This document shows positions 1-64,000 of a stretch of DNA of 64,000 nt, in pieces. The position numbers and the translations under genes were made by a program. The notes under the pieces were generated by a model. It had not been told where the DNA came from, searched no databases, and saw nothing but the letters and a program-made list of their open reading frames with translations. Each line of letters starts with the position of its first letter. Position 1 is the stretch's first letter. The stretch comes from Parahoeflea alexandrii (GTDB taxonomy: Bacteria > Pseudomonadota > Alphaproteobacteria > Rhizobiales > Rhizobiaceae): assembly GCF_027214025.1 (NCBI RefSeq), contig NZ_JAPWHB010000002.1:372001-436000 (forward strand), given 5' to 3'.

Positions 1-1644
1 GGCGCGCGGATCGTGCAGCCGGATGCAGCCGTGGCTCAAGGCGCGGGTGTCGCGCTGAAACAGGGATTTTGACGGCGTGTCGTGCATGTAGATCGCGTGG
101 CTGTTGGGGAACAGGATCTTCAATTCGCCCAGCGCGTTGCCGTCGCTTGGCGGCTGGCGCACGCCGATGCCGCTGCCCTTGCCGACGGCATTCCAGTTGA
201 CCGAACTCGACGAGACCGCGCGGCCGCCCGAGGTGACCTCATAGCCGAGCCGGTCGAGATAGGACGGGTCGGCCCTCAGCTTCGGCAGCATCTCGTTGAT
301 GATGATCGACTGCGGCACGCCCCAGTAGGGATTGAACTCGACGAGTTCGATGGTGTCGTCGAAGAAATAGGTCTGGTTGGACTTGGAGCCGACAACGACC
401 CGCATCGACAGATCCGACTTGCCGCCTTCGAAATAGGTTGCGGTATAGGCCGGCTGGTTGATGAACACCCGCCGCGAGGCCAGCACGCCCGGTAGCCAGC
501 GCGCCCGCTCCATCGCCAGTTTCACCTTCTCGATCTTGTCCGCATTGGTGATGCCGACCATGGCACGGCGGGTCGCCGGGCCGACGACGCCGTCGGGTTT
601 GAGGCCGGCTTCCTTCTGGAACGCCTTGACCAGCGAGACCAGCTCCTCGTCATATTCGGGTTTGCCGGCATAGCTCGCAAACAAGAGCGCATGGTCGGTC
701 TTCAGCGCATCGCTGCCCTTCATTTCGATCGCAGCAATCACATTGGCAAGCTCGGGATTTGATTGCCCCGGCTTGAGCAGCAGATCCGCGGCGATTTCGA
801 TGCGCGCGCCGTCATCGAGATCCTTGAGCCGCTTGAGTTCCGCTTTCAACGCCTCGAAATGCGCGCCTTGCGGGTTTTGCGCAACAAGCGCCTCGGCCGG
901 ATCGGCAGCCTTCGACAGCGCTTCGAGCTGCCTGGCCAGATCCGGGGTCTTGCGCTTGAAATCGTGATAGCCGGAGATCCGGTTGGGATCGACCCGGCCG
1001 CGCGTGGCGTCGAGCATGTAGTTGGCGACCGCGACCGACAGCTTCATCTCGAAGGCCATCAGCTCCTTCTGGCGTTCGGTGCCCTGCGTGACATCAAATG
1101 CGTCGGCGGGTGCGTCGACCCTGTAGTCTGCTGCCGACAGGCCAACTTCATCGGCAGCATTGAGCACGTCGATCACCGCCCGGGCGCGATCCGTGATCGA
1201 TGTTCCCGCCACCCAGATGTAGCCCGGATGGATGGAGTAATATTCGACCACCGCCTCGGCTGCCTCCGGCAACGCCTTGAGCGACAGATCCGCCAGAGCC
1301 GGTCGTCCTTCGGCGAACGGATCGATGCCGAGCGGCGACAGTGCCATGTCGTCGATCCCACCGGTCACCACGGGATCGGCGATCTTGCCGAAATCGACCT
1401 TGACCAGGGTATCGGGCTTGTAGGCCCGGTAGCTTGGTCCGCTGATCCGGGTGACGGGCTTTGGCGCAACGGCCTGCTGCTGAGCCTGTTCGCGCGCCAT
1501 CTGCTCGCGCTTCCGCTGGGCCGGGCTCTTGAAGAGGGCGTCGAGCAGGCCCTGGGCCTGAACCGGCGGCGTTGCTGCCACCACGCCGGTAAAAGTGACC
1601 GCGATGGCGATCAACGCCACGCCTGCACGCATCTTGATACTCAT
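1..1644 (-). CDS. L,D-transpeptidase of the YcbB/LdtD type (partial, cut by left edge)
   Basis: The reading frame starts with ATG at 1644 and stays open to base 1, so the C-terminus lies outside the window. The N-terminus has a signal peptide (hydrophobic segment about residues 8-25, then VQAQ). A scaffold region follows, then a peptidoglycan-binding module (LVKAFQKEAGLKPDGVVGPATRRAM), and then the YkuD catalytic domain ending at the edge with the motif SHGCIRLHDPR, whose Cys is the nucleophile. Enzymes of this family make 3-3 crosslinks in periplasmic peptidoglycan. The domain order matches long LdtD/YcbB proteins rather than short ErfK types. Large plus-strand open frames over this gene are shadows. 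Confidence 0.9.
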   Translation of the reverse strand, partial: MSIKMRAGVALIAIAVTFTGVVAATPPVQAQGLLDALFKSPAQRKREQMAREQAQQQAVAPKPVTRISGPSYRAYKPDTLVKVDFGKIADPVVTGGIDDMALSPLGIDPFAEGRPALADLSLKALPEAAEAVVEYYSIHPGYIWVAGTSITDRARAVIDVLNAADEVGLSAADYRVDAPADAFDVTQGTERQKELMAFEMKLSVAVANYMLDATRGRVDPNRISGYHDFKRKTPDLARQLEALSKAADPAEALVAQNPQGAHFEALKAELKRLKDLDDGARIEIAADLLLKPGQSNPELANVIAAIEMKGSDALKTDHALLFASYAGKPEYDEELVSLVKAFQKEAGLKPDGVVGPATRRAMVGITNADKIEKVKLAMERARWLPGVLASRRVFINQPAYTATYFEGGKSDLSMRVVVGSKSNQTYFFDDTIELVEFNPYWGVPQSIIINEMLPKLRADPSYLDRLGYEVTSGGRAVSSSSVNWNAVGKGSGIGVRQPPSDGNALGELKILFPNSHAIYMHDTPSKSLFQRDTRALSHGCIRLHDPRA

Positions 1645-1898
1645 GCCCAACCCAGATTGTTATGCAAGGCCCGAGGGCCCCGCGCGTTCCGACAATATTG
1701 CCAAGTTCGCCCGAACACTAACAAATCAACACGGCAATGGAAAGAATGACTGATGGTTTCAATCCGCAGAATTGTCACCCTTTCGTGAGCAGGCCGGACA
1801 ACCGGACTGTCGCGAAAACGCCTCCGGCTCATGATACAGCACATTTCGTCGATACCAGAAAACCGTGCCGTCCGTGGTCCGCCAGGGTGGCGGAAGCA
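1645..1898. other. Intergenic region between acr3-type gene and L,D-transpeptidase
   Basis: About 250 bases with no convincing gene. It should carry the promoter of the leftward L,D-transpeptidase and the 3' end of the upstream permease transcript. No clear terminator was seen. Confidence 0.5.
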
Positions 1899-2960
1899 TC
1901 AATCCGGCGTGTCTGCCGCACCGCGCCGGGCAAGGGCCGGCGCCATCTCGTACCAGCCCTTCGACCGGTTGACGATAAACACCAGGGACAACATGACGGG
2001 AACCTCGATGAGCACCCCGACCACGGTGGCGAGTGCTGCGCCGGACTCAAAGCCGAACAGGCTGATCGCCACGGCGACCGCCAGCTCGAAGAAATTACTG
2101 GCTCCGATCAGCGCCGACGGTCCGGCGATCACGTGGGTCTCGCCGACCACACGGTTGGCGATATAGCCGATGCCGAAGATCAGGTAGGTCTGGATGATGA
2201 TCGGCACGGACAGAAGCACGATGATCAGCGGCTGTGCCAGGATCGCCTGGCCCTGAAACGCAAACAGCACGACCAGCGTCGCCAGCAGCGCCACGATGGA
2301 CAGCGGCTGCAGTTTCGACAGGAGCCCCTGCAGCGCGGCCTCTCCGCCGGATGCCAGAAGCCGGTTGCGCAGAACCTGGGCGATGATCACCGGCACCACG
2401 ATGTAGAGCATGACGGACAGAAGCAGGGTCTGCCACGGCACAGTGATCGCCGAAATGCCCAGAAGCAGCGCAACGATCGGGGCGAAGGCAATCACCATCA
2501 CCAGGTCATTCACCGTCACCTGGCTCAGTGTGAACAGCGGATCTCCCCTGGTCAGGTTGCTCCAGACAAACACCATCGCCGTGCAGGGTGCGGCGCCAAG
2601 CAGGATCAGGCCGGCGATGTAGCTGTTGATCTGCTCGGAGGGCAGATAAGGCAGGAACAGCCATCCGATGAAAAACCATGCCATGACCGCCATGGTGAAG
2701 GGCTTGATCGCCCAGTTGACGATGAGGGTGACCGAGATGCCGCGCCAGTGCCGGCTGACCTGCCCCAGCGACCCGAAATCGATCTTGACCAGCATCGGGA
2801 TGATCATCAGCCAGATCAGCACCGCGACCGGCAGGTTGACATTGGCGATCTCGGCGGATCCGATGGCCTGGAAAACGGCCGGGAAGGCGTATCCGAGGCC
2901 AATCCCCGCCACGATGCAAAAGGCGACCCAGAGTGTCAGGTAGCGTTCAAATGTCGACAT
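1899..2960 (-). CDS. acr3: Acr3-type arsenite efflux permease (ArsB/Acr3 family)
   Basis: This is a polytopic membrane protein with about ten hydrophobic segments. It carries the family signature around LLGAAPCTAMVFVWSNLTRGDP, which includes the conserved Cys thought to take part in arsenite transport, and NWAIKPFTMA further upstream. The family exports arsenite or antimonite across the inner membrane by proton antiport. The start at 2960 (MSTFERYLTLW) is chosen over 2993 because GGGAG lies a few bases upstream. No arsR or arsC lies beside it, which is unusual because acr3 is normally part of an ars operon. Function is by family resemblance. Confidence 0.85.
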   Translation of the reverse strand: MSTFERYLTLWVAFCIVAGIGLGYAFPAVFQAIGSAEIANVNLPVAVLIWLMIIPMLVKIDFGSLGQVSRHWRGISVTLIVNWAIKPFTMAVMAWFFIGWLFLPYLPSEQINSYIAGLILLGAAPCTAMVFVWSNLTRGDPLFTLSQVTVNDLVMVIAFAPIVALLLGISAITVPWQTLLLSVMLYIVVPVIIAQVLRNRLLASGGEAALQGLLSKLQPLSIVALLATLVVLFAFQGQAILAQPLIIVLLSVPIIIQTYLIFGIGYIANRVVGETHVIAGPSALIGASNFFELAVAVAISLFGFESGAALATVVGVLIEVPVMLSLVFIVNRSKGWYEMAPALARRGAADTPD

Positions 2961-3292
2961 GTCGTACTCCCGGGCACCGATTCGGGCAGGCAAACGCGTC
3001 TGCCCTGATCACGATATCAAAGCCTCGCGCCACTAAAACGATTCATCCACTTCGATATGTCATGATATTTTGATATATACAAGAGCACCTTCGTCCCTGT
3101 ACCCAAAGCGCAATTGCAATTCATCCGCCTTCATCCTAAGACCGGGCCTTCAGACGAATGCATGTCGCGCTCAAACGGTTTCATGTAAGCGACAACGCGC
3201 ATGCATTGATTCAACAATTTGAAGCGGCCTTTGCGCATCCAATTGGATACGCGGCATTGCAGGCGACTAACAGGCGACCGGAAAGGTATCCC
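2961..3292. promoter_or_regulatory. Divergent promoter region with repeated GATAT boxes
   Basis: The region separates the leftward permease gene from the rightward fumarase. It is AT-rich near 3050-3080 and holds three GATAT boxes at 3054-3058, 3064-3068 and 3072-3076, with another GATATC at 3012. This resembles the AT-rich, ATAT-containing operators bound by ArsR-type repressors upstream of ars genes, but no regulator gene is adjacent. The assignment is inference. Confidence 0.35.
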
Positions 3293-4900
3293 GTGGCAAA
3301 CGATCTCTTCCCCCTTGGACCCGACACCACACCCTGGAAAAAACTGACCGACAAGCATGTCGGCGTCGAGGAATTCCGCGGCCAGGAAATACTGACGGTG
3401 GACACCGACGGTTTGCGTCTTCTTGCCGAAGCGGCTTTCGGCGACATCAACCATCTGCTCCGCCCCGGCCATCTCAAGCAACTGGCGGCCATCCTCGACG
3501 ATCCGGAAGCCACCGAGAACGACCGTTTTGTCGCCTTCGACCTGCTCAAGAACGCCAATATCGCCGCCGGCGGCGTGCTACCGATGTGCCAGGACACCGG
3601 CACCGCGATCATCATGGCCAAGAAGGGCCGCAAGGTCTGGACCGAGGGCGGCGATTACGAGGCGCTGGCCGGCGGCGTGATGGACGCCTACGAGCGCCGC
3701 AACCTTCGCTACTCGCAGCTCGCTCCCCTTTCCATGTTCGAGGAGAAGAACACCAAGACCAACCTGCCGGCCCAGATCGACATTTATGAAGAGGGCGAGG
3801 ACAGCTACGACTTCCTGTTTGTCGCCAAGGGCGGCGGTTCGGCCAACAAGACCTTTCTCTACCAGGGCACGCCGTCGCTCTTGACCCATGACCGGATAAT
3901 CGAGTTCCTGCGCGAAAAGATCCTGACGCTGGGCACCGCGGCCTGCCCGCCCTATCACCTGGCGATCGTCATCGGCGGCACCAGCGCCGAGATGAACCTC
4001 AAGACCCTCAAGCTCGCCTCGACCAAGTATCTTGACGAACTGCCAACCAGCGGCTCGGACTCCGGTCACGCCTTCCGCGACCTCGAAATGGAAGCCGAAG
4101 TCCACAAGCTGACCCAGCAGATGGGCGTCGGCGCGCAGTTCGGCGGCAAATATTTCTGTCACGATGTCCGCGTCATCCGCCTTCCCCGCCACGGCGCCTC
4201 GCTGCCGATCGGTCTCGGTGTCTCCTGCTCGGCCGACCGCCAGGCCAAGGGCAGGATCACCAAGGACGGCATCTTCCTTGAGCAGTTGGAAGCCGATCCG
4301 TCAAAATACCTGCCGGAAATCGACGAGAACAAGCTCTCCGAACACGTGGTCAAGATCGACCTGAACCGGCCAATGAGCGAGATCCTGGCTGAATTGTCCA
4401 AGCACCCGATCAAGACGCAAGTGTCGCTCACCGGCTCGATCATCGTTGCCCGCGACCTGGCGCATTCGAAGATACGCGCGCGCCTGGAAGCCGGCGAAGA
4501 GATGCCCGACTATCTCAAGAACCACCCGGTCTACTATGCCGGTCCCGCCAAAACGCCCGAAGGCTATGCGTCCGGTTCCTTCGGCCCCACCACCGCGGGC
4601 CGCATGGATTCCTATGTCGATCAGTTCCAGTCCTTCGGCGGCTCCATGGTCATGCTCGCCAAGGGCAACCGGTCGCGCTCTGTGCGCGAAGCCTGCGCCC
4701 GGCATGGCGGCTTCTATCTTGGATCGATCGGCGGCCCGGCGGCCCGCCTGGCACAGGACTGCATCCGGAAAGTCGAGATCGTCGAGTACCCCGAACTCGG
4801 CATGGAGGCGATCTGGCGGATCGAAGTCGAAAATTTTCCGGCCTTTATCGTGATCGACGACAAGGGCAATGATTTCTTCAAGGAATTGAATTTAGGCTAG
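3293..4900 (+). CDS. fumA: Fumarate hydratase, class I (iron-sulfur)
   Basis: Class I fumarase interconverts fumarate and malate in the TCA cycle and uses a [4Fe-4S] cluster. The three expected cluster cysteines are in MCQDTG (about residue 99), TAACPPY (218) and GVSCSAD (312), counting from the chosen start. GTG at 3293 ([19 protein letters not shown]) is preferred over the upstream ATG at 3158. GGAAAGG sits six bases before it, and the resulting 535 residues fit the family, whose members begin near this LFPLG segment. An oxygen-sensitive class I enzyme is common in rhizobial relatives. Confidence 0.92.
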
Positions 4901-4940
4901 AATTCCAAAACCATCGCGGTTTTTGCATATCCACGGGTGA

Positions 4941-4965
4941 GCAACGGGGCTGAAAGCCTCGTTGC
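4941..4965 (+). terminator. Hairpin downstream of fumarase
   Basis: An 11-base-pair stem (GCAACGGGGCT with AGCCTCGTTGC, one G-T pair) closes a GAA triloop 40 bases after the fumarase stop. It is followed by an AT-rich stretch but no real T run, so it is a plausible rather than classic terminator. A weaker AAAACC/GGTTTT hairpin lies at 4907-4923. Confidence 0.5.
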
Positions 4966-5040
4966 CATTAATATTTCCCCAAGATTTTACCCGTAAGAAT
5001 AACGGCCACTAGAGCTATGAAAGCCATTCTGGGGACGACA

Positions 5041-6111
5041 ATGACGGTATCGCCGACGAACAAGGTCCATTCGATGGACACGGCCACCTTGGTGCTCGCC
5101 ACCATGCGCCGTAGAGGCATTTCCGGTCTGCCGCGGAACTACGAACTGGTCTACGAAGCGCTCAATGCATCCAACCCGACCCTGACGAAACAGTTTGAGG
5201 CGCTTGGCCGCAATCCGGCCCAGGACGATCTCGATGCGTTGGGCAAGAAGGTTTTCCCCCATCACTACCGCACCGGCGTGGTGGAAGGGGCTCACGACAA
5301 GATTTCCGGCGAACTCGATGGCATGCTGCGGCTGCTCAAGCAGGAGCAGTCGTCGATGGAGAGCTACTCGAAGCTGCTCGGCGAAGCCTACAACCGCATC
5401 TCCACCAAGAGCATGGCCAGCGCCGAGATTCTCAACAACGTCATCAGCGTCCTGACCAATGCCACCGGCGACAGCATGGAAAAGGGCAAGGTCGTTGTCG
5501 AACATATGGTCGAACGCGCCCGCGAGATGGAACAGGTCAAGCTCGAGCTCGACGAGTACAAGCGCATCGCCAACACCGATCCGCTGACCCGCCTGGCCAA
5601 CCGCCGGGCCTTCGACGAGGTCCTGGCCAACATCTACAACGAACAGCGCAACGCGATGTATTATGCGCTGATTGTCGCCGATATCGACCATTTCAAGAAA
5701 TTCAACGACACCTACGGCCATCCGGTCGGCGACCGCGTGCTCGGCGTTGTCGCGGCGGTGATGAAAAGCACGCTGCGCAAGGATGTCTTCATCTCGCGCA
5801 CCGGCGGCGAGGAATTCGCGGTGATCCTTGAGGGAACCAGCCTCGAAATCACCATGGAAATCGCCGAACGCCTGCGCAAGGCCGTCGAAGCCACGCCGCT
5901 GCGGAACCAGAAAACCGGCGTCAATTACGGGCCGATCACCCTGTCCCTCGGAATTTGCATGGCCAGCGATGCCGACAGCGCCGAGGAACTCTACAACAAG
6001 GCAGACGTGGCGCTCTATACCGCCAAGCATAGCGGCCGCAACAGAACGCAGCTTTACAAGCCGGAGCTGAACCAGGATTTCGAAAAGAACTGGGCGATCT
6101 ACAAGTCCTGA
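5041..6111 (+). CDS. GGDEF-domain diguanylate cyclase
   Basis: The protein makes cyclic di-GMP from two GTP. The N-terminal half (about 170 residues) is helical with no recognised sensor domain or membrane segment, so the protein is probably cytoplasmic. The C-terminal half is a full GGDEF domain: DPLTRLANRRAF, VADIDHFKKFNDTYGHPVGD and the active-site motif GGEEF. The product-inhibition site RxxD normally nine to six residues before GGEEF reads RKDV, so feedback inhibition may be absent. Start at 5041 (MTVSPTNKVHSMDTATL) is chosen for GGGGA just upstream; ATG at 5017 is the alternative. Confidence 0.9.
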   Translation: MTVSPTNKVHSMDTATLVLATMRRRGISGLPRNYELVYEALNASNPTLTKQFEALGRNPAQDDLDALGKKVFPHHYRTGVVEGAHDKISGELDGMLRLLKQEQSSMESYSKLLGEAYNRISTKSMASAEILNNVISVLTNATGDSMEKGKVVVEHMVERAREMEQVKLELDEYKRIANTDPLTRLANRRAFDEVLANIYNEQRNAMYYALIVADIDHFKKFNDTYGHPVGDRVLGVVAAVMKSTLRKDVFISRTGGEEFAVILEGTSLEITMEIAERLRKAVEATPLRNQKTGVNYGPITLSLGICMASDADSAEELYNKADVALYTAKHSGRNRTQLYKPELNQDFEKNWAIYKS

Positions 6112-6322
6112 TTGTCTCCTTCAGAATACAGACGTAAAACGCCGCCCATTTTGCAGCGCCAGACAGTACATTTTGGCAAAGACAATCCGCTCCAAGCTGG
6201 ACAGTCCGCAGCGAAGCAGTTACCCATAAGCATCATGGGTCGGGGTCTTGTCTGCGGATTGGCTGAGGCCTTGCTCAAGCAACGAGTCTCGCCCTCTTTC
6301 AACGACAGCTCCGGATCGTAAC

Positions 6323-6943
6323 ATGAAACGTATGATATCTTCCGCTATTCTCGCCCTATGCCTGATGGCGCCTGCTTCCGTCCAGGCCCAGCCGGCCGGC
6401 CAGACCTCCTCTGATTCCAAGTCCCTGCTGCAGTTGCTGTTTCCGCCCTCGGAAAACTACAACAAGCACCGCCGCTCGGACAAATCGCCGATCAAGCGCA
6501 AGGTCATCTCGTTCAAGGAGAACCATGCGGAAGGCACCATCATCATCGACACCTCCGACCGGCGGCTCTACCACGTTGTCGGCAAGGGCAAGGCGATGGC
6601 CTACGGCATCGGCGTCGGCCGTGACGGCTTTACCTGGCAGGGCACCAACAAGATCACCCGCAAGGCCGAATGGCCGGGCTGGACGCCGCCCCAGGTGATG
6701 CGGGACCGGGTCAAGCGCCAGGAAGGCCGCGTTCTGCCGGCCTACATGGAGGGCGGACCGGACAATCCGCTCGGTGCGCGCGCCATGTATATCGGCTCGA
6801 CCATTTACCGCATTCACGGTACCAACCAGCCCTGGACCATCGGCCAGGCGATGTCGTCTGGCTGCATCCGCATGGCCAACGATGATGTCACTCATCTCTA
6901 TGACCAGGTGAACATCGGCACCAGGGTGATCGTCCGGAACTGA
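6323..6943 (+). CDS. Short L,D-transpeptidase (ErfK/YbiS/YkuD family)
   Basis: This is a secreted 206-residue protein with a clear signal peptide (MKRMISSAILALCLMAPASVQA). The YkuD domain shows HGTNQPWTIGQAMSSGCIRMAN, containing the catalytic His and Cys. Such enzymes crosslink peptidoglycan 3-3 or attach proteins to it. The ATG at 6323 is chosen because it begins the signal peptide; the upstream in-frame ATG at 6248 would add a non-secretory leader. It is a single gene ending at a strong terminator. Confidence 0.9.
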   Translation: MKRMISSAILALCLMAPASVQAQPAGQTSSDSKSLLQLLFPPSENYNKHRRSDKSPIKRKVISFKENHAEGTIIIDTSDRRLYHVVGKGKAMAYGIGVGRDGFTWQGTNKITRKAEWPGWTPPQVMRDRVKRQEGRVLPAYMEGGPDNPLGARAMYIGSTIYRIHGTNQPWTIGQAMSSGCIRMANDDVTHLYDQVNIGTRVIVRN

Positions 6944-6970
6944 CCGGATCATCCAGGTTGAAACAATGAA

Positions 6971-6997
6971 AAACCGGCCCTAGCGGCCGGTTTTTTT
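6971..6997 (+). terminator. Rho-independent terminator after the L,D-transpeptidase
   Basis: An eight-pair stem (AACCGGCC with GGCCGGTT) around the loop CTAGC is followed by seven T. It lies between convergent genes and its A tract on the other side lets it also serve the leftward flavoprotein transcript. Confidence 0.9.
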
Positions 6998-6998
6998 G

Positions 6999-7607
6999 TC
7001 ACCACATGCTGTTCTTCGCCCGCTCGGGCCAGTCCCTGTCGTAAGTCAAGCTGTCGAAGTCCTGCTTGAGCTCCCGCATCAGGCTCCCCGGCGTCGGCAG
7101 ATCGCTGACATCCGGCCAGGCGTTCTGGTCCCAGATCCGGGCGCGCATCAGTGCCCGCGCGCACTGGAAGTAGATTTCGCCGACACTGACGACGATCGCC
7201 GACCGCGGCAGCTTGCCCTCCATCGCGAGACTTTCGAGCAGCTCCGGGTCGACCGAGATCTCGGCCCTGCCGTTGACCCTCAGCGTGGTGTTGGAACCGG
7301 GGATGAGGAAGAGCAGTGCAACCCGCCCGTCCCGCACGATGTTGCGCAGCGAATCGATCCGGTTGTTGCCGCGCCGGTCGGGCAGCACCAGGGTGCGGTC
7401 ATCGAGGATGGTCATCACCGCGCCCGGATCGCCGCGCGGCGAGCAGTCCAGCCCCTCCGGCCCGCATGTCGCAAGCGCCACGATCGGCGAGGCTTCGATC
7501 AGCCGGCGATAGCCTGAGGTCAACCGGTCGCTCACCTTGATCAGCGACGCTTCCGATGTCTCTCCATAGATCGCATCGAGTTCAGCAACCGTTTTGACAA
7601 TGCTCAC
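6999..7607 (-). CDS. Pyridoxamine 5'-phosphate oxidase-family flavoprotein (PPOX class)
   Basis: This is a 202-residue protein of the PPOX split-barrel family, subgroup with N-terminal SLIKVSDRLTSGYRRLIEASPIVALATCGPEGLDCSPRGDPGAV and NNRIDSLRNI. These bind FMN or a related flavin and act as oxidases or reductases on uncharacterised substrates; it is not the true PdxH. The start is GTG at 7607, with GGAGG five to six bases upstream. GTGA overlaps the stop of the upstream hydrolase by four bases, so the two are translationally coupled and probably share one MarR-controlled promoter. Confidence 0.85.
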   Translation of the reverse strand: MSIVKTVAELDAIYGETSEASLIKVSDRLTSGYRRLIEASPIVALATCGPEGLDCSPRGDPGAVMTILDDRTLVLPDRRGNNRIDSLRNIVRDGRVALLFLIPGSNTTLRVNGRAEISVDPELLESLAMEGKLPRSAIVVSVGEIYFQCARALMRARIWDQNAWPDVSDLPTPGSLMRELKQDFDSLTYDRDWPERAKNSMW

Positions 7608-8590
7608 GCGAGCCTCCGTACGCTCCTGTCTTCGCTGGCCGTCAACCTATTCGGTTCGCTCGAACATGGAAGGGGCAGACCGACGATTTCCGCAGCCCTG
7701 CCCTCCTCGCCCAAGAAGGCGACGACCGCCTGGATGACCGGTTCGGCGGCAACGATGCGCCGGTGACCGAAGCCGCTGGCTTTCATCAGCCTGACATGCG
7801 GTCCGATCCCGGCGATCGCCTCGGCATTGGAAAACGCCACTTCCTTGTCGTCCTCGGCATGGATCGCCAGCGTCCGGACTGGAACATCATGCATCATCCG
7901 GTCTACCCGGAACTCGGACAGCGGCCTGCCTGCAAACCGCAACACCTGGCGCTCGAACGCACTTTGCGCGGCAGCGCCAAGCCCCATCAGCTTTCCCGCC
8001 CAACGGAACACGTCGGCCATGTTGGAAGGAGCCGCGATGGTGACAATGCGGTCCGGACGCCGCTGCGGCACGTGCAGGATAGACCCCGCCGCCGCAGCCA
8101 TCACCGATGGTCCGCCGAAGGAATGGCCGACAAAAGCATCAAACGGCCCGTGCTGGCGCCAGGCCGCGTCGATGGCTTCCACCGCCTTGCCCAGATGCAG
8201 GGTTTTGCCGGTTGACGCGCCGTGCCCCGGAAGATCAAGGCACACCACGGTGTGCCCGGCCGCAACCAGCGCGTCGGCGAGCGCGATCATGTGATCGCTG
8301 CGCGACCTGTAGCCGTGCACCACCAGAACCTTCTGCCCGCCAGGCGCCGGGGTCTGCGGCCGGAACACGTGGGTGGCGACGACACTGCCGGCAATCACCA
8401 GGCGCACGGTCTCGCTCCGGGCCATGCGCGCTTCGGCAAGCGCCAGCGCCTTTCGCTCCTTATCGCTCTGCGGCTTGGTCGAGCGTGTGCGGGTAAACAG
8501 CCAGAACGCCAACTCCCCGGCCTTTTCCGGCGATTGCGCGGCAACAAGACGAAGCGCCGCACGGGTGACCTTTTCAACAAGAGATGCCAT
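7604..8590 (-). CDS. Alpha/beta hydrolase
   Basis: This is a 328-residue serine hydrolase of the alpha/beta fold. The nucleophile elbow is GHSFGG, the acid is likely in HAEDDKEV, and the catalytic His in SGFGHRR; an oxyanion-type HGYRSRSDH lies near residue 95. The substrate is unknown; esterase or lipase-like action is inferred. ATG at 8590 (MASLVEKV) is preferred to 8614. It is the first gene of a two-gene operon and diverges from a marR gene across a 46-base gap that holds a probable MarR operator. Confidence 0.8.
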   Translation of the reverse strand: MASLVEKVTRAALRLVAAQSPEKAGELAFWLFTRTRSTKPQSDKERKALALAEARMARSETVRLVIAGSVVATHVFRPQTPAPGGQKVLVVHGYRSRSDHMIALADALVAAGHTVVCLDLPGHGASTGKTLHLGKAVEAIDAAWRQHGPFDAFVGHSFGGPSVMAAAAGSILHVPQRRPDRIVTIAAPSNMADVFRWAGKLMGLGAAAQSAFERQVLRFAGRPLSEFRVDRMMHDVPVRTLAIHAEDDKEVAFSNAEAIAGIGPHVRLMKASGFGHRRIVAAEPVIQAVVAFLGEEGRAAEIVGLPLPCSSEPNRLTASEDRSVRRLA

Positions 8591-8608
8591 AGTGGGGTTT
8601 CCAGATTG

Positions 8609-8643
8609 GTTCAACTATGAACAGAATTGTACAACCATGAACA
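8609..8643. promoter_or_regulatory. Probable MarR operator between hydrolase operon and marR
   Basis: The gap contains the inverted repeat GTTCA-ACTA-TGAAC (8609-8622) and the palindrome TTGTACAA (8627-8634). Two near-identical 12-base direct repeats (CAACYATGAACA) start at 8612 and 8632, exactly 20 bases apart, the second covering the marR start codon. A repressor bound here would block both divergent transcripts. Confidence 0.6.
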
Positions 8644-9137
8644 AAAATCAAGCCCTGCCTTGGGAGAACCCGCGTTTTCACAACTGGATCGCCGTGGCCC
8701 GCGCCTGCCAGGTGATGGGCTTGAGCCTGGCGCGGGCGCTTCAGCCGCTCGACCTCAAGCCGCCGCACCTCGACATTCTGGTCAACCTGTTCCGCGCGCC
8801 GGGGATCTCCCAGCAGGATCTTGCAGACAAGCTGCTGGTTGGCCGCTCGAACCTGTCGATGCTGTTGCCGCAGCTTGAAAAACGCGGGCTTCTGGTCAGG
8901 CGCGGCGACCCGCAGGACCGGCGCATCCTGCGGCTTGAACTGACACCTTCGGGAACCGACGTGACATTGCAGGCGATCGCCATCCAGTCCGAACTGATCG
9001 ACCGCACCATGAAGACGGCGAGCACGGATGAGTGCAACCTGGTTGGCGAGGTGATGACGCGGATCATCCACGAGCTGACGCGACCGGACACCGTCGAGGA
9101 AGGTCAGGCCGACGAACCCGGGCGCAAGAAGGCCTAG
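8637..9137 (+). CDS. MarR-family transcriptional regulator
   Basis: This is a 166-residue winged-helix regulator. The HTH is in ISQQDLADKLLVGRSNLSMLLPQLEKRGLLVRRGDPQDRRILRLELT, the classic MarR wing with DxRxxxLxLT. MarR proteins bind as dimers to palindromes and release DNA on binding a small ligand, often phenolic. It probably represses itself and the divergent hydrolase/flavoprotein pair through the repeats at 8609-8643. ATG at 8637 fits family length; the longer frame from 8373 runs back into the hydrolase gene. Confidence 0.85.
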   Translation: MNKNQALPWENPRFHNWIAVARACQVMGLSLARALQPLDLKPPHLDILVNLFRAPGISQQDLADKLLVGRSNLSMLLPQLEKRGLLVRRGDPQDRRILRLELTPSGTDVTLQAIAIQSELIDRTMKTASTDECNLVGEVMTRIIHELTRPDTVEEGQADEPGRKKA

Positions 9138-9146
9138 GCTACTGTC

Positions 9147-9515
9147 TCAACGCGTTCTCGACATGCCCTTGTCCGCCAGTTCGGCAATGTATTCGGCCCA
9201 GCGCTCCTCCTTCGCCTCGCCAATCTCGGAGAGGAAATTCCAGGTGAAGATGCCGCTGTCATGGCCGTCGTCGAACACCAGCCGAACGGCATAATTGCCG
9301 ACCGGCAGCACCTTCGAGATGGTCACGCCGGACTTGCCGCCGACAGTCACCCTCTGCGCCGGAGAATGCCCCTGCACTTCCGCCGAGGGCGAGCGGACCC
9401 TGAGCAGTTCGGCCTCGATGCCATAGCTGCGATCGTCGGTGAAACGGACCGTCAGCATGCGGCGGTCGGGAGAGACCCGTAATTCCTTGGGCCATGCCGT
9501 TTCATGAACGCTCAT
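9147..9515 (-). CDS. DUF971 domain protein
   Basis: This is a 122-residue protein of the DUF971 family (gamma-butyrobetaine hydroxylase N-terminal-like fold). Recognisable segments are WPKELRVSPDRRMLTVRFTDDRSYGIEAELLRVRSPSAEVQGH, and VLPVGNYAVRLVFDDGHDSGIFTWNFL near the C-terminus. Members are often linked with iron-sulfur or molybdenum cofactor genes. It lies divergent from moaA, with about 175 bases between the starts. The exact role is unknown. Confidence 0.8.
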   Translation of the reverse strand: MSVHETAWPKELRVSPDRRMLTVRFTDDRSYGIEAELLRVRSPSAEVQGHSPAQRVTVGGKSGVTISKVLPVGNYAVRLVFDDGHDSGIFTWNFLSEIGEAKEERWAEYIAELADKGMSRTR

Positions 9516-9689
9516 CGGTCGTAGTCCTCATTTTCTTCGCATTTGTGGCTGATCTAGAACCGATCCGGCCCGATCACAAGCCGAAGCCGTCAAAACTCAC
9601 CGTGATGGTGCCAATCGGTTTGGCCCGCCCCCTTGACGTGCCACCGCTGGATGACGACATTGCAATCAACCAATGAAGGATCCTCCGCC

Positions 9690-10703
9690 ATGGAAGACAC
9701 CGCAGCACCGACCATGATCGACCCGTTCGGCCGCGCGGTGAACTATCTCCGGGTGTCGGTCACCGACCGCTGCGATTTCCGCTGCACCTACTGCATGGCG
9801 GAAAACATGACGTTCCTGCCCAAGAAGGATCTTCTCACGCTGGAGGAACTCGACCGGGTCTGCACGGTTTTTGTCGAGAAGGGCGTGCGCAAGATCCGCC
9901 TCACCGGCGGCGAGCCACTGGTGCGCAAGAACATCATGGCCTTTGTTCGCCAGGTCGGCCGCCACATCGACGCCGGCCGCATGGATGAGCTGACGCTGAC
10001 CACCAACGGTTCCCAGCTCGCCCGCTTCTCCTCCGAGCTTTACGATTGCGGCGTTCGCCGCATCAACGTGTCGATCGACACGCTCGATCCGGACAAATTC
10101 CGCAAGATCACCCGCTGGGGCGAACTCGACAAGGTGCTCGAGGGCGTGCGCGCCGCCCAGGCCGCGGGCCTGAAGATCAAGATCAACGCCGTGGCGCTCA
10201 AGGGCTTCAACGACACCGCGATCCCCGAAATGCTCAAATGGGCGCATGACCAGGGCATGGACATGACCGTGATCGAGACCATGCCGATGGGCGAGATCGA
10301 CGAGGACCGCACCGACCAGTACATGCCGCTGTCGCTTCTGAGGAGCAATCTGGCCAAGCAGTTCACGCTCGAGGACATTCCGTTCCGCACCGGCGGCCCC
10401 GCCCGCTACGTGACGGTCAAGGAGACCGGCGGCAAACTCGGCTTCATCACCCCGATGACCCACAATTTCTGCGAAAGCTGCAACCGGGTGCGCCTGACCT
10501 GCACCGGCACGCTCTACATGTGCCTGGGCCAGAACGATGCGGCCGACCTGCGCTCGCCGCTGCGTACCTCCGAAGGCAACGAGCTCCTGTCGGCGGCCAT
10601 CGACGAGGCCATCACCCGCAAGCCCAAAGGCCATGACTTCATCATCGACCGGACGACCAAGCAGCCGGCCGTCGCCCGCCACATGAGCGTCACCGGCGGC
10701 TGA
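9690..10703 (+). CDS. moaA: GTP 3',8-cyclase MoaA (molybdenum cofactor synthesis)
   Basis: This radical-SAM enzyme makes 3',8-cyclo-GTP in the first step of molybdopterin synthesis, with MoaC as partner. The N-terminal cluster motif is CDFRCTYC and the C-terminal cluster is in [26 protein letters not shown] is the SAM-binding region. The protein ends in the conserved Gly-Gly needed for activity. Start at 9690 ([15 protein letters not shown]) has AAGGA upstream. At 337 residues it is full length. No other moa genes are adjacent. Confidence 0.96.
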
Positions 10704-10837
10704 TCGCCTGCAGCGGCTTCACGCGGCGGCGGGTTCCGAGGCCCGCGACTGATCAATTTCCGTGATGGACCGGCAGTCCTGGCTGACTGTGTCGCCTGCC
10801 GCAACAATGCTATGAAGCGGGTTGAGCCAGCGATTCC

Positions 10838-11770
10838 ATGCCGGCCGTTTCCGGATGTATCATGGCCATTTCCCCCAATATGCGCGGCGCGTTGTTCATG
10901 TCCCTGTCGATGGCGGGGTTCACGTTCAACGATTCCATCGTCAAGCTGCTGACCAACGATATGAACGTCGCCCAGGTGATCCTTCTGCGCGGTGCGGTGG
11001 CCTCGCTGCTGATCTACCTGCTGGCCCGGCAGCGCCGCGCGCTCCGTCCGCTGCGCATCCTGCTCGACCCTTGGGTGGCGATCCGGGTCATTGGCGAACT
11101 CGGCGGCACGCTGACCTTCCTGGTCGGACTGTCCCACATCCCGCTGGCCAACGCATCGGCAATCCTCCAGGCCCTCCCCCTCGCCGTCACCATGGCCGCG
11201 GCGCTGTTTCTGTCCGAGCCTGTCGGATGGAGACGCTGGGGCGCCATTCTAACCGGTTTTGTCGGGGTCCTGATCATCGTGCGGCCAGGGCTGGAAGGCT
11301 TTTCTCCCTATGCGCTTATGATTGTCGGCACCGTCATCTTCGCCGCCGTGCGCGACATCGCCACGCGCAAGATCGATGCCGCCATTCCGTCGCTGTTCCT
11401 GTCAACGGTCACGGCGGCGGGCGTGGCCGTCGCCGGCCTTGTGCTGATCGGGCCGATGGGCGGCTGGAGCCCGGTGTCCGCGGCAGATTTCGGCCTGATC
11501 TGCCTCGCCGCCTGCCTGCTGCTGGTCGGCTACCAGTTCATCATCATGTCGATGCGCGAGGGCGAGATCTCGTTCATCGCTCCGTTCCGCTACACCAGCT
11601 TCATCTGGGCCCTGCTCCTGGGAATGGTGGTGTTTGGCGAGTACCCGGATGCCTTCATGATCGCCGGGGGCGTTATCGTCATCGGTTCGGGTCTCTACAC
11701 GCTCTACCGCGAACGCATCAGGAGCACGGCCAAGCCTGCGGCCCGGGCGGCTCCCCGTCACTTACCTTGA
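10838..11770 (+). CDS. EamA/DMT-family transporter
   Basis: This is a 310-residue inner-membrane protein with ten predicted membrane segments in two EamA repeats (about residues 14-145 and 160-295). The drug/metabolite transporter family exports amino acids, nucleosides or other metabolites; the substrate cannot be read from sequence. ATG at 10838 is given; ATG at 10862 (MAISPNMRGALFMS) is an equally plausible start that removes eight polar residues. It follows moaA by about 130 bases and is probably a separate transcript. Confidence 0.85.
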   Translation: MPAVSGCIMAISPNMRGALFMSLSMAGFTFNDSIVKLLTNDMNVAQVILLRGAVASLLIYLLARQRRALRPLRILLDPWVAIRVIGELGGTLTFLVGLSHIPLANASAILQALPLAVTMAAALFLSEPVGWRRWGAILTGFVGVLIIVRPGLEGFSPYALMIVGTVIFAAVRDIATRKIDAAIPSLFLSTVTAAGVAVAGLVLIGPMGGWSPVSAADFGLICLAACLLLVGYQFIIMSMREGEISFIAPFRYTSFIWALLLGMVVFGEYPDAFMIAGGVIVIGSGLYTLYRERIRSTAKPAARAAPRHLP

Positions 11771-11777
11771 AACTCAC

Positions 11778-12008
11778 CTACCGGGACGCGGAAATTGGCT
11801 TGGAGGAAAAACCTTCATCCACTTCAGGGAGTGAGGCTTCCTTGGCTGAAGTGTTGACATTGACGACCGAACGGATACTTCCAGAAGGCTTCGGGCCTGA
11901 ACGGCGCGCCGCTTCATTGTCCAGTTCGGAGAGCAACTTGACATGCATACAATCACCCCAGGCTGCATTGCAGAAGGGACATTGGTCAAATTCGCCGTTG
12001 CCGGACAT
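11778..12008 (-). CDS. Small cysteine-motif protein, function unknown
   Basis: This is a 76-residue open frame with an N-terminal CPFCNAAWGDCMHVKLLSE: two close cysteines plus a third Cys and a His that could bind zinc. The C-terminal half is polar and low-complexity. I do not recognise a named family, but the motif resembles small zinc-ribbon-like hypotheticals. It lies between convergent and divergent transporters on the opposite strand. A second overlapping minus frame (106 residues, 11774-12094) has no comparable motif and is rejected. Confidence 0.5.
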   Translation of the reverse strand: MSGNGEFDQCPFCNAAWGDCMHVKLLSELDNEAARRSGPKPSGSIRSVVNVNTSAKEASLPEVDEGFSSKPISASR

Positions 12009-12226
12009 CTGGCTTCACCCGATCCAACATCAGATTCCATTAACAACAAACACCCTAGGAATCCACTGCTTTTAAGTTGTCCTATCAGAATCAAAAAGTA
12101 AAACGTATTCGCCCGACGTGCAACCGCGCGGTAACTTGTTCCACATCAATGAAGGCCCCGACGCACAAACCTCATTCAAGCATTAGTTCGTGTGCGCCGG
12201 CGCCGTGAGGATACAAAACACCAGCA

Positions 12227-13456
12227 ATGACCAAAACAGTATTCCTCAATCGCAAGACACCGCCACACATTGCCACGCTTGTGGTGATCGCCGGGCTCAG
12301 CGCACTGAATATGAACCTTATTCTGCCTTCGCTGCCGGGTATCGCCACGTACTACAAGGCGGATTATGCCCTGGTTCAGCTGGCAGTGTCCGGCTACCTG
12401 GGCGTCACCGGCCTGCTGCAGCTGATCATCGGCCCGTTGTCGGACCGTTACGGGCGGCGTCCGGTGATGATCGCCAGCCTGATGATCTTCCTGATTGCCA
12501 CTGCGCTGGCGCCTTTCGCGCCAACCATCGAGACATTCCTCGCAATCCGCATGCTGCAGGCCGGTGTTGTCTCCGGAATGGTGCTTTCGCGCGCCATCGT
12601 TCGCGATATCGTCGGCACCGATCAGGCCGCCTCGATGATCGGGTACGTCACCATGGGGATGACATTGGCGCCGATGATCGGTCCGGCTTTGGGCGGGATC
12701 CTGGAGGAACTGTTGGGCTGGCAATCGGTCTTCGCGCTTTTGTTCCTCTTTGGTGTCGTGACCTTCATTCTGCTGCTGGCCGACCTGGGGGAAACCAATC
12801 TCAACCGCTCTGCCAGCATGCTCAAGCAGTTCGGCGCCTATCCGGAACTTGCCCGCTCCCGCCGCTTCTGGGGCTATTCGCTGACAGCCACCTTTGCGTC
12901 GGGCGCGTTCTTCTCGTTTCTTGGCGGCGGTCCGTTTGTGGCAACCGCCATCCTCGGCTTGCCTCCATCGCGGCTTGGCCTCTATTTCGTGTTCATCGCG
13001 CTGGGATACATGACCGGGAATTTCCTCTCCGGCCGCTTCGCCAGCCAGATCGGCATCAACCGCATGATGGTCACGGGCTGCATCATTTCCACCCTCGGCA
13101 TGAGCCTGTCGCTGATGCTGTTTCTCGCGGGACTGTGGCATCCGATGTCCTTCTTCGGACCGATGCTTTTTGTCGGCCTTGGCAACGGCATCACCCTGCC
13201 GAGCGCCAATGCCGGCATCGTCAGCGTTCGCCCGCATCTGGCGGGATCCGCCTCGGGCCTCGGCGGCGCCATGATGATTGGCGGCGGTGCGGCGCTGTCA
13301 GCTCTGGCCGGCGCTGTTCTCTCCACCGAAACTGGCCCCTATCCGCTGACCATCGTCATGCTGGTCTCTTGCATCCTAAGCGTGCTGGCCACGCTCTACG
13401 TGATCCGGGTCGAAAACAGCCTTTCCGGCGATGCAAGGATCGAACGGTCCTCCTGA
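12227..13456 (+). CDS. MFS drug exporter, Bcr/CflA subfamily
   Basis: This is a 409-residue protein with twelve membrane segments. The MFS motif A is GPLSDRYGRRPVM between segments 2 and 3, and the early ALNMNLILPSLPGIATYYKADYALVQLAVSGYL matches the DHA1 Bcr/CflA subgroup. Members export bicyclomycin, chloramphenicol, sulfonamides or metabolites by proton antiport. The substrate here is unknown. ATG at 12227 begins a typical short cytoplasmic leader. Confidence 0.88.
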   Translation: MTKTVFLNRKTPPHIATLVVIAGLSALNMNLILPSLPGIATYYKADYALVQLAVSGYLGVTGLLQLIIGPLSDRYGRRPVMIASLMIFLIATALAPFAPTIETFLAIRMLQAGVVSGMVLSRAIVRDIVGTDQAASMIGYVTMGMTLAPMIGPALGGILEELLGWQSVFALLFLFGVVTFILLLADLGETNLNRSASMLKQFGAYPELARSRRFWGYSLTATFASGAFFSFLGGGPFVATAILGLPPSRLGLYFVFIALGYMTGNFLSGRFASQIGINRMMVTGCIISTLGMSLSLMLFLAGLWHPMSFFGPMLFVGLGNGITLPSANAGIVSVRPHLAGSASGLGGAMMIGGGAALSALAGAVLSTETGPYPLTIVMLVSCILSVLATLYVIRVENSLSGDARIERSS

Positions 13457-13672
13457 GCCTCCCGGCGACTGCATGGCCCGCACAGCCAAACCGGCCATCG
13501 ATTCATGGCCCCGCAAAAGCTTACCCGCATTGGCATTGGGTAAGCTCGCATTTCCTGTTGCAATCCCCGGCAAAACAGTGGGAATATTCCGCCCAGCGCG
13601 GTGAACATCACCTGCGATCAACGGAAAGCGGCGGTCCAACAAGCCGCTATCCAGCCAACAGAGAGGACACCT

Positions 13673-14473
13673 ATGTCTATTTCCCGACGGATTGTTCTTG
13701 CAGCCTCGGCTGCAGCACTCGCTCTTTCGATGGGCGCAGCAGCCCAGGCGGCCAGCCATGGCGGCATGAAGAAGCTCATCATCGGCACCGAAGGCGCCTA
13801 CCCCCCCTTCAACAATCTTGAATCCGACGGCAGCCTGGTCGGTTTCGACATCGACATCGCCAAGGCGCTTTGCGAGGAAATGAAGGTCGAATGCGAATTT
13901 GTCACCCAGGACTGGGACGGCATCATTCCCGCGCTTCTCGCCGGCAAGTTCGACGCCATCATCGCCTCCATGTCGATCACCGACGAGCGCCGGGAAAAGG
14001 TGGATTTCACTAACAAGTACTACAACACCGGTCCGGCCATTGCCGTGCCGAATGACAGCGCCATCACCGAAGCCACCGACGCCGGCCTCGCCGGCAAGGC
14101 GCTGGGTGCGCAGTCCTCGACCACCCACTCCAACTACGCGGAAGCCAAGTTTCCCTCTGCCGACCTGAAGCTTTACCCGACGCCTGACGAATACAAGCTC
14201 GACATTGCATCGGGACGCATTGACGCCGTCATCGACGACGTGATCGTGCTGTCGGACTGGCTCAAGTCAGACGATGGCAAGGCCTGCTGTAAGATGCTCT
14301 CCGCCCTGACCCCCGATCCGGTCATCAACGGCGAAGGCGCGGGCATTGCCATCCGCAAGGGCGAAACCGAACTGCGCGACATGTTCAACGCAGCCATCGC
14401 CGCAATCCGCGCCAACGGCACCTACAAGACCATCAACGACAAGTATTTCGACGTTGATGTCTATGGCGACTAA
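13673..14473 (+). CDS. Polar amino-acid ABC transporter, periplasmic binding protein
   Basis: This is a family 3 solute-binding protein of 266 residues. The signal peptide is MSISRRIVLAASAAALALSMGAAAQAA. The lobe-one motif GTEGAYPPFNN, then GFDIDIAKALCEEM and SMSITDERREKVDFTNKYY, are typical of binding proteins for lysine, arginine, ornithine or opines. GAGIG-like IRKGETEL and INDKYF near the C-terminus complete the fold. GAGAGG precedes the ATG at 13673. It is the first gene of a set with two permeases but no ATPase gene. Confidence 0.9.
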   Translation: MSISRRIVLAASAAALALSMGAAAQAASHGGMKKLIIGTEGAYPPFNNLESDGSLVGFDIDIAKALCEEMKVECEFVTQDWDGIIPALLAGKFDAIIASMSITDERREKVDFTNKYYNTGPAIAVPNDSAITEATDAGLAGKALGAQSSTTHSNYAEAKFPSADLKLYPTPDEYKLDIASGRIDAVIDDVIVLSDWLKSDDGKACCKMLSALTPDPVINGEGAGIAIRKGETELRDMFNAAIAAIRANGTYKTINDKYFDVDVYGD

Positions 14474-14577
14474 GTCGATCCTGCATCGGTCAAAGACCTA
14501 GAAAATGGCGGTGGACGCTCGATCGTCCGCCGCCACACTCCAAGACCGCCAGAAAGGCGGCAGGATCAGGGGATAGA

Positions 14578-15378
14578 ATGGAACCGACAGCATCGCTGGG
14601 AGGGCAGCTATATCGGCTTGCGTCGCTGTTTGACCCGTTCTGTGGCCCGCTGGGCCTGCTCAACCTGCTGCCCGAAGGCTCGCTTCTCTCCTGCGGCGAC
14701 ACCGGCTGGGGCGACGAGGTGGCGCGGGGCTTCTTCGTCACCATCACTCTGGCCCTGTGCACGCTGCCGATCGGGCTGACCATCGGGCTGTTCCTTTCCC
14801 TGGCCAAGCAGACCGAAATCCGCACGCTCCGGGCTGCGGCCAATATCTACACCACGATCTTTCGCGGCCTGCCGGAACTGCTGACCATCTTCATGATCTA
14901 TTTCGGCCTGCAGATCGCCGTGCGTGAGATGGCGCTGGCGCTGGGCTACGAGAGCGGCTTCGATGTCAATTCCTTCGTCGCCGGCACCATCGCGCTGTCG
15001 CTGGTGTTCTCGGCCTATGCCTCGGAAGTGCTCTCCTCCGCCTTCAAGGCCATTCCCAAGGGCCAGTACGAGGCGGGCTACGCGCTGGGCCTGCGCCCGG
15101 GCAAGACCATGCGGCTCATCATCCTGCCGCAGCTGGTCCGCATCGCCCTGCCGGGTTTGGGCAATCTCTGGATGATCCTGATCAAGGATACCGCGCTGAT
15201 TTCGGTGATCGGGCTCGGCGACACGCTGCGCCAGACCGGCATTGCCGCCAAGGTCACCAAGGAAGCCTTCTTCTTCTACGGCATCGCCTGCCTGCTGTTC
15301 CTCACCCTGGCGATGGCCTCGTCCGTGGTGTTCTCGAAGATCGAAACCAGAGTGCAGCGTTCGGGAGTGAACCGATGA
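14578..15378 (+). CDS. Polar amino-acid ABC transporter permease (HisQ-like)
   Basis: This is a 266-residue inner-membrane permease with about five to six membrane segments. It has the amino-acid permease signature IFRGLPELLTIF and the cytoplasmic EAA loop (KGQYEAGYALGLRPGKTMRLIILPQ) that docks with an ATPase. It lies about 100 bases after the binding-protein gene, and its stop overlaps the next permease start by four bases (ATGA), so both are co-translated as a heterodimer. Confidence 0.9.
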   Translation: MEPTASLGGQLYRLASLFDPFCGPLGLLNLLPEGSLLSCGDTGWGDEVARGFFVTITLALCTLPIGLTIGLFLSLAKQTEIRTLRAAANIYTTIFRGLPELLTIFMIYFGLQIAVREMALALGYESGFDVNSFVAGTIALSLVFSAYASEVLSSAFKAIPKGQYEAGYALGLRPGKTMRLIILPQLVRIALPGLGNLWMILIKDTALISVIGLGDTLRQTGIAAKVTKEAFFFYGIACLLFLTLAMASSVVFSKIETRVQRSGVNR

Positions 15379-16205
15379 GCGTCGCCGACGAGCTGATCCC
15401 GCCGCAGCCCGCGCCTCCGGTCCAGGCCTTTCACTGGACCGGCTTGCGCATTCTCGGCGCCACGTTGCTTGGCCTGTGGATCGTCGCCGGCATTGCCCTG
15501 GTGCTCTGGCTGGTGGACGCCTGGGACATCGACAAGGTCACCACCTATGGCCCGAAATTCCTGTCGGGCCTGGCAACGACGCTGACCCTCGTCGGCATCT
15601 CCGTCACCCTGGGTGCTGTGCTGTCCGTTCCCATAGCGCTGGGGCGGATGTCATCCAACCGCGTCCTGTCCTGGATCGCCTACGGCTATGTCTACTTCTT
15701 CCGCGGCACGCCGCTGATCGCCCAGCTGTTCCTGATCTATTACGGCTTCGGCAGCTTCCGCACCGAACTCGAGGCCATCGGCCTCTGGGTGTTCTTCCGC
15801 GACGCCTGGAACTGCGCCCTGTTCGCCTTCACGCTCAACACCGCCGCCTATCAGGCCGAGATCCTGCGCGGCGCCATCGAGAGCGTCACCCGCGGCCAGC
15901 ACGAGGGCGCCGCGGCGCTGGGCCTGACCCGGTTCCAGACCTTCCACCAGATCATCCTGCCCCAGGCGATGATCGTGGCGCTCAGACCCTATGGCAACGA
16001 GATCATCCTGATGATCAAGGGCTCGGCGATTGTCGCGATCGTCACCGTTTTCGACCTGATGGGCGAGACACGCCGGGCCTATTCGCGCACCTTCGATTTC
16101 CAGACCTATATCTGGGCGGCAGTGTTCTACCTGGTCATCGTCGAGGCGCTGCGCAATATCTGGGAAAAGCTCGAACAGCGGCTCACCCGCCACCTCAAGC
16201 GCTAG
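15375..16205 (+). CDS. Polar amino-acid ABC transporter permease (HisM-like)
   Basis: This is a 276-residue partner permease. It shows the family motif YFFRGTPLIAQLFLIYYGFG and the EAA loop TRGQHEGAAALGLTRFQTFHQIILPQAM. It should pair with the upstream HisQ-like permease. The usual ATP-binding subunit is missing: the next gene on this strand is a methyltransferase. The transporter must borrow an ATPase encoded elsewhere, or the ATPase gene was lost. Confidence 0.9.
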   Translation: MSVADELIPPQPAPPVQAFHWTGLRILGATLLGLWIVAGIALVLWLVDAWDIDKVTTYGPKFLSGLATTLTLVGISVTLGAVLSVPIALGRMSSNRVLSWIAYGYVYFFRGTPLIAQLFLIYYGFGSFRTELEAIGLWVFFRDAWNCALFAFTLNTAAYQAEILRGAIESVTRGQHEGAAALGLTRFQTFHQIILPQAMIVALRPYGNEIILMIKGSAIVAIVTVFDLMGETRRAYSRTFDFQTYIWAAVFYLVIVEALRNIWEKLEQRLTRHLKR

Positions 16206-16278
16206 CCGCCTCATTCACCGCTTGCCGCGCCCGCGCCTTTGTATAAAAGGGGCGCGAAACCTCTATTGGAGCCAGACC

Positions 16279-17091
16279 ATGGCAAAGACCGACGACGACG
16301 CTCTGGCGGAAGCCTACAACCGCGCGCTGGCGCTGGAAAAATCCGGCGATTTCGATCTCGCGGCGGTAGCCTATGCCGAAGTGCTGGCGCTCGATCCCGA
16401 AGACCACGGCGGCGCCGCAGTAAGGCTTGCCTCGATGAAACGCGGCGACGTACCGGTGCGCGCCTCGGAGGCCTATGTGACCACGCTGTTTGACCAGCAC
16501 GCCGATGTCTTCGACAAGGTGCTGGTCGAGGATCTCGGCTACCATGTACCGCTGCTTCTCCGCCAGCGGCTGATCGAACTGGGGCTCACCAGCTTCGACC
16601 GGATGCTCGATCTCGGCTGCGGCACCGGCCTCACCGGCGGCGCGCTCGAGGACATGGTCGATGACGCCACCGGCCTCGACCTTGCCGAGAACATGGTCGA
16701 GATCGCCCATGAAAAGGGCCTCTACGACACGCTCTACGTGGCCGATGCCGTCGACTACCTAGAGGACAATGACGACGAGCCGTTTGATCTCATCGCCGCC
16801 ACTGACGTGCTGCCCTATCTCGGCGCGCTCGAGCCGCTGTTTGCCGCGGCGGCGGCGAACGCCACGCCCGGCGCGCTGTTGTGCTTTTCAAGCGAGACCC
16901 TGCCCGAGGCCGATTTCGAAGGCCGTCCCTACACGGTCGGCCGCTTCCAGCGTTTTGCCCACACCGAGGCCTATGTGCGCGCAGCACTCGAGGCGGCAGG
17001 CTTCGAAACGCTTGAGGCCGGCGACATCGTCGTCCGCCACGAACAAGGCCTGCCCATTGCCGGGCATCTGTTCATCGCACGCAAGAGCTGA
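16279..17091 (+). CDS. SAM-dependent methyltransferase with N-terminal TPR-like segment
   Basis: This is a 270-residue soluble protein. Residues 1-50 resemble one TPR unit (ALAEAYNRALALEKSGDFDLAAVAYAEVLALDPED). The class I methyltransferase core follows, with motif I FDRMLDLGCGTGLTGGAL and the acidic loop DDATGLDLAENMV. The substrate is unknown; the layout matches the class annotated as TPR-repeat methyltransferases or contractility-like homologs. GGAG precedes the ATG at 16279. The frame starting at 16222 adds unlikely residues. Confidence 0.82.
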   Translation: MAKTDDDALAEAYNRALALEKSGDFDLAAVAYAEVLALDPEDHGGAAVRLASMKRGDVPVRASEAYVTTLFDQHADVFDKVLVEDLGYHVPLLLRQRLIELGLTSFDRMLDLGCGTGLTGGALEDMVDDATGLDLAENMVEIAHEKGLYDTLYVADAVDYLEDNDDEPFDLIAATDVLPYLGALEPLFAAAAANATPGALLCFSSETLPEADFEGRPYTVGRFQRFAHTEAYVRAALEAAGFETLEAGDIVVRHEQGLPIAGHLFIARKS

Positions 17092-17195
17092 GCTTTTTCC
17101 AACCTGAACAAGACGATGTCGCAAACCGCCGCGGCGGCATCCGGGCCTTCATCACATAGCCGTGGGTGCGGTCGCCCGTTTCGCCGCAGCCGCGC

Positions 17196-17981
17196 TCAGA
17201 TTTCACGGGCCGCCTGGACCGCGATGCCTGCCAGGTCGGGTTGACCGCCAGGGCCGACCACGACGTAAGCCGCCCCGTTGCTCTTCCAGGATACGAAATC
17301 GAACCCCTTGATCGTCTGCTGCTTGAGGGTGGGCGGCGATGCCGTGTCGCCGTTCGGGCTGCTTTGCAGGCACAGCGCGATGACGGTACCATCGGCCTGC
17401 CGGTACATCAGCTGCCCAACCGGCTTGCCATTGGCGACCAGCAGACGGCCACCCTCGAATGTCAGCCCGAAACCTGTCAGGTCCGGGATCGAGAACGCCA
17501 CGCCGACGTTCGCCCCGAGCCATTTTTTCAGGTGATCGGATTCGTCCGCCCCGACCTCGACGAGGTGGCGCTGCTGACCCGCGTAGATCGCGTGATAATC
17601 GGCGATGTCATTGAGCCAGCCGGCCTGCGCCACCAGGGTGCCGGCAGGCGAAATCCGGTCCTTCAGCAAATAGCCACCCATTCCCCCGAACACGAACAGG
17701 GCGAGGCCGGCGGCGAGCGCCCCCCAGACCGGACGCGAAGCCGGGCGCGAGGGTGGGGATCCGACGGGCAATGCCTTGATCTTTTGCGCGAGCGCCAGCG
17801 GTACCGGGTCGCCCAGCTGCGCATCGAACTGATCCTGCGCCAACGCGTCGGCGGCAATCAGCGCGTCAAGTTCGGCCTGCAAAGCAGGGTCCGTTTCCAG
17901 CATGGCCTCGAGCGACCGGGCTTCCGCCGCGTCCAGCTCGCCGTCCAGATAGGCACTCAACTTGATGGAAATATCTGTCAT
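17196..17981 (-). CDS. Anti-sigma factor (membrane, for adjacent ECF sigma)
   Basis: This is a 261-residue protein with a cytoplasmic N-terminal anti-sigma segment (MTDISIKLSAYLDGELDAAEARSLEAMLETDPAL), one membrane helix at about residues 86-106, and a periplasmic domain. No HxxxCxxC zinc motif is seen, so it is not a ZAS-type anti-sigma. The ATG at 17981 overlaps the sigma stop by four bases (ATGA), as is usual for a sigma/anti-sigma pair with matched translation. It should hold the sigma factor at the membrane until an unknown envelope signal arrives. Confidence 0.82.
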   Translation of the reverse strand: MTDISIKLSAYLDGELDAAEARSLEAMLETDPALQAELDALIAADALAQDQFDAQLGDPVPLALAQKIKALPVGSPPSRPASRPVWGALAAGLALFVFGGMGGYLLKDRISPAGTLVAQAGWLNDIADYHAIYAGQQRHLVEVGADESDHLKKWLGANVGVAFSIPDLTGFGLTFEGGRLLVANGKPVGQLMYRQADGTVIALCLQSSPNGDTASPPTLKQQTIKGFDFVSWKSNGAAYVVVGPGGQPDLAGIAVQAAREI

Positions 17982-18484
17982 GTCGTGATCCGCTCCCCCT
18001 GACCAAGGGTGGAAACCAGCAGTTTTCTTGCCCTGTGAATGCGGCTCATAACGGTTCCGACCGGAATATCCAGGAGCTCCGCGACTTCCAGATAGCTGTA
18101 TCCCTCCGCGCAAACCAGCAGCAATGGGCGGGAAAGCTCCGCAGGCAGGGCGCTGACCTTGCCCTGCACCTGCCTTGCCGCAATGGCGTCATCGGCATCT
18201 GCGGTTTGCAGTTCCGTTGCATCTTCTGCGGCGACATGGCCCTGCCCTTGCCGGATCTGGCGCTTGCGGATCTCGCTGATCCAGAGGTTGCGGATGATCC
18301 GGAACATCCAGCGATCCAGCGGCTGCCCGGGATCGTAGTGATTCCACTTTTGCAGCGCCGCCGCGCAGGCATCCTGCACCAGGTCATCGGCGTCGGCAGC
18401 CGAGCGGGTCAGCGAAAGCGCAAACCGCCGGAGTCGAGGCAATAGTCCGATCATCTCGGTCTTGAACTGGTCTGGCGTAGTCAC
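17978..18484 (-). CDS. ECF-family RNA polymerase sigma factor
   Basis: This is a 168-residue sigma factor. Region 2 is ADDLVQDACAAALQKW...DRWMFRIIRNLWISEIRKR and region 4 is LPAELSRPLLLVCAEGYSYLEVAELLDIPVGTVMSRIHRARKLL. Region 3 is absent, as in all ECF factors. GTG at 18484 (VTTPDQFKTEMIGLL) with GAGGC upstream gives the family length; the longer frame to 18805 runs through the neighbouring gene's 3' end. It probably directs the secreted-protein gene at 18678-19022 and its own operon. Confidence 0.88.
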   Translation of the reverse strand: MTTPDQFKTEMIGLLPRLRRFALSLTRSAADADDLVQDACAAALQKWNHYDPGQPLDRWMFRIIRNLWISEIRKRQIRQGQGHVAAEDATELQTADADDAIAARQVQGKVSALPAELSRPLLLVCAEGYSYLEVAELLDIPVGTVMSRIHRARKLLVSTLGQGERITT

Positions 18485-18633
18485 CTTTGCCTCATTCCCG
18501 TTGGCTGCGGCGTCGCCCCGGTTTGCGCGGGCAATCTGCCCCCGAGGGCCGGCTCGCGCCGACCGTTGACCATTAATGACCATTTTTCCGGCACCGTTGC
18601 AATCCGCCATTACCTTGCGGCCGAAACCCGAAT

Positions 18634-18667
18634 CCAGGGGCCGCGCGCAACGGCTGGCGGCCCCTGG
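18634..18667. terminator. Strong hairpin between secreted-protein gene and sigma gene
   Basis: A perfect ten-pair stem (CCAGGGGCCG with CGGCCCCTGG) has a 14-base loop, starting 10 bases after the secreted-protein stop. There is no T run on either strand, so it may slow or protect transcripts rather than end them, giving less sigma than secreted protein. Confidence 0.55.
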
Positions 18668-18677
18668 TCTCACTGCC

Positions 18678-19022
18678 TCAGTGTGCGACGTGCCAGACGC
18701 CGCCGACGCCATCGCCGTTGGTCTCACCCGGTTCGGTGTCACCCATCCAGAAATAGAGCGGCTTGCCGTCCTTTGCCCACTGCTTGGCGCCATCCTTGCG
18801 CTCAATGGTGGTCAGACCCGGCATCGCGGCGCCGTTGTCCGCGAGGTACGGAGGCCATTTAACGGCGCAGTCCCCATAGCAGGCCGATGTCCCGGCCGTG
18901 TCCTTGTCGAAGGTGTAGAGCGTCATGCCGTTGGTGTCAGTCAGGTTCGCATGCGCGGCGGCATAGGCTCCGGTTGATCCGGCGACAAGCACCGCCAGAG
19001 TGGCGAGGGTTGCAAGCTTCAT
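18678..19022 (-). CDS. Secreted protein with two Yx(F/W)xxD repeats (COG4315-like)
   Basis: This is a 114-residue exported protein with signal peptide MKLATLATLAVLVAGSTGAYAA. It has two copies of the family motif, LYTFDKD and LYFWMGD, and a cysteine pair in SACYGDCAVKWPPYLA. This family of periplasmic or lipoprotein-like proteins is often next to ECF sigma genes; its molecular role is not known. It probably belongs to the regulon of the adjacent sigma factor. Confidence 0.85.
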   Translation of the reverse strand: MKLATLATLAVLVAGSTGAYAAAHANLTDTNGMTLYTFDKDTAGTSACYGDCAVKWPPYLADNGAAMPGLTTIERKDGAKQWAKDGKPLYFWMGDTEPGETNGDGVGGVWHVAH

Positions 19023-19078
19023 GGGGAATACCTTTCGAAATCAGCAGAACGACCACAAGCGGCGCTCTTGACCCGGAT

Positions 19079-19104
19079 TACGCATGGCCGCGCCAGATTA
19101 TTCC
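19079..19104 (-). promoter_or_regulatory. Possible ECF-type promoter for the secreted-protein gene
   Basis: Read on the minus strand, GGAATAA (19104-19098) is followed after 15 bases by CGTA (19082-19079), about 57 bases before the start codon. This spacing and the GGAAT-type -35 are typical of ECF sigma promoters. It is a single unverified match. Confidence 0.4.
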
Positions 19105-19316
19105 CGGTCAAGGAAGAAAAACGGCATCCATCTGATTTAAAAGAATATTTTCCACCGCCCCGCCCCTGAGACCACCGCGGCATGAAATGCGTGATCACAT
19201 GAAGCTGCTCGTCGCGCCCGTACGTATGCCTTATGCGAACCCAACCGTAAGCAACCCACCATGCGCCAGCTTATCCTCGCAGCCGCCTGATGTTTCCAAC
19301 CGTGGCCCTCGCCGCC

Positions 19317-21782
19317 TCAGCCGCCCGGGCTGAGGCTCCAGACACCCTTCGGATCGGCCACATCCTTTGCCGGGATCTCGATCGAATTGACCTCGGCCCA
19401 GATCGGCGCGAAATCGCCGTAGTGACCTGAAAACACGTTGCCCGATTGTCCGGTCGTCTGGATGTAGGTGGCGCGGTCGAGATCGGCCATGTCGAAGATG
19501 CCGCGATAGCTTGCGGCATTGGTGTTGGCGTAGGGATCCTTGTCGTCCTGGACCTGGGTGCGTCCGCGATCGAGCGTGAAAGGTCCGCCGCCGCTTTCGA
19601 CCTCGACATTGAAGAAGCGCCTGAGCAGGGCAACTTCGCCGAACGGGCGATGCACACCCTTGGCGTAGTGCGCCTGCCCCCAGCGCCACTTGTTCGCATC
19701 TTCGCCATAACGCCGCTTCAGATCGGCGACCGCCGCCTCGAAGGCATCCGCCACGATCTCGTTGCAACTTTCCGCTTCCGGAGTGGACTTGACGTCGCAC
19801 CAGTCGCGCGCGGTCTCACCGTCGAGCAACCGTTCCATGACCTTGCCGCGCACCTTGAACCAGTCCTTGAACATGAAGCCGAGATCGTCCTCGAATGTCA
19901 TGATCATGGTGTGGCGGACCCAGGCCATGAACAAAAGCGGTTCCATCTTTTCGCGCGTCATGGTCTCGTCCCAGGACGCAAGACGGGCGACCAGCGCCTG
20001 ATTGTCCTGCGACAGCGCCTTGCCCTCCAGCGCTTTCAGCATGCGCGGTTTCAGGCTGGCAAAGGCCGGCGAGAAGACATCGGCCTGCACCTGCCGCGAC
20101 ATCGCCATCGTGTGCTTTTCGTTCGATTCGTTGATCAGCGTCTCGATCCGGTTCTGACGGAACGGCTCGTCCCAGTCGAATGTCAGGTGAAGCGGATAAT
20201 CCGGCCCGACGATCTTGGTGTTGGCCGTGGCAATCAGTCCGCTTTCCGGATTGGTCTGCCGCGGCAGGTCCTTGTAGGGCGCATAGCCGCGCCAATCGTA
20301 GATCGCGTTCCAGCCCGGTGCCGGCGCGCGGCCGATCAGCCGGTTTGCCGGATCGCGTCGCGGCACCCTGCCCGCCGCCACGAACCCGATATTGCCCGAG
20401 CGATCGGCGACCACCATCGACTGCATCGGCGTCAGGAAGGCGTCGAACCCGTTCTGGAAGTCCTCGACCGTGCGCATGCCGTAGAGCCGCGGACCGACCA
20501 GCGCCGTGGTGTCGTCATGCGCCAGCGCCACCCATTGCAGCGCCGCCACTGTGTTCTGCGGCAACAGCCTGTCGAAATTCTTGTAGCTTGCGGGGAAGAC
20601 CGGGCCATGGCGGGTCCAGCGCCGGGTGAAGCTCTGGTCATCTCCTCCCTTGACCTTGATCACCTCGTCCTTCTTGCCGAAAGGCGCCCACCCGGTCGGG
20701 GTCAGATACTCGTCCGGGTTTTCCGGATTGACCCGCTCGACAAACACGTCCTGCGCATCGGTCGCCGTGTTGGTGAACCCCCAGGCGATGTCATTGCCGC
20801 GTCCCAGCAGCACGAAGGGTGTGCCAGGCAGCGAAACTCCGATGAGATGCCGCGGTTCGTCGAACTCCCCGGTGACCTCCATATGAGCCAGATACCAGAT
20901 CGAGGGCGCCATCAGACCCAGATGCGGATCATTGGCCACGACCGGCATCCCCGACTGGGTCCGCTCGCCCGAAATCACCCAGTTGTTGGAGGCTCCCGTG
21001 GCCAGCACGCCATCGATGTCTTCAAAGGCGCCCGATGCATCGGCGGTGGTCGTGGCCTCGCCGAGCGGCACAGGATCGAGGCCCAGCAACGCGGTCAGAT
21101 CCGGCATCGCGGGAGGACTGTCGACATCGAGATAGGGAAGCAGATCGCGAATCTCGGTTTCGGAGAAGCCCAGCCGGTGAAAGCCGAGCCGCAGCGCCTC
21201 TTCGCCGAGGTTCTCTGCAAGCGATACAGACATCATCTTGATCGCGGTCAGCGTATCGACCGGCCGCCAAGGTTCCGGCTTGTAGCCGAGGATCAGGTAT
21301 TCCGGCGGCAGGCGCGAGGAAAACACCTGCGGTGTGCGCTCCATCCAGGCGTTGACGCCGCGCGCATAGCCCTCGAGCATCGCCATCGTGTCGGCATCCA
21401 TGACGGCGAGCGATGCCTCGGCCGCCTCGTCAATGGCCATGGTCCTGAGCCAGATATCGGTGCTGACGGTGGCGCTGCCGAACATCTCGGACAACCGTCC
21501 CTGCCCGGCCATGCGGCTGACCTCCATCTGCCACAGCCGGTCCTGCGCATGGGCAAACCCGAGGCCTGCCGCCGCATCCGCGCGGGTGCTGGCCTTGACA
21601 TGCGGCACCCCATTGTGGTCGCGCGTGATCGTCACCTCGCCGCCGAGCCCGGCAATCTGCATGGCCCCGTCGGACGGCGCTTGCGACCTGGAAGCCCACA
21701 GCACTCCCGCGCCCAGAACCATCACTGCGAGGGGAACAAGAAGAAGAATGAGCTTGATAAGCCCTTTGACGATGCGCATCAT
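19317..21782 (-). CDS. Penicillin acylase-family N-terminal-nucleophile hydrolase
   Basis: This is an 821-residue precursor of the penicillin G acylase / acyl-homoserine-lactone acylase superfamily. An N-terminal hydrophobic segment (about residues 7-30) should export it. The alpha chain carries HVKASTRADAAAGLGFAHAQDRLWQMEVSR. The autoproteolytic site is the Gly-Ala-Ser of ATGASNNWVISG, with Ser265 becoming the beta-chain nucleophile. FTNTATDAQDVFVER is typical of the beta chain. It hydrolyses an amide such as a penicillin, acyl-homoserine lactone or other acylated amine; which one is not evident. The start at 21782 follows GGGAGGG. Confidence 0.88.
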   Translation of the reverse strand: MMRIVKGLIKLILLLVPLAVMVLGAGVLWASRSQAPSDGAMQIAGLGGEVTITRDHNGVPHVKASTRADAAAGLGFAHAQDRLWQMEVSRMAGQGRLSEMFGSATVSTDIWLRTMAIDEAAEASLAVMDADTMAMLEGYARGVNAWMERTPQVFSSRLPPEYLILGYKPEPWRPVDTLTAIKMMSVSLAENLGEEALRLGFHRLGFSETEIRDLLPYLDVDSPPAMPDLTALLGLDPVPLGEATTTADASGAFEDIDGVLATGASNNWVISGERTQSGMPVVANDPHLGLMAPSIWYLAHMEVTGEFDEPRHLIGVSLPGTPFVLLGRGNDIAWGFTNTATDAQDVFVERVNPENPDEYLTPTGWAPFGKKDEVIKVKGGDDQSFTRRWTRHGPVFPASYKNFDRLLPQNTVAALQWVALAHDDTTALVGPRLYGMRTVEDFQNGFDAFLTPMQSMVVADRSGNIGFVAAGRVPRRDPANRLIGRAPAPGWNAIYDWRGYAPYKDLPRQTNPESGLIATANTKIVGPDYPLHLTFDWDEPFRQNRIETLINESNEKHTMAMSRQVQADVFSPAFASLKPRMLKALEGKALSQDNQALVARLASWDETMTREKMEPLLFMAWVRHTMIMTFEDDLGFMFKDWFKVRGKVMERLLDGETARDWCDVKSTPEAESCNEIVADAFEAAVADLKRRYGEDANKWRWGQAHYAKGVHRPFGEVALLRRFFNVEVESGGGPFTLDRGRTQVQDDKDPYANTNAASYRGIFDMADLDRATYIQTTGQSGNVFSGHYGDFAPIWAEVNSIEIPAKDVADPKGVWSLSPGG

Positions 21783-21876
21783 TGGTCTATGTCCCTCCCA
21801 GGAGCCGGCGGCCTGCTTTACGTAACTTGCAATCAGGTCAGCCGTAAAGCGTATTTGTGACAAAAGGATAGGCGAA

Positions 21877-22746
21877 ATGGCAACAGTTTCCTTCATCGGA
21901 CTTGGCGTTATGGGCTACCCCATGGCGGGGCATCTCAAGACCAAGGGCGGTCACGAGCTGCGGGTTTACAACCGCACGGCGGAGAAGGCGAAGAAATGGG
22001 CCGCGGAGTTCGGCGGCACCGCCTGCGCCACGCCGGCAGAGGCTGCAACAGGCGCCGATTTCGTCTTCACCTGCGTCGGCAACGACGATGATCTCAGGGC
22101 CGTGACGCTCGGCCCGGACGGTGTTCTTGGCGGAATCAAGACTGGCGCCATCCTGATCGACAACACCACCGCTTCCGCCGAAGTGGCGCGCGAACTGGCC
22201 GAGGCCTGCGCGGCGAAAGGCTGCGGCTTTCTCGACGCACCGGTGTCCGGCGGCCAGGCGGGCGCAGAAAACGGCGTGCTGACAGTCATGGTCGGCGGCG
22301 ATCAGGCAACCTTCGACAAGGCCAGCCCGGTGATTGACGCCTATGCCCGCATGGTCGGCCTGATGGGCCCGACAGGCAGCGGCCAGCTCACCAAGATGAT
22401 CAACCAGATCTGCATCGCCGGCCTCGTCCAGGGCCTCGCCGAAGGCATCCATTTCGGCAAGAAGGCCGGCCTCGACATCGAGAAGGTGGTCGACGTCATT
22501 TCCAAGGGGGCCGCCGGCTCCTGGCAGATGGAAAACCGCCACAAGACCATGAATGCCGGCAAGTACGACTACGGCTTCGCCGTCGATTGGATGCGCAAGG
22601 ACCTCGACATCGTGCTCACCGAGGCCAGGCGCAACGGCGCAACGCTGCCGGTCACCGCGCTCGTCGACCAGTTCTACGCCGACGTGCAGGCCATGGGCGG
22701 CAAACGCTGGGACACCTCCTCGCTGCTGGCGCGCCTGGAAAAATAA
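21877..22746 (+). CDS. NAD(P)-dependent oxidoreductase, 3-hydroxyisobutyrate dehydrogenase family
   Basis: This is a 289-residue beta-hydroxyacid dehydrogenase. It has the nucleotide-binding motif FIGLGVMGYPMAGHL, substrate motif DAPVSGGQAGAENG, catalytic Lys in GSGQLTKMINQ and the cofactor/substrate segment YDYGFAVDWMRKDLDI. Related enzymes reduce succinic semialdehyde, glyoxylate or tartronate semialdehyde, or oxidise 3-hydroxyisobutyrate. The stop TAA overlaps the next ATG by one base, so it is co-translated with the alkylation-repair gene. Confidence 0.88.
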   Translation: MATVSFIGLGVMGYPMAGHLKTKGGHELRVYNRTAEKAKKWAAEFGGTACATPAEAATGADFVFTCVGNDDDLRAVTLGPDGVLGGIKTGAILIDNTTASAEVARELAEACAAKGCGFLDAPVSGGQAGAENGVLTVMVGGDQATFDKASPVIDAYARMVGLMGPTGSGQLTKMINQICIAGLVQGLAEGIHFGKKAGLDIEKVVDVISKGAAGSWQMENRHKTMNAGKYDYGFAVDWMRKDLDIVLTEARRNGATLPVTALVDQFYADVQAMGGKRWDTSSLLARLEK

Positions 22747-23444
22747 TGCTGGACCCGGCGTCGGACACCGAAGCCATCGTCGCGCACCTGAAATCGCTGC
22801 GCTCGGAGGCCAATATTGCCGGCATGGGGCGATACGGCATCGTCACCGACCAGGCGCTGGGGATCTCCAACCCGGACATGCAGGCGATCGCACGGACGGT
22901 GAAAAAAAACCATGCCCGCGCCTTCGAACTCTGGGACACCGGAATTCGCGAGGCCCGCATGCTGGCGATCTACACCCTGGATCCCAGGCTGCTGACACAG
23001 GCGGAAGCCTGGCGTCTGGCCACGGATTTCAAGTCATGGGAAATCGTCGACGCCGCCGCCGATCTGTTCGTCAAGGCGCGGCTCGAAGACCGGTTAGTAC
23101 CGGAATTTGCCGCTGACGGGCGGGAATTCGTCCGCCGCACGGCCTTCGCCATGATCGCCGGCGCCGCCGTGCATTTGAAAAAAGAGCCGGACGCCACCCT
23201 GATCGGCTACTTGCCGCTTATCCAGGCGCACGCCACCGATCCGCGCAATTTCGTCCGCAAGGCGGTCAATTGGGCGCTGCGCAACATCGGCAAGCGCAGC
23301 ATGGTCTGCCATGCGCCGGCCCTGGCGCTGGCCGAAATACTCGCGGCCTCTGACGACAAGACCGCGCGCTGGATCGGCAAGGATGCCGTCCGGGAACTGA
23401 CGGACGAAAAGGTCCGCCAGCGCCTGGCATCAAAACAGAGATAG
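22746..23444 (+). CDS. DNA alkylation repair protein (AlkD-like HEAT repeat)
   Basis: This is a 232-residue all-helical protein of the AlkD family, glycosylases that remove bulky or positively charged alkylpurines using stacked HEAT repeats. Recognisable segments are HARAFELWDTGIREARMLAIYTLDPRLLT, WEIVDAAADLFV and the conserved FVRKAVNWALRNIGKRS near the C-terminus. The start codon overlaps the upstream stop by one base (TAATG). The link with a hydroxyacid dehydrogenase seems to be operon packing rather than a shared pathway. Confidence 0.87.
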   Translation: MLDPASDTEAIVAHLKSLRSEANIAGMGRYGIVTDQALGISNPDMQAIARTVKKNHARAFELWDTGIREARMLAIYTLDPRLLTQAEAWRLATDFKSWEIVDAAADLFVKARLEDRLVPEFAADGREFVRRTAFAMIAGAAVHLKKEPDATLIGYLPLIQAHATDPRNFVRKAVNWALRNIGKRSMVCHAPALALAEILAASDDKTARWIGKDAVRELTDEKVRQRLASKQR

Positions 23445-23455
23445 GCCCCCGGGGG

Positions 23456-23914
23456 TCACATCCCGTCTGCGGCATCCTTGATGATGTCGGACAGAAGCGT
23501 GTTGACCGCATCACGCTCGCCGCCCGCGGGCAGCATCCGGAACCCGACGGTCACCTTGCCCGGCGTCTCGGCGGGTTCATAGGCGAACACCACGTAGGGG
23601 CAATAGGCGATGTCGCCGATCTCGCCTTCCATTACCTTGCGCGACACCACGGCCGAGCAGAAGGTGAAGAACTCGGCGTCCTTGTAGAGCGCCTTGCCGG
23701 CGTCGACATCGGTGGCGGTGCGCTTGAGCATGTCGCCGATGAGCCCGTGGTAATCCACCTTGAAACCGCGGTTGACGATGGCGTTCTCGATGCCCGAGGC
23801 GACATCGGCAAAGGCCGCATCGCTTTCCACCGTCTTGACGTCATCGCCGGCGGCATGGGCGGCGTTTGCCAGCAGGAAGGCGGCCATGGTTGTTGCAGCA
23901 AGAAGCGTTTTCAT
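23456..23914 (-). CDS. Periplasmic DUF302-like protein
   Basis: This is a 152-residue exported protein with signal peptide MKTLLAATTMAAFLLANAAHA. The body (VASGIENAIVNRGFKVDYHGLIGDMLKRTATDVDAGKALYKDAEFFTFCSAVVSRKV) fits the DUF302 fold, and YCPYVVFAYE is characteristic. Its function is unknown. GGAGG lies six bases before the ATG at 23914. It is a single gene converging on the alkylation-repair gene. Confidence 0.75.
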   Translation of the reverse strand: MKTLLAATTMAAFLLANAAHAAGDDVKTVESDAAFADVASGIENAIVNRGFKVDYHGLIGDMLKRTATDVDAGKALYKDAEFFTFCSAVVSRKVMEGEIGDIAYCPYVVFAYEPAETPGKVTVGFRMLPAGGERDAVNTLLSDIIKDAADGM

Positions 23915-24072
23915 CTCAATCCTCCAGTTAGGGATCATCCCCTCAACACATCGGATTTTTACTATACACCAGAAATCGCAGGGCGCGTGAGCGATTTAGT
24001 CGCAGCGTATCGCCTCTGCGGTCGCAACCATGCTTCAGCCTGCCGTGCATGACACTTCCTGGCGGACGAGGG

Positions 24073-24561
24073 TCAGCCGGCTTCAGGCTTTTCCTTGGCC
24101 AGCTGGATGTAATCGAGCGGCAGCTGGGTTGTGTACTTGATCTGCTCCATGGCAAACGACGAAGACACGTCCCGGATTTCGATCTTGGCGATCAGCCGCT
24201 TGTAAAACGCATCGTAGGCGGCAATATCGGGCACCACCACGCGCAAAAGGTAATCGACGTCACCGCTCATCCGGTAGAATTCCACCACCTCCGGAAACTC
24301 GGTAATCACCTCGGAAAACCGCTTGAGCCACTCATTCGAGTGGGAGTTGGTGCGGATCGACACGAACACCGTCACCTTGGCGTTGATCGCCGCTGGATCG
24401 AGCAGCGCCACGCGGCGCTTGATGACACCGTCTTCCTCCAGCTTCTGGATCCGCCGCCAGCACGGCGTTGTCGAAAGACCGACCTTCTTGGCGATTTCGG
24501 CCACCGCCAGGGTGGCGTCTTCCTGCAGCAGGCGTAGTATCTTGCGATCAAGGCGATCCAT
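24073..24561 (-). CDS. Lrp/AsnC-family transcriptional regulator
   Basis: This is a 162-residue regulator with an N-terminal HTH (ATLAVAEIAKKVGLSTTPCWRRIQKLEEDGVIKRRVALLD) and a C-terminal RAM effector domain (VEFYRMSGDVDYLLRVVVPDIAAYDAFYKRLIAKI). Lrp-type proteins sense amino acids and control amino-acid metabolism or transport. GGAG precedes the ATG. The target is not apparent; no amino-acid gene is immediately divergent. Confidence 0.88.
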   Translation of the reverse strand: MDRLDRKILRLLQEDATLAVAEIAKKVGLSTTPCWRRIQKLEEDGVIKRRVALLDPAAINAKVTVFVSIRTNSHSNEWLKRFSEVITEFPEVVEFYRMSGDVDYLLRVVVPDIAAYDAFYKRLIAKIEIRDVSSSFAMEQIKYTTQLPLDYIQLAKEKPEAG

Positions 24562-24666
24562 GGAAATCTCCGGAAACTGGATTGATCTCCCTGATATCGC
24601 GTCGCCAGCGCCTTCACAAAGAAAATTTTACCCCGAAAAGACAAATCGATGGTTTGTCATTTCTCT

Positions 24667-25329
24667 TTAGGGGGAGATTTCCCGTTTCACGATCCGTTTG
24701 AGTTCCGGCAGCAGCTCCGCCTCGAACCATGGGTTCTTGCGGATCCAGCCGCTGTTGCGCCAGGACGGGTGCGGCAACGGCATCACCGGACAGGATGTCT
24801 CGCTGCTCGCGAGGATGGATTTCCAGTTGCGCACGGTGTCGGTCAGCGACTTCTGCCTGAGTTTGCCCAGGTGCCAGGCATGCGCATATTGCCCGATCAC
24901 CAGCACCAGCTTCAGCTGCGGCATGTGTTCCATCACCCGGGCCCGCCAGGCGGGCGCGCATTCACGCCGCGGCGGCAGGTCGCCGCCCTTTGCATCCAGG
25001 CCCGGGAAACAGAACCCCATCGGCACAATTGCGAACTTGGCCGGATCGTAGAACTGCGCTTCGTCCACCCCGAGCCAGTCCCGCAGCCGGTCGCCGGACG
25101 GATCGGTGAACGGCCTGCCGCTCTGGTGCACCCGCGTCCCCGGCGCCTGGCCTGCGATCAGGATCGAGGCACTGGACGAGGCAACACAGACCGGACGCGG
25201 CTCGTGCGGCAGCGCATTGGCCGGGCCACCGAGCGGTGCATCCCGGCAGATCCGGCAGGCCGCGATATCGGCCAGCAGCGCCGAAAGCGTTTGATCCGGA
25301 TCACGGGCATCACCGGTGGCCACGCTCAT
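24667..25329 (-). CDS. Uracil-DNA glycosylase-superfamily protein
   Basis: This is a 220-residue protein with the superfamily motifs GQAPGTRVHQSGRPFTDPSGDRLRDWLG, VPMGFCFPG and LPHPSWRNSGW. Members remove uracil or related damaged bases from DNA. The N-terminal Cys pair in ACRICRD is reminiscent of iron-sulfur UDGs, but the full four-cysteine pattern is not clear. It is separated by seven bases from the upstream GST gene and probably shares its transcript. Confidence 0.82.
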   Translation of the reverse strand: MSVATGDARDPDQTLSALLADIAACRICRDAPLGGPANALPHEPRPVCVASSSASILIAGQAPGTRVHQSGRPFTDPSGDRLRDWLGVDEAQFYDPAKFAIVPMGFCFPGLDAKGGDLPPRRECAPAWRARVMEHMPQLKLVLVIGQYAHAWHLGKLRQKSLTDTVRNWKSILASSETSCPVMPLPHPSWRNSGWIRKNPWFEAELLPELKRIVKREISP

Positions 25330-25336
25330 CTGCCTG

Positions 25337-25948
25337 TCACACCTTCGCGCTCGGCCGCGACGAGACTGCCTGATACCAGCGCATCACGTTCGTCAGGTGC
25401 TCGGGACGCTCGATCCGCGCCGGCTTCATGAAGTCGATCCCGATCATGCCGGTGATATCGGCAATCGTGTAGCGGTCGCCCGCGATGAACTCGCGATCCG
25501 CCAGCTCCTTGTCCAGCATTTCCAGGAATTTCAACGCCTTGGGCCGGTTGATCTCACCCCATTCGGGAAGTTGCGGCACTTCCCATTCCTTCATCGCCGG
25601 ATGGGTGTGGCGGAAAGCATTGGCAACAGCACTGAGAAAGATCAACTCCACCCGGCGGTTCCACATCTCCACAATGGCCTTGTCCTTGGCATCCGTGCCC
25701 ATCAGCGGCGGTTCGGGATGAAGTTCCTCGAAGTAACGGCAGATCGCCACCGTTTCCGAGATCGCCGTGCCGTCATCGAGCACCAGCACCGGCAGCCGCT
25801 GCAGCGGGTTGAGCCGGGTGATTTCCTCCGACTTGTGGCCCAGCTGCCCCATGTCCACCGGCACCTTGTCCACCTCAATGCCCTTCTCGGCCAGGAACAC
25901 GGTCACCCGGCGTGGATTGGGCGCGCGTCCGCCATCATAGAGTTTCAT
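25337..25948 (-). CDS. Glutathione S-transferase family protein
   Basis: This is a 203-residue cytosolic GST. The N-terminal thioredoxin-like domain ends with the glutathione-binding motif LPVLVLDDGTAISETVAICRYFE (cis-Pro and Glu-Thr) and is followed by the all-helical C-terminal domain with FIAGDRYTIADITGMIGIDF. It conjugates or reduces with glutathione; substrate unknown. A strong GGGAGAGG precedes the ATG. It lies between the nuclease and UDG genes, all on the minus strand and close enough for one operon. Confidence 0.88.
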   Translation of the reverse strand: MKLYDGGRAPNPRRVTVFLAEKGIEVDKVPVDMGQLGHKSEEITRLNPLQRLPVLVLDDGTAISETVAICRYFEELHPEPPLMGTDAKDKAIVEMWNRRVELIFLSAVANAFRHTHPAMKEWEVPQLPEWGEINRPKALKFLEMLDKELADREFIAGDRYTIADITGMIGIDFMKPARIERPEHLTNVMRWYQAVSSRPSAKV

Positions 25949-25975
25949 GCGATTTCCTCTCCCAAATAAATCCGA

Positions 25976-26572
25976 TCAGACACCAAACAGCCGCCGCAGG
26001 AAAGCCGTCAGCCCCGACAAACCGGCATGCAGATCCTCGTCGAGCCCGCCGTGAACGGCGCGCCATTGCTTTGGCGCTTCGAAATCGCCGGCCCACAGCC
26101 CTGCCCGGTCCGATCTCGCCTCGGCTTCAGCAAGGGTGTAGTCGCCAAAGGCAATGGCATGACCCGATCGCACCATCGCCGCGTTGAGATCGACATTGCC
26201 CGCCCGGCAGCGCACCAGGTCCCGGCCATAGCGGTCAATACCCTCGCCCTTGCAGACAACCTCGGCGCCACCGATCAGACCTCTGAGATAGGAGGCGGAT
26301 TCGGTTCCGCAACCATAGTCAAAGCCGTCCTTGCGGCAGCGTTGCGCGAGTTCCGGGGCATCGATCCCCTTGAGCCGCAGCCGCCGCTTGCCGAGCGCCA
26401 GGCTGTCGCCATCGACAACGCGCACCCGGCCGGAGATGTCCGTTGCCGTAAAATGGTCCATGCGCGCGGCAACCAGCGCGGCGCCGGCAACGAGCGTCAC
26501 AGCGACGCAGATATCGACTATTTTGCGCCAGCGCGGGCGCCTTGATCTTGCTCGCCGTTTCGGGAATCTCAT
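25976..26572 (-). CDS. Membrane-anchored thermonuclease-family (SNase-like) protein
   Basis: This is a 198-residue protein with a basic N-terminus, a membrane helix at about residues 17-36, and an SNase-like domain: VRVVDGDSLALGKRRLRLKGIDAPELAQRC and DRYGRDLVRC contain the expected catalytic Arg, Glu and Arg. It likely acts on nucleic acid on the periplasmic side. It ends 27 bases before the GST gene. Confidence 0.82.
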   Translation of the reverse strand: MRFPKRRARSRRPRWRKIVDICVAVTLVAGAALVAARMDHFTATDISGRVRVVDGDSLALGKRRLRLKGIDAPELAQRCRKDGFDYGCGTESASYLRGLIGGAEVVCKGEGIDRYGRDLVRCRAGNVDLNAAMVRSGHAIAFGDYTLAEAEARSDRAGLWAGDFEAPKQWRAVHGGLDEDLHAGLSGLTAFLRRLFGV

Positions 26573-26699
26573 CGCCGCAGATGATCCTATTCATCCATTG
26601 GATTCAAGACGATTGATCCGGTTAGAGGTGAAAATGCAAACAGCTTCTTAAACTTTGGCGACTAGATTTTCAGTCCGAACCGGAGATATCGGAAGCACT

Positions 26700-28235
26700 G
26701 TGTCGACGCCCCAGACCATGACCGACAAAAACATTGTCGATCGTTCGCGCACCCACAAGAACGCGGCGGTCATGAAAGCCGTGCGTGCCACCCGCGAGCA
26801 ATTGCAGCACGGGCGGGAAATTTCCCCGGCTTTCGACACCGAAATGCTCCGCCTGCACATCAATGCCGTACTGCAGGGCGCCGCCGCCCCGGCGGTTCTG
26901 GTGATCCTGGCCGCCGTGGGCGGACTGTGGTTCGACGATGCGCTGTGGCTGCTGGGCTGGGCGCTGCTGACCCTGGTGGTCTATGCCGGGCAGATCCTTA
27001 TCGCCCGGCGCGCCTCGCGCGGGCACTGCAACGAGGAAACCGCGGGCATCTGGCGCAAGCGGTTCCTCGCTGCCTACGCGGTAATCGGCCTGACCTGGGC
27101 TCTGTTTGCCTATCAGCATTGCACCACCTGCCAGGGCGACACCTTCGTCTTTTACAAGTCCGCCGTCCTGCTGATCGCTCTCGCGGCGACGGCGATGACG
27201 ACGTTTGCCTTGCGCTTTGCGTTCTATTTCGCGGCCGTTCCCGCCATCCTGGCGCTTGCGGCCCGCGCCTCCATCAGCCGCGATGTGGCCGATTTTTCCG
27301 CCTTCGCCATGATCTCGGCAGCGGCGCTGTTCTTTGCCTTCATGTCGCAACGGCTCTACAGCACCAACCTGAAGATGCTGAGCTACCAGACCGAGAAGGA
27401 CGACCTGATCGCCGAACTCGAGGTCGCCAATTCGGTCTCGGACGAGGCACGCCGTCGCGCCGAGGAATCCAATCTCGCCAAGTCCCGCTTCCTGGCCTCC
27501 ATGAGCCATGAGCTCAGAACCCCGCTCAACGCCATCCTCGGGTTTTCCGAAGTCATGTCGGGCGAGGTGCTCGGCCCCATGGAGAACCCGAGCTACAAGG
27601 AATATGTTGGCGACATCCACCGTTCCGGCCAGCATCTTCTCAATCTGATCAACGAGATCCTCGACCTGTCGCGCATCGAGGCGGGCCGATATGAGCTCAA
27701 TGAGAATGCGCTTTCGCTTGCCGATATCGCCGAGGATTGCATCGGTCTTGTGCAGCTCAAGGCGCGCAGCAAGAACATCCGCATCATCGAGGCCTTCGAG
27801 GAAAACCTGCCGATGGTCTGGGCAGACGAGAAATCGATGCGCCAGGTGGTGCTCAATCTGCTGTCGAACGCGGTCAAGTTCACCCCGTCGGGCGGCGAAA
27901 TCCGCGTCAAGCTCGGCTGGACCGCCGGCGGCGGGCAGTATCTCGCGATCAAGGACAATGGTCCCGGCATAGCCGAGGAGGAAATCCCGGTGGTGCTGTC
28001 AGCCTTCGGCCAGGGCTCTGTCGCCATCAAGAGCGCCGAACAGGGCACCGGGCTCGGCCTGCCCATCGTCCAGGCAATCCTGGCCAAGCACGGCGGCGAA
28101 TTCGTGCTGAAGTCGAAATTGCGCGAGGGCACCGAGGGCATCGCCATTCTGCCGCGCAACCGCGTCCTCGAAAGCATGGCGCCGGTCGAAGGCGTATCGG
28201 GCGGCGCGGTCAGGAAGAAGCGGGCCTTCGCCTGA
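26700..28235 (+). CDS. Membrane sensor histidine kinase (PleC/DivJ/PdhS-type H-box)
   Basis: Residues about 55-210 hold around six membrane helices with no periplasmic sensor domain. The kinase core follows: H-box FLASMSHELRTPLNAILGFSEVMSGEVLGPM, N-box QVVLNLLSNAVKFTPSGG, G1 IKDNGPGIAEEEI and G2 GTGLGLPIV. This H-box is typical of alphaproteobacterial kinases related to PleC, DivJ and PdhS that control the cell-cycle regulator DivK. That link is inference. GTG at 26700 with GGAAG upstream is chosen; TTG 26655 and ATG 26718 are alternatives. No response regulator is adjacent. Confidence 0.87.
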   Translation: MSTPQTMTDKNIVDRSRTHKNAAVMKAVRATREQLQHGREISPAFDTEMLRLHINAVLQGAAAPAVLVILAAVGGLWFDDALWLLGWALLTLVVYAGQILIARRASRGHCNEETAGIWRKRFLAAYAVIGLTWALFAYQHCTTCQGDTFVFYKSAVLLIALAATAMTTFALRFAFYFAAVPAILALAARASISRDVADFSAFAMISAAALFFAFMSQRLYSTNLKMLSYQTEKDDLIAELEVANSVSDEARRRAEESNLAKSRFLASMSHELRTPLNAILGFSEVMSGEVLGPMENPSYKEYVGDIHRSGQHLLNLINEILDLSRIEAGRYELNENALSLADIAEDCIGLVQLKARSKNIRIIEAFEENLPMVWADEKSMRQVVLNLLSNAVKFTPSGGEIRVKLGWTAGGGQYLAIKDNGPGIAEEEIPVVLSAFGQGSVAIKSAEQGTGLGLPIVQAILAKHGGEFVLKSKLREGTEGIAILPRNRVLESMAPVEGVSGGAVRKKRAFA

Positions 28236-28265
28236 ACGCAGATCCCGCCTCGGGCTGACCGGGTT

Positions 28266-29282
28266 TCATTCCTTGCCGGCAACACCTGCCTGGGCAAAGG
28301 TCGCCATGCCGGTATGGCATTGCGCCGCAGCCTTGACGATGCCGGCTGCCAGCGCCGCACCCGTGCCTTCGCCAAGCCGCATGCCGAGCGCCAGCAACGG
28401 TGTCTTGCCGAGCTTCTCGATGGCAGCCATGTGGCCGGGTTCGGCCGAAACATGGCCTATCAGGCAATGATCCAGCGCCGAAGGATTGGCCGCATGCAGC
28501 ACCGCCGCCGCCGCCGTTGCCACATAGCCGTCGATCAGAACCGGGATTCGTTCCATCCGCGCGGCGAGAATTGCGCCGGCCATGGCCGCTATCTCGCGCC
28601 CGCCCAGACGCCGCAGCAATTCGAGCGGATCATCGAGGTGCGCCTTGTGCAGCGCCACGGACGTTTCGACGGCGGCAATCTTGCGCGCCAGCACTTCGCC
28701 TTCCGATCCGGTGCCGGGACCGACCCAGTCGACCGCCGAGCCGCCGTAAAGCCCGTAGAAGATTGCCGCCGCGATCGTGGTGTTGCCGATGCCCATTTCG
28801 CCGATGCACAACAGGTCGGTGCCGCCGGCGATCGCCTCCATGCCGAACGCCATCGTCGCCGCACAGGTGCGTTCGTCCATCGCCGCCTCGACGGAGATAT
28901 CGCCCGTCGGCACTTCCAGCGCCAGGTCGAAGATCTTCAGCCCCAGGTCGTTGGCGACGCAAATCTGGTTGATGGCGGCACCTCCGGCGGCAAAATTCTC
29001 CACCATCTGTGCCGTCACCGAAGGCGGGAACGGTGACACGCCTTGCGCCGTCACGCCGTGGTTTCCGGCAAAGATCGCCACCAGCGGCCGCGTGACCTGC
29101 GGCGAGCGCCCGGTCCAGGCCGCCAGCCAGAAGGCGATCTCCTCAAGCCGCCCGAGTGCGCCTGCGGGTTTGGTCAGTTGCGAATCGCGCTCGCGCGCCA
29201 CGGCGAGCGCCGACGTATCAGGCCCGGGCAGATTGCGCAGGAGTTCGCGAAAATCATCAAAAGGCAAACCGCTGGCACTCAT
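28266..29282 (-). CDS. cobT: Nicotinate-nucleotide--dimethylbenzimidazole phosphoribosyltransferase
   Basis: CobT (also named CobU in some species) makes alpha-ribazole phosphate, the lower ligand precursor of cobalamin. At 338 residues it is full length. Signatures are AIFAGNHGVTAQGVSPFPPSVTAQMVENFAAGGAAINQ, LLCIGEMGIGNTTIAAAI and the catalytic Glu region near the C-terminus. ATG at 29282 has GGAGA upstream. It is divergent from cobS, its pathway partner, across 130 bases, with no B12 riboswitch visible between them. Confidence 0.95.
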   Translation of the reverse strand: MSASGLPFDDFRELLRNLPGPDTSALAVARERDSQLTKPAGALGRLEEIAFWLAAWTGRSPQVTRPLVAIFAGNHGVTAQGVSPFPPSVTAQMVENFAAGGAAINQICVANDLGLKIFDLALEVPTGDISVEAAMDERTCAATMAFGMEAIAGGTDLLCIGEMGIGNTTIAAAIFYGLYGGSAVDWVGPGTGSEGEVLARKIAAVETSVALHKAHLDDPLELLRRLGGREIAAMAGAILAARMERIPVLIDGYVATAAAAVLHAANPSALDHCLIGHVSAEPGHMAAIEKLGKTPLLALGMRLGEGTGAALAAGIVKAAAQCHTGMATFAQAGVAGKE

Positions 29283-29412
29283 TTTCTTCTCCAAAACTCT
29301 TCTGCGCATGACGCGCGACGTGGCCCGGTGTAATTGTCAAATCGCCCAAGGACAATAACGTTCGCGACATCGCGGGTCTTGACCCGAATAATGCCGCCGG
29401 CCGGAGACCGAA

Positions 29413-30195
29413 ATGCAGATCAGCGATTATCTCGACGACATCGCCCGCGCCGCAGGCTTTCTCAGCCGCTTGCCGATGCCGGCGCGGCATTTCGAAGATC
29501 ATGACGGCTCGCTGACCCGGGCCTCGGGCATGTTTCCAGCCGCGGGGTTGATCATAGGACTGTGCCCGGGTCTGGCCATCCTGATCCTGTCGGCGGTCAA
29601 CGCCAATGCGGCGCTGGCCGCACTGCTGGCGCTGACGATTCTGATCGGCGTCACCGGCGCACTGCACGAGGACGGGCTGGCCGATTCCGCCGATTCTTTC
29701 GGCGCCCTCGGCGGACGCGAGCAGATGCTCGAGATCATGAAGGACAGCCGCATCGGAACCTACGGGGTTCTGGCACTGATGGTCAGTTTCGCGCTGCGCG
29801 CCCTCGCGCTGACCATCATCATCTCGGTGATCGGCGGATGGGGCGCCTTTCTGATGCTTCTTGGCGTTGCGGCGGCCTCCCGCGCAGCCATGGTCTGGCA
29901 CTGGAGCGCCCTGCCCCCTGCCCGCCAGAACGGCGTCGCCGCCTCGGTCGGCGCCCCGGACGAAAGGGCGCGGAACCTGGCCCTCATCTCGGGCGCCATC
30001 ATATACATGCTGTTTGTGACACTCGCGTCGGGTCTGATAACCGCAGCGCTTGGCCTTGCGCTCCTGGCAGCTGTAGCCCGCCAATGGACATCGATGGTGC
30101 GATCGAGACTGGGCGGCCACACCGGCGACACCATTGGCGCCACCCAGCAGGTCGGCGAGACTGTCTGCCTCACCGCCCTTGCCCTTTTGCTGTGA
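29413..30195 (+). CDS. cobS: Adenosylcobinamide-GDP ribazoletransferase (cobalamin synthase)
   Basis: This inner-membrane enzyme joins adenosylcobinamide-GDP to alpha-ribazole (phosphate), the last stage of cobalamin assembly. The conserved acidic motif LHEDGLADSADSFG and GTYGVLAL, then several membrane segments and GHTGDTIGATQQVGE, identify CobS/CobV. It is 260 residues long, with GGAGA before the ATG. Its substrate comes from the divergent cobT product. Confidence 0.95.
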   Translation: MQISDYLDDIARAAGFLSRLPMPARHFEDHDGSLTRASGMFPAAGLIIGLCPGLAILILSAVNANAALAALLALTILIGVTGALHEDGLADSADSFGALGGREQMLEIMKDSRIGTYGVLALMVSFALRALALTIIISVIGGWGAFLMLLGVAAASRAAMVWHWSALPPARQNGVAASVGAPDERARNLALISGAIIYMLFVTLASGLITAALGLALLAAVARQWTSMVRSRLGGHTGDTIGATQQVGETVCLTALALLL

Positions 30196-30244
30196 ACGAC
30201 CGATATAAAACGGCAAAGATGTCAGAAACCGAGCAAGATCGTCC

Positions 30245-30472
30245 ATGAGCATAGAATCGCCCTGCATCCTGGTATGCTCGATCGACATGAAGACCGGATT
30301 TTGTTTCGGCTGCGGCCGAACCCGCGACGAGATCGCCGGCTGGATGGGCTACACGCCGGAGACACGACGCCGGCTCATGGCCGAGTTGCCCGAACGTCTC
30401 GAAACCGTGGAACGCAAGCCCCGGCGCGAGACCAGGCGGCAGCGCATGGCGCGCGAACGCCAGGATAGCTGA
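30245..30472 (+). CDS. DUF1289 family protein
   Basis: This is a 75-residue protein with the family core [41 protein letters not shown]; the four cysteines suggest metal binding. The C-terminal tail is Arg-rich. Function is unknown. It is five bases upstream of the aspartic-protease gene, a pairing that is common in rhizobial relatives. Confidence 0.88.
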
Positions 30473-30477
30473 GAAAT

Positions 30478-31167
30478 ATGGTCTTCGTCCTCGCGCTGAT
30501 CGGCGCCGCCCTCGCCGTCCTGATCTTCAATCACGAAACCGGCTTCAGTTTCGGCCTGCCCAACGACGATCTCGCGAGCCTCGTCTATCTCGGGCTGATT
30601 GGTGCCGTTGTCGGCGCCGGCGTGGTCGGCGCGCATCGCAACATCGGCGAAATGGTCCGGAACCTGATGATCTGGGTGGTGATGATCCTCGGCCTTGCCA
30701 CCGGCTGGCTTTACCAGGACCAGGCCAGGGACATGGTCCTGCGCGTGGCCGGCGGGCTGGCGCCCGGGCGCCCCGTCACCGTATCGGACGAAAACGGTCA
30801 GGCCGTCCTGATCCGCAAATCGCTCAACGGGCATTTTCAGGCCGCCGGTGATGTCAATGGCCAGCCGGTGAACTTCCTCATCGACACCGGCGCCACCTCG
30901 ATTGCGCTCTCGCATGACGATGCACTGCGCATCGGCTTCACCGATGCCGAGCTGAGCTACACGCTGATCATCAACACCGCCAACGGCCAGGCCCGCGCCG
31001 CACCGGTCCGGCTCGACACCGTGACAGTTGGCTCGGTGGTGCGGCGTGGACTGCGCGCCATGGTGGCCGAGCCGCAGCGCCTTGATCAAAGCCTGTTGGG
31101 AATGAACTTTATCTCTTCCTTAACCGCATTCGAGATGCGGCGGGACGAAGTCATTCTCCGCGACTAG
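30478..31167 (+). CDS. TIGR02281-family aspartic protease (clan AA, retropepsin-like)
   Basis: This is a 229-residue protein with three membrane segments in the first 95 residues and a retropepsin-like domain carrying the catalytic motif FLIDTGATSIALS and the closing LLGMNFISSLTAFEM. Such single-motif proteases act as dimers. The substrate is unknown. It is co-transcribed with the DUF1289 gene. Confidence 0.85.
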   Translation: MVFVLALIGAALAVLIFNHETGFSFGLPNDDLASLVYLGLIGAVVGAGVVGAHRNIGEMVRNLMIWVVMILGLATGWLYQDQARDMVLRVAGGLAPGRPVTVSDENGQAVLIRKSLNGHFQAAGDVNGQPVNFLIDTGATSIALSHDDALRIGFTDAELSYTLIINTANGQARAAPVRLDTVTVGSVVRRGLRAMVAEPQRLDQSLLGMNFISSLTAFEMRRDEVILRD

Positions 31168-31333
31168 TATTCCCCGAACTCAAAACCTGTTCGCAGCACG
31201 ACGTCAGCAATTCAATTGCGGAAAGCCTCGGGCAAGCACGCCATGACAGATTCTCGGAAATTCCATCTTCATGAGGTGGATTCTCGTCAGTTTAACGGTT
31301 GTTTCGTTTGCTTTCCCGATCACAGGTTACATC

Positions 31334-33640
31334 ATGATTAGCAGCTTTCAGTCCTATAATTTTTACACAAAAGACATCAACGAGACGCTCAGTCGCAAGG
31401 CTGCCGATCCGGTGATCAGCAGGGAACTGCAGTATTACCGCGACACGATCGGATCGATCACCAGCATCGACGAATTCCTTGCCAATGACAGGGTCTATGC
31501 CTACGCGATGAAAGCCTACGGGCTGGAGGAAATGAGCTATGCGAAAGCCTTCATCCGCAAGGTTCTGGAAAGCGATCTGAAGGATTCCGGCAGTTTCGCA
31601 AATCTTCTCACCGACACCAGGTACAAGACGCTTGCCGCGGCCTATGACTTCGGCAACACGAAAACATCCGAGATTGTTCAGACCCCCACCCAGATCGACA
31701 ACCTGATCGGCACCTATGAGCAGACGATCGCGGACAACGACAGCCAGTTGAAGGCGGAGACCGCCTATTTCACTGCCGTGGCCCAGACCTTTACCAACGT
31801 CGACGACCTGTTCAAGAACACCCGTGCTCGCGATTACGTCTTCACCACGTTCGGCATTGACCCGGATACGTTCGATTACAACACGCTGAGAAGCGTGATC
31901 ACCAGCGATATTGCTGATGCAGGCAGCTACATCAATTCCGTGATCGCTCCACAAGTCAACGACTGGATAACCCTTGTCGACGACCTCAACACACAGCTTG
32001 CCGACCCGACCAAAACGGCAGCCGAAAAGCAAAAGATCAACTATCTGATCACGCAGTATTCGAAGTCGATCGCCAAGGCCGACAACTTCTACAATCTGGC
32101 CGCATCGTTCAACTTCAATGCGGACGGTACGCTGGATCCCGGTGTCGAGCCGATGACCACCGCGCAGATGAAGCTGGTCACGGAATCCTATGTACTGTCG
32201 CAGCCAAGGCTCACATCCGCCGGAGCGCTGCTCAACAAGGAGTATTATGAAGACACGATTTCCAGCATCACCACGATCGATGAGCTTCTGGACAACACCC
32301 GCCTGAGCATCATGATGCTGACGGCCTACGGAATTCCGCTGACCACCAGCCGCGCCGATGTCAAATGGGCTCTGCAGCAGGACACATCCGATCTCAATGG
32401 GGAAATTTACACCAAGAGCGAAGAGATGATCGCGCTCGCCAAGGCCTTCAATTTTGAAAGCGATGGCACGATCACACCCGGCCTGGACATTCAGGACAGC
32501 GATCAGCTCTTCTTGACAACGGCCAATTACATCGACAGGTACAACGATGCCGACGATGAGGCCGATGCAGCGGCATTTGCGAAATACAAGCGCTATATCG
32601 GCCTTACCAGCAATCTCGACGATTTCCTGTCGGCCCAGCCTGCTGCGATCACCATCCGAGAGTTCGCATTGAAGGCTTTCAACATCTCACCCGACGAGGT
32701 CTCCATCTACAAGCTCAAGCAGGTGTTCACCAGCGATCCCTATGACCCGAAGAGCTATGTCAACACGATGAAGGATGACCGGTTCGTGAAACTGGCAAAG
32801 GCCTACAACTTTGCCGCCGACGGCAGCATCGGCCCGCCGCGCTATGCACAGTCGGAAAACGAGATCACACGAATCACCAAGGCTTACTACACCGCGGTGA
32901 CCCGGCTGGATTCGAGCGAATCGTCCAAGGCCGCCGCCGAAGCTGAGGCTGTCTACTATCGCGACAAGTTGCAGACGCTTGAAACCGTCGACCAACTGCT
33001 GTCCGATGTGCGGCTGAAAAACGTGCTGCTTGTCGCCGAAGGCCTCAGGCCGGTCGATGTGAGTTCCGAAATGCTCAAGGCCGTGCTGATCTCGGACCTC
33101 GATGATCCTGATAGCTTTGCCAACCAGCAGACCGAGATCGGCTTCCAGAAGATTGCCGGGTCGTTCAATTTCGACGCAGACGGTTTCATCCGGACCAACT
33201 CCAGCCGGAGCGTGCAGAACGAGCGCGGACTGGTGGAAACCCAGCGCCTCTACCTGACCCAGGCGATCGAGGAAGAAGCCGGGACGGAAAGTCTGGGAGC
33301 CCGCCTCGCACTCTACTTCGAGCGGATGGCGCCGACGATCACCAGCAACTTCGACATCCTTGCCGACGACGCCCTGGCGCAATTCGTCCGCATAGCCTTC
33401 TCGATTTCCGCGGAAACGGCGAGCAGCGACATCGACAAGCAAAAGCAGATGCTCGACAGGTATCTGGACGTTGACGATCTGCTGGATCCGGAAAAAGTGG
33501 ACACCCTGGTCCGGCGTTTCCTGGCTCTCTATGACATCGACAATGCCGCTCCCGATCCAATGCTGACGCTGATCAGCGGCAACACGTCGATCAGTTTCGA
33601 AACCGTGGCAACATTGGCGCAGCTTCGTACCAGCTTGTGA
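31334..33640 (+). CDS. DUF1217 protein with six tandem repeat units
   Basis: This is a 768-residue protein made of about six copies of a DUF1217 unit, beginning near residues 34, 144, 304, 417, 540 and 660. Each has the pattern YYRDxIxSIxxIDEFLxNxRLxxxxLxAYGL...LxSDLxDxxSxxN...KLAxAFNF. Four copies end in a calcium-site-like NFxxDGxI motif. ATG at 31334 (MISSFQSYNFYTKDINETLSR) is chosen because rhizobial members begin in this way; the longer frame from 31271 would add a signal-like leader. DUF1217 proteins are often linked with flagella, but no flagellar gene is nearby. Function is unknown. Confidence 0.82.
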   Translation: MISSFQSYNFYTKDINETLSRKAADPVISRELQYYRDTIGSITSIDEFLANDRVYAYAMKAYGLEEMSYAKAFIRKVLESDLKDSGSFANLLTDTRYKTLAAAYDFGNTKTSEIVQTPTQIDNLIGTYEQTIADNDSQLKAETAYFTAVAQTFTNVDDLFKNTRARDYVFTTFGIDPDTFDYNTLRSVITSDIADAGSYINSVIAPQVNDWITLVDDLNTQLADPTKTAAEKQKINYLITQYSKSIAKADNFYNLAASFNFNADGTLDPGVEPMTTAQMKLVTESYVLSQPRLTSAGALLNKEYYEDTISSITTIDELLDNTRLSIMMLTAYGIPLTTSRADVKWALQQDTSDLNGEIYTKSEEMIALAKAFNFESDGTITPGLDIQDSDQLFLTTANYIDRYNDADDEADAAAFAKYKRYIGLTSNLDDFLSAQPAAITIREFALKAFNISPDEVSIYKLKQVFTSDPYDPKSYVNTMKDDRFVKLAKAYNFAADGSIGPPRYAQSENEITRITKAYYTAVTRLDSSESSKAAAEAEAVYYRDKLQTLETVDQLLSDVRLKNVLLVAEGLRPVDVSSEMLKAVLISDLDDPDSFANQQTEIGFQKIAGSFNFDADGFIRTNSSRSVQNERGLVETQRLYLTQAIEEEAGTESLGARLALYFERMAPTITSNFDILADDALAQFVRIAFSISAETASSDIDKQKQMLDRYLDVDDLLDPEKVDTLVRRFLALYDIDNAAPDPMLTLISGNTSISFETVATLAQLRTSL

Positions 33641-33730
33641 CCCGACCGGGTGGCTGGGCCTGATCGGTCCGCTGACCATGCAGCAAAGAGCGTGTCTCCG
33701 GCCAATGCCGGGGACGCCGGTGCATGAGCA

Positions 33731-34549
33731 TCATGTCAGACTGTAGAAGAATCTCACGGCGACGGACAGCATGAAGCAGCCGAACCCGATCTCCAGCTGC
33801 CGTTTGTCGAGCGCATGGGCGAAACGTACCCCCAGCGGCGCGATGAGGAGCGTGATCGGGATGATCAGCGCGACCACAAGCCAGTCGATATACCCGGTCG
33901 AATAAGGCGGGAGACCATCTGCCCCCCACCCTGCCCACATATAGCCGAACAGTCCCGGGATCGCGATCAGCACACCGACGCCCGCAGATGTCGCCACCGC
34001 CTGGTGCACCGGGCGGTCGTAGAGCGTCATGAAGGTGTTGTTGAGCACACCCCCGCCAATCCCCATCAACCCGGAGAGAAGCCCGATCAGCCAGCCGACG
34101 GTCGCTCTGACCGGATTTCCCGGCAACACGCTGCCCAGGCGCCAGCTCTGCCGGTTCAACAGCATTCGCAGACCAACCAGGATGGCGATGACCGCAAAGA
34201 TGGCGCGCAGGCCGGCACTGGAGACCGAAGCCGCCACCACCGATGCGGAGACCACGCCCAGCGGCACTGGCAGGATCCAGCTGCGCAGCAACTGCTGATC
34301 CACAGCACCGCGTTTTCTGTGCGCCATGAAAGAACGGATCGAAGTCGGCACGATGATGGCGAGCGAGGTGCCGACCGACAGGTGCATCCGCACCGCGTCA
34401 TCGATGTGAAGCAGGCCAAAGAGCTGATAGAACACCGGAACAAGGATCGCCCCGCCACCGATGCCGAACAGGCCCGCAAGAATCCCGGCCACGGCCCCGG
34501 CGCCGGCAAGGGCTGCCGCAAACCAGATCAAGTCCCCCATTGGTGGCAT
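33731..34549 (-). CDS. TauE/SafE-family anion permease (probable sulfite exporter)
   Basis: This is a 272-residue membrane protein with seven to eight helices in two similar halves. The first half has GILAGLFGIGGGAILVPVFY and the second GLLSGLMGIGGGVLNNTFM, the repeat signature of the TauE/SafE family that moves sulfite, sulfoacetate or other anions. ATG at 34549 has AGGGA upstream; ATG at 34540 is possible. It has no sulfur gene nearby. Confidence 0.87.
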   Translation of the reverse strand: MPPMGDLIWFAAALAGAGAVAGILAGLFGIGGGAILVPVFYQLFGLLHIDDAVRMHLSVGTSLAIIVPTSIRSFMAHRKRGAVDQQLLRSWILPVPLGVVSASVVAASVSSAGLRAIFAVIAILVGLRMLLNRQSWRLGSVLPGNPVRATVGWLIGLLSGLMGIGGGVLNNTFMTLYDRPVHQAVATSAGVGVLIAIPGLFGYMWAGWGADGLPPYSTGYIDWLVVALIIPITLLIAPLGVRFAHALDKRQLEIGFGCFMLSVAVRFFYSLT

Positions 34550-34649
34550 TCAAGCAATCCCTGTCCGGCGTTCCGCCGCCTGCCGGAACAAATTCCCTGA
34601 TGCCTTTAGCTTATCCGGCAGACGTCATCAAACAGAGACATTCTTCGGG

Positions 34650-34812
34650 CAATGTCGAGACACGGCAGGGAGGCAATCATCCGGCCGTGTGGACTCCATG
34701 GGCCGGCTCCCCCCGCTTGTACGCCGGCCGCGTCGGGAGTTCTCCCGCTCCGGGTTGACGCCCCATCCCCCGGCAACGGGTTGAAGGCTGGCTTGTCCAG
34801 CCTTCTTTTTTT
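34650..34812 (+). ncRNA. Candidate small RNA ending in an orphan terminator
   Basis: No plus-strand gene precedes the strong terminator at 34784-34812. The 130 bases before it fold into successive hairpins: ACACGGC/GCCGTGT (34660-34690), GGCCGGC/GCCGGCC (34701-34729) with a C-rich loop TCCCCCC, and CGGGAG/CTCCCG (34734-34747). C-rich loops that pair with ribosome-binding sites are common in rhizobial regulatory RNAs. The 5' end is a guess and no clear promoter was found. Confidence 0.4.
34784..34812 (+). terminator. Rho-independent terminator on the plus strand
   Basis: The perfect eight-pair stem AAGGCTGG/CCAGCCTT with loop CTTGT is followed by CTTTTTTT. The T run is only on the plus strand, where no gene ends. 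Confidence 0.85.
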
Positions 34813-34814
34813 GT

Positions 34815-35909
34815 TCAGTCGCAATGCCTGTAGCCGGTCTTGCGCGCTCTCAGGTCAAAATGGAAATGATCCTTGTGATGAACGTCGCTGCCGGGCCCGA
34901 GAACGGTGGTGAAATATTTGCAGCTGTCGCTACGGATCGTCTTAAGCAGGCTTTTCTCGCGGAAGGAAAAGAACCCGGGCTTGCGCACCGAGATCGCCTG
35001 GCCGTTGTCGAGCGTGATCTTGCCGACATCGATGGCGTTGCCGGTTGCATGCTCGGACATCGGCGCACCGCGTTTGGAGTTCATCGTCCGGCAGGAATAG
35101 GATGACAGCTGGTTGATCGAGCTCACGCCGGAGAGGTAGCGAAGCCTCGCGGCAGGCGCCAGTTCGTTCTTCACCCACTGGGCGAACGCATCGGTGACCT
35201 GGCAGTTGAGCTTGGCCGCCGGCTTGATCCTGATGCCGCCCGAAAGCTCGGTCACTTCGACCGGATACGGGATCGAACAGCCCTTGCCGCTGTTGACCGC
35301 CGGAAGGTCGCGGTAGGTCACTCCAAGCCTTTTGAGCCGGTTGCGGCAGGCCTTCTCCGCCGCCGGCATGCCACCGGCCCACTGCGGCGCGCTCATCGGA
35401 TTGCCGACCCGCGGCATCAGCCCGGCAACCTGCACCTGGGCGTCATCGGTGCGGTTGTCCTGAAACTGCCCGTCGGTACCAATCACCATTCCGTCTGATC
35501 CGCCATCGAGCGGATTGCCGGATGTCCCGGCAAGCTGCGGATTGTCGGTGCCGATCCCGGTCACGACCGGCTGCTCCATCCTGCCCTCGGGCAACGCCGA
35601 CGTCATCTCGTTCATGTCCACCCCTGCCGAGACCGGGTAGGCAAGCACGTTCTGCATCGGCGCATCCGGACTGTTGGGAACGGTAGAATCGGATACATCG
35701 GCGAACATGGCCGGAGCAATCGGCGCGCTGGACATGATCACCGGCGCGGAAGGCTCGCTGCGGATCATCGGTGCCGCGGGCTCGATCGCCAGCAGATCCC
35801 CGGGAGGCGACATGTCGCCCGAACATCCGCCGGCGACGAGCGCGGTTGTCAGCGCCAGTCCGGCCATCGACGGCCGGCGGCGGCGGATTCTGGATACGGG
35901 AGGCAACAT
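34815..35909 (-). CDS. Extensin-like C-terminal domain protein, probable lipoprotein
   Basis: This is a 364-residue exported protein. An Arg-rich start and hydrophobic stretch end in LVAGGC, a loose lipobox. Residues 30-170 are a Pro/Ser-rich linker with many SAP and PM steps. The extensin-like C-terminal domain follows, with CRNRLKRLGVTYRDLP, SSYSCRTMN, SEHATGNAIDVG and HHKDHFHFDL. The two His/Asp motifs match the zinc site of D-Ala-type peptidases of the LAS group, so a role in peptidoglycan processing is inferred. Cysteines probably form disulfides. Confidence 0.82.
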   Translation of the reverse strand: MLPPVSRIRRRRPSMAGLALTTALVAGGCSGDMSPPGDLLAIEPAAPMIRSEPSAPVIMSSAPIAPAMFADVSDSTVPNSPDAPMQNVLAYPVSAGVDMNEMTSALPEGRMEQPVVTGIGTDNPQLAGTSGNPLDGGSDGMVIGTDGQFQDNRTDDAQVQVAGLMPRVGNPMSAPQWAGGMPAAEKACRNRLKRLGVTYRDLPAVNSGKGCSIPYPVEVTELSGGIRIKPAAKLNCQVTDAFAQWVKNELAPAARLRYLSGVSSINQLSSYSCRTMNSKRGAPMSEHATGNAIDVGKITLDNGQAISVRKPGFFSFREKSLLKTIRSDSCKYFTTVLGPGSDVHHKDHFHFDLRARKTGYRHCD

Positions 35910-36153
35910 GGATTTCTCCGGGGATACGCAAAACTGACCCCGAGAATCTCACATAACGGTAAAGGAAGACTGATGTTGCGCGTTAACGTCTGGGGCAATA
36001 TTGCGGCAAATGCAGTGCGGCGCGCCACCGGGCCTGGCCACTGCAGGCCGCATCGGGACGGTCATTCCGCCGTCATCCCCACATTCTCGCCGCCGCTCCC
36101 TTCAAAACAGTCCGGCGCCGGGGTAAACCTGACATCCCAATCAGGAGACGACG

Positions 36154-36531
36154 ATGATCAGCCCGACCGGTGAATTGACTTTGCGGACACTGGCCATGCC
36201 GGCCGACGCCAACGCCGCCGGCGACATTTTCGGCGGCTGGGTGATGGCGCAGATGGACCTTGCCTGCGGCATCCGCGCCGCCGAGCGCGCCCGCGGCCGC
36301 GTGGTCACCGCAGCCGTCAACGAGATGTCGTTCGCCATGCCGGTCAAGATCGGCGACACGCTGTGCATCTACACCGACATCGTCAAGGTCGGCCGCACCT
36401 CGATGACGCTTCTGGTCGAGGCCTGGGCGCAGCGCTATCTCTCGCCGCAGATGGACAAGGTGACCAATGCCCTGTTCGTCATGGTGGCGCTTGATGCCAA
36501 CAACAGGCCGACGCCGCTGCCGGCCGAGTGA
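36154..36531 (+). CDS. Acyl-CoA thioesterase (hotdog fold, YciA-like)
   Basis: This is a 125-residue hotdog thioesterase with the motif ADANAAGDIFGGWVMAQMDLA, where the Asp is catalytic, and MSFAMPVKIGDTLCIYTDIVKVGRTSM. Such enzymes hydrolyse a broad range of acyl-CoAs. CAGGAG precedes the ATG. It stands alone. Confidence 0.88.
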   Translation: MISPTGELTLRTLAMPADANAAGDIFGGWVMAQMDLACGIRAAERARGRVVTAAVNEMSFAMPVKIGDTLCIYTDIVKVGRTSMTLLVEAWAQRYLSPQMDKVTNALFVMVALDANNRPTPLPAE

Positions 36532-36675
36532 TCGCAGGAGCCAGATCACCTCAAGGCCAGCCTGAATCGGCTTTTCAGCTGCCCGATTCAATCCGGCAGC
36601 ACCCGCGCTCAACCCACTGGGAAAAAACGACAAAAGCCAACCTGAAGAAGATCGGGACCTGATCCGGAAGGACCG

Positions 36676-37482
36676 TCAGCCGGCTTCACCAGAAGCCGCC
36701 TCGTCAGAAGCGGAGTCCAGCTGGTTCATTTCGTAAAGATAGAGCCGCGTCTTGCGCCGGTCGGCAAGCTCCCAGATCTCGGTAGCGTCGACACCCGGCA
36801 CGGCAAAGCTGTTGGAGACCAGCAGGCTGCCAGGCTTCATCTCCCGCCTGACCTTCTCATAGAGCTGCGGCATCGGCTCGGGCGAGAGGAATGCGTAGAC
36901 GATATCGTCATCCGAAATGTCGGCGGACCAGATATCCTGCCGCAGGATCTGGCCCCGTCGCTCAATTTTCGACAGCACAAAGGAAACAAACCAGACCATC
37001 GGCGCCGACTCCACGCCCCTCGCCTGCCTGCCCTCGCCGTCGAGCGCCCGGACGACGCCGCCAAGCCCCGAACCGAGATCAACGAAGCGATTGGCGCCGC
37101 GTTGCTGCATCAGCGACAACAGCGCCCCGGTCGTCAGCCGGTTTGTCAGATACAACGGCACCCGCTCGCGCGCGGTGTTGGAGAAAACCAGATAGAGCAC
37201 GACAAACCCGATCCCGAACGGCCAGGCAGGCAGATCGCCTGCGTTGAGCGCAAGCATCAGCGCCCCAGGAAAGCAAAGACTGATCCAGACCCACCAGACC
37301 GGCAACCCGAGCAGCTTCGTCACAGCTGCGGCGACACCGCTCTGAACGATCAACCCACCCCAGAACAGACCGACTGCGTCGAGCCTGCCGGCCAGCATGG
37401 CACTCAACGCAAACACCACCACCCCTGCGGCAAGCTGCGCAAGGACGGCGCCGATGATCGGATAGGAGCGAATCGGGTTCAT
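36676..37482 (-). CDS. Membrane-associated class I methyltransferase
   Basis: This is a 268-residue protein whose first 100 residues form about four membrane helices. They are followed by a SAM-binding core with GANRFVDLGSGLGGVVRAL and RGVESAPMV. The fusion of a membrane domain and methyltransferase domain suggests a lipid or membrane-protein substrate, but none is known. ATG at 37482 (MNPIRSYPIIGAVL) has AGGA upstream. The GC-rich end is 40 bases upstream of the dusA stop. Confidence 0.75.
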   Translation of the reverse strand: MNPIRSYPIIGAVLAQLAAGVVVFALSAMLAGRLDAVGLFWGGLIVQSGVAAAVTKLLGLPVWWVWISLCFPGALMLALNAGDLPAWPFGIGFVVLYLVFSNTARERVPLYLTNRLTTGALLSLMQQRGANRFVDLGSGLGGVVRALDGEGRQARGVESAPMVWFVSFVLSKIERRGQILRQDIWSADISDDDIVYAFLSPEPMPQLYEKVRREMKPGSLLVSNSFAVPGVDATEIWELADRRKTRLYLYEMNQLDSASDEAASGEAG

Positions 37483-37522
37483 GCCGGGTCCTGTCGAGTG
37501 GCCTTGCGGCCATGGTTTCACA

Positions 37523-38536
37523 TCAGGCGGCGGCCGTCAGATCGGTCGGATCGATAGCCTCAAAGGCAGCGGCGATCACCTCCGGGCCAGCACCCGGCCG
37601 CACCGCATCCGCCGACAGGATCTGCCGGAAACGCCGCGCGCCGCGAACCCCCTGGAACAATCCGATCATGTGCCGGGTGACGTGGATCAGACGACCGCCG
37701 GAAGCCAGGTGCGCTTCGGCATGGTCCATCATCGCCGCACAAACCGCGAGCCAGTCCACCTCGGCAACATCCATCCCGTAGATCTGCCTGTCGACGCCGG
37801 CAAGAAGAGAAGTGTTGTGGTAGGCGGCCCGGCCGAGCATGACGCCGTCGACATGATTCAGATGTTCAACGGCCTGATTCAGATCCGCAATACCGCCGTT
37901 TATCCCGATGAAAAGTTTAGGATAATCCTGCTTGAGACGATAGACCCGATCATAGTCGAGCGGCGGGATGTCGCGGTTTTCCTTGGGTGAAAGCCCCTCG
38001 AGCCAGGCCTTGCGGGCATGCACCCAGAGCGCATCCACCCCGGCATCCACGACCCGTGCCGCGAGATCCGAAAGGGCAATTTCCGGGTCCTGCTCGTCGA
38101 CGCCGATCCGGCATTTGACGGTCACCGGCGTATCCGTCACGGCCTTCATCGCCGCCACGCACCGCGCCACCAGATCCGGCTCGCGCATCAGGCAGGCACC
38201 GAAAGCCCCCGACTGCACCCGGTCGGACGGACAGCCGACATTGAGGTTGATCTCGTCATAGCCGAAATCTGCCGCGATCCGCACCGCCTCGGCAAGCTTG
38301 TCCGGCTCCGATCCGCCAAGCTGCAAAGCCACCGGGTGCTCGCACGCGCCATAGCCGAGCAGCCGCTCCCGGTCACCATGGATGATCCCGTCGGCAACCA
38401 CCATTTCGGTATAGAGCAGCGCATGCCGCGTGAGCTGACGATGCAGGAACCGGCAATGCCGGTCCGTCCAGTCGATCATAGGTGCGACGGCGAAACGCCG
38501 AGACGCGTCAATCTGAGATTTTCCTTCTTTTCTCAC
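37523..38536 (-). CDS. dusA: tRNA-dihydrouridine(20/20a) synthase DusA, 5' end supplied by a genomic island
   Basis: This FMN enzyme reduces uridine 20/20a of tRNA. It has APMIDWTDRHCRFLHRQ, LNVGCPSDRVQSGAFGACLM with the catalytic Cys, and HARKAWLEGLSPKENR. At 337 residues it is full length. The start is GTG at 38536 without a clear ribosome site, unusual for dusA. The coding sequence downstream of about 38480 (the body) is host DNA. The first about 20 residues (MRKEGKSQIDASRRFAVAPM) come from the island side of the junction, since the original start (MSSDPPHRFAIAPMMDWT) survives at 50794. The gene is therefore a repaired hybrid. Confidence 0.93.
   Translation of the reverse strand: MRKEGKSQIDASRRFAVAPMIDWTDRHCRFLHRQLTRHALLYTEMVVADGIIHGDRERLLGYGACEHPVALQLGGSEPDKLAEAVRIAADFGYDEINLNVGCPSDRVQSGAFGACLMREPDLVARCVAAMKAVTDTPVTVKCRIGVDEQDPEIALSDLAARVVDAGVDALWVHARKAWLEGLSPKENRDIPPLDYDRVYRLKQDYPKLFIGINGGIADLNQAVEHLNHVDGVMLGRAAYHNTSLLAGVDRQIYGMDVAEVDWLAVCAAMMDHAEAHLASGGRLIHVTRHMIGLFQGVRGARRFRQILSADAVRPGAGPEVIAAAFEAIDPTDLTAAA
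38464..38496. repeat. Left attachment site of the island (attL) inside dusA
   Basis: This segment matches 50740-50772 at most positions. It shares the seven-base core CCGTCCA (38464-38470) and the pattern TCnATCATnGGnGCGA after it. The offset between matching positions is constant at 12,276 bases. It encodes the FAVAPMIDWT segment of DusA on the minus strand. Confidence 0.8.
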
Positions 38537-38627
38537 TACTTAGTCCACATCTCTCAAATTTACCCATGGCTCGTTTCGGCTCATTTCGCACCTTTTATCC
38601 GGAAAATACAACAAATGCTGTACCGAT

Positions 38628-39120
38628 ATGGGCACCATCGCAGAGCATTGACGCCAGGACGGGTCTGTAGCATGGCGCGCGCAAATTGTCATAAAGCGCG
38701 GCGGTAAGGCCGTCTGGCGTGAGCACAAGATCTTCAAGCTCCGGTCGACGGCCAACGCCTGGCTCAGCCAACGCGAAGATCGGCCCGGTCAGCCTGGCGC
38801 GCTTGAAGCCGCGCTCAAATCCAGGTCGAGTGGGAACCAGGACCCGACTCTCTCCAACGCGATGGATCTCTATCTCCGCGAAAGCAACAAGAAGATCGGC
38901 CGCACGAAAGCGCAAGCGCTCGGGAGCATCAAGGATTTCGATATCGCCGACAAAACATCTGCCTCGATCACAAGCGCCGATATTGTCGCGTTCGCGCGCG
39001 AGAAACTCGAGAGCGGAGTTCAGCCGCCAGACCGTCGTCAATTCCGATGCATCGGATCATTGCCTTCGCCATATTCCCACCCGCCGGCAGGAAGAGATCA
39101 TCCGGATCACCAGGAAAGAC
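38628..39120 (+). pseudogene. Decayed DusA-family tyrosine integrase
   Basis: The frame starts MGTIAEH at 38628, hits TGA at 38649, then continues RQDGSVAWRAQIVIKRGGKAVWREHKIF and the core-binding domain AMDLYLRESNKKIGRTKAQALGSIKDFDIADKTSASITSADIVAFARE. The frame then shifts to RQTVVN, jumps to IPMHRIIAFAIF, and shifts again to TRRQEEIIRITRKD, the start of the catalytic domain with its first Arg. About 80 internal residues and the rest of the catalytic domain, including the Tyr, are missing. These segments are characteristic of integrases that target dusA. Confidence 0.85.
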
Positions 39121-39442
39121 CCAGCATTGATTTCCATTGAGAACTGCCCCGTTCCTTACTCGTTCGGTTTCGGTCACTTTTCAACCGGAAGAAGCACTCA
39201 TAAAGCGATCACGACTACAGGCGTAGCGCAGCGTCGGACGAGGTTCTGGATGGTGCGAGGCCAGGCTAACACCAATGGCGCAGTTGGCGACAGCCTCCTC
39301 GTCCGCGGCCCTTACGGCGCGACACATCGAAGACGAGACCAGGCGCCAGGCGGCGCCTCGGCCGACATGAGCGCTATCGCCCGAGACGATCGGCAGGTGG
39401 CGAACGCGGTGACCTCTCTTCGTGCCGGCGTCGCACGAGACA
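39121..39442. other. Unassigned segment at the left end of the island
   Basis: About 320 bases between the integrase remnant and the regulator gene. Short open frames exist on both strands but none has a recognisable domain. It is probably debris from the integrase region. Confidence 0.5.
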
Positions 39443-40333
39443 TCATAACGCACGTTTGGGCAGGGTATGCGCGTAAACGTCCGTGGCCAGCATGTGATCG
39501 TCCGCGCGCTGCAAGGCACGCACCGAAGCCGCCTTGTCACGATTGGCCAGCAGGCCGCAGAGCACCTCCGATATCGCGAGCGCGGGGGTGAGCGTGTGGA
39601 AAAAGCTGCCGTTCTCGACCGGGCACAGCAGGGCGGTGTCGCTAACGTTGACCAGTGGCGACACCGCGCTGTCGGTGACCGAGATCACCGACATGCCCTT
39701 GTCGCGCGCGACCTGCGCCAGCTTGAGCGTCTGCACCACATAGGGATTCAGGGAGACCACAAGGAGCGCGTCCTCCTCGGTCGCCCAGATCAGCGCATCA
39801 CCGGCAGTATGGGCGGTCCCGTCGAGCAGCACCGCTTTGTCGCCGAGGAGCGAGAGCACATAGTGGAAGTGCCAGGCTACCGAATGGCTGGACCGCAGGC
39901 CGAGGACATAGATCCGTCGCGCCGCACTTAGCCGCTCGGCGGCCTCGGTGATCCGACCCAACATGTCGCCGACCGAAAGCTGAAGCAATTCCTGGCCCAG
40001 CCGTTCCAGCATGTCACGCGCCAGCGCGCTGGCTTCGAGATCGTCGCCCGTCTGCGCGGAAGCGCGGGCACGGGCGGCGAAACCGTCGTTGGGCTTGCGC
40101 ATCGCATTGGCATGGTCGTCGCGGATCGCGTTGAAGCCGTCGTAGCCGAGGAACTTGGACAGGCGGGTCATCGTCGAAGGCTGGACCCCGGCCTTCGCCG
40201 CCAGCTCCCGCATCGAACTCAGCGCCACTTCACGCGGGTGATCGAGGATATGGCGCGCGGCTATCTGCAACTTGCCCGGCATGGAATCGAAACGGGCGAT
40301 AATTCGGTCTCTGGCGCTTTCGTGTTGCAACAA
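39443..40333 (-). CDS. MurR/RpiR-family transcriptional regulator
   Basis: This is a 296-residue regulator with an N-terminal HTH (ARHILDHPREVALSSMRELAAKAGVQPSTMTRLSKFLGYDGFNAIRDD) and a C-terminal SIS domain (ARRIYVLGLRSSHSVAWHFHYVLSLLGDKAVLLDG). Such SIS domains usually sense phosphosugars, but in catabolic islands RpiR proteins also respond to other ligands. It is divergent from the eight-gene operon, so it very likely controls it through the intergenic palindrome at 40432-40446. Confidence 0.9.
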   Translation of the reverse strand: MLQHESARDRIIARFDSMPGKLQIAARHILDHPREVALSSMRELAAKAGVQPSTMTRLSKFLGYDGFNAIRDDHANAMRKPNDGFAARARASAQTGDDLEASALARDMLERLGQELLQLSVGDMLGRITEAAERLSAARRIYVLGLRSSHSVAWHFHYVLSLLGDKAVLLDGTAHTAGDALIWATEEDALLVVSLNPYVVQTLKLAQVARDKGMSVISVTDSAVSPLVNVSDTALLCPVENGSFFHTLTPALAISEVLCGLLANRDKAASVRALQRADDHMLATDVYAHTLPKRAL

Positions 40334-40431
40334 ACGTTTTACCCTCTCGTGCAGCCTCTGCGCAACTTAGCACCGGTTACGTCGATATCAACTGATTTTG
40401 CACATTTCATGGACAGACGATGAAAATTCGT

Positions 40432-40446
40432 TCGTTCTATGAACGA
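40432..40446. promoter_or_regulatory. Palindrome in the RpiR-operon divergent region
   Basis: The perfect inverted repeat TCGTTC-TAT-GAACGA is the best symmetric site in the 232-base gap between the regulator and the aminotransferase gene. It is a likely RpiR operator. The flanks are AT-rich, suitable for promoters on both sides. Confidence 0.5.
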
Positions 40447-40565
40447 CAATAATGAAACAGTGGACAAAATTAACATGACATATAGAACAAGTGTTGCACT
40501 CCCTCCAGAAGCGCTCTAATGATAGCTCAACAAGCCGCCACCGCGCACAAACGACAGGACCCGCT

Positions 40566-41891
40566 GTGACCCGCCTTCTCCATCGCTCGACCAAGACGAC
40601 ACCCCCCGTCGCCGTTTCCGGCCAAGGGATCTACATCACCGATGCCGAGGGACGCGACTACATCGACGGTTCCGGGGGCGCGGCGGTCAGTTGCCTCGGG
40701 CACGGCCACCCCGCCATCGCCGCCGCGATCCATGCCCAGGTCGACAAGCTTGCCTATGCCCACACCTCCTTCTTCACCACCGAGGCGGCCGAGCGATTGG
40801 GCCAGCGGCTCTCCGACCTGGCGCCCGGATCGCTCGATTACGCCTACCTCGTCTCCGGCGGGTCCGAGGCGGTGGAGGCGGCGCTGAAAATGGCGCGACA
40901 GTACTACGTCGAGACCGGCCAGCCGCAGCGGCGCCACATCGTCGCCCGCCGCCAGAGCTATCACGGCAATACCCTCGGGGCGCTGGCCACCGGCGGCAAC
41001 GAATGGCGGCGAGCGCAGTTCCGTCCGCTCCTGCCCGAGACGCATCATGTCTCCCCATGCTACGCCTACCGCGACCGCGAGCCCGATGAGACCGAGATCG
41101 AGTATGGCACCCGCCTTGCCGCCGAACTCGAGAACAAGATCCGCGAACTCGGCGCGGAGGAGGTCATGGCCTTCGTCATGGAGCCCGTGGTCGGCGCCAC
41201 CCTCGGCGCAGTGCCGCCGGTCGAGGGCTATATGCGCGCTATCCGCGAGGTCTGCGACCGTTACGGCGTGCTGCTGATCGCCGACGAGGTGATGTGCGGC
41301 ATGGGCCGGACCGGCTCGCTCTTCGCGGTCGAGACCGAGGGCGTGGTGCCCGACCTCATCGCAGTCGCGAAGGGGCTGGGCGGCGGCTACCAGCCGATCG
41401 GCGCAGTGCTGCTCTCCGACAGGATCTACCGCGCCTTCGAACAGGGCAGCGGCACGTTCCAGCACGGTCACACCTATATCGGGCACCCGGTCGCCGCCGC
41501 GGCGGCGAACGCGGTGCTGGACGAGATCACTCGCCCGGAGATGATGCCGCATGTCGCCGAGATGGGTCGGCGGCTGCAAGGTGCGCTGGAGCAGCGCCTG
41601 GCCCAGTCGCCCCACGTGGGCGACATTCGCGGCCGCGGCCTGTTCCGCGGCATCGAGCTAGTCGCCGACCGCGATACCAAGGCCCCCTTCGACCCCTCGC
41701 GAAAGATGCATGCCCGGGTCAAGCGCGCCGCCATGGAACGCGGGCTCTTGTGCTACCCGATGCCGGGCACGATCGACGGCCAGCGCGGCGACCATATACT
41801 GCTCGCCCCCCCCTTCATCATCGCACCCGACGAGATCGACATGATCGTCGATCGCCTCGGCGAGGCGATCGACGCCGCCACTGCCGAATAA
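40566..41891 (+). CDS. Class III (omega-type) PLP aminotransferase
   Basis: This is a 441-residue enzyme of the class III aminotransferases, which transfer amino groups from non-alpha amines such as beta-alanine, GABA, diamines or long side chains. The PLP motifs are VSGGSEAVEAALKMARQ, LLIADEVMCGMGRTG (cofactor Asp) and AVAKGLGGGYQP (Schiff-base Lys, about residue 269). GTG at 40566 has AGGAC just upstream and gives the usual length. It is the first gene of the island operon and ends 23 bases before the M81 gene. Confidence 0.9.
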   Translation: MTRLLHRSTKTTPPVAVSGQGIYITDAEGRDYIDGSGGAAVSCLGHGHPAIAAAIHAQVDKLAYAHTSFFTTEAAERLGQRLSDLAPGSLDYAYLVSGGSEAVEAALKMARQYYVETGQPQRRHIVARRQSYHGNTLGALATGGNEWRRAQFRPLLPETHHVSPCYAYRDREPDETEIEYGTRLAAELENKIRELGAEEVMAFVMEPVVGATLGAVPPVEGYMRAIREVCDRYGVLLIADEVMCGMGRTGSLFAVETEGVVPDLIAVAKGLGGGYQPIGAVLLSDRIYRAFEQGSGTFQHGHTYIGHPVAAAAANAVLDEITRPEMMPHVAEMGRRLQGALEQRLAQSPHVGDIRGRGLFRGIELVADRDTKAPFDPSRKMHARVKRAAMERGLLCYPMPGTIDGQRGDHILLAPPFIIAPDEIDMIVDRLGEAIDAATAE

Positions 41892-41914
41892 CGAGCCGAT
41901 CAAGGAGAACCGCC

Positions 41915-43396
41915 ATGTCCTTCCGCGTTGCCTATGCCGGCTTCATGCTTGAATCGGTCAGCGCTGTGCCGGTGATCAGCACGAAAGACGATTTCATCCG
42001 CAACACCACTCGCGGCGAGGCCATGGCCAAGGCGTTTGCCGGCACCAACACGGTCGCCGGCGGCTGTCTCGACACGCTCGACGCCGCACCGGACGCCGTC
42101 GCCGTCCCTCTCGTGCAGACGGTCATTGGCGCACTCGGCCCGGCTTCCGACGAGGCGATCGCCTGGCTAACCGGCGAAACCCTTTCCCTGCTGGCCAGAG
42201 CAGCCCCGCTCGACGGAATCGTTCTCTTCCTTCACGGCGCCTCCTGGGCGCCCGGATACGAAGATATCGAGCGCCATGTCATCAGCAAGGTCCGAAATGC
42301 GCACCCGGACGTGCCAATCTCGGTTGCGCTGGATTATCACGGCAATGTCGACAGCCGCACCTTCGCCGAGTGCGACGTGGCCGTGGCCTATCGGCATTCG
42401 CCTCATACCGACATGGGCCAGACCGGCGCACGCGCCACCGAGGCGTTGCTGCGTATCCTGCGCGAGGGCCGCAAGCCGGGGCTGGCGGTCTGCAAGCCCG
42501 GGGTCGTGATCCCATCGATCCTCTCGGCCACCGCGCTCGAGCCGTTGGCGACGGTGATCGCCGAGGCCCGCGCGCTGGAAGCCGCAGGCGATTGCGATAT
42601 CTCTGTCATGGCCGGCTTCGCATACGCGGATTCTCCCAACACCGGCATGTCGGTGGTCGCGGTCGACTGGGACGGGCAAGAAGCGGCCGCAACCAAGGCG
42701 CGCCAGTTGGCCGAACGACTGCAGGCGCTACGCCGCGAGATTTCATCCGCGATCCCTGTCGCCGACGTGTCCGGGGCGCTGGCCGACCTGGAGGCGAGGC
42801 CGGGCGCGGGCAAGCCGGTGGTCCTGCTGGAACACGCCGACCGGATGAACGACAGCACCTACCTCTTGCGCGCGTTGATGGATCGCGAGGTGGGCCGTGT
42901 TAGCGTACCCTTCATGTTCGACCCCGAGACCGCCGAACAGGCGTTGGCCGCCGGCGCAGGCGCCGAGATCGACCTAATGCTTGGCGGCAAGACCTCGCCC
43001 GAAAGCGGCGGGCCGATCGCGCTACGCGCCAAGGTGCTCTGGGCCGGCCACAAGACCTATACGGTCACCGGCCAGATGCAGACTGGCGCCACGATCGACC
43101 TCGGCACCACCGCGCTCATCGAATTCGGCCATATCCGGGTCTCGGTCGTGTCAAACTTCGCTTTCGCCATCGACGGCGACCCGTTCTACATCTTCGACGA
43201 ACGCCCCGAGGATTACGACGTGATCGTGCTGCGCTCGAAGACCCATTTCCGGGCGTTCTACGAGCCGGCCTCGGACCGGATCATCGTCGTCGACACCCCC
43301 GACCTGGGACCGGCCGACGTGAAACTGATCCCCTTCACCCAACTCGACACTGCACAGAAGTTTCCCTGGAAGGAAACCCCGGTTCTGACCTGCTAG
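41915..43396 (+). CDS. M81-family metallopeptidase (MlrC/microcystinase C-like)
   Basis: This is a 493-residue protein of the family named for MlrC, which degrades linear microcystin fragments. Probable zinc ligands are kept: LHGAS (His107), ALDYHGN (Asp140, His142) and SPHTDMGQTG (His164). The usual N-terminal GFxHETNTF reads GFMLESVSAV, keeping Glu13 but with Leu for His. It ends with the typical C-terminal SKTHFRAFYEPASDRIIVVDTPDLGPAD. There is no signal peptide, so it is cytoplasmic. AAGGAG precedes the ATG. Most M81 proteins sit next to peptide transporters, and this one does too. The true substrate is unknown. Confidence 0.88.
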   Translation: MSFRVAYAGFMLESVSAVPVISTKDDFIRNTTRGEAMAKAFAGTNTVAGGCLDTLDAAPDAVAVPLVQTVIGALGPASDEAIAWLTGETLSLLARAAPLDGIVLFLHGASWAPGYEDIERHVISKVRNAHPDVPISVALDYHGNVDSRTFAECDVAVAYRHSPHTDMGQTGARATEALLRILREGRKPGLAVCKPGVVIPSILSATALEPLATVIAEARALEAAGDCDISVMAGFAYADSPNTGMSVVAVDWDGQEAAATKARQLAERLQALRREISSAIPVADVSGALADLEARPGAGKPVVLLEHADRMNDSTYLLRALMDREVGRVSVPFMFDPETAEQALAAGAGAEIDLMLGGKTSPESGGPIALRAKVLWAGHKTYTVTGQMQTGATIDLGTTALIEFGHIRVSVVSNFAFAIDGDPFYIFDERPEDYDVIVLRSKTHFRAFYEPASDRIIVVDTPDLGPADVKLIPFTQLDTAQKFPWKETPVLTC

Positions 43397-43424
43397 CAAC
43401 CACCACCGACAGGAGATAAACACA

Positions 43425-45008
43425 ATGACACTTAGCCTTCGTTCCTGCCTCTTGGCCACGGCCTGCGTGGCGTCTATGCTGGCCCTGCCCGGCTTCACCC
43501 GCGCCGATGACCTGAACGTCGTCCTAAGCGCGCCCCTGCGCAGCCTCGACGCGACCACCAGCACCGCGCGCATCACCCGGACCCACGGTTTCATGGTCTA
43601 CGACACGCTGCTCGGCCTCGACGGCGACATGAAGGTGCAGCCCGAAATGGCCTCCTACGCCGTCTCCGACGACAACCTTGTCTACACCTTCACCCTGCGC
43701 GATGGCCTCACGTTCCACGACGGCACCCCGGTGACTGCCGCGGATTGCATCGCCTCGCTGAAACGCTGGGCTGACCATGACGGCGCAGGCGGCAAGATGA
43801 TGGGCTTTGTCAAGAGCATGGACGCCAGCTCGGACAAGGAGTTCACTATCACCCTGTCCGCTCCGTTTGGTCAACTGCCCGACCTCCTGGCCAAACCGTC
43901 GCCGATTCCCGCCTTCATTCTGCCCAAACGGCTTGCGGAGACCCCGAAGGGCGAGCAGATCACCGATATGACCGGCTCGGGGCCCTTCATGTTCGTGGCA
44001 GACGAATTCCAGCCCGGCGTGCGCGCGGTCTACGAGAAATTTGACGGTTATGTTCCCCGCGACGAGCCCGCCTCCGGCAATGCCGGTGGCAAGGTCGTGC
44101 ATTTCGACCGCGTGATCTGGGAAGTCATGCCCGACATCCAGACCGCGATCAACGCACTGCGGGCGGGTGACGTGGATTATCTCGAATCCCTGCCGACCGA
44201 TCTCGTGCCGCTGGTCGAGATGAGCGACACGATCGACTACGGCGTGATAAAGCCGGTCGGCTCGCAGGTCACCGGCCAGTTCAACCACCTGCTCCCGCCC
44301 TTCGACGATGTCGATGTGCGCCGCGCCGCAATGTATGCGCTCGACCAGGAGCAGATCCTGATGACGGCAATCGGCAACCCCAAGTATTTTACCCTTTGCG
44401 CCTCGATCTACGGCTGCTCGGTGCCTCTCGCCTCGGAAGCCGGGTCGGAATATCTCAACGGCAGCGCCGACGAGCGTATGGCCAAGGCTAAAGAGATCCT
44501 CGCGGCGAGCGACTATGACGGCACCCCGGTGCTGATGCTCCAGCCAACCGACATCGCGGTGTTGCAGGCACCGCCGATCGTGGCAGCCGAACGCCTGCGC
44601 GAAGCCGGGTTCAACGTCGAGGTCGCCTCGATGGACTGGGCCACTCTCAGCTCGCGCCGCACCAGCATGGAGCCGGTAGCTGACGGCGGATGGAACATGT
44701 TCTTCACTTTTTGGGGGGTCGAAGGCATCTGGAACCCGCTCTCCAGCGTTCTGATCGACGGCACCGGCGACCCGAGCGCCTGGTCCGGCTGGCGCAAGAG
44801 CGACGAGGTCGAAGCGCTGCGCGCGGCCTATGTCGCCGCCCCGACCTTCGAGGAGCAAAAGGCGGCCGCGACGCAGATCCAGCAACTTGTCTACGACCAG
44901 GCCTTCTACTTCAACGGCGGCGAGTTTATGAGCCTCTCGGCCTGGAGCGCTGATCTTGACGGCATCGTTCCCGGCATGGTGAACCAGTTCTGGGGCATAC
45001 ATCGCTGA
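43425..45008 (+). CDS. Peptide/nickel-type ABC transporter, family 5 binding protein
   Basis: This is a 527-residue periplasmic binding protein. The signal peptide ends around GFTRADD. The SBP family 5 signature is MVYDTLLGLDGDMKVQPEMASYAVSDDNLVYTFTLRDGLTFHDGTPVTAADCIASLKRW. Family 5 proteins bind di- and oligopeptides, nickel, heme or opines. It determines what the island operon imports, and follows the M81 gene by 28 bases. Confidence 0.92.
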   Translation: MTLSLRSCLLATACVASMLALPGFTRADDLNVVLSAPLRSLDATTSTARITRTHGFMVYDTLLGLDGDMKVQPEMASYAVSDDNLVYTFTLRDGLTFHDGTPVTAADCIASLKRWADHDGAGGKMMGFVKSMDASSDKEFTITLSAPFGQLPDLLAKPSPIPAFILPKRLAETPKGEQITDMTGSGPFMFVADEFQPGVRAVYEKFDGYVPRDEPASGNAGGKVVHFDRVIWEVMPDIQTAINALRAGDVDYLESLPTDLVPLVEMSDTIDYGVIKPVGSQVTGQFNHLLPPFDDVDVRRAAMYALDQEQILMTAIGNPKYFTLCASIYGCSVPLASEAGSEYLNGSADERMAKAKEILAASDYDGTPVLMLQPTDIAVLQAPPIVAAERLREAGFNVEVASMDWATLSSRRTSMEPVADGGWNMFFTFWGVEGIWNPLSSVLIDGTGDPSAWSGWRKSDEVEALRAAYVAAPTFEEQKAAATQIQQLVYDQAFYFNGGEFMSLSAWSADLDGIVPGMVNQFWGIHR

Positions 45009-45092
45009 TCCCCTGAGGCAACGGCGGGCCGACCGGCTCGCCGTTGCCTCCCAAGCCAAACGGCCCCCGGAGAGGCAGAGCGGAGCCCCTGC

Positions 45093-46037
45093 ATGATTCA
45101 CTATTTCGTCAAACGACTGCTCATGGCCATTCCGGTGATGTTCTTCGTCGCCGTCTTCGTCTTCCTGCTCCTGCGGCTGACGCCCGGCGATCCGGCGATC
45201 ATCATCGCGGGCGATCAGGCGACCCAGGCCCAGCTTGAGACCATCCGTGAAAACCTTGGGCTGGACGAGCCGTTGCTGGGGCAATTCGTGACCTGGATGG
45301 GCAACCTCATGCGCGGCGACTTCGGCGTCTCGCTGATTTCGCAGAAGCCGGTTCTGACCCTTATCGGCCAGCGCATCGGTCCTACGCTTTCGCTCGCGCT
45401 CGCGGCGATGTCACTGACGCTGTTCTTCGCCCTGCCGCTTGGGGTAATGGCCGCATGGCGCCATGGCAAGCTGCTCGACCGGGCGGTGATGATCTTCTCG
45501 GTACTTGGGTTTTCAGTGCCCGTCTTCGTGACCGGCTATGTGCTGATCTCGGTCTTCGCAGTGAACCTGCAATTGCTGCCGGTACAGGGCTATCGTCCGC
45601 TGTCCGAGGGGCTGGTGCCCTTTCTGCAGCGCATCTTCCTGCCGGCCCTGGCACTGGCCTCGATCTATATCGCGCTGGTGTCGCGAATGACCCGCGCCTC
45701 GATGCTCGAGATCCTGCAGGAAGATTATGTCCGCACCGCCCGCGCCAAGGGGCTGAACGAAAGCGTGGTGCTGTTCCGCCACGCCCTGCGCAATGCCGCG
45801 ATCCCGATCCTCACGATTGTCGGCACCGGCTTCGCCATGCTGATCTCGGGCGTGGTCGTGACCGAAAGCGTCTTCAACATCCCCGGGTTGGGGCGGCTCG
45901 TTGTAGATGCCGTGCTGGCGCGCGACTACCCGCTGATTCAGGCGATCATCCTGCTGACAGCCGGCATCTACGTGCTGATCAACCTGCTGATAGACCTTTC
46001 CTATGCCCTGACCGACCCGCGAGTGCGCTACCAATGA
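45093..46037 (+). CDS. Dipeptide-type ABC transporter permease (DppB-like)
   Basis: This is a 314-residue inner-membrane permease with six helices. LLRLTPGDPAIIIAGDQATQAQLETIRENLGLDEPLLGQF is typical of DppB/OppB, and the EAA loop is DYVRTARAKGLNESVVLFRHALRNAAIPI. Its stop overlaps the DppC-like start by four bases. Confidence 0.93.
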   Translation: MIHYFVKRLLMAIPVMFFVAVFVFLLLRLTPGDPAIIIAGDQATQAQLETIRENLGLDEPLLGQFVTWMGNLMRGDFGVSLISQKPVLTLIGQRIGPTLSLALAAMSLTLFFALPLGVMAAWRHGKLLDRAVMIFSVLGFSVPVFVTGYVLISVFAVNLQLLPVQGYRPLSEGLVPFLQRIFLPALALASIYIALVSRMTRASMLEILQEDYVRTARAKGLNESVVLFRHALRNAAIPILTIVGTGFAMLISGVVVTESVFNIPGLGRLVVDAVLARDYPLIQAIILLTAGIYVLINLLIDLSYALTDPRVRYQ

Positions 46038-46900
46038 CCGACATGATCTCTGTCCGCGCCGCCCGCGCGCGCCGCCTTCTTGCCCTGCCCCGGCCAGGCT
46101 GGTTGACCGTGGCGGCGATCGTCGTGCTCGCCCTGATAGTGCTGGCAGGCGCCTTTGCCCCGCTCCTCGCGCCCTTCGAGCCAACCGAACTGAACTCGAT
46201 GATGCGGCTCAAGCCCGCCGATGCCACCCATTGGATGGGCACCGACAGCTATGGCCGCGACCTGTTTTCGCGCGTGCTCTATGGCGCCCGGATCTCGATG
46301 ATCGTGGGCTTCAGCACCGCGCTGGGCTCGCTCGCAATCGGCCTGCCGCTGGGGCTGATCGCTGGGTGGTTTCCCTTGGCCGACGGGGTGCTGATGCGGA
46401 TCATGGACGGCCTGATGGCAATCCCCGGCATCCTCCTGGCGATCGCCGTGGTGGCCCTGACCAAGGCCGGGCTGGTGACTGTGATCATCGCCATCATGCT
46501 GCCCGAGATCCCGCAGGTCGTGCGCCTCGTGCGCGCCCGCGTCATTTCGGTGCGCAACGAGGCCTATGTCGAAGCGGCGAGGTTGCTAGGCACCTCATCG
46601 ACCCGGATCATCTGGCGCCACCTGCTGCCGGCGACCTTCGGCCCGATGATCGTGCAGGGCACCTATATTTACGCAGCCGCCATCCTCACCGAAGCGGCGC
46701 TGTCGTTTCTCGGGGTCGGGATCGGAACTGAGACGCCGACCTGGGGGAACATCATGGCCGAGGGACGGCTCTATTTCGCACTGACCCCCTCGCTGGTGTT
46801 TTGGCCCGCCGTCGTCCTGTCGTTCTGCATCCTGTCGATCAACATTCTCGGCGACGCCCTGCGGGATAGCCTGGACCCCAAGATGAAAGCCAGAGGCTGA
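46034..46900 (+). CDS. Dipeptide-type ABC transporter permease (DppC-like)
   Basis: This is a 288-residue partner permease. The family start ALIVLAGAFAPLLAPFEPTELNSMMRLKPADATHWMGTDSYGRDLFSRVLYGARISM and the EAA loop EAYVEAARLLGTSSTRIIWRHLLPATFGPMIV are clear. It overlaps the upstream gene by ATGA and precedes the ATPase gene by 25 bases. Confidence 0.93.
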   Translation: MTDMISVRAARARRLLALPRPGWLTVAAIVVLALIVLAGAFAPLLAPFEPTELNSMMRLKPADATHWMGTDSYGRDLFSRVLYGARISMIVGFSTALGSLAIGLPLGLIAGWFPLADGVLMRIMDGLMAIPGILLAIAVVALTKAGLVTVIIAIMLPEIPQVVRLVRARVISVRNEAYVEAARLLGTSSTRIIWRHLLPATFGPMIVQGTYIYAAAILTEAALSFLGVGIGTETPTWGNIMAEGRLYFALTPSLVFWPAVVLSFCILSINILGDALRDSLDPKMKARG

Positions 46901-46925
46901 TGACGGACCTGAAGGAGCTGCCCCG

Positions 46926-48590
46926 ATGAAAGCTGCACTCACGCCCGCCCTCTCGGTGCGCAACCTTCATGTCGCCACCACCGGCACGAATCCGACCGAG
47001 ATCCTGAAGGGGATCAGCTTCGACGTGAACCCGGGCGAAATTGTCTGTCTCGTCGGCGAGAGCGGATCGGGCAAGTCCGTGACATCGCTGGTCGCGATGG
47101 ACCTTTTGCCAAAGCAGGAGATCCGCCCCACCGGCGGCGCGGTCCTGTTGAACGGCGAAGACATCCTGACCGCAACGCCGGCGCGCACCAAAGCACTGCG
47201 CGGAGCCGAGATGGCGATGGTCTTCCAGGAGCCTATGACGGCGCTGAACCCGGTTCTGCGCATCGGACTGCAGATGGAGGAGGTCTTTCTCGCCCACCGC
47301 AAGATGACCGGGCCCGACCGGCGCCAGGCGGTGTTCGAGGCCTTCGAGGCGGTACAGCTTCCAAATCCGCCGCGCATCTACGACAGCTTCCCGCACCAGC
47401 TTTCGGGCGGCCAGCGGCAGCGGGTGATGATCGCGATGGCACTAGCCCTGAAGCCGCGCCTGCTGATTGCCGACGAACCCACTACCGCCCTCGACGTGAC
47501 GACGCAAAAGCAGATCCTGACTCTGATCCGCCAGCTTCAGGAGGAAAACGGTACGGCTGTCCTTTTCATTACCCACGACATGGGCGTGGTGGTTGATATC
47601 GCTGACCGCGTCTGCGTCATGCGCAACGGCGAGGTGATGGAAACCGGCCCGGTGCACGAGCTGCTGGCCGCACCAAAGACCGACTATACGCGCAGCCTGC
47701 TGGCCGCGATCCCCTCGCTGACGCCGCCAGAGCCTGCCGGAGAAGAACGGGGCGATATCGTGCTCGAAGTCAGCGCTCTGTCCAAGGAGTTCCGGCTGGG
47801 CAATCCCCTCGCCCGGCTGATTGGAAAGCCCGATCACGTGGTGAAGGCGGTGGACGAGGTGTCGTTCTGCCTCCGCCGCGGTCGCACCCTCGGCATCGTC
47901 GGCGAAAGCGGATCGGGCAAGTCGACCGTGGCGCGCTGCGTGATGCGTCTCGAAGATCCCAGCTCCGGCGCAATCCTTCTGGACGGGCACGACATCTCTA
48001 CGGTGCAGGGCGGCGCCCTGATGCGGGCGCGCAAGCGGCTCCAGATGGTGTTCCAGGACCCGAACCGGTCGCTCAACCCGCGCATCCCGATCCTCGAAAG
48101 CCTCAGCGAAGGGCCCATGAACTACGGCGAGGACCGGACTTCGATCCATGCCCGTGCCGCCGAGGTCATGGAGATTGTGGGGCTCGACCCCACGGGGCTC
48201 TTGCGTTACCCGCACCAATTCTCGGGCGGTCAGCGGCAGCGGATCGCAATCGCCCGCGCGCTGCTGATGGAGCCCGAAATCATCGTGGCGGACGAGGCGG
48301 TTTCGGCGCTCGATGTTTCGGTGCAGGCGCAGGTCCTCGACCTGCTCGATCAGATCCGGCGCGAACGCAACCTTTCGATGCTCTTCATCACCCACGATTT
48401 GCGGGTCGCAGCGCAGATTTGCGACGAGGTGATGGTGATGCGGAACGGCCGAGTGGTCGAGATGGGGCCGGCCTCCGAGGTGCTCGCCAATCCGAAACAC
48501 CCCTATACAGCGGCGCTGATCGACGCAGCGCCAGGCCGGTCGTGGGATTTCGTGGCGGGGCAACCGGTCGGGATTCCGGTACCGTCATGA
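46926..48590 (+). CDS. Fused double ATP-binding subunit of the dipeptide-type transporter
   Basis: This is a 554-residue protein joining two ABC ATPases, equal to DppD plus DppF. Both halves have Walker A ([10 protein letters not shown], then GESGSGKST), signature motif ([18 protein letters not shown]) and Walker B ([24 protein letters not shown]). The second Walker B has Ala for Pro, a mild change. The fused form is common for peptide/glutathione-type importers. Its stop overlaps the next start (ATGA). Confidence 0.94.
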
Positions 48591-49456
48591 TCCGGGCCTC
48601 TCTTATGCAGATGGATGCGGTGCCGCTGGCGCCGAAGGCGAATTTCGACAAGATGTTCGGCCTGCTCGAAACCGAAGCGGCGACGGGGGCGGATCTGGTG
48701 ATCTTCCCCGAGCTCGCCAACACCGGCTATGTCGAGCCGCTCGTCCCCGGCGGCCCCTTCGTGACCGAGACGCCCGACTACGGCGCGGCCCTGGTCGCGG
48801 CCTGTGCCGAGATCGACGGGCCCGAGATCGCCCGGGTGGCCGAGATCTGCCGGGAGCGAGCGGTTACCGCCATCCTCGGACTGGGCCTGCGCGACCCGGT
48901 AAACGCCGGCGTCATCCGCAACGTCGCCCTGCTGGTGACGCCCGAGGGCGTGGCGGGCCATTATGCCAAGGTCCATCGCTGGCACAACGAGAAGCTCTAT
49001 TTCACGCCCGGCCGGCGGATAGAGCCGTTCGCGACACTGGGGACCCGCATAGGAATGCAGATTTGCTATGATATCCGCTTTCCCGAGATCACCCGGGTGC
49101 TCGCCTTGAAGGGCGCCACCCTCATCGCCTCGATCTGGGCCTCGTTCGGACCCGAGGGCGCGCCGGTGACCGACGAGGATCTCTTCGTCCACCGCTGTTA
49201 CACGCGCGCCATAGAGAACGGCGTCTTCGTGCTATCGTGCAACCGCGCCGGGCGCCATGGTACTGCCCGCTTCTTCGGGCGCTCCTGCGCGGTGGCCCCC
49301 GATGGAAAGCTACTCGGCCGCCTGGACCATGACGGCGAGGACGTGATGCGCGTCGAGATCGACCTCGGCGAAGTCACCCGCTACCGCGCCGCCACCGGCA
49401 TCTGGACCGACCGCGCACCCGAGATCTACGCCAACGCCCTGAAAGACATCGAATGA
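48587..49456 (+). CDS. Carbon-nitrogen hydrolase (nitrilase superfamily)
   Basis: This is a 289-residue amidase-type enzyme. The catalytic triad is Glu42 (FPELANTG), Lys128 (AKVHRWHNEK) and Cys160 (MQICYDIRFPE). Related members are omega-amidases, N-carbamoylputrescine or N-carbamoyl-amino-acid amidases. Together with a class III aminotransferase it would fit a deamination-plus-deamidation route. The start overlaps the ATPase stop and the end overlaps the CMD start, both by four bases. Confidence 0.9.
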   Translation: MIRASLMQMDAVPLAPKANFDKMFGLLETEAATGADLVIFPELANTGYVEPLVPGGPFVTETPDYGAALVAACAEIDGPEIARVAEICRERAVTAILGLGLRDPVNAGVIRNVALLVTPEGVAGHYAKVHRWHNEKLYFTPGRRIEPFATLGTRIGMQICYDIRFPEITRVLALKGATLIASIWASFGPEGAPVTDEDLFVHRCYTRAIENGVFVLSCNRAGRHGTARFFGRSCAVAPDGKLLGRLDHDGEDVMRVEIDLGEVTRYRAATGIWTDRAPEIYANALKDIE

Positions 49457-49992
49457 CACGGCCCTCCTCCCCCTGCCCACCGATCTCCGACGAAGCCTGG
49501 CCCGATAGGCTGGCCGACATGAAGGGTGGGTTCGCGACCGGGTTGAACGTCTATCGCACCATGGCCCATCACCCCGCGCTGCTGCGCGCATGGGCGCCGC
49601 TTCGCCAGCATATCGTGAAGGAAAACGCCCTTGGGCCGGAGCGCCTCGAAGTGGTCATCCTGCGCGCGGCCTATCGGCTCGGTTCCGACTACGAATGGTC
49701 GCAACATGTGGACCGCGCCCGCAAGTTGGGGTTTGAAAGCGACCGGATCGAGGCGATACGCAGCGGCGCCGAGGGCCATGACCTCCTGCTGGTGCGTGCC
49801 GTTGACGCCCTTCTCGACGACAGGCGGCTGACATCGGCGCAGGAGGCCGAACTGGCAGGCATTTTTGGACGTGACGCCGTGATCGACCTGATAGCAACCG
49901 TGGGGTTCTACTCAACCCTCGGCTACCTGCTCATGACCTACGAGACACCGCTCGACGATGACATCGGCTATCACCCCTCACAGATTGAGTAG
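49453..49992 (+). CDS. Carboxymuconolactone decarboxylase/AhpD-like family protein
   Basis: This is a 179-residue CMD-fold protein with LGPERLEVVILRAAYRLGSDYEWSQHVDRARKLGF. The usual AhpD Cys pair is absent; the Glu-Trp-x-x-His variant is found in CMD-like proteins of unknown activity. It overlaps the nitrilase stop by ATGA and is the last gene of the island operon. Confidence 0.85.
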   Translation: MTRPSSPCPPISDEAWPDRLADMKGGFATGLNVYRTMAHHPALLRAWAPLRQHIVKENALGPERLEVVILRAAYRLGSDYEWSQHVDRARKLGFESDRIEAIRSGAEGHDLLLVRAVDALLDDRRLTSAQEAELAGIFGRDAVIDLIATVGFYSTLGYLLMTYETPLDDDIGYHPSQIE

Positions 49993-50342
49993 ACATTGGT
50001 GGCTTTCCCCTGCTGCATCGGCGCTGACGAGGGGAGGAAGCACCAGCGCGCTCGTGCAAGCTGATCGCATCGGTCGTCACGACGTGGGTGCACCCAATGC
50101 AAGACCACACAGGACCATCGCAACCACCTCGACCACACATTGTCGCCGCTTGGCGGGGATTTTTGCCAGTCGCGCGAGGATGGAAAACGCAGTCTGTCGC
50201 CAGTATTTTGCATTGATGTCCGGGCAGGGCCGGTTCGCGGCGGAGTTCATCCCCCGTTTCGATGAGCCGGACGATTAACTGTCTGCAACTCGCGTTTCAA
50301 AAATCGTCCAACCATCTGACAGAATGTGCCCAATACCACGGG
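49993..50342. other. Unassigned segment after the island operon
   Basis: About 350 bases with only short frames on either strand, none with a recognisable domain. No clear terminator was seen after the CMD gene. It is probably mobile-element debris. Confidence 0.5.
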
Positions 50343-50610
50343 TCATAGCATTTGACCGATACAGGCTCATTTGCGTGATCCAATGGAGGTGCTCGCGCAA
50401 GGATTTGCGATCAGTTTTCGCCAGGCTTCACAAGCGGCATCAAGGATTGCCTCGCAGTACCCGAATACGCAGTCTGGGAGCCAGTTGGCGAGCATGTACT
50501 GCCAGGCGTTCTTGAGCGGGTTCCGCTCAGGTGTTCGAGACGGAAGGAAGATCAACGTACTGTTGTCGAGGATTTTCAGCTTTTCATCCGATCGGTGGCT
50601 CGACCTCCCG
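50343..50610 (-). pseudogene. IS630-family transposase remnant (C-terminal part)
   Basis: The frame reads EKLKILDNSTLIFLPSRTPERNPLKNAWQYMLANWLPDCVFGYCEAILDAACEAWRKLIANPCASTSIGSRK, then a stop in place of a conserved Trp, then ACIGQML. This is the C-terminal third of an IS630-type DDE transposase. The catalytic Glu of the NPxEN motif is Lys here, so it is dead. No terminal repeats were found. Confidence 0.75.
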
Positions 50611-50739
50611 GTTTATGGATATTCCGAATGACGAACATTGCGATCAGCTTTGAGAGCTCCACGCCGATCACAACAAAAGTCCAACAATCAGAATATGGGA
50701 GCCGTAACTAAATGATTTTCCGCACTTTTTTCAGAATGC

Positions 50740-50772
50740 CCGTCCAATCCATCATGGGAGCGATAGCAAATC
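50740..50772. repeat. Right attachment site of the island (attR)
   Basis: This matches attL (38464-38496) with the same seven-base core and about three-quarters identity beyond it. Sequence to its right is the original upstream end of host dusA; sequence to its left is island. Confidence 0.8.
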
Positions 50773-50794
50773 GATGTGGTGGATCGCTGCTCAT
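50741..50794 (-). pseudogene. Displaced original 5' end of dusA
   Basis: From ATG at 50794 the minus strand encodes MSSDPPHRFAIAPMMDWT, the expected start of a rhizobial DusA, then passes into island sequence (GILKKVRKII, stop at 50708). It is the host's own dusA start, cut off by island insertion. Confidence 0.82.
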
Positions 50795-50977
50795 CGGGTT
50801 TTTTCACTGGTTTACCGGGCACCGGGTTTTCACCCGGCCAGCCTGACCTGCATATCGCTCAATTCTCACCGGCGCGAAACTCCCGCCTGCCCTCCGGCCT
50901 GCTTGTAGTCGGCCCGGACCGGATGGAACCAGTTTCGGCATTCGTGCGTTGATGACGAAACCGCAGCGGAGGCCTTC

Positions 50978-51247
50978 ATGCCGATAGAAAAGACCAGTTC
51001 GAACGTCGATCCCGTTGACGCCCAGGTGGGTGGCGACGCTGACATCGACGGCATCGCCCAGACGCTGACCGCCGACGATATCAACGCAGTGCTGATGTCG
51101 CAGCAGCCGACCGAGCAGCGGCTCGAGACCCTGAAGGCGATGCGCGCCGAAGTCGAGGCGCGGTCCCATGCCGATTTCGGCAACGACATGGCCCCGTTGC
51201 TCGGCGAAATCGACGCAGCCATTTCCCAACTCGCAACCCGGGTCTGA
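50978..51247 (+). CDS. Small acidic protein, function unknown
   Basis: This is an 89-residue helical acidic protein (DVDGIAQTLTADDINAVLMSQQPTEQRLETLKAMRAEVEARSHADFGNDM). GGAGG lies five bases before the ATG. I do not recognise a family. It is 40 bases upstream of the next small gene, and both may be co-transcribed. Confidence 0.65.
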   Translation: MPIEKTSSNVDPVDAQVGGDADIDGIAQTLTADDINAVLMSQQPTEQRLETLKAMRAEVEARSHADFGNDMAPLLGEIDAAISQLATRV

Positions 51248-51287
51248 AAACGATCCCGACCAACCCCGCAGGAAAGAGGGCAAAGCC

Positions 51288-51554
51288 ATGGCCAGCAGCA
51301 GACATGGACCTTCGGTCAAGAACAGCGACACCTACGAAGCCTTACGCAACGACGGCGCCTCCAAAGAGAAGGCCGCCCGCATTGCCAACGCCCAGGCCAA
51401 TGACAGTCAGCACCCCTCGTCGAAGGGCGGCAAGGCCCCGCCCTATAAGGAGTGGACCAGGGACGAACTCTACCAGCGTGCTCGGGAACTCGACATCGAT
51501 GGCCGTTCGTCGATGAGCAAGAACCAACTGATCACTGCCCTTCGCGACACCTGA
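51288..51554 (+). CDS. Small protein with Rho N-terminal-like domain (DUF7218-like)
   Basis: This is an 88-residue basic protein. The N-terminal half (SRHGPSVKNSDTYEALRNDGASKEKAARIANAQANDS) matches the DUF7218 type. The C-terminal half (KEWTRDELYQRARELDIDGRSSMSKNQLITALRDT) is a SAP/Rho-N-like helix-extended-loop motif that can bind nucleic acid. Such proteins are often stress-induced. A terminator follows. Confidence 0.75.
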   Translation: MASSRHGPSVKNSDTYEALRNDGASKEKAARIANAQANDSQHPSSKGGKAPPYKEWTRDELYQRARELDIDGRSSMSKNQLITALRDT

Positions 51555-51582
51555 TACCCCATGGCCCGCACCTGCGAGCCGG

Positions 51583-51620
51583 AAAACCCCGCCCGGATTA
51601 CCCCCTCCGCGCGGGGTTTT
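51583..51620 (+). terminator. Terminator after the small-protein pair
   Basis: A ten-pair stem AAAACCCCGC/GCGGGGTTTT with an 18-base loop; the T run is part of the stem. It lies between the DUF7218-like gene and convergent ribH. Confidence 0.7.
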
Positions 51621-51643
51621 CGAATTGTCTGTCTGGAACCCGA

Positions 51644-52081
51644 TCAGATTTTCAGGCTTGCCACCTGCGCCACGGCATCCGCCGCCTCGCGGCCCTTCTG
51701 GACGAAATGCGTGGTGAAGAACGCCTCGTGCTCGCCCTTGGGCTGGAAATGATGCGGCGTCAGCGACACAGAGAACACCGGTACTTCTGTCTTCAGCTGG
51801 ACATCCATCAGCCCGGTCACCACCGCCTGGGCGACGAAATCATGCCGGTAGATGCCGCCGTCGACCACCAGCGCCGCGGCAACGACCGCGTCGTAGTCAC
51901 CGGTCTTGGCGAGTTTCTGTGCCAGCAGCGGCATTTCGAAAGCACCTGGAACGTCGAATGCCCTGACTTCGGCATCGAGCCCCAGTTCCGACAACCGCTG
52001 CTCGAAACCGACAAGCGCCTGGTTGACGATATCGGCATGCCAGCGCGCCTTGATGAAAGCAATTTTGAGGGATTTTGTCAT
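51644..52081 (-). CDS. ribH: 6,7-dimethyl-8-ribityllumazine synthase
   Basis: This enzyme joins the pyrimidine and butanone precursors in riboflavin synthesis. The 145-residue protein shows WHADIVNQALVGFE, VPGAFEMPLLAQKLA, ALVVDGGIYRHDFVAQAVVTGLM and SVSLTPHHF. The GGxxRHE-type catalytic His is kept as GGIYRHDF. The short length and sequence resemble the RibH2-type enzyme of rhizobia and Brucella. It is headed by an FMN riboswitch and stands alone. Confidence 0.94.
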   Translation of the reverse strand: MTKSLKIAFIKARWHADIVNQALVGFEQRLSELGLDAEVRAFDVPGAFEMPLLAQKLAKTGDYDAVVAAALVVDGGIYRHDFVAQAVVTGLMDVQLKTEVPVFSVSLTPHHFQPKGEHEAFFTTHFVQKGREAADAVAQVASLKI

Positions 52082-52130
52082 TGCTCGGATCCTTTCAATA
52101 ATGACAAGATCCCAGAGCGCACAAGCGCCC

Positions 52131-52154
52131 GCAGCAGGTTTTCAATCCTGCTGC
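52131..52154 (-). promoter_or_regulatory. Hairpin in the riboswitch expression platform
   Basis: A perfect eight-pair hairpin (GCAGCAGG/CCTGCTGC) sits just downstream of the riboswitch and about 50 bases before the ribH start. It lacks a T run, so control of translation is more likely than termination. Confidence 0.5.
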
Positions 52155-52283
52155 ATCACGCCCATTCTCTACCATCCGGACTCTAACCGTCGGCCCTGGA
52201 ATTCCACCAGTGTCTGCTGACCCACCCGAGGGTGGCGCTCGCGGGCTGTAACCGCCGGTGGGGAATTTCACCCCGCCCTGAGA
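52155..52283 (-). ncRNA. FMN riboswitch (RFN element) controlling ribH
   Basis: On the minus strand the segment starts CTCAGGGCGGGGTGAAATTCC, then shows the conserved ACCGGCGGTTACAGCCCGCGAG, CAGCAGACACTGGTGGAATTCC and GCCGACGGTTAGAGTCCGG blocks, ending GAATGGGCG. These are the standard RFN boxes in order. It turns ribH down when FMN is plentiful. Confidence 0.93.
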
Positions 52284-52460
52284 ATAGGCCGGTGGTAATT
52301 CGTCATTCGGCGGCTGTCAATTTGTTCCGCGCGTCACGGCACGCGCGGAAACCCGTGACACTGCGTTCACTGGCCCGATTGCGGTTTCTTGGAAAACTTC
52401 GGAACTCTGCGCGGGCGCTGACGTTGGCACCCTGTAAGTTTCATCACCAGGGAGCAAATC

Positions 52461-53021
52461 ATGCCCACAATGGAAAACTCCAAGATTCTCATCATGTCGA
52501 CACACGGTTTCGAGCAGTCAGAGCTCGAATATCCGCTCGATCAGCTCCGGAAGGCCGGCGCCACCGTTCACGTTGCCACCCTCGACGGCAAGCCGATCAA
52601 GGGCTGGGACAACAAGGACTGGGGCGGCACCGTCGAAGCCGACCTGAAGATTTCCGACGTCAAGGTCGATGACTACATCGCGCTTGTGCTGCCCGGCGGC
52701 CAGATCAATCCCGATCTCCTCAGGGTCGAGGAGAATGCCGTCCAACTGGTTCGCAATTTCGTCACCAGCAACAAGATCGTCGCCGCCATCTGCCATGCGC
52801 CCTGGCTGCTGATCGAGGCGGACGTCATCAAGGGCCGCGAGGCGACGTCCTACCATTCGATCCGCACGGACATGCAGAATGCCGGCGCGAAATGGATCGA
52901 CAGCGAGATCGCCATCGACAACGGCATCATCACCAGCCGTTCACCCAAGGATCTCGAAGCCTTCGTCAACAAGATCATCGAGGAAGTCCGCGAAGGCGAG
53001 CATAAACGCCAGGCCGCATGA
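52461..53021 (+). CDS. DJ-1/PfpI-family protein (type 1 glutamine amidotransferase-like)
   Basis: This is a 186-residue protein of the PfpI/YhbO group, with IALVLPGGQINPDLLR and the nucleophile elbow VAAICHAPWLLIEAD (Cys, His). Members act as deglycases or stress chaperones or have unknown activity. It is annotated variously as protease I. GGGAG precedes the ATG. Confidence 0.9.
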   Translation: MPTMENSKILIMSTHGFEQSELEYPLDQLRKAGATVHVATLDGKPIKGWDNKDWGGTVEADLKISDVKVDDYIALVLPGGQINPDLLRVEENAVQLVRNFVTSNKIVAAICHAPWLLIEADVIKGREATSYHSIRTDMQNAGAKWIDSEIAIDNGIITSRSPKDLEAFVNKIIEEVREGEHKRQAA

Positions 53022-53124
53022 TCCCGGTTTGGGCAGTCGCATCGGCGGCTGCCCCCCGAGGGCCACTTTTGGCTGGCATCATGCTCAAGCCAAACCTTCA
53101 CCAGATAATCAGCCGGGAGACTTC

Positions 53125-53535
53125 ATGTCACATCTACCTGTTCCTCACCAAACCCTGATCGTCGTCGGCACGGGAGAAGGCGCTCAATTCTACCGCAATG
53201 CCGGCAAGAGCGGCGAACTCAGATTGCACCACGCCAAGGATCTCGAGCCCGGCGACCTTGCCGATCAAGGCCCATCGGGCAAACAGCCGCCCGACATGAC
53301 CGACAAGGAATCGATGGAAGCCACCTTCGCCAAGATCCTGGCAAATCATCTCTACGGCATGGCCCAGGCGCACAAGTTCGACAATCTGATTCTCGTGCTT
53401 GACCCGGAGACACTCGGCGAGACGCGTCCGAGCCTGCATGTCAGCGTGACCGACAAGATCATGCTGGAATTGCCAAAGACCCTGGTCAACAGTCCCACCG
53501 ACCAGATCGAGAAGTCGATTCTGGCTGCACTCTGA
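53125..53535 (+). CDS. Host attachment family protein
   Basis: This is a 136-residue protein of the PF10116-type host attachment family named for a plant-attachment locus, with LIVVGTGEGAQFYRNAG, DLADQGPSG, FAKILANHLYGMAQAHKFDNLILVLDPETLGETRPSLHVSVTDKIMLELPKTLVNSPTDQIEKSI. The actual role is unclear. GGGAGA precedes the ATG. Confidence 0.87.
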   Translation: MSHLPVPHQTLIVVGTGEGAQFYRNAGKSGELRLHHAKDLEPGDLADQGPSGKQPPDMTDKESMEATFAKILANHLYGMAQAHKFDNLILVLDPETLGETRPSLHVSVTDKIMLELPKTLVNSPTDQIEKSILAAL

Positions 53536-53707
53536 GCGCAGTCCCGGACATGCGCGACGGCCGGGCTTCATGCCCGGGCGTTCGCCTGATCATGCCAGAC
53601 CAAAACCCCGCGGACGCCAGCCATCCCGCTTTTTCACACCGATTGGGGAGTTGCCTCATGGCGTTCTGCGTGCGAAACCCGAAGCGCATTTACGTTCAGG
53701 GGGGATC

Positions 53708-54133
53708 ATGACCGTCAGCTTCACAACCGACCGCATGCTGCATTTCGGCGACTGCGACATTTCCGGCACCGCCTATTATCCATCCTACCTCAACCTGCTC
53801 AATGGCGTGAACGAGGAATTCTGGTCTGCGATCGGCTTTCCCTGGCACGAAATCATCTGGAAGGAACGCTGGGGTACGCCGACGGTGCACCTGAGCTGCG
53901 ATTTCTCCAAGCCGTCCTTTTTCGGCGACAAGCTGACATTCGAACTCACCGTCACCAAGGTCGGCCGGTCATCAATGACGGTGGAGCACACCGTGCTGTG
54001 CGGCGAGGAGAAGCGCTGGACCTCAAGGCAGGTGCTGGCGGCGAGCCATCTTGACGAGCACACATCCATGCCCTGGCCCGACGCCGTCCGCGCCAAGCTG
54101 CTCTCCTTCCTGCCAGCCGATCCCGCGGAATAA
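53708..54133 (+). CDS. Acyl-CoA thioesterase (4-hydroxybenzoyl-CoA thioesterase-like)
   Basis: This is a 141-residue hotdog-fold protein with the 4HBT motif MLHFGDCDISGTAYYPSYLNLLNGVNEEFW, where Asp is catalytic. GGGGGATC precedes the ATG at 53708. It converges on the tryptophan/anthranilate cluster and may hydrolyse an aromatic CoA ester such as 2-aminobenzoyl-CoA; that is inference from position. Confidence 0.82.
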   Translation: MTVSFTTDRMLHFGDCDISGTAYYPSYLNLLNGVNEEFWSAIGFPWHEIIWKERWGTPTVHLSCDFSKPSFFGDKLTFELTVTKVGRSSMTVEHTVLCGEEKRWTSRQVLAASHLDEHTSMPWPDAVRAKLLSFLPADPAE

Positions 54134-54141
54134 TCCGCGGG
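54122..54141. terminator. Hairpin over the thioesterase stop codon
   Basis: The perfect stem CCCGCGGA/TCCGCGGG with loop ATAA includes the stop codon and lies between convergent thioesterase and livM. There is no T run; it may act on both transcripts. Confidence 0.5.
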
Positions 54142-54156
54142 CCTCTGATGGCCCGT

Positions 54157-55101
54157 TCAGTCCGATCTGATCTTCGGTGATTTCTCCGGGATCAGCCCGG
54201 AGCGGAACTTCTGCAGCACGAACTGCAAGAGCAGCCCGACCAGCAGCATGCGGATATAGGACGACCGCGTGATCCATTCCGGCGGCAACCGACTGGTGAG
54301 GATCTCTGTCCCCGACCAGATGAACCAGATCGCCAGCGCGCCGACGATCGCGCCCTTGTTGTTGCCCGATCCGCCGGCCATCAGCATCACCCAGACCAGG
54401 AAGGTCACCAGCAGCGGTTCGGTCGCCGATGGCGACAGGAACTTGAAGTAATGCGCCGACAAGGCGCCGGCGAGGCCCATGATGGCGCAGCCGATGACGA
54501 AGGTCTGCAGCCGGAACCAGTCGACATCCTTGCCCGCCGCGCGCGCAGAATCCTCGTTGTCGCGGATCGCACGAAGTGTCCGCCCCCAGGGGCTGACATA
54601 GAGCCGCTGGCACAGGATGTAGACGGCAAGTACGCACAGCCACACCATCGCCAGGTAGAGAAGGTCGGCTTCCCTGCCCTGCACCAGATCGCCGAATGGA
54701 CGGGGGACGCCGGCAATACCGAGGCTGCCATTGGTGAGCCAGGACTCGTTGACAATCACCAGCCGCAGGATCTCGGCAATGCCGACCGAGGCCATCGCCA
54801 GATAGTCGCTCTTCAGCCGCACGCAGATCTTGGCAACCACCCAGCCGGTCACCCCGGCGATGAGCATCGCAGCCGCGAGCCCGAACGGGATCGGCAGTTC
54901 GAAACCGCCCAGATGCTTGGAGGAGACGGCCGTGGTCACGATCGCCGAAGTATAGGCGCCGACCGCGAAGAACCCGGCGATGCCGGCATTGAACAGGCCG
55001 CCCATGCCCCATTGCACGTTGAGCGCAAGGCAGAGCACGGCGTAGATGCCGCCGGCGATCAGCACGCTGACCAGATAGAAGAACAGGCCGGTGAGTTCCA
55101 T
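54157..55101 (-). CDS. livM: Branched-chain-type ABC transporter permease LivM
   Basis: This is a 314-residue inner-membrane permease with eight or more helices. Typical LivM features are NVQWGMGGLFNAGIAGFFAVGAY, RLKSDYLAMASVGIAEILRL, and the cytoplasmic coupling loop SPWGRTLRAIRDNEDSARAAGKDV. Its ATG overlaps the LivH stop by one base (TAATG). It is the last gene of the Liv set. Given the neighbours, the transporter probably takes up tryptophan, kynurenine or anthranilate rather than leucine. Confidence 0.9.
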   Translation of the reverse strand: MELTGLFFYLVSVLIAGGIYAVLCLALNVQWGMGGLFNAGIAGFFAVGAYTSAIVTTAVSSKHLGGFELPIPFGLAAAMLIAGVTGWVVAKICVRLKSDYLAMASVGIAEILRLVIVNESWLTNGSLGIAGVPRPFGDLVQGREADLLYLAMVWLCVLAVYILCQRLYVSPWGRTLRAIRDNEDSARAAGKDVDWFRLQTFVIGCAIMGLAGALSAHYFKFLSPSATEPLLVTFLVWVMLMAGGSGNNKGAIVGALAIWFIWSGTEILTSRLPPEWITRSSYIRMLLVGLLLQFVLQKFRSGLIPEKSPKIRSD

Positions 55102-55991
55102 TACAGAAGCCTCCCCTTGAACAGGCCTTGCGGCCGGAACAGCAGCAGCGCCACCATGATGAAGAAGGCCACGGCGGATTTGTAGGAGGGTGAAATCAGC
55201 GGCTCGTCGCTGAGCCAGGTAAAGGTCGCGGTTTCCTCGGCGATACCGATGATCAGCCCGCCGGCAATGGCGCCCATCGGCTTGCCGATACCGCCAAGCA
55301 CGGCTGCCGCGAACATCGCCAGCAGCAGGTTCCAGCCCAGGTTCGGATGCATCGAGGTATCCATCCCGGCAAAAACACCCGCAGTGGCCGCCATTGACGC
55401 GCCGATCACCCATGTCCAGCGGATAACGCGCTCGGTGTCGAGCCCCGCAACCGCTGCAAGTTCCGGCTCGTCGGAAACGGCCCGCATGGCGCGGCCGAGT
55501 TTCGAGCGGGTCAGGAAGAAGTGAAGCGCAATTGCGATGATCAGGGTGAGCACGATGACCTGCATGTGCAGCTCGGAAATCCGGAACGTGTCGAACAGCA
55601 CCACCGGCATGCGGACGCCCGAGGTGAACACCTGGTTGCCCGAACTCCAGAACAATTGCGCCAGCGAGCGGAAGATCAGCGCCACGCCGAAGGAGGCGAT
55701 CACCGTGTAGATGGTCGGCAGCCTTCTCAACGGCTTGTAGAAGAACTGGTCCACCGCCAACGCCGAGACAATCGCCAGCGCAATGCCGAACGGCAACAGC
55801 AGCAGCGGATGGATGGGAATGAACCAGACCGCCGTCAGCACGCCATAGCCGCCGATGGTCATCAGGTCGCCATGGGCGAAATGCGCGAAACGCAGGATGC
55901 CGAAGATCATCGAAATGCCGACCGCGCCCAGCGCATAGACGCTGCCGATAGTCAGTCCCGGAACCAGATAGAGGTTGATGAAGTCGATCAC
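55101..55991 (-). CDS. livH: Branched-chain-type ABC transporter permease LivH
   Basis: This is a 296-residue permease with GSVYALGAVGISMIFGILRFAHFAHGDLMTIGGY, the LivH start, and the coupling loop SKLGRAMRAVSDEPELAAVAGLD. It overlaps LivF by four bases upstream and LivM by one base downstream. It forms the membrane pore with LivM. Confidence 0.92.
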   Translation of the reverse strand: MIDFINLYLVPGLTIGSVYALGAVGISMIFGILRFAHFAHGDLMTIGGYGVLTAVWFIPIHPLLLLPFGIALAIVSALAVDQFFYKPLRRLPTIYTVIASFGVALIFRSLAQLFWSSGNQVFTSGVRMPVVLFDTFRISELHMQVIVLTLIIAIALHFFLTRSKLGRAMRAVSDEPELAAVAGLDTERVIRWTWVIGASMAATAGVFAGMDTSMHPNLGWNLLLAMFAAAVLGGIGKPMGAIAGGLIIGIAEETATFTWLSDEPLISPSYKSAVAFFIMVALLLFRPQGLFKGRLL

Positions 55992-56707
55992 GCTGCTGCA
56001 CCTCCGAGGAAGGAGCGGCGCACCGCATCGTCATTGAGCAGCGCCTCCCCCGTTCCCGATATGAAATTCTTGCCGCTGACCAGAACATGGCCGTTGTCGG
56101 CGATCCTGAGCGCCTGTTTGGCGTTCTGCTCGACCATCAGAATGGTCACGCCACGCTTGCGGACGTCGAGCAGCAGGTCGAAGATGATCTCGAGATAGGC
56201 CGGCGACAGCCCCGCGGTCGGCTCATCGAGCAGCAACAGCTTCGGCTCGCTCATCAGTGCCCGGCCCATCGCCACCATCTGCCGCTGGCCGCCCGAAAGT
56301 TCGCCGGCGGCCTGGCCGAGCTTGCCCTTGAGATCGGGAAACAGCGACAGCACGTTCTCGCGCACCTTTTCCTTGTCTTTCGGCGGAGCCGCATATGTGC
56401 CGACATCGAGGTTCTCGTCGACGGTGAGCGTCGGGAATACGTTGCGGCTCTGCGGCACCATGGAAATGCCCAAGGGCACCAGTTGCGCCGTCTTCAGGCC
56501 GGAAATCTCCTTTCCGGCGAAAGTGATCTCGCCCTCGGAACGCGCGGTCAGCGCGAAGATGGTCTTGAGCAGGGTCGACTTGCCCGCACCGTTCGGCCCG
56601 ATGATGACGGAGATTTCATGCTCGGCCACGTCGAGATTGACGCCCTCAATGATCGGCACGCCGCCATAGCCGGCAGTGAGCCCCTTGACCGACAGCAGCG
56701 CGCTCAT
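55988..56707 (-). CDS. livF: Branched-chain-type ABC transporter ATPase LivF
   Basis: This is a 239-residue ATPase with Walker A GPNGAGKST, signature LSGGQRQMVAMGRALM and Walker B LLLLDEPTAGLS. The short form and order identify LivF. ATG at 56707 overlaps the LivG stop by four bases. Confidence 0.92.
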   Translation of the reverse strand: MSALLSVKGLTAGYGGVPIIEGVNLDVAEHEISVIIGPNGAGKSTLLKTIFALTARSEGEITFAGKEISGLKTAQLVPLGISMVPQSRNVFPTLTVDENLDVGTYAAPPKDKEKVRENVLSLFPDLKGKLGQAAGELSGGQRQMVAMGRALMSEPKLLLLDEPTAGLSPAYLEIIFDLLLDVRKRGVTILMVEQNAKQALRIADNGHVLVSGKNFISGTGEALLNDDAVRRSFLGGAAA

Positions 56708-57477
56708 GACCGGGCCTCGTATTTTCCGCCGCCGAAATAGGCTTCGATGACGCGGGCATCCTGGCGAACGGCATCGACCGTGCCGCGCATCAGCAGGGTT
56801 CCCTGCGCCATCACGATGACCTCGTCGCACAGCTTGGAGACATAATCGAGATCGTGCTCGATCAGACAGAATGTCAGTCCCTGCTCCTTGTTCAGAAGCA
56901 GGATCTTGTCGGAGATCTTGGCCAGCAGCGTGCGGTTGATGCCGGCGCCGATCTCGTCGAGCAGGATGATCTTGGGCTTGCGCATCAGCGCCCGGCCAAG
57001 TTCCAGCAGTTTCTTCTGGCCACCCGACAGGTTGCCGGCCTTCTCGTCCTTGACCTGGTCGATCTCTAGAAACGCCACCATGTCGCGTGCGGCACGGTAG
57101 GTCGCCTCCTCTTCCGCGGCAAAGCGGCCACGGCGGAAGAGGACGTTGAAGACGTTCTCACCGATCGGCGTGGCGGCAGCCGCCATGAAATTCTCGATCA
57201 CGGTCAGCTGCGAGAACTCGTGCGGGATCTGGAAGGTGCGCGCCAGCCCGCGTTCGGCGCGCTGATGCGGCTTGAGCCCGGTGATGTCCTTGCCCTCAAG
57301 CAGGATACGGCCGCCCGCGAGCGAAACATGGCCGGCGATTGCATTGAACATCGTGGTCTTGCCGGCGCCGTTTGGCCCGATAAGACCGGTAATCCGCCCG
57401 GCCGGAATGTCGAAGCTGACGTCATCGACGACATTGGGGCCGCCGTAACTCACCTTCACGTGCTCAACTGATATCAT
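56704..57477 (-). CDS. livG: Branched-chain-type ABC transporter ATPase LivG
   Basis: This is a 257-residue ATPase with Walker A GPNGAGKTTM, FNAIAGH, signature LSGGQKKLLELGRALM and Walker B IILLDEIGAGIN. The Walker B Glu is present, but GAGIN for GVSLN-like is a small variation. It is the first ATPase gene, following livK at a distance of about 150 bases with a hairpin between. Confidence 0.92.
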   Translation of the reverse strand: MISVEHVKVSYGGPNVVDDVSFDIPAGRITGLIGPNGAGKTTMFNAIAGHVSLAGGRILLEGKDITGLKPHQRAERGLARTFQIPHEFSQLTVIENFMAAAATPIGENVFNVLFRRGRFAAEEEATYRAARDMVAFLEIDQVKDEKAGNLSGGQKKLLELGRALMRKPKIILLDEIGAGINRTLLAKISDKILLLNKEQGLTFCLIEHDLDYVSKLCDEVIVMAQGTLLMRGTVDAVRQDARVIEAYFGGGKYEARS

Positions 57478-57565
57478 TTGCGCCCCATGATGCGGTTTTG
57501 TTCAACCGCCGGCGATGCCTTTCCGAGCAGGCCTTTGCCCGACGGATGGCTCGCGCTTTGTTTAT

Positions 57566-57594
57566 GCCCCTCCCCGCTGGTCGCAGGGAGGGGC
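57566..57594. terminator. Hairpin between livK and livG
   Basis: The nine-pair perfect stem GCCCCTCCC/GGGAGGGGC lies in the livK-livG gap. Without a T run it is more likely an mRNA-stabilising or partial terminator hairpin that gives more binding protein than membrane components. Confidence 0.55.
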
Positions 57595-57600
57595 TGAATT

Positions 57601-57627
57601 TCAGGCCAGTTCAGGCCAGTTCAGGCA
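57601..57627. repeat. Ten-base tandem repeat beside livK stop
   Basis: TCAGGCCAGT is repeated twice in tandem, followed by a partial third copy, immediately downstream of the livK stop codon. Confidence 0.7.
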
Positions 57628-57630
57628 GGA

Positions 57631-58833
57631 TCACTCGACGATGGCGACCTGCTTGTAGACAGTGCCGTCAACCACGAACTTGCCGATATAGCCGGCCACG
57701 TCGCCGTTCTCATCGAAGTCGTAGCTGCCGCCGGCACCATCATAATCGATGTCCTTGCCTTCGGCGATCAGCGCCTTGGCCTTGGCCCATTCGCCCGGAC
57801 CGACCTTTTCGCCCGGAGCCGAGGCAACGGCGCGCAACGCTTCAGCCATCTTGGCACGGTCGGCGGAGCCAGCCTGCTCGACCGCGAGCAGCGCCAGGAA
57901 GGTGGCGTCATAGGTCTGGTCGACGAATGGCTTGTCGGCAGGCTCGTTGTAGGCTGCGGTGTAGAGTTCGTGCAGCTTGGCCTGGTTCGGGTTGTCGGCC
58001 GGCGAGGTAGGCGCCGAGAAGAACGAGGTCGCTAGCGCTTCCGCGCCGATATCGGCGATCAGCGCTTCGTCGCGCAGGCCATCGGTGCCGATGAACTTGG
58101 TGAACAAGCCGCCTTCGATCGCCTGCTTGACGATCTTGCCGCCGGAATCGCCGGCATAAGCGACCACCACCAGCGCGTCGCCACCGGCTTTCGACAGTGT
58201 CGCCAGTTCGGAGCGGTAGGAGTTTTTCTTTTCCTCGTGCTTGACTTCGGCCACCACTTCGCCGCCGAGCGCCTTGTAAGCTTCGACGAAGGTGCCGCCG
58301 ATACCGACGCCGTAGTCGTTGTTCACGAAAGTCACGGCCACCTTCTTGATGCCCTCGTCGAGCACCATCTTGGCCAGCACCTGGCCCTGGAAGTTGTCCG
58401 AGGGCACGATGCGGTAGAGAAGGTCGTTGTCCTTGATGTCGGTCATCGCAGGCGACGTCGCGGTTGGCGAAATCTGCACCACGCCGGCCGGAATGCCAGC
58501 GGCTTCGGCCGCAGCGATGGTGGTGCCCGACATCAGCGCGCCCATGATGATCGGCACGTTCTCGACGTTGATCAGCTTGCCGGCGGCGTCGACCGCGCCC
58601 TGCGACGAACCGGTGGTGTCGCCGTAGACCGGGACAGCCTGACCGTCGAGCAGGCCACCCTGTTCATTGACCTGCTGAACCGCCAGATTGGCCGCATTCT
58701 GCAATGGCGGAATGAAGCTTGCGATCGGGCCGGTGATGTCCATCAGCAGGCCGATCTTGGTGTCGGCGGCCAGCGCCGTCGCGCTGGACGCGAGCAGCGC
58801 CGCGACCGCCAGTGCATATGTTGTTTTTTTCAT
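57631..58833 (-). CDS. Branched-chain-type ABC transporter binding protein LivK-like
   Basis: This is a 400-residue periplasmic binding protein of the leucine-binding family with signal peptide MKKTTYALAVAALLASSATALAA. It has IGLLMDITGPIASFIPPLQNAANLAVQQVNEQGG and VPIIMGALMSGTTIAAAEAAG, where the Ser/Thr bind the alpha-amino and carboxyl groups. It sets the specificity of LivGFHM. Its position next to kynA suggests an aromatic amino acid or related ligand. Confidence 0.9.
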   Translation of the reverse strand: MKKTTYALAVAALLASSATALAADTKIGLLMDITGPIASFIPPLQNAANLAVQQVNEQGGLLDGQAVPVYGDTTGSSQGAVDAAGKLINVENVPIIMGALMSGTTIAAAEAAGIPAGVVQISPTATSPAMTDIKDNDLLYRIVPSDNFQGQVLAKMVLDEGIKKVAVTFVNNDYGVGIGGTFVEAYKALGGEVVAEVKHEEKKNSYRSELATLSKAGGDALVVVAYAGDSGGKIVKQAIEGGLFTKFIGTDGLRDEALIADIGAEALATSFFSAPTSPADNPNQAKLHELYTAAYNEPADKPFVDQTYDATFLALLAVEQAGSADRAKMAEALRAVASAPGEKVGPGEWAKAKALIAEGKDIDYDGAGGSYDFDENGDVAGYIGKFVVDGTVYKQVAIVE

Positions 58834-58901
58834 TGTTTTGCTCCCATTGAATTAGTGTGCCCTGTGCCACGTGAGCGTCTCGCGGGCCTTGATCAAAACG
58901 C

Positions 58902-60023
58902 TCAGATGTCTTCCGCAACCTTTGTTTCGAACGATCCGGGAAGCGAAACCTCCAGCAGTTGGAGATCGCCGCTGGGGTCACTGTAGCGCGTTGCCATCCG
59001 CGGTGGAATGACAAAAGCGTCGCCTTTTTCAAGACGATAAGGCTCCTTGCCCTCGCCTTCCAGCGTCATGCTTCCCGACATGACGAAATTGAACAGAATA
59101 TCACCCTCATGCCGGGTCCAGACCGGTGCATGTCCGCCTGAAGGACGCGCCACCATGACGGAGGCCACACCCTTGGTGTTCTCATTGATCGTCGTGTCGC
59201 GCGCTTCGAAACCGGGAATCCGGAACGGCTTGAAGACGCCGTCCCTGGCCAGGCTGTGGACGAAGCGCTGGCCGTCCCATTCCCGGTCCGGCCGTTCGTG
59301 CGGCGTCGGCAGCTCCATCGCGTGATCGATCTCGGTGACATGCTCTGCCGGCACCCCGATCTCGATGACCTCGATCCCGTCTGCCGCATGCAGCACCTTG
59401 TGGCGGATCTGCGGCGGCTGGATGAAGCAGTCGCCGGCGTGCAGCCGACGGGTTCCGCCCTGGTCTTCATAGAGCACATCCACCCAGCCATTGATGCAGA
59501 AGATCAGCTGGAAGCCGACCTTGTGAAAATGCACCATGTCGGGCACTGGTCCGTCCGGCACCCGGATATGCGAGGCGATCATCGCGCCGCCAAGCCGCGA
59601 GGGCACCAGGTCACGATACTCCATGCCGGCGCGGCCGATGATCCACGGCGCCTGGTCGGCCAGCCTGCGGACCACGAAGGCGTGCTCGGTGCGGGGCAAA
59701 ACCATCGGCGGATTGAGTTCGTCGATCTCGATGCGGGTGCCGTTCGGCGCCACCAGTTCGCGCCTGCCATCGGCGAAGCTGTCGGGATCCTCGGTCAGGA
59801 TGCGCAACGTCCCCGGCGCTTCCTTGGCCCCCTTCTCGATCCGGATCCTCAGACCATGCCCCGAGAGAACGGCAACTTCAGGGTTGTCCGCCGGATAGAT
59901 CATGTCGAGGCGCATCTTCAGCGTCTTGGTGTAGAACGGCAGGTCGTCCCTGAGTTCCGATGTCGGCAACCTGATTTCCGCGCGCGTGTCCAACCTGCTC
60001 TCCCCTTCCAGCCAAACTGTCAT
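58902..60023 (-). CDS. Bicupin protein in the tryptophan/anthranilate cluster
   Basis: This is a 373-residue protein with two cupin-like barrels: the first around residues 145-235 (FHKVGFQLIFCINGWVDVLYEDQ) and the second around 285-365 (VWTRHEGDILFNFVMSGSMTLEGEG). A glyoxalase-like or partial vicinal-oxygen fold may occupy the N-terminus (LPFYTKTLKMRLDMIYPADNPEVAVLSGHGLRIRI). It could be a ring-cleaving or ligand-binding enzyme acting after anthranilate activation. I do not recognise a named enzyme. Its own promoter region at 60024-60135 contains palindromes. Confidence 0.75.
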   Translation of the reverse strand: MTVWLEGESRLDTRAEIRLPTSELRDDLPFYTKTLKMRLDMIYPADNPEVAVLSGHGLRIRIEKGAKEAPGTLRILTEDPDSFADGRRELVAPNGTRIEIDELNPPMVLPRTEHAFVVRRLADQAPWIIGRAGMEYRDLVPSRLGGAMIASHIRVPDGPVPDMVHFHKVGFQLIFCINGWVDVLYEDQGGTRRLHAGDCFIQPPQIRHKVLHAADGIEVIEIGVPAEHVTEIDHAMELPTPHERPDREWDGQRFVHSLARDGVFKPFRIPGFEARDTTINENTKGVASVMVARPSGGHAPVWTRHEGDILFNFVMSGSMTLEGEGKEPYRLEKGDAFVIPPRMATRYSDPSGDLQLLEVSLPGSFETKVAEDI

Positions 60024-60073
60024 GTCCGTCCCGGTATAAAAGGCCGAATACCCGCACCAGACGGCAATCAGAG

Positions 60074-60109
60074 ACTATCGAACCGAATAGTTATTTCAAG
60101 GCTGAAATA
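60074..60109. promoter_or_regulatory. Two adjacent palindromes upstream of the bicupin gene
   Basis: TATTTCA-AGGC-TGAAATA-type symmetry (60092-60109) lies next to a weaker ACTAT-N8-ATAGT repeat (60074-60091). They sit in the only gap of the cluster, before the bicupin and transporter genes. They are likely operators for a regulator outside the window. Confidence 0.45.
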
Positions 60110-60135
60110 TCTGACCCGGCGGACCGGAACAGCCT

Positions 60136-60978
60136 CTACAATTCGGTGCGCACGCGCCAGAGTTCGGGGAAAAGCTCCACATCGAGCATTCGCTTGAGAT
60201 AGCTCGTGCCACCGGTGCCGCCGGTGCCTCGCTTGAGTCCGATCACCCGCTCCACCGTCGTGACATGGTTGAAGCGCCAGCGCCGGAAATAGTCCTCCAG
60301 ATCCACCAGCTTCTCGGCAACCTCGTAGAGCGCCCAGTGCTCTTCGGGCGCCTCGTAGATCACCTTCCAGCCTTCGGTTACGCCGTCATGCAGCGCGTGG
60401 GTCTGCCGCACGTCGCGGGACAGAACTTCCTCGGGCATGGCGATGCCGCGCCGTGCCGCGAGCCGGATCGCCTCGTCGTAGAGGCTCGGCTCGCTCAGTT
60501 CCGTCTCGAGCTTCGCATGGACCCCTGGCACATGCGCATGCGGCCGCATCATCGCATGATTGCGGTTGCCGAGCGCGAACTCGATCATCCGGTACTGGTA
60601 GGACTGGAAACCGGAAGACTGTCCCAGCTTGCGGCGGAAATGGGTGTAGTCGCTCGGCGTCATCGTCCGGAGCACGTCCCAGGCCGAATTGAGCTGTTCG
60701 AAGATCCGCGATACCCGCGCCAGCGTCTTCATTGCCGGCTGCAGCTGGTCCGCCCGGATCGCTGCCCGCGCCGCAACAATCTCGTGGATCGCAAGCCGCA
60801 TCCACAATTCCGAGGTTTGGTGCTGGACGATGAACAGCATCTCGTCATGCGCATCGGTCCGCGGCTTCTGCGCCGAGAGAACCTGGTCCAGGCACAGGTA
60901 GTCGCCATAGGACATACGGCCGTCGAAATTCATCTCCGCGCCTTCGGCGGAAGGATCGTAGTCGCGGGGCTCACTCAT
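60136..60978 (-). CDS. kynA: Tryptophan 2,3-dioxygenase
   Basis: This heme enzyme opens the indole ring of L-tryptophan to N-formylkynurenine. The 280-residue protein has [54 protein letters not shown] and the heme ligand region [17 protein letters not shown]. Its start overlaps the kynureninase stop by four bases. The formamidase (kynB) that should come next is not in the window. Confidence 0.95.
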
Positions 60979-62168
60979 GTGACGGCTTTCCGCTGCTTGA
61001 ATTCAGGGCGGTCCCATTCGCCGCTGGCGATGATGTCGCAAAGCACCGCAGCCGCGTGGCTCACGTCTCCGGCCGTGTTGTAGAGCGGGCAGAAACCGAA
61101 CCGCATGATGTCGGGCGCCCGGAAGTCGCCGATGATGCCGCGCGCGATCAGCGCCTGCATCGCCGCATAACCCTCGTGAAAGCGGAACGAGACCTGGCTT
61201 CCCCGTGCCTGCGGGTCGCGCGGGCTGGCAAGCGCCACATCCTTGCAGCCGGCCTCGACCTCCGCAATGAACTGCTCTGAAAGTTTGATCGAGCGGGCGC
61301 GGATGTCTGCCATGTCGACGCCGTCAAAGGCATCGAGCGCCGCGTCGAGCACTGCCATTTGGATCACCGGCGGGGTGCCGACCCGCATCCGGCTGATGCC
61401 CTCGCCCGGGCGATAGTCGAGGTCGAAGGCAAACGGCGCCTGGTGCCCGAGCCAGCCCGACAGCGCCGGACGCACCTGGTCGATCAGGTCGGGACGGACA
61501 TGGATGAAGCCGGGTGCACCGGGACCGCCATTGAGATATTTATAGGTGCAGCCGACCGCGATATCGGCATTGCAGCCGGTGAGATCGACCGGCAGCGCGC
61601 CGGCGGAATGGGCCAGATCCCAGATCATGATGGCGCCCGCGGCATGTGCCTTGTCGGTGATCGCCTTCATGTCGTGCACCCGCCCGGTGCGGTAGTCGAC
61701 ATGGGTCAGCATGACCGCCGCCACCTCCTCGGTGATGTTGTCGGCCACCGCTTCCGGATCGACGACCTTGAGCTCGTGACCCTGTTTCAGGCTCTTGAGC
61801 AGTCCGTCGGCCATGTAGAGGTCGGACGGGAAGTTGCCGTTGTCGGACAGCACGATCTTGCGGCCCGGGCGCATTTCCACCGCCGAGGCCACCGCCTGGT
61901 AGACCTTGATCGACAGCGTGTCGCCGACAACCGTGCTGCCAGCCGGCGCGCCGATCAACCGGCCGATCCTGTCGCCCAGACGCCCGGGCAGATCCATCCA
62001 CCTTGCCTTGTTCCAGCCGGTGATCAGCATTGGCCCCCATTCCTCGGCCATCGTCGCGCGGGCGCGCGCGACCGCCGACTTCGGCAAGGGGCCGAGCGAA
62101 TTGCCGTCGAGATAGGTGATCCCCTCCGGCAGGTCGAACAGATCCCGCCGCGTCTGGAAGCTGCTCAT
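60975..62168 (-). CDS. kynU: Kynureninase
   Basis: This PLP enzyme splits kynurenine to anthranilate and alanine. The 397-residue protein has [63 protein letters not shown] with the Schiff-base Lys, and [17 protein letters not shown]. It sits between RidA (four-base gap) and kynA (four-base overlap). Confidence 0.95.
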
Positions 62169-62172
62169 GGTC

Positions 62173-62583
62173 TCACCCGTCTTTCACCGATTTGCCGATT
62201 TCCGCCGTCGCTTCGATCTCGACCATCGCCGCGTCCTCGATCAGCCCGGCAACGACAATCACCGACATCGAAGGAAAATGCCGCCCCATGACCTTGCGAT
62301 AGGCCGCGCCAACGTCCTTCTGGCGGGCCATGTACTCTTTCTTGTCGGTGATGAACCAGGTCAGCCGCACGATGTCGGTGATTTCGCCGCCGGCCGCCCG
62401 CACGATCGCAACAATATTGGCCAGCGTCTGCTCGAGCTGGCCGACGAAATCGTGGTGCTCGAACACCTGGTCCTTGTTCCAGCCGATCTGGCCGCCGGTG
62501 TAAAGCCGGGTGCCGTCGACCAGCATGCCGTTCGCGTAGCCCTTGGGTATTTCCCAATCCGGCGGATTGATGGCTTCTATCAT
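62173..62583 (-). CDS. RidA-family (YjgF/UK114) protein
   Basis: This is a 136-residue protein with GMLVDGTRLYTGGQIGWNKDQVFEHHDFVGQLEQTLANIVAIVRAAGGEITDIVRLTWFI. RidA proteins hydrolyse reactive enamine/imine intermediates made by PLP enzymes. Position next to kynureninase suggests a clean-up or pathway-specific deaminase role. The usual catalytic Arg may be replaced in this subgroup; this was not resolved. Confidence 0.88.
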   Translation of the reverse strand: MIEAINPPDWEIPKGYANGMLVDGTRLYTGGQIGWNKDQVFEHHDFVGQLEQTLANIVAIVRAAGGEITDIVRLTWFITDKKEYMARQKDVGAAYRKVMGRHFPSMSVIVVAGLIEDAAMVEIEATAEIGKSVKDG

Positions 62584-62620
62584 GATGCAAGTCCTCGTTT
62601 ATGTCTTGGGAAAGCCAGGC

Positions 62621-64000
62621 TCAGGCGTCGCCGGTGCGCAGCCTGAAGCGCTGGATCTTGCCGGTCTGGGTCTTGGGCAATGTGCCGGTGAAGACGATCG
62701 ACCGGGGATACTTGTAGGGCGCAATCACCGCCTTGACGTGATCCTGCAGCCGCTTGGTGGTCATCTCGTCCGCGGCAATGCCGGCTTTGAGCACCACATG
62801 CGCCTGAACGATCTGCCCCCGCGCCTCGTCGGGAACGCCGATTACCGCGCACTCGGCGACATCCGCATGCGCCAGCAGCGCTGCCTCAACCTCGGGCCCG
62901 GCAATGTTGTAACCGGCGGAAATGATCATGTCATCGCTGCGCGCGGCGAAATGGAAGAAGCCGGCGGCGTCCTGCGTGAAGGAATCGCCCGTCAGGTTCC
63001 ATCCGTCGCGGACATATTTCTGCTGCTGCTCGGGGTCGGCAAGGTAGCGGCATCCGGTCGGGCCGCGCACCGCCAGCCGTCCCACTTGGCCGCGCGGCAC
63101 TTCGTTCATGTCGCCGTCGACAATCCGCGCCTGGTAGCCTGAAACCGGAAGCCCGGTGCAGGCAGGCTGCGAGTTCTCGAACCGGTTGGAGATGAAGATG
63201 TGCAGCATCTCGGTGGCGCCGATACCGTCAAGCATCGGCTTGCCGGTCTTGGCCATCCATTGCTCATAGACCGGCCCCGGCAGAGTTTCGCCCGCCGATA
63301 CCGCTGCCCGCAGCGAACTTAGGTCAGCCCCCTCTTCCATCGCCGCCAGCATGGCGCGGTAGGCCGTGGGTGCGGTGAAGCAGACGGTTGCCTTGTGGGT
63401 CTGGATGATCTCGACCATGTTGGCCGGAGTCGCCTGCTCGAGCAGGGCTGCTGCCGCACCGAAGCGCAACGGAAACACCGCCAGGCCGCCGAGCCCGAAG
63501 GTAAAGGCCAGCGGCGGCGAGCCGATGAACACATCCTCGGGCGTGACGCCGAGCACTTCCTTGGCATAGCCGTCGGCAATGATCAGCATGTCGCGGTGGA
63601 AATGCATTGTCGCCTTCGGCATGCCCGTCGTGCCGGAGGTGAAGCCCAGAAGCGCCACGTCGTCGCGGCCGGTCTTCACCGTCTCGAAGCGGACCGGCTT
63701 GGACAATGCCAGCCGGTCGAGTTCGGCATCGTGATTGGCGGTGCCGTCGAAGCCGACTACCTTGTTGAGGAACCTGTTGTCCTTGGCGCAGGCGACCATC
63801 TCGTCCATCAGCCTTGTGTCGCACAGCGCCAGCGAGATTTCCGCCTTGTCGGCGATCTTGCCGAGTTCAGCCGCGCGCAGCATCGGCATGGTATTGACGA
63901 CCACGGCGCCGGCCTTGGTCGCCGCCAGCCAGACCGCCACCATCGCCGGATTGTTGGCCGAGCGGATGAGGACGCGGTTGCCCGGCTTGACGCCGTAATC
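62621..64000 (-). CDS. 2-aminobenzoate-CoA ligase-type acyl-CoA synthetase (partial, cut by right edge)
   Basis: The frame runs off the right edge; the first ATG inside (63943) is internal, because upstream codons (GNRVLIRSANNPAMVAVW) are conserved. ANL-family motifs are LLGFTSGTTGMPKATMHFH, IGATEMLHIFISN, GDSFTQDAAGFFHFAARSDDMIISAGYNIAGPEVE and the catalytic Lys in PKTQTGKIQRF. The short ADP-loop and neighbours fit the benzoate/2-aminobenzoate-CoA ligase group that activates anthranilate. It lies 38 bases before RidA. Confidence 0.85.
   Translation of the reverse strand, partial: DYGVKPGNRVLIRSANNPAMVAVWLAATKAGAVVVNTMPMLRAAELGKIADKAEISLALCDTRLMDEMVACAKDNRFLNKVVGFDGTANHDAELDRLALSKPVRFETVKTGRDDVALLGFTSGTTGMPKATMHFHRDMLIIADGYAKEVLGVTPEDVFIGSPPLAFTFGLGGLAVFPLRFGAAAALLEQATPANMVEIIQTHKATVCFTAPTAYRAMLAAMEEGADLSSLRAAVSAGETLPGPVYEQWMAKTGKPMLDGIGATEMLHIFISNRFENSQPACTGLPVSGYQARIVDGDMNEVPRGQVGRLAVRGPTGCRYLADPEQQQKYVRDGWNLTGDSFTQDAAGFFHFAARSDDMIISAGYNIAGPEVEAALLAHADVAECAVIGVPDEARGQIVQAHVVLKAGIAADEMTTKRLQDHVKAVIAPYKYPRSIVFTGTLPKTQTGKIQRFRLRTGDA

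Follow-up and report, generated by a model that had tools for sequence, protein, structure and literature searches.

A candidate PhoB-controlled small-RNA gene beside an extensin-like gene in Hoeflea and sister genera

The window analysed here is a 64,000-nucleotide stretch of the genome of Parahoeflea alexandrii, a species counted below with the genus Hoeflea, and all positions refer to it unless another locus is named. Domain matches identify two minus-strand genes that frame the segment of interest: a TauE/SafE family gene (PF01925; 33731-34549), which is its divergent upstream neighbour, and a gene with an extensin-like C-terminal domain (PF06904; 34815-35909), which converges on it. Between the two, a terminator scan places an intrinsic terminator on the plus strand at 34783-34812, consisting of a 9-pair stem with a 5-nt loop (34783-34805) and a run of seven T that reaches 34812. 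This confirms the orphan plus-strand terminator between minus-strand genes from which the preliminary description started. Taken alone, the single hairpin is not beyond chance, as three terminator-like sites were found in 3.5 kb and 2.4 were expected in shuffles. The observation is raised above chance by comparison, because stem and T run recur in 12/12 Hoeflea copies, as does the motif CCCCAT.

In 19/19 copies from sister genera (described below) the scan likewise found a stem followed by a T run on the strand of the RNA, and this orientation bears on a simpler explanation, namely that the hairpin does no more than mark the 3' end or signal termination for the convergent extensin-like gene, with no separate transcript. 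The terminator does end 2 nt short of the extensin-like stop codon, and a hairpin density at chance expectation would suit such a signal. However, the T run lies on the plus strand in all 31 copies scanned and on the minus strand in none, where at most one A stands directly 5' of the stem; moreover, the hairpin goes with a Pho-type box in the plus direction, and four sister loci keep box and terminator despite an identified gene before the extensin-like gene. We therefore regard this explanation as unlikely.

A DNA search of 41 genomes, 18 of them from the window's genus, returned 12 matches, all within that genus. In G008 a contig end cuts the locus before the box; G003 gave no DNA match and was recovered by synteny (as L044), and the other Hoeflea genomes without a DNA match (G006, G009, G011, G016 and G017) were left out of the synteny comparison. 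The conservation counts given here accordingly rest on 12 usable Hoeflea copies, identified by sequence and synteny. Across the genus the region sits between the same TauE/SafE and extensin-like genes, and its alignment resolves into a sharp upstream block (CGTCATCAAACCGAGACATTTTTCAAGCATTGTTTT in most copies), a 3' block (GACGCCCCATCC and then the terminator) and a middle that is variable and gapped. In Hoeflea M_23 (G014; L012/L029/L043), an insertion just 3' of the CCCCAT region has cost this copy its terminator, and the assembly is broken at that point; read from its sequence, this is a natural disruption of the candidate RNA gene.

The most informative part of the locus, which was absent from the preliminary description, is its promoter box. 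This Pho-box-like operator, ACGTCATCAAACAGAGACAT, at 34622-34641 on the plus strand, is an 11-bp-type direct repeat in a diverged Hoeflea form that is conserved in the genus. A putative -10 element follows on the same strand at 34650-34655 (CAATGT here, CATTGT in most Hoeflea), assigned in the alignment by its spacing to the box, and a promoter scan found no sigma-70 consensus promoter at the candidate gene. Among the S. meliloti genes with a PhoB box presented in PMC3616915, 16 of 33 have their start 22-25 nt downstream of the box, and by the same spacing we place the 5' end here near 34662. The predicted small RNA, of about 150 nt, would thus span 34662-34812 on the plus strand, with a 5' end placed to within a few bases by the box spacing and a 3' end given by the terminator. 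It probably starts slightly inside position 34650, at which the candidate had earlier been taken to begin, and the putative promoter (34622-34655) lies mostly outside the segment as first drawn. In Hoeflea the length of the RNA would vary between 135 and 150 nt.

From its 5' end, the predicted plus-strand RNA comprises a first hairpin, H1 (34660-34690), which recurs among species with a different sequence; a second predicted hairpin with a C-rich loop, H2 (34691-34742), which lacks conservation across the genus; and, from alignment and fold, an H3 region (34744-34780) that contains the invariant CCCCAT. This motif (34761-34766, plus strand) is identical in 12/12 Hoeflea copies and is the presumed pairing seed. 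For the interval 34640-34814 the predicted folding energy is -79.8 kcal/mol (z -2.23, with 3 of 200 shuffles equally good), and full copies gave z-scores from -1.77 to -3.79 in 12/12 Hoeflea copies, with the 5' hairpin at the same place despite differing stem sequences (z below 0 in 12/12, mean -1.76); for the region before the box the mean over the Hoeflea copies was -0.40. Conserved structure in relatives, whose absence had been named as a refutation of the candidate, is therefore present. The chain of hairpins described upstream of the terminator finds no support as a detail, since the body of the window's copy without its terminator is unremarkable (z -0.49).

Over the Hoeflea copies, the body without the terminator has a mean z of -1.58 versus -1.02 for the reverse complement, a modest difference between the strands. 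Two-sided changes that preserve pairing were seen at 2 of 6 predicted pairs in one comparison and at 3 of 13 in another. Of 11 copies, 4 retain one pair just 3' of CCCCAT as it is, 5 have both of its bases replaced with pairing preserved and 2 have lost it, and the Hoeflea sequence alignment yielded no consensus structure for the variable middle. Within the window's CCCCAT the first three C have unpaired probabilities of 0.97-0.98, the fourth C 0.28 and the A 0.34; the mean over the four C is at least 0.66 in 11 of the 12 Hoeflea copies and 0.44 in H. marina.

We also considered whether the transcript might be a PhoB-regulated mRNA encoding a small protein, given that the copies contain short open frames. 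Two such frames lie on the plus strand of the window. The first (34461-34784) stops at the terminator, and it was not taken as a gene because it is partly antisense to the TauE/SafE gene and because at least 5 of 11 relatives have stops that interrupt the aligned frame; the second (34652-34912) reads through the terminator and is likewise interrupted by stops in several relatives. Inspection by eye, to which no codon statistics were added, found no reading frame that the 12 Hoeflea copies share, their frames differing in length and start. A small-protein mRNA is thus extremely unlikely. Three features by which intergenic sRNAs are recognised, a putative promoter, a Rho-independent terminator and the lack of a conserved frame, are found in the sequence of the candidate small-RNA gene.

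The likeness of the box at 34622-34641 to a Pho box was assessed with a scoring matrix trained only on 25 of 26 pstS promoters. This pstS matrix ranked the window's own box first of 6522 positions in its locus, with a low score of 4.0 of a possible 33 (background p 1.3e-4); such a score is reached at about 1 in 7700 positions, and the box is therefore the best in its locus, not unique in the genome. The matrix placed the box first in 18 of 19 sister loci (fourth in L046). Among 13 Hoeflea loci it was first in three, including the window's own, and within the best five in 11, while it ranked 8th in L029 and 73rd in L044 (G003). The Hoeflea box has diverged, carrying GAGACA versus GTGAY in the sister form. 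As for its architecture, the Hoeflea pstS promoters examined carry consecutive 11-bp repeats, which in the window's own genome read CTGTCATAAAA CAGTGATGCAA CTGTCATAAAA (L078:1500-1540), and an inverted-repeat reading of the box was dropped since the pstS promoters display an 11-bp direct repeat. Control by ChvI instead of PhoB was also set aside, as ChvI motifs do not resemble the box by eye; those given in PMC9731502 are TTGC-N3-GCAA and N-GCC-N8-GCC.

The sister form (TGTCAYNAAACNGTGAY) occurs at 20 places in 19 genomes, and at none in the reversed control: 14 at the small-RNA locus, 3 before pstS, 2 before a PPOX-type flavoprotein gene and 1 elsewhere. All three pstS boxes are from Hoeflea (the window's own genome, G003 and G014), and each is the single exact match of its genome. 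In the own genome this pstS box adjoins a PhoR gene (TIGR02966, 335.8 bits, cut-off 334.2), and PhoB is encoded as well (TIGR02154, 342.5 bits, cut-off 296.2), 4.6 kb beyond pstS. A sequence-only Infernal model of the box, built from 17 sister copies, gave three matches in the own genome, of which the top two are partial and lie inside long open frames and the third is pstS; the window's own box was not among the matches of this model at E <=10.

Furthermore, a stricter form of the box was searched in an order-level sample of 297 genomes, 284 of them from other families, and returned 7 exact matches, all in other families; the reversed control gave none. An alkaline phosphatase gene (NF007810, 812 bits) follows one of them at 65 nt, calcineurin-like phosphoesterase genes follow three at 47-54 nt, and the remaining three are elsewhere. 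We take these phosphoesterases to be PlcP-like, PlcP presumably being a PhoB-controlled phospholipase. A pattern for the Hoeflea form matched 15 stretches in named genomes, 10 of them Hoeflea (among them H. alexandrii, H. marina and H. halophila). Two of the others, one from a Beijerinckiaceae MAG and one from Rhabdaerophilum (probably related to each other), stand 44 nt before a gene for a PhnS-like binding protein (L030:228-1205 and L037:1776-2753; TIGR03261, E 5e-43 and 2e-44, below cut-off), and the remaining three matches outside Hoeflea look like chance. Judged by sequence, then, the box at 34622-34641 looks like a Pho box.

Two observations were made at boxes of this kind away from the small-RNA locus. 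In L076 and L077 (G499 and G569), a Pho-type box, CTGTCATAAAACGGTGAT, lies upstream of the PPOX flavoprotein gene, in L076 at 32 nt before the start codon of an MSMEG_1061-type FMN-dependent PPOX flavoprotein (TIGR04025), and this gene is possibly a member of the Pho regulon. In L091 (G575), an exact box lies about 107 nt before a short minus-strand frame (1058-1393) whose start resembles a signal peptide by eye and which matches nothing in Pfam or NCBIfam.

Counterparts beyond Hoeflea were found from the extensin-like gene, which has a match in 221 of 247 family genomes. The 3' side was examined in the best 30 loci, which are those most similar to the window's, and the fraction with a box hence cannot be extended to the family. 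A box, in some cases as a recognisable variant, was present in 22 of these 30, in 20 within the flank and in two farther away, where the box lies in the same genome at a distance of 1.8 and 2.8 kb (L085 and L084). The 22 comprise 3 Hoeflea loci and 19 genomes from 9 other genera. In five of the best 30 no box was seen, one was cut by a contig end, and two carry another variant: in these two (L061 and L069, genus g155), a variant box, GTCACGATCCTGTAAC, and by eye a terminator-like end occupy the same place, and the locus is possibly a further diverged copy. In the 19 sister genomes the layout is that of a box, a short RNA of about 90-262 nt and a terminator, beside or near the extensin-like gene. 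Of 218 family genomes, 19 contain the exact sister box, and these represent 9 of 109 genera.

The gene neighbourhood changes around this layout. Between the candidate RNA and the extensin-like gene there is a GST gene in L047 and L050, a gene with an AadA_C domain in L052 and a GFA gene in G575, and in G424 the RNA locus lies 1.8 kb from the extensin-like gene, with an intervening frame that has no Pfam match. In a large-genome genus (g207), which we take to be Sinorhizobium/Ensifer, the locus has a BigR-like ArsR-type gene (NF040642, 133.5 bits, cut-off 155) on one side and the extensin-like gene on the other, and no TauE/SafE match was found in the flank of L055, L056, L058, L062 and L067, though the RNA gene is present. 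These loci speak to the possibility that the box serves the divergent TauE/SafE gene and that the plus-strand terminator is incidental. The distance would allow this, with the window's box about 73 nt before the TauE/SafE start codon; however, several genera with no TauE/SafE gene in the examined flank keep box, RNA and terminator, and we consider such a role very improbable.

The same variation bears on the idea that PhoB drives a cis-antisense regulator of the extensin-like mRNA, the 3' UTR of which may cross the RNA gene in the opposite direction. The convergent arrangement in most of the genomes examined, together with a minus strand that has no T run after the hairpin, would favour such an overlap. 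Against this, the terminator halts the RNA short of the extensin coding sequence, the RNA gene stands away from the extensin-like gene in L047, L050, L052, L084 and L085, and conservation inside the RNA is highest in a short C-rich motif, for which a cis-antisense RNA has no need; this leaves the idea improbable. The separation of the RNA gene from the extensin-like gene in some genomes, and from TauE/SafE in others, points instead to an RNA that acts in trans.

Searched over 151 family genomes, a covariance model built on the Hoeflea 3' domain carried the comparison only a little beyond the genus. It returned 77 matches at E <=0.1, most of which we take to be terminator-like noise, and those at the extensin 3' flank outside the genus were limited to G427 (24.1 bits) and G522 (21.7 bits). 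The covariance comparison proposed in the preliminary description therefore found the locus, by weak matches, in two genomes of other genera and little else. The candidate small RNA itself gains support from what Hoeflea and the sister genera have kept, namely the box, the position, the 3' end and the terminator. The locus also illustrates how a candidate small RNA can be recognised by its promoter and place once its sequence has drifted past the reach of covariance models.

Taken together, we consider it likely that the segment is a PhoB-controlled small-RNA gene. Its computed features, which are the gene layout, conservation, likeness of the box to pstS Pho boxes, terminator and lack of a common frame, are those set out above; transcription, phosphate control, the part of Hfq, trans action and targets are what we infer for it. 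At low phosphate, phosphorylated PhoB would bind the Pho box at 34622-34641, which would replace a -35 element, and transcription would start. The resulting plus-strand RNA (about 34662-34812) would consist of the 5' hairpin and the variable middle, followed by a 3' part that contains CCCCAU(C) and by the terminator hairpin with its U tail. It would act in trans, probably with Hfq, which is encoded in the genome, through its C-rich stretch on the 5' regions of mRNAs, the targets being mRNAs of which a phosphate-starved cell should make less. Conserved and preceded by a Pho box, such an sRNA gene would provide a concrete link from PhoB to post-transcriptional control in this bacterial family.

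More tentatively, and with somewhat less than even confidence, we propose that PhoB-controlled small RNAs of this type form a family, so far without a name, that spans at least 10 genera and in which box, place and terminator are kept and the body evolves fast. In Hoeflea, CCCCAU, the one fixed interior element, could pair directly with AUGGGG at translation starts, and a set of mRNAs would then be silenced after transcription in the phosphate-starved cell. Sites complementary to GACGCCCCATCC with at most one mismatch numbered 37, compared with 20 for the reversed control. Two complements are exact, one being the RNA gene itself and the other (L142) not lying at a recognisable start, and inspection of 30 of the 37 sites with a crude frame test brought out no convincing target. 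The preliminary description had suggested that a C-rich loop, probably that of H2, could pair with ribosome-binding sites; this is unproven, as the H2 loop is not conserved and the target search was unconvincing, and the conserved C-rich element is CCCCAU(C) and not the anti-Shine-Dalgarno CCUCC, which leaves the detail of ribosome-binding sites without support.

Several known RNAs share traits with the candidate. Alpha-r8 (MmgR; SisA-D in Caulobacter) is likewise alphaproteobacterial, and is described in PMC12559287 as Hfq-associated, with a terminator and a C-rich core that is short, conserved and single-stranded; this core, however, is UUUCCUCCCU as opposed to CCCCAUC here, this 10-mer is absent by eye from 34656-34812, and no Rfam match is found here, which sets the candidate apart from that family. 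AbcR1/AbcR2 of S. meliloti are similar in their proposed pairing by C-rich unpaired regions (PMC7143759), yet they lie at a different locus and use CU-rich anti-Shine-Dalgarno motifs, whereas the candidate has no conserved CCUCC-type motif; a word search found no mention of PhoB in the main text of that review. The PhoB-induced sRNA of E. coli, compared by description only, increases rpoS translation (PMC8829014) and resembles the candidate in its PhoB control, predicted here, but it belongs to another bacterial class with other neighbours and presumably other targets. The same article reports S. meliloti RNA-seq in which sRNAs change under phosphate stress, and in the part that concerns us it does not lay out links of PhoB to particular sRNAs. 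Among the tabulated S. meliloti candidates of PMC2573895 that were compared, none fits by orientation and neighbours. In the literature covered, to which the supplementary catalogues of S. meliloti RNA-seq do not belong, no PhoB-controlled small RNA is reported at this place, and a counterpart may possibly already be in such a catalogue. We file the candidate, by its sequence features, as a putative intergenic small-RNA gene with a Pho box, of a known kind and a new family.

Searches against Rfam 15 gave no family at gathering score in the small-RNA region. A lax search of the region returned ar7 (RF02342) and two other weak matches, and the relatives gave two weak matches to Burkholderia families in 18 of the 20 first-listed loci (L003 and L045 were left out for their size). 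The ar7 match (34731-34842) shares with the candidate a C-rich stretch followed by a terminator, but its 13.9 bits are far under the gathering score of 60, which places the candidate outside this family. We take smrC7 and SmelC023 of S. meliloti to be ar7. The former adjoins polA in the description of PMC2573895, and relatives of the latter adjoin the DNA polymerase I gene in that of PMC3927594. Across the whole window, the sole Rfam match at gathering score is an FMN riboswitch (RF00050, 109 bits) on the minus strand at 52160-52289.
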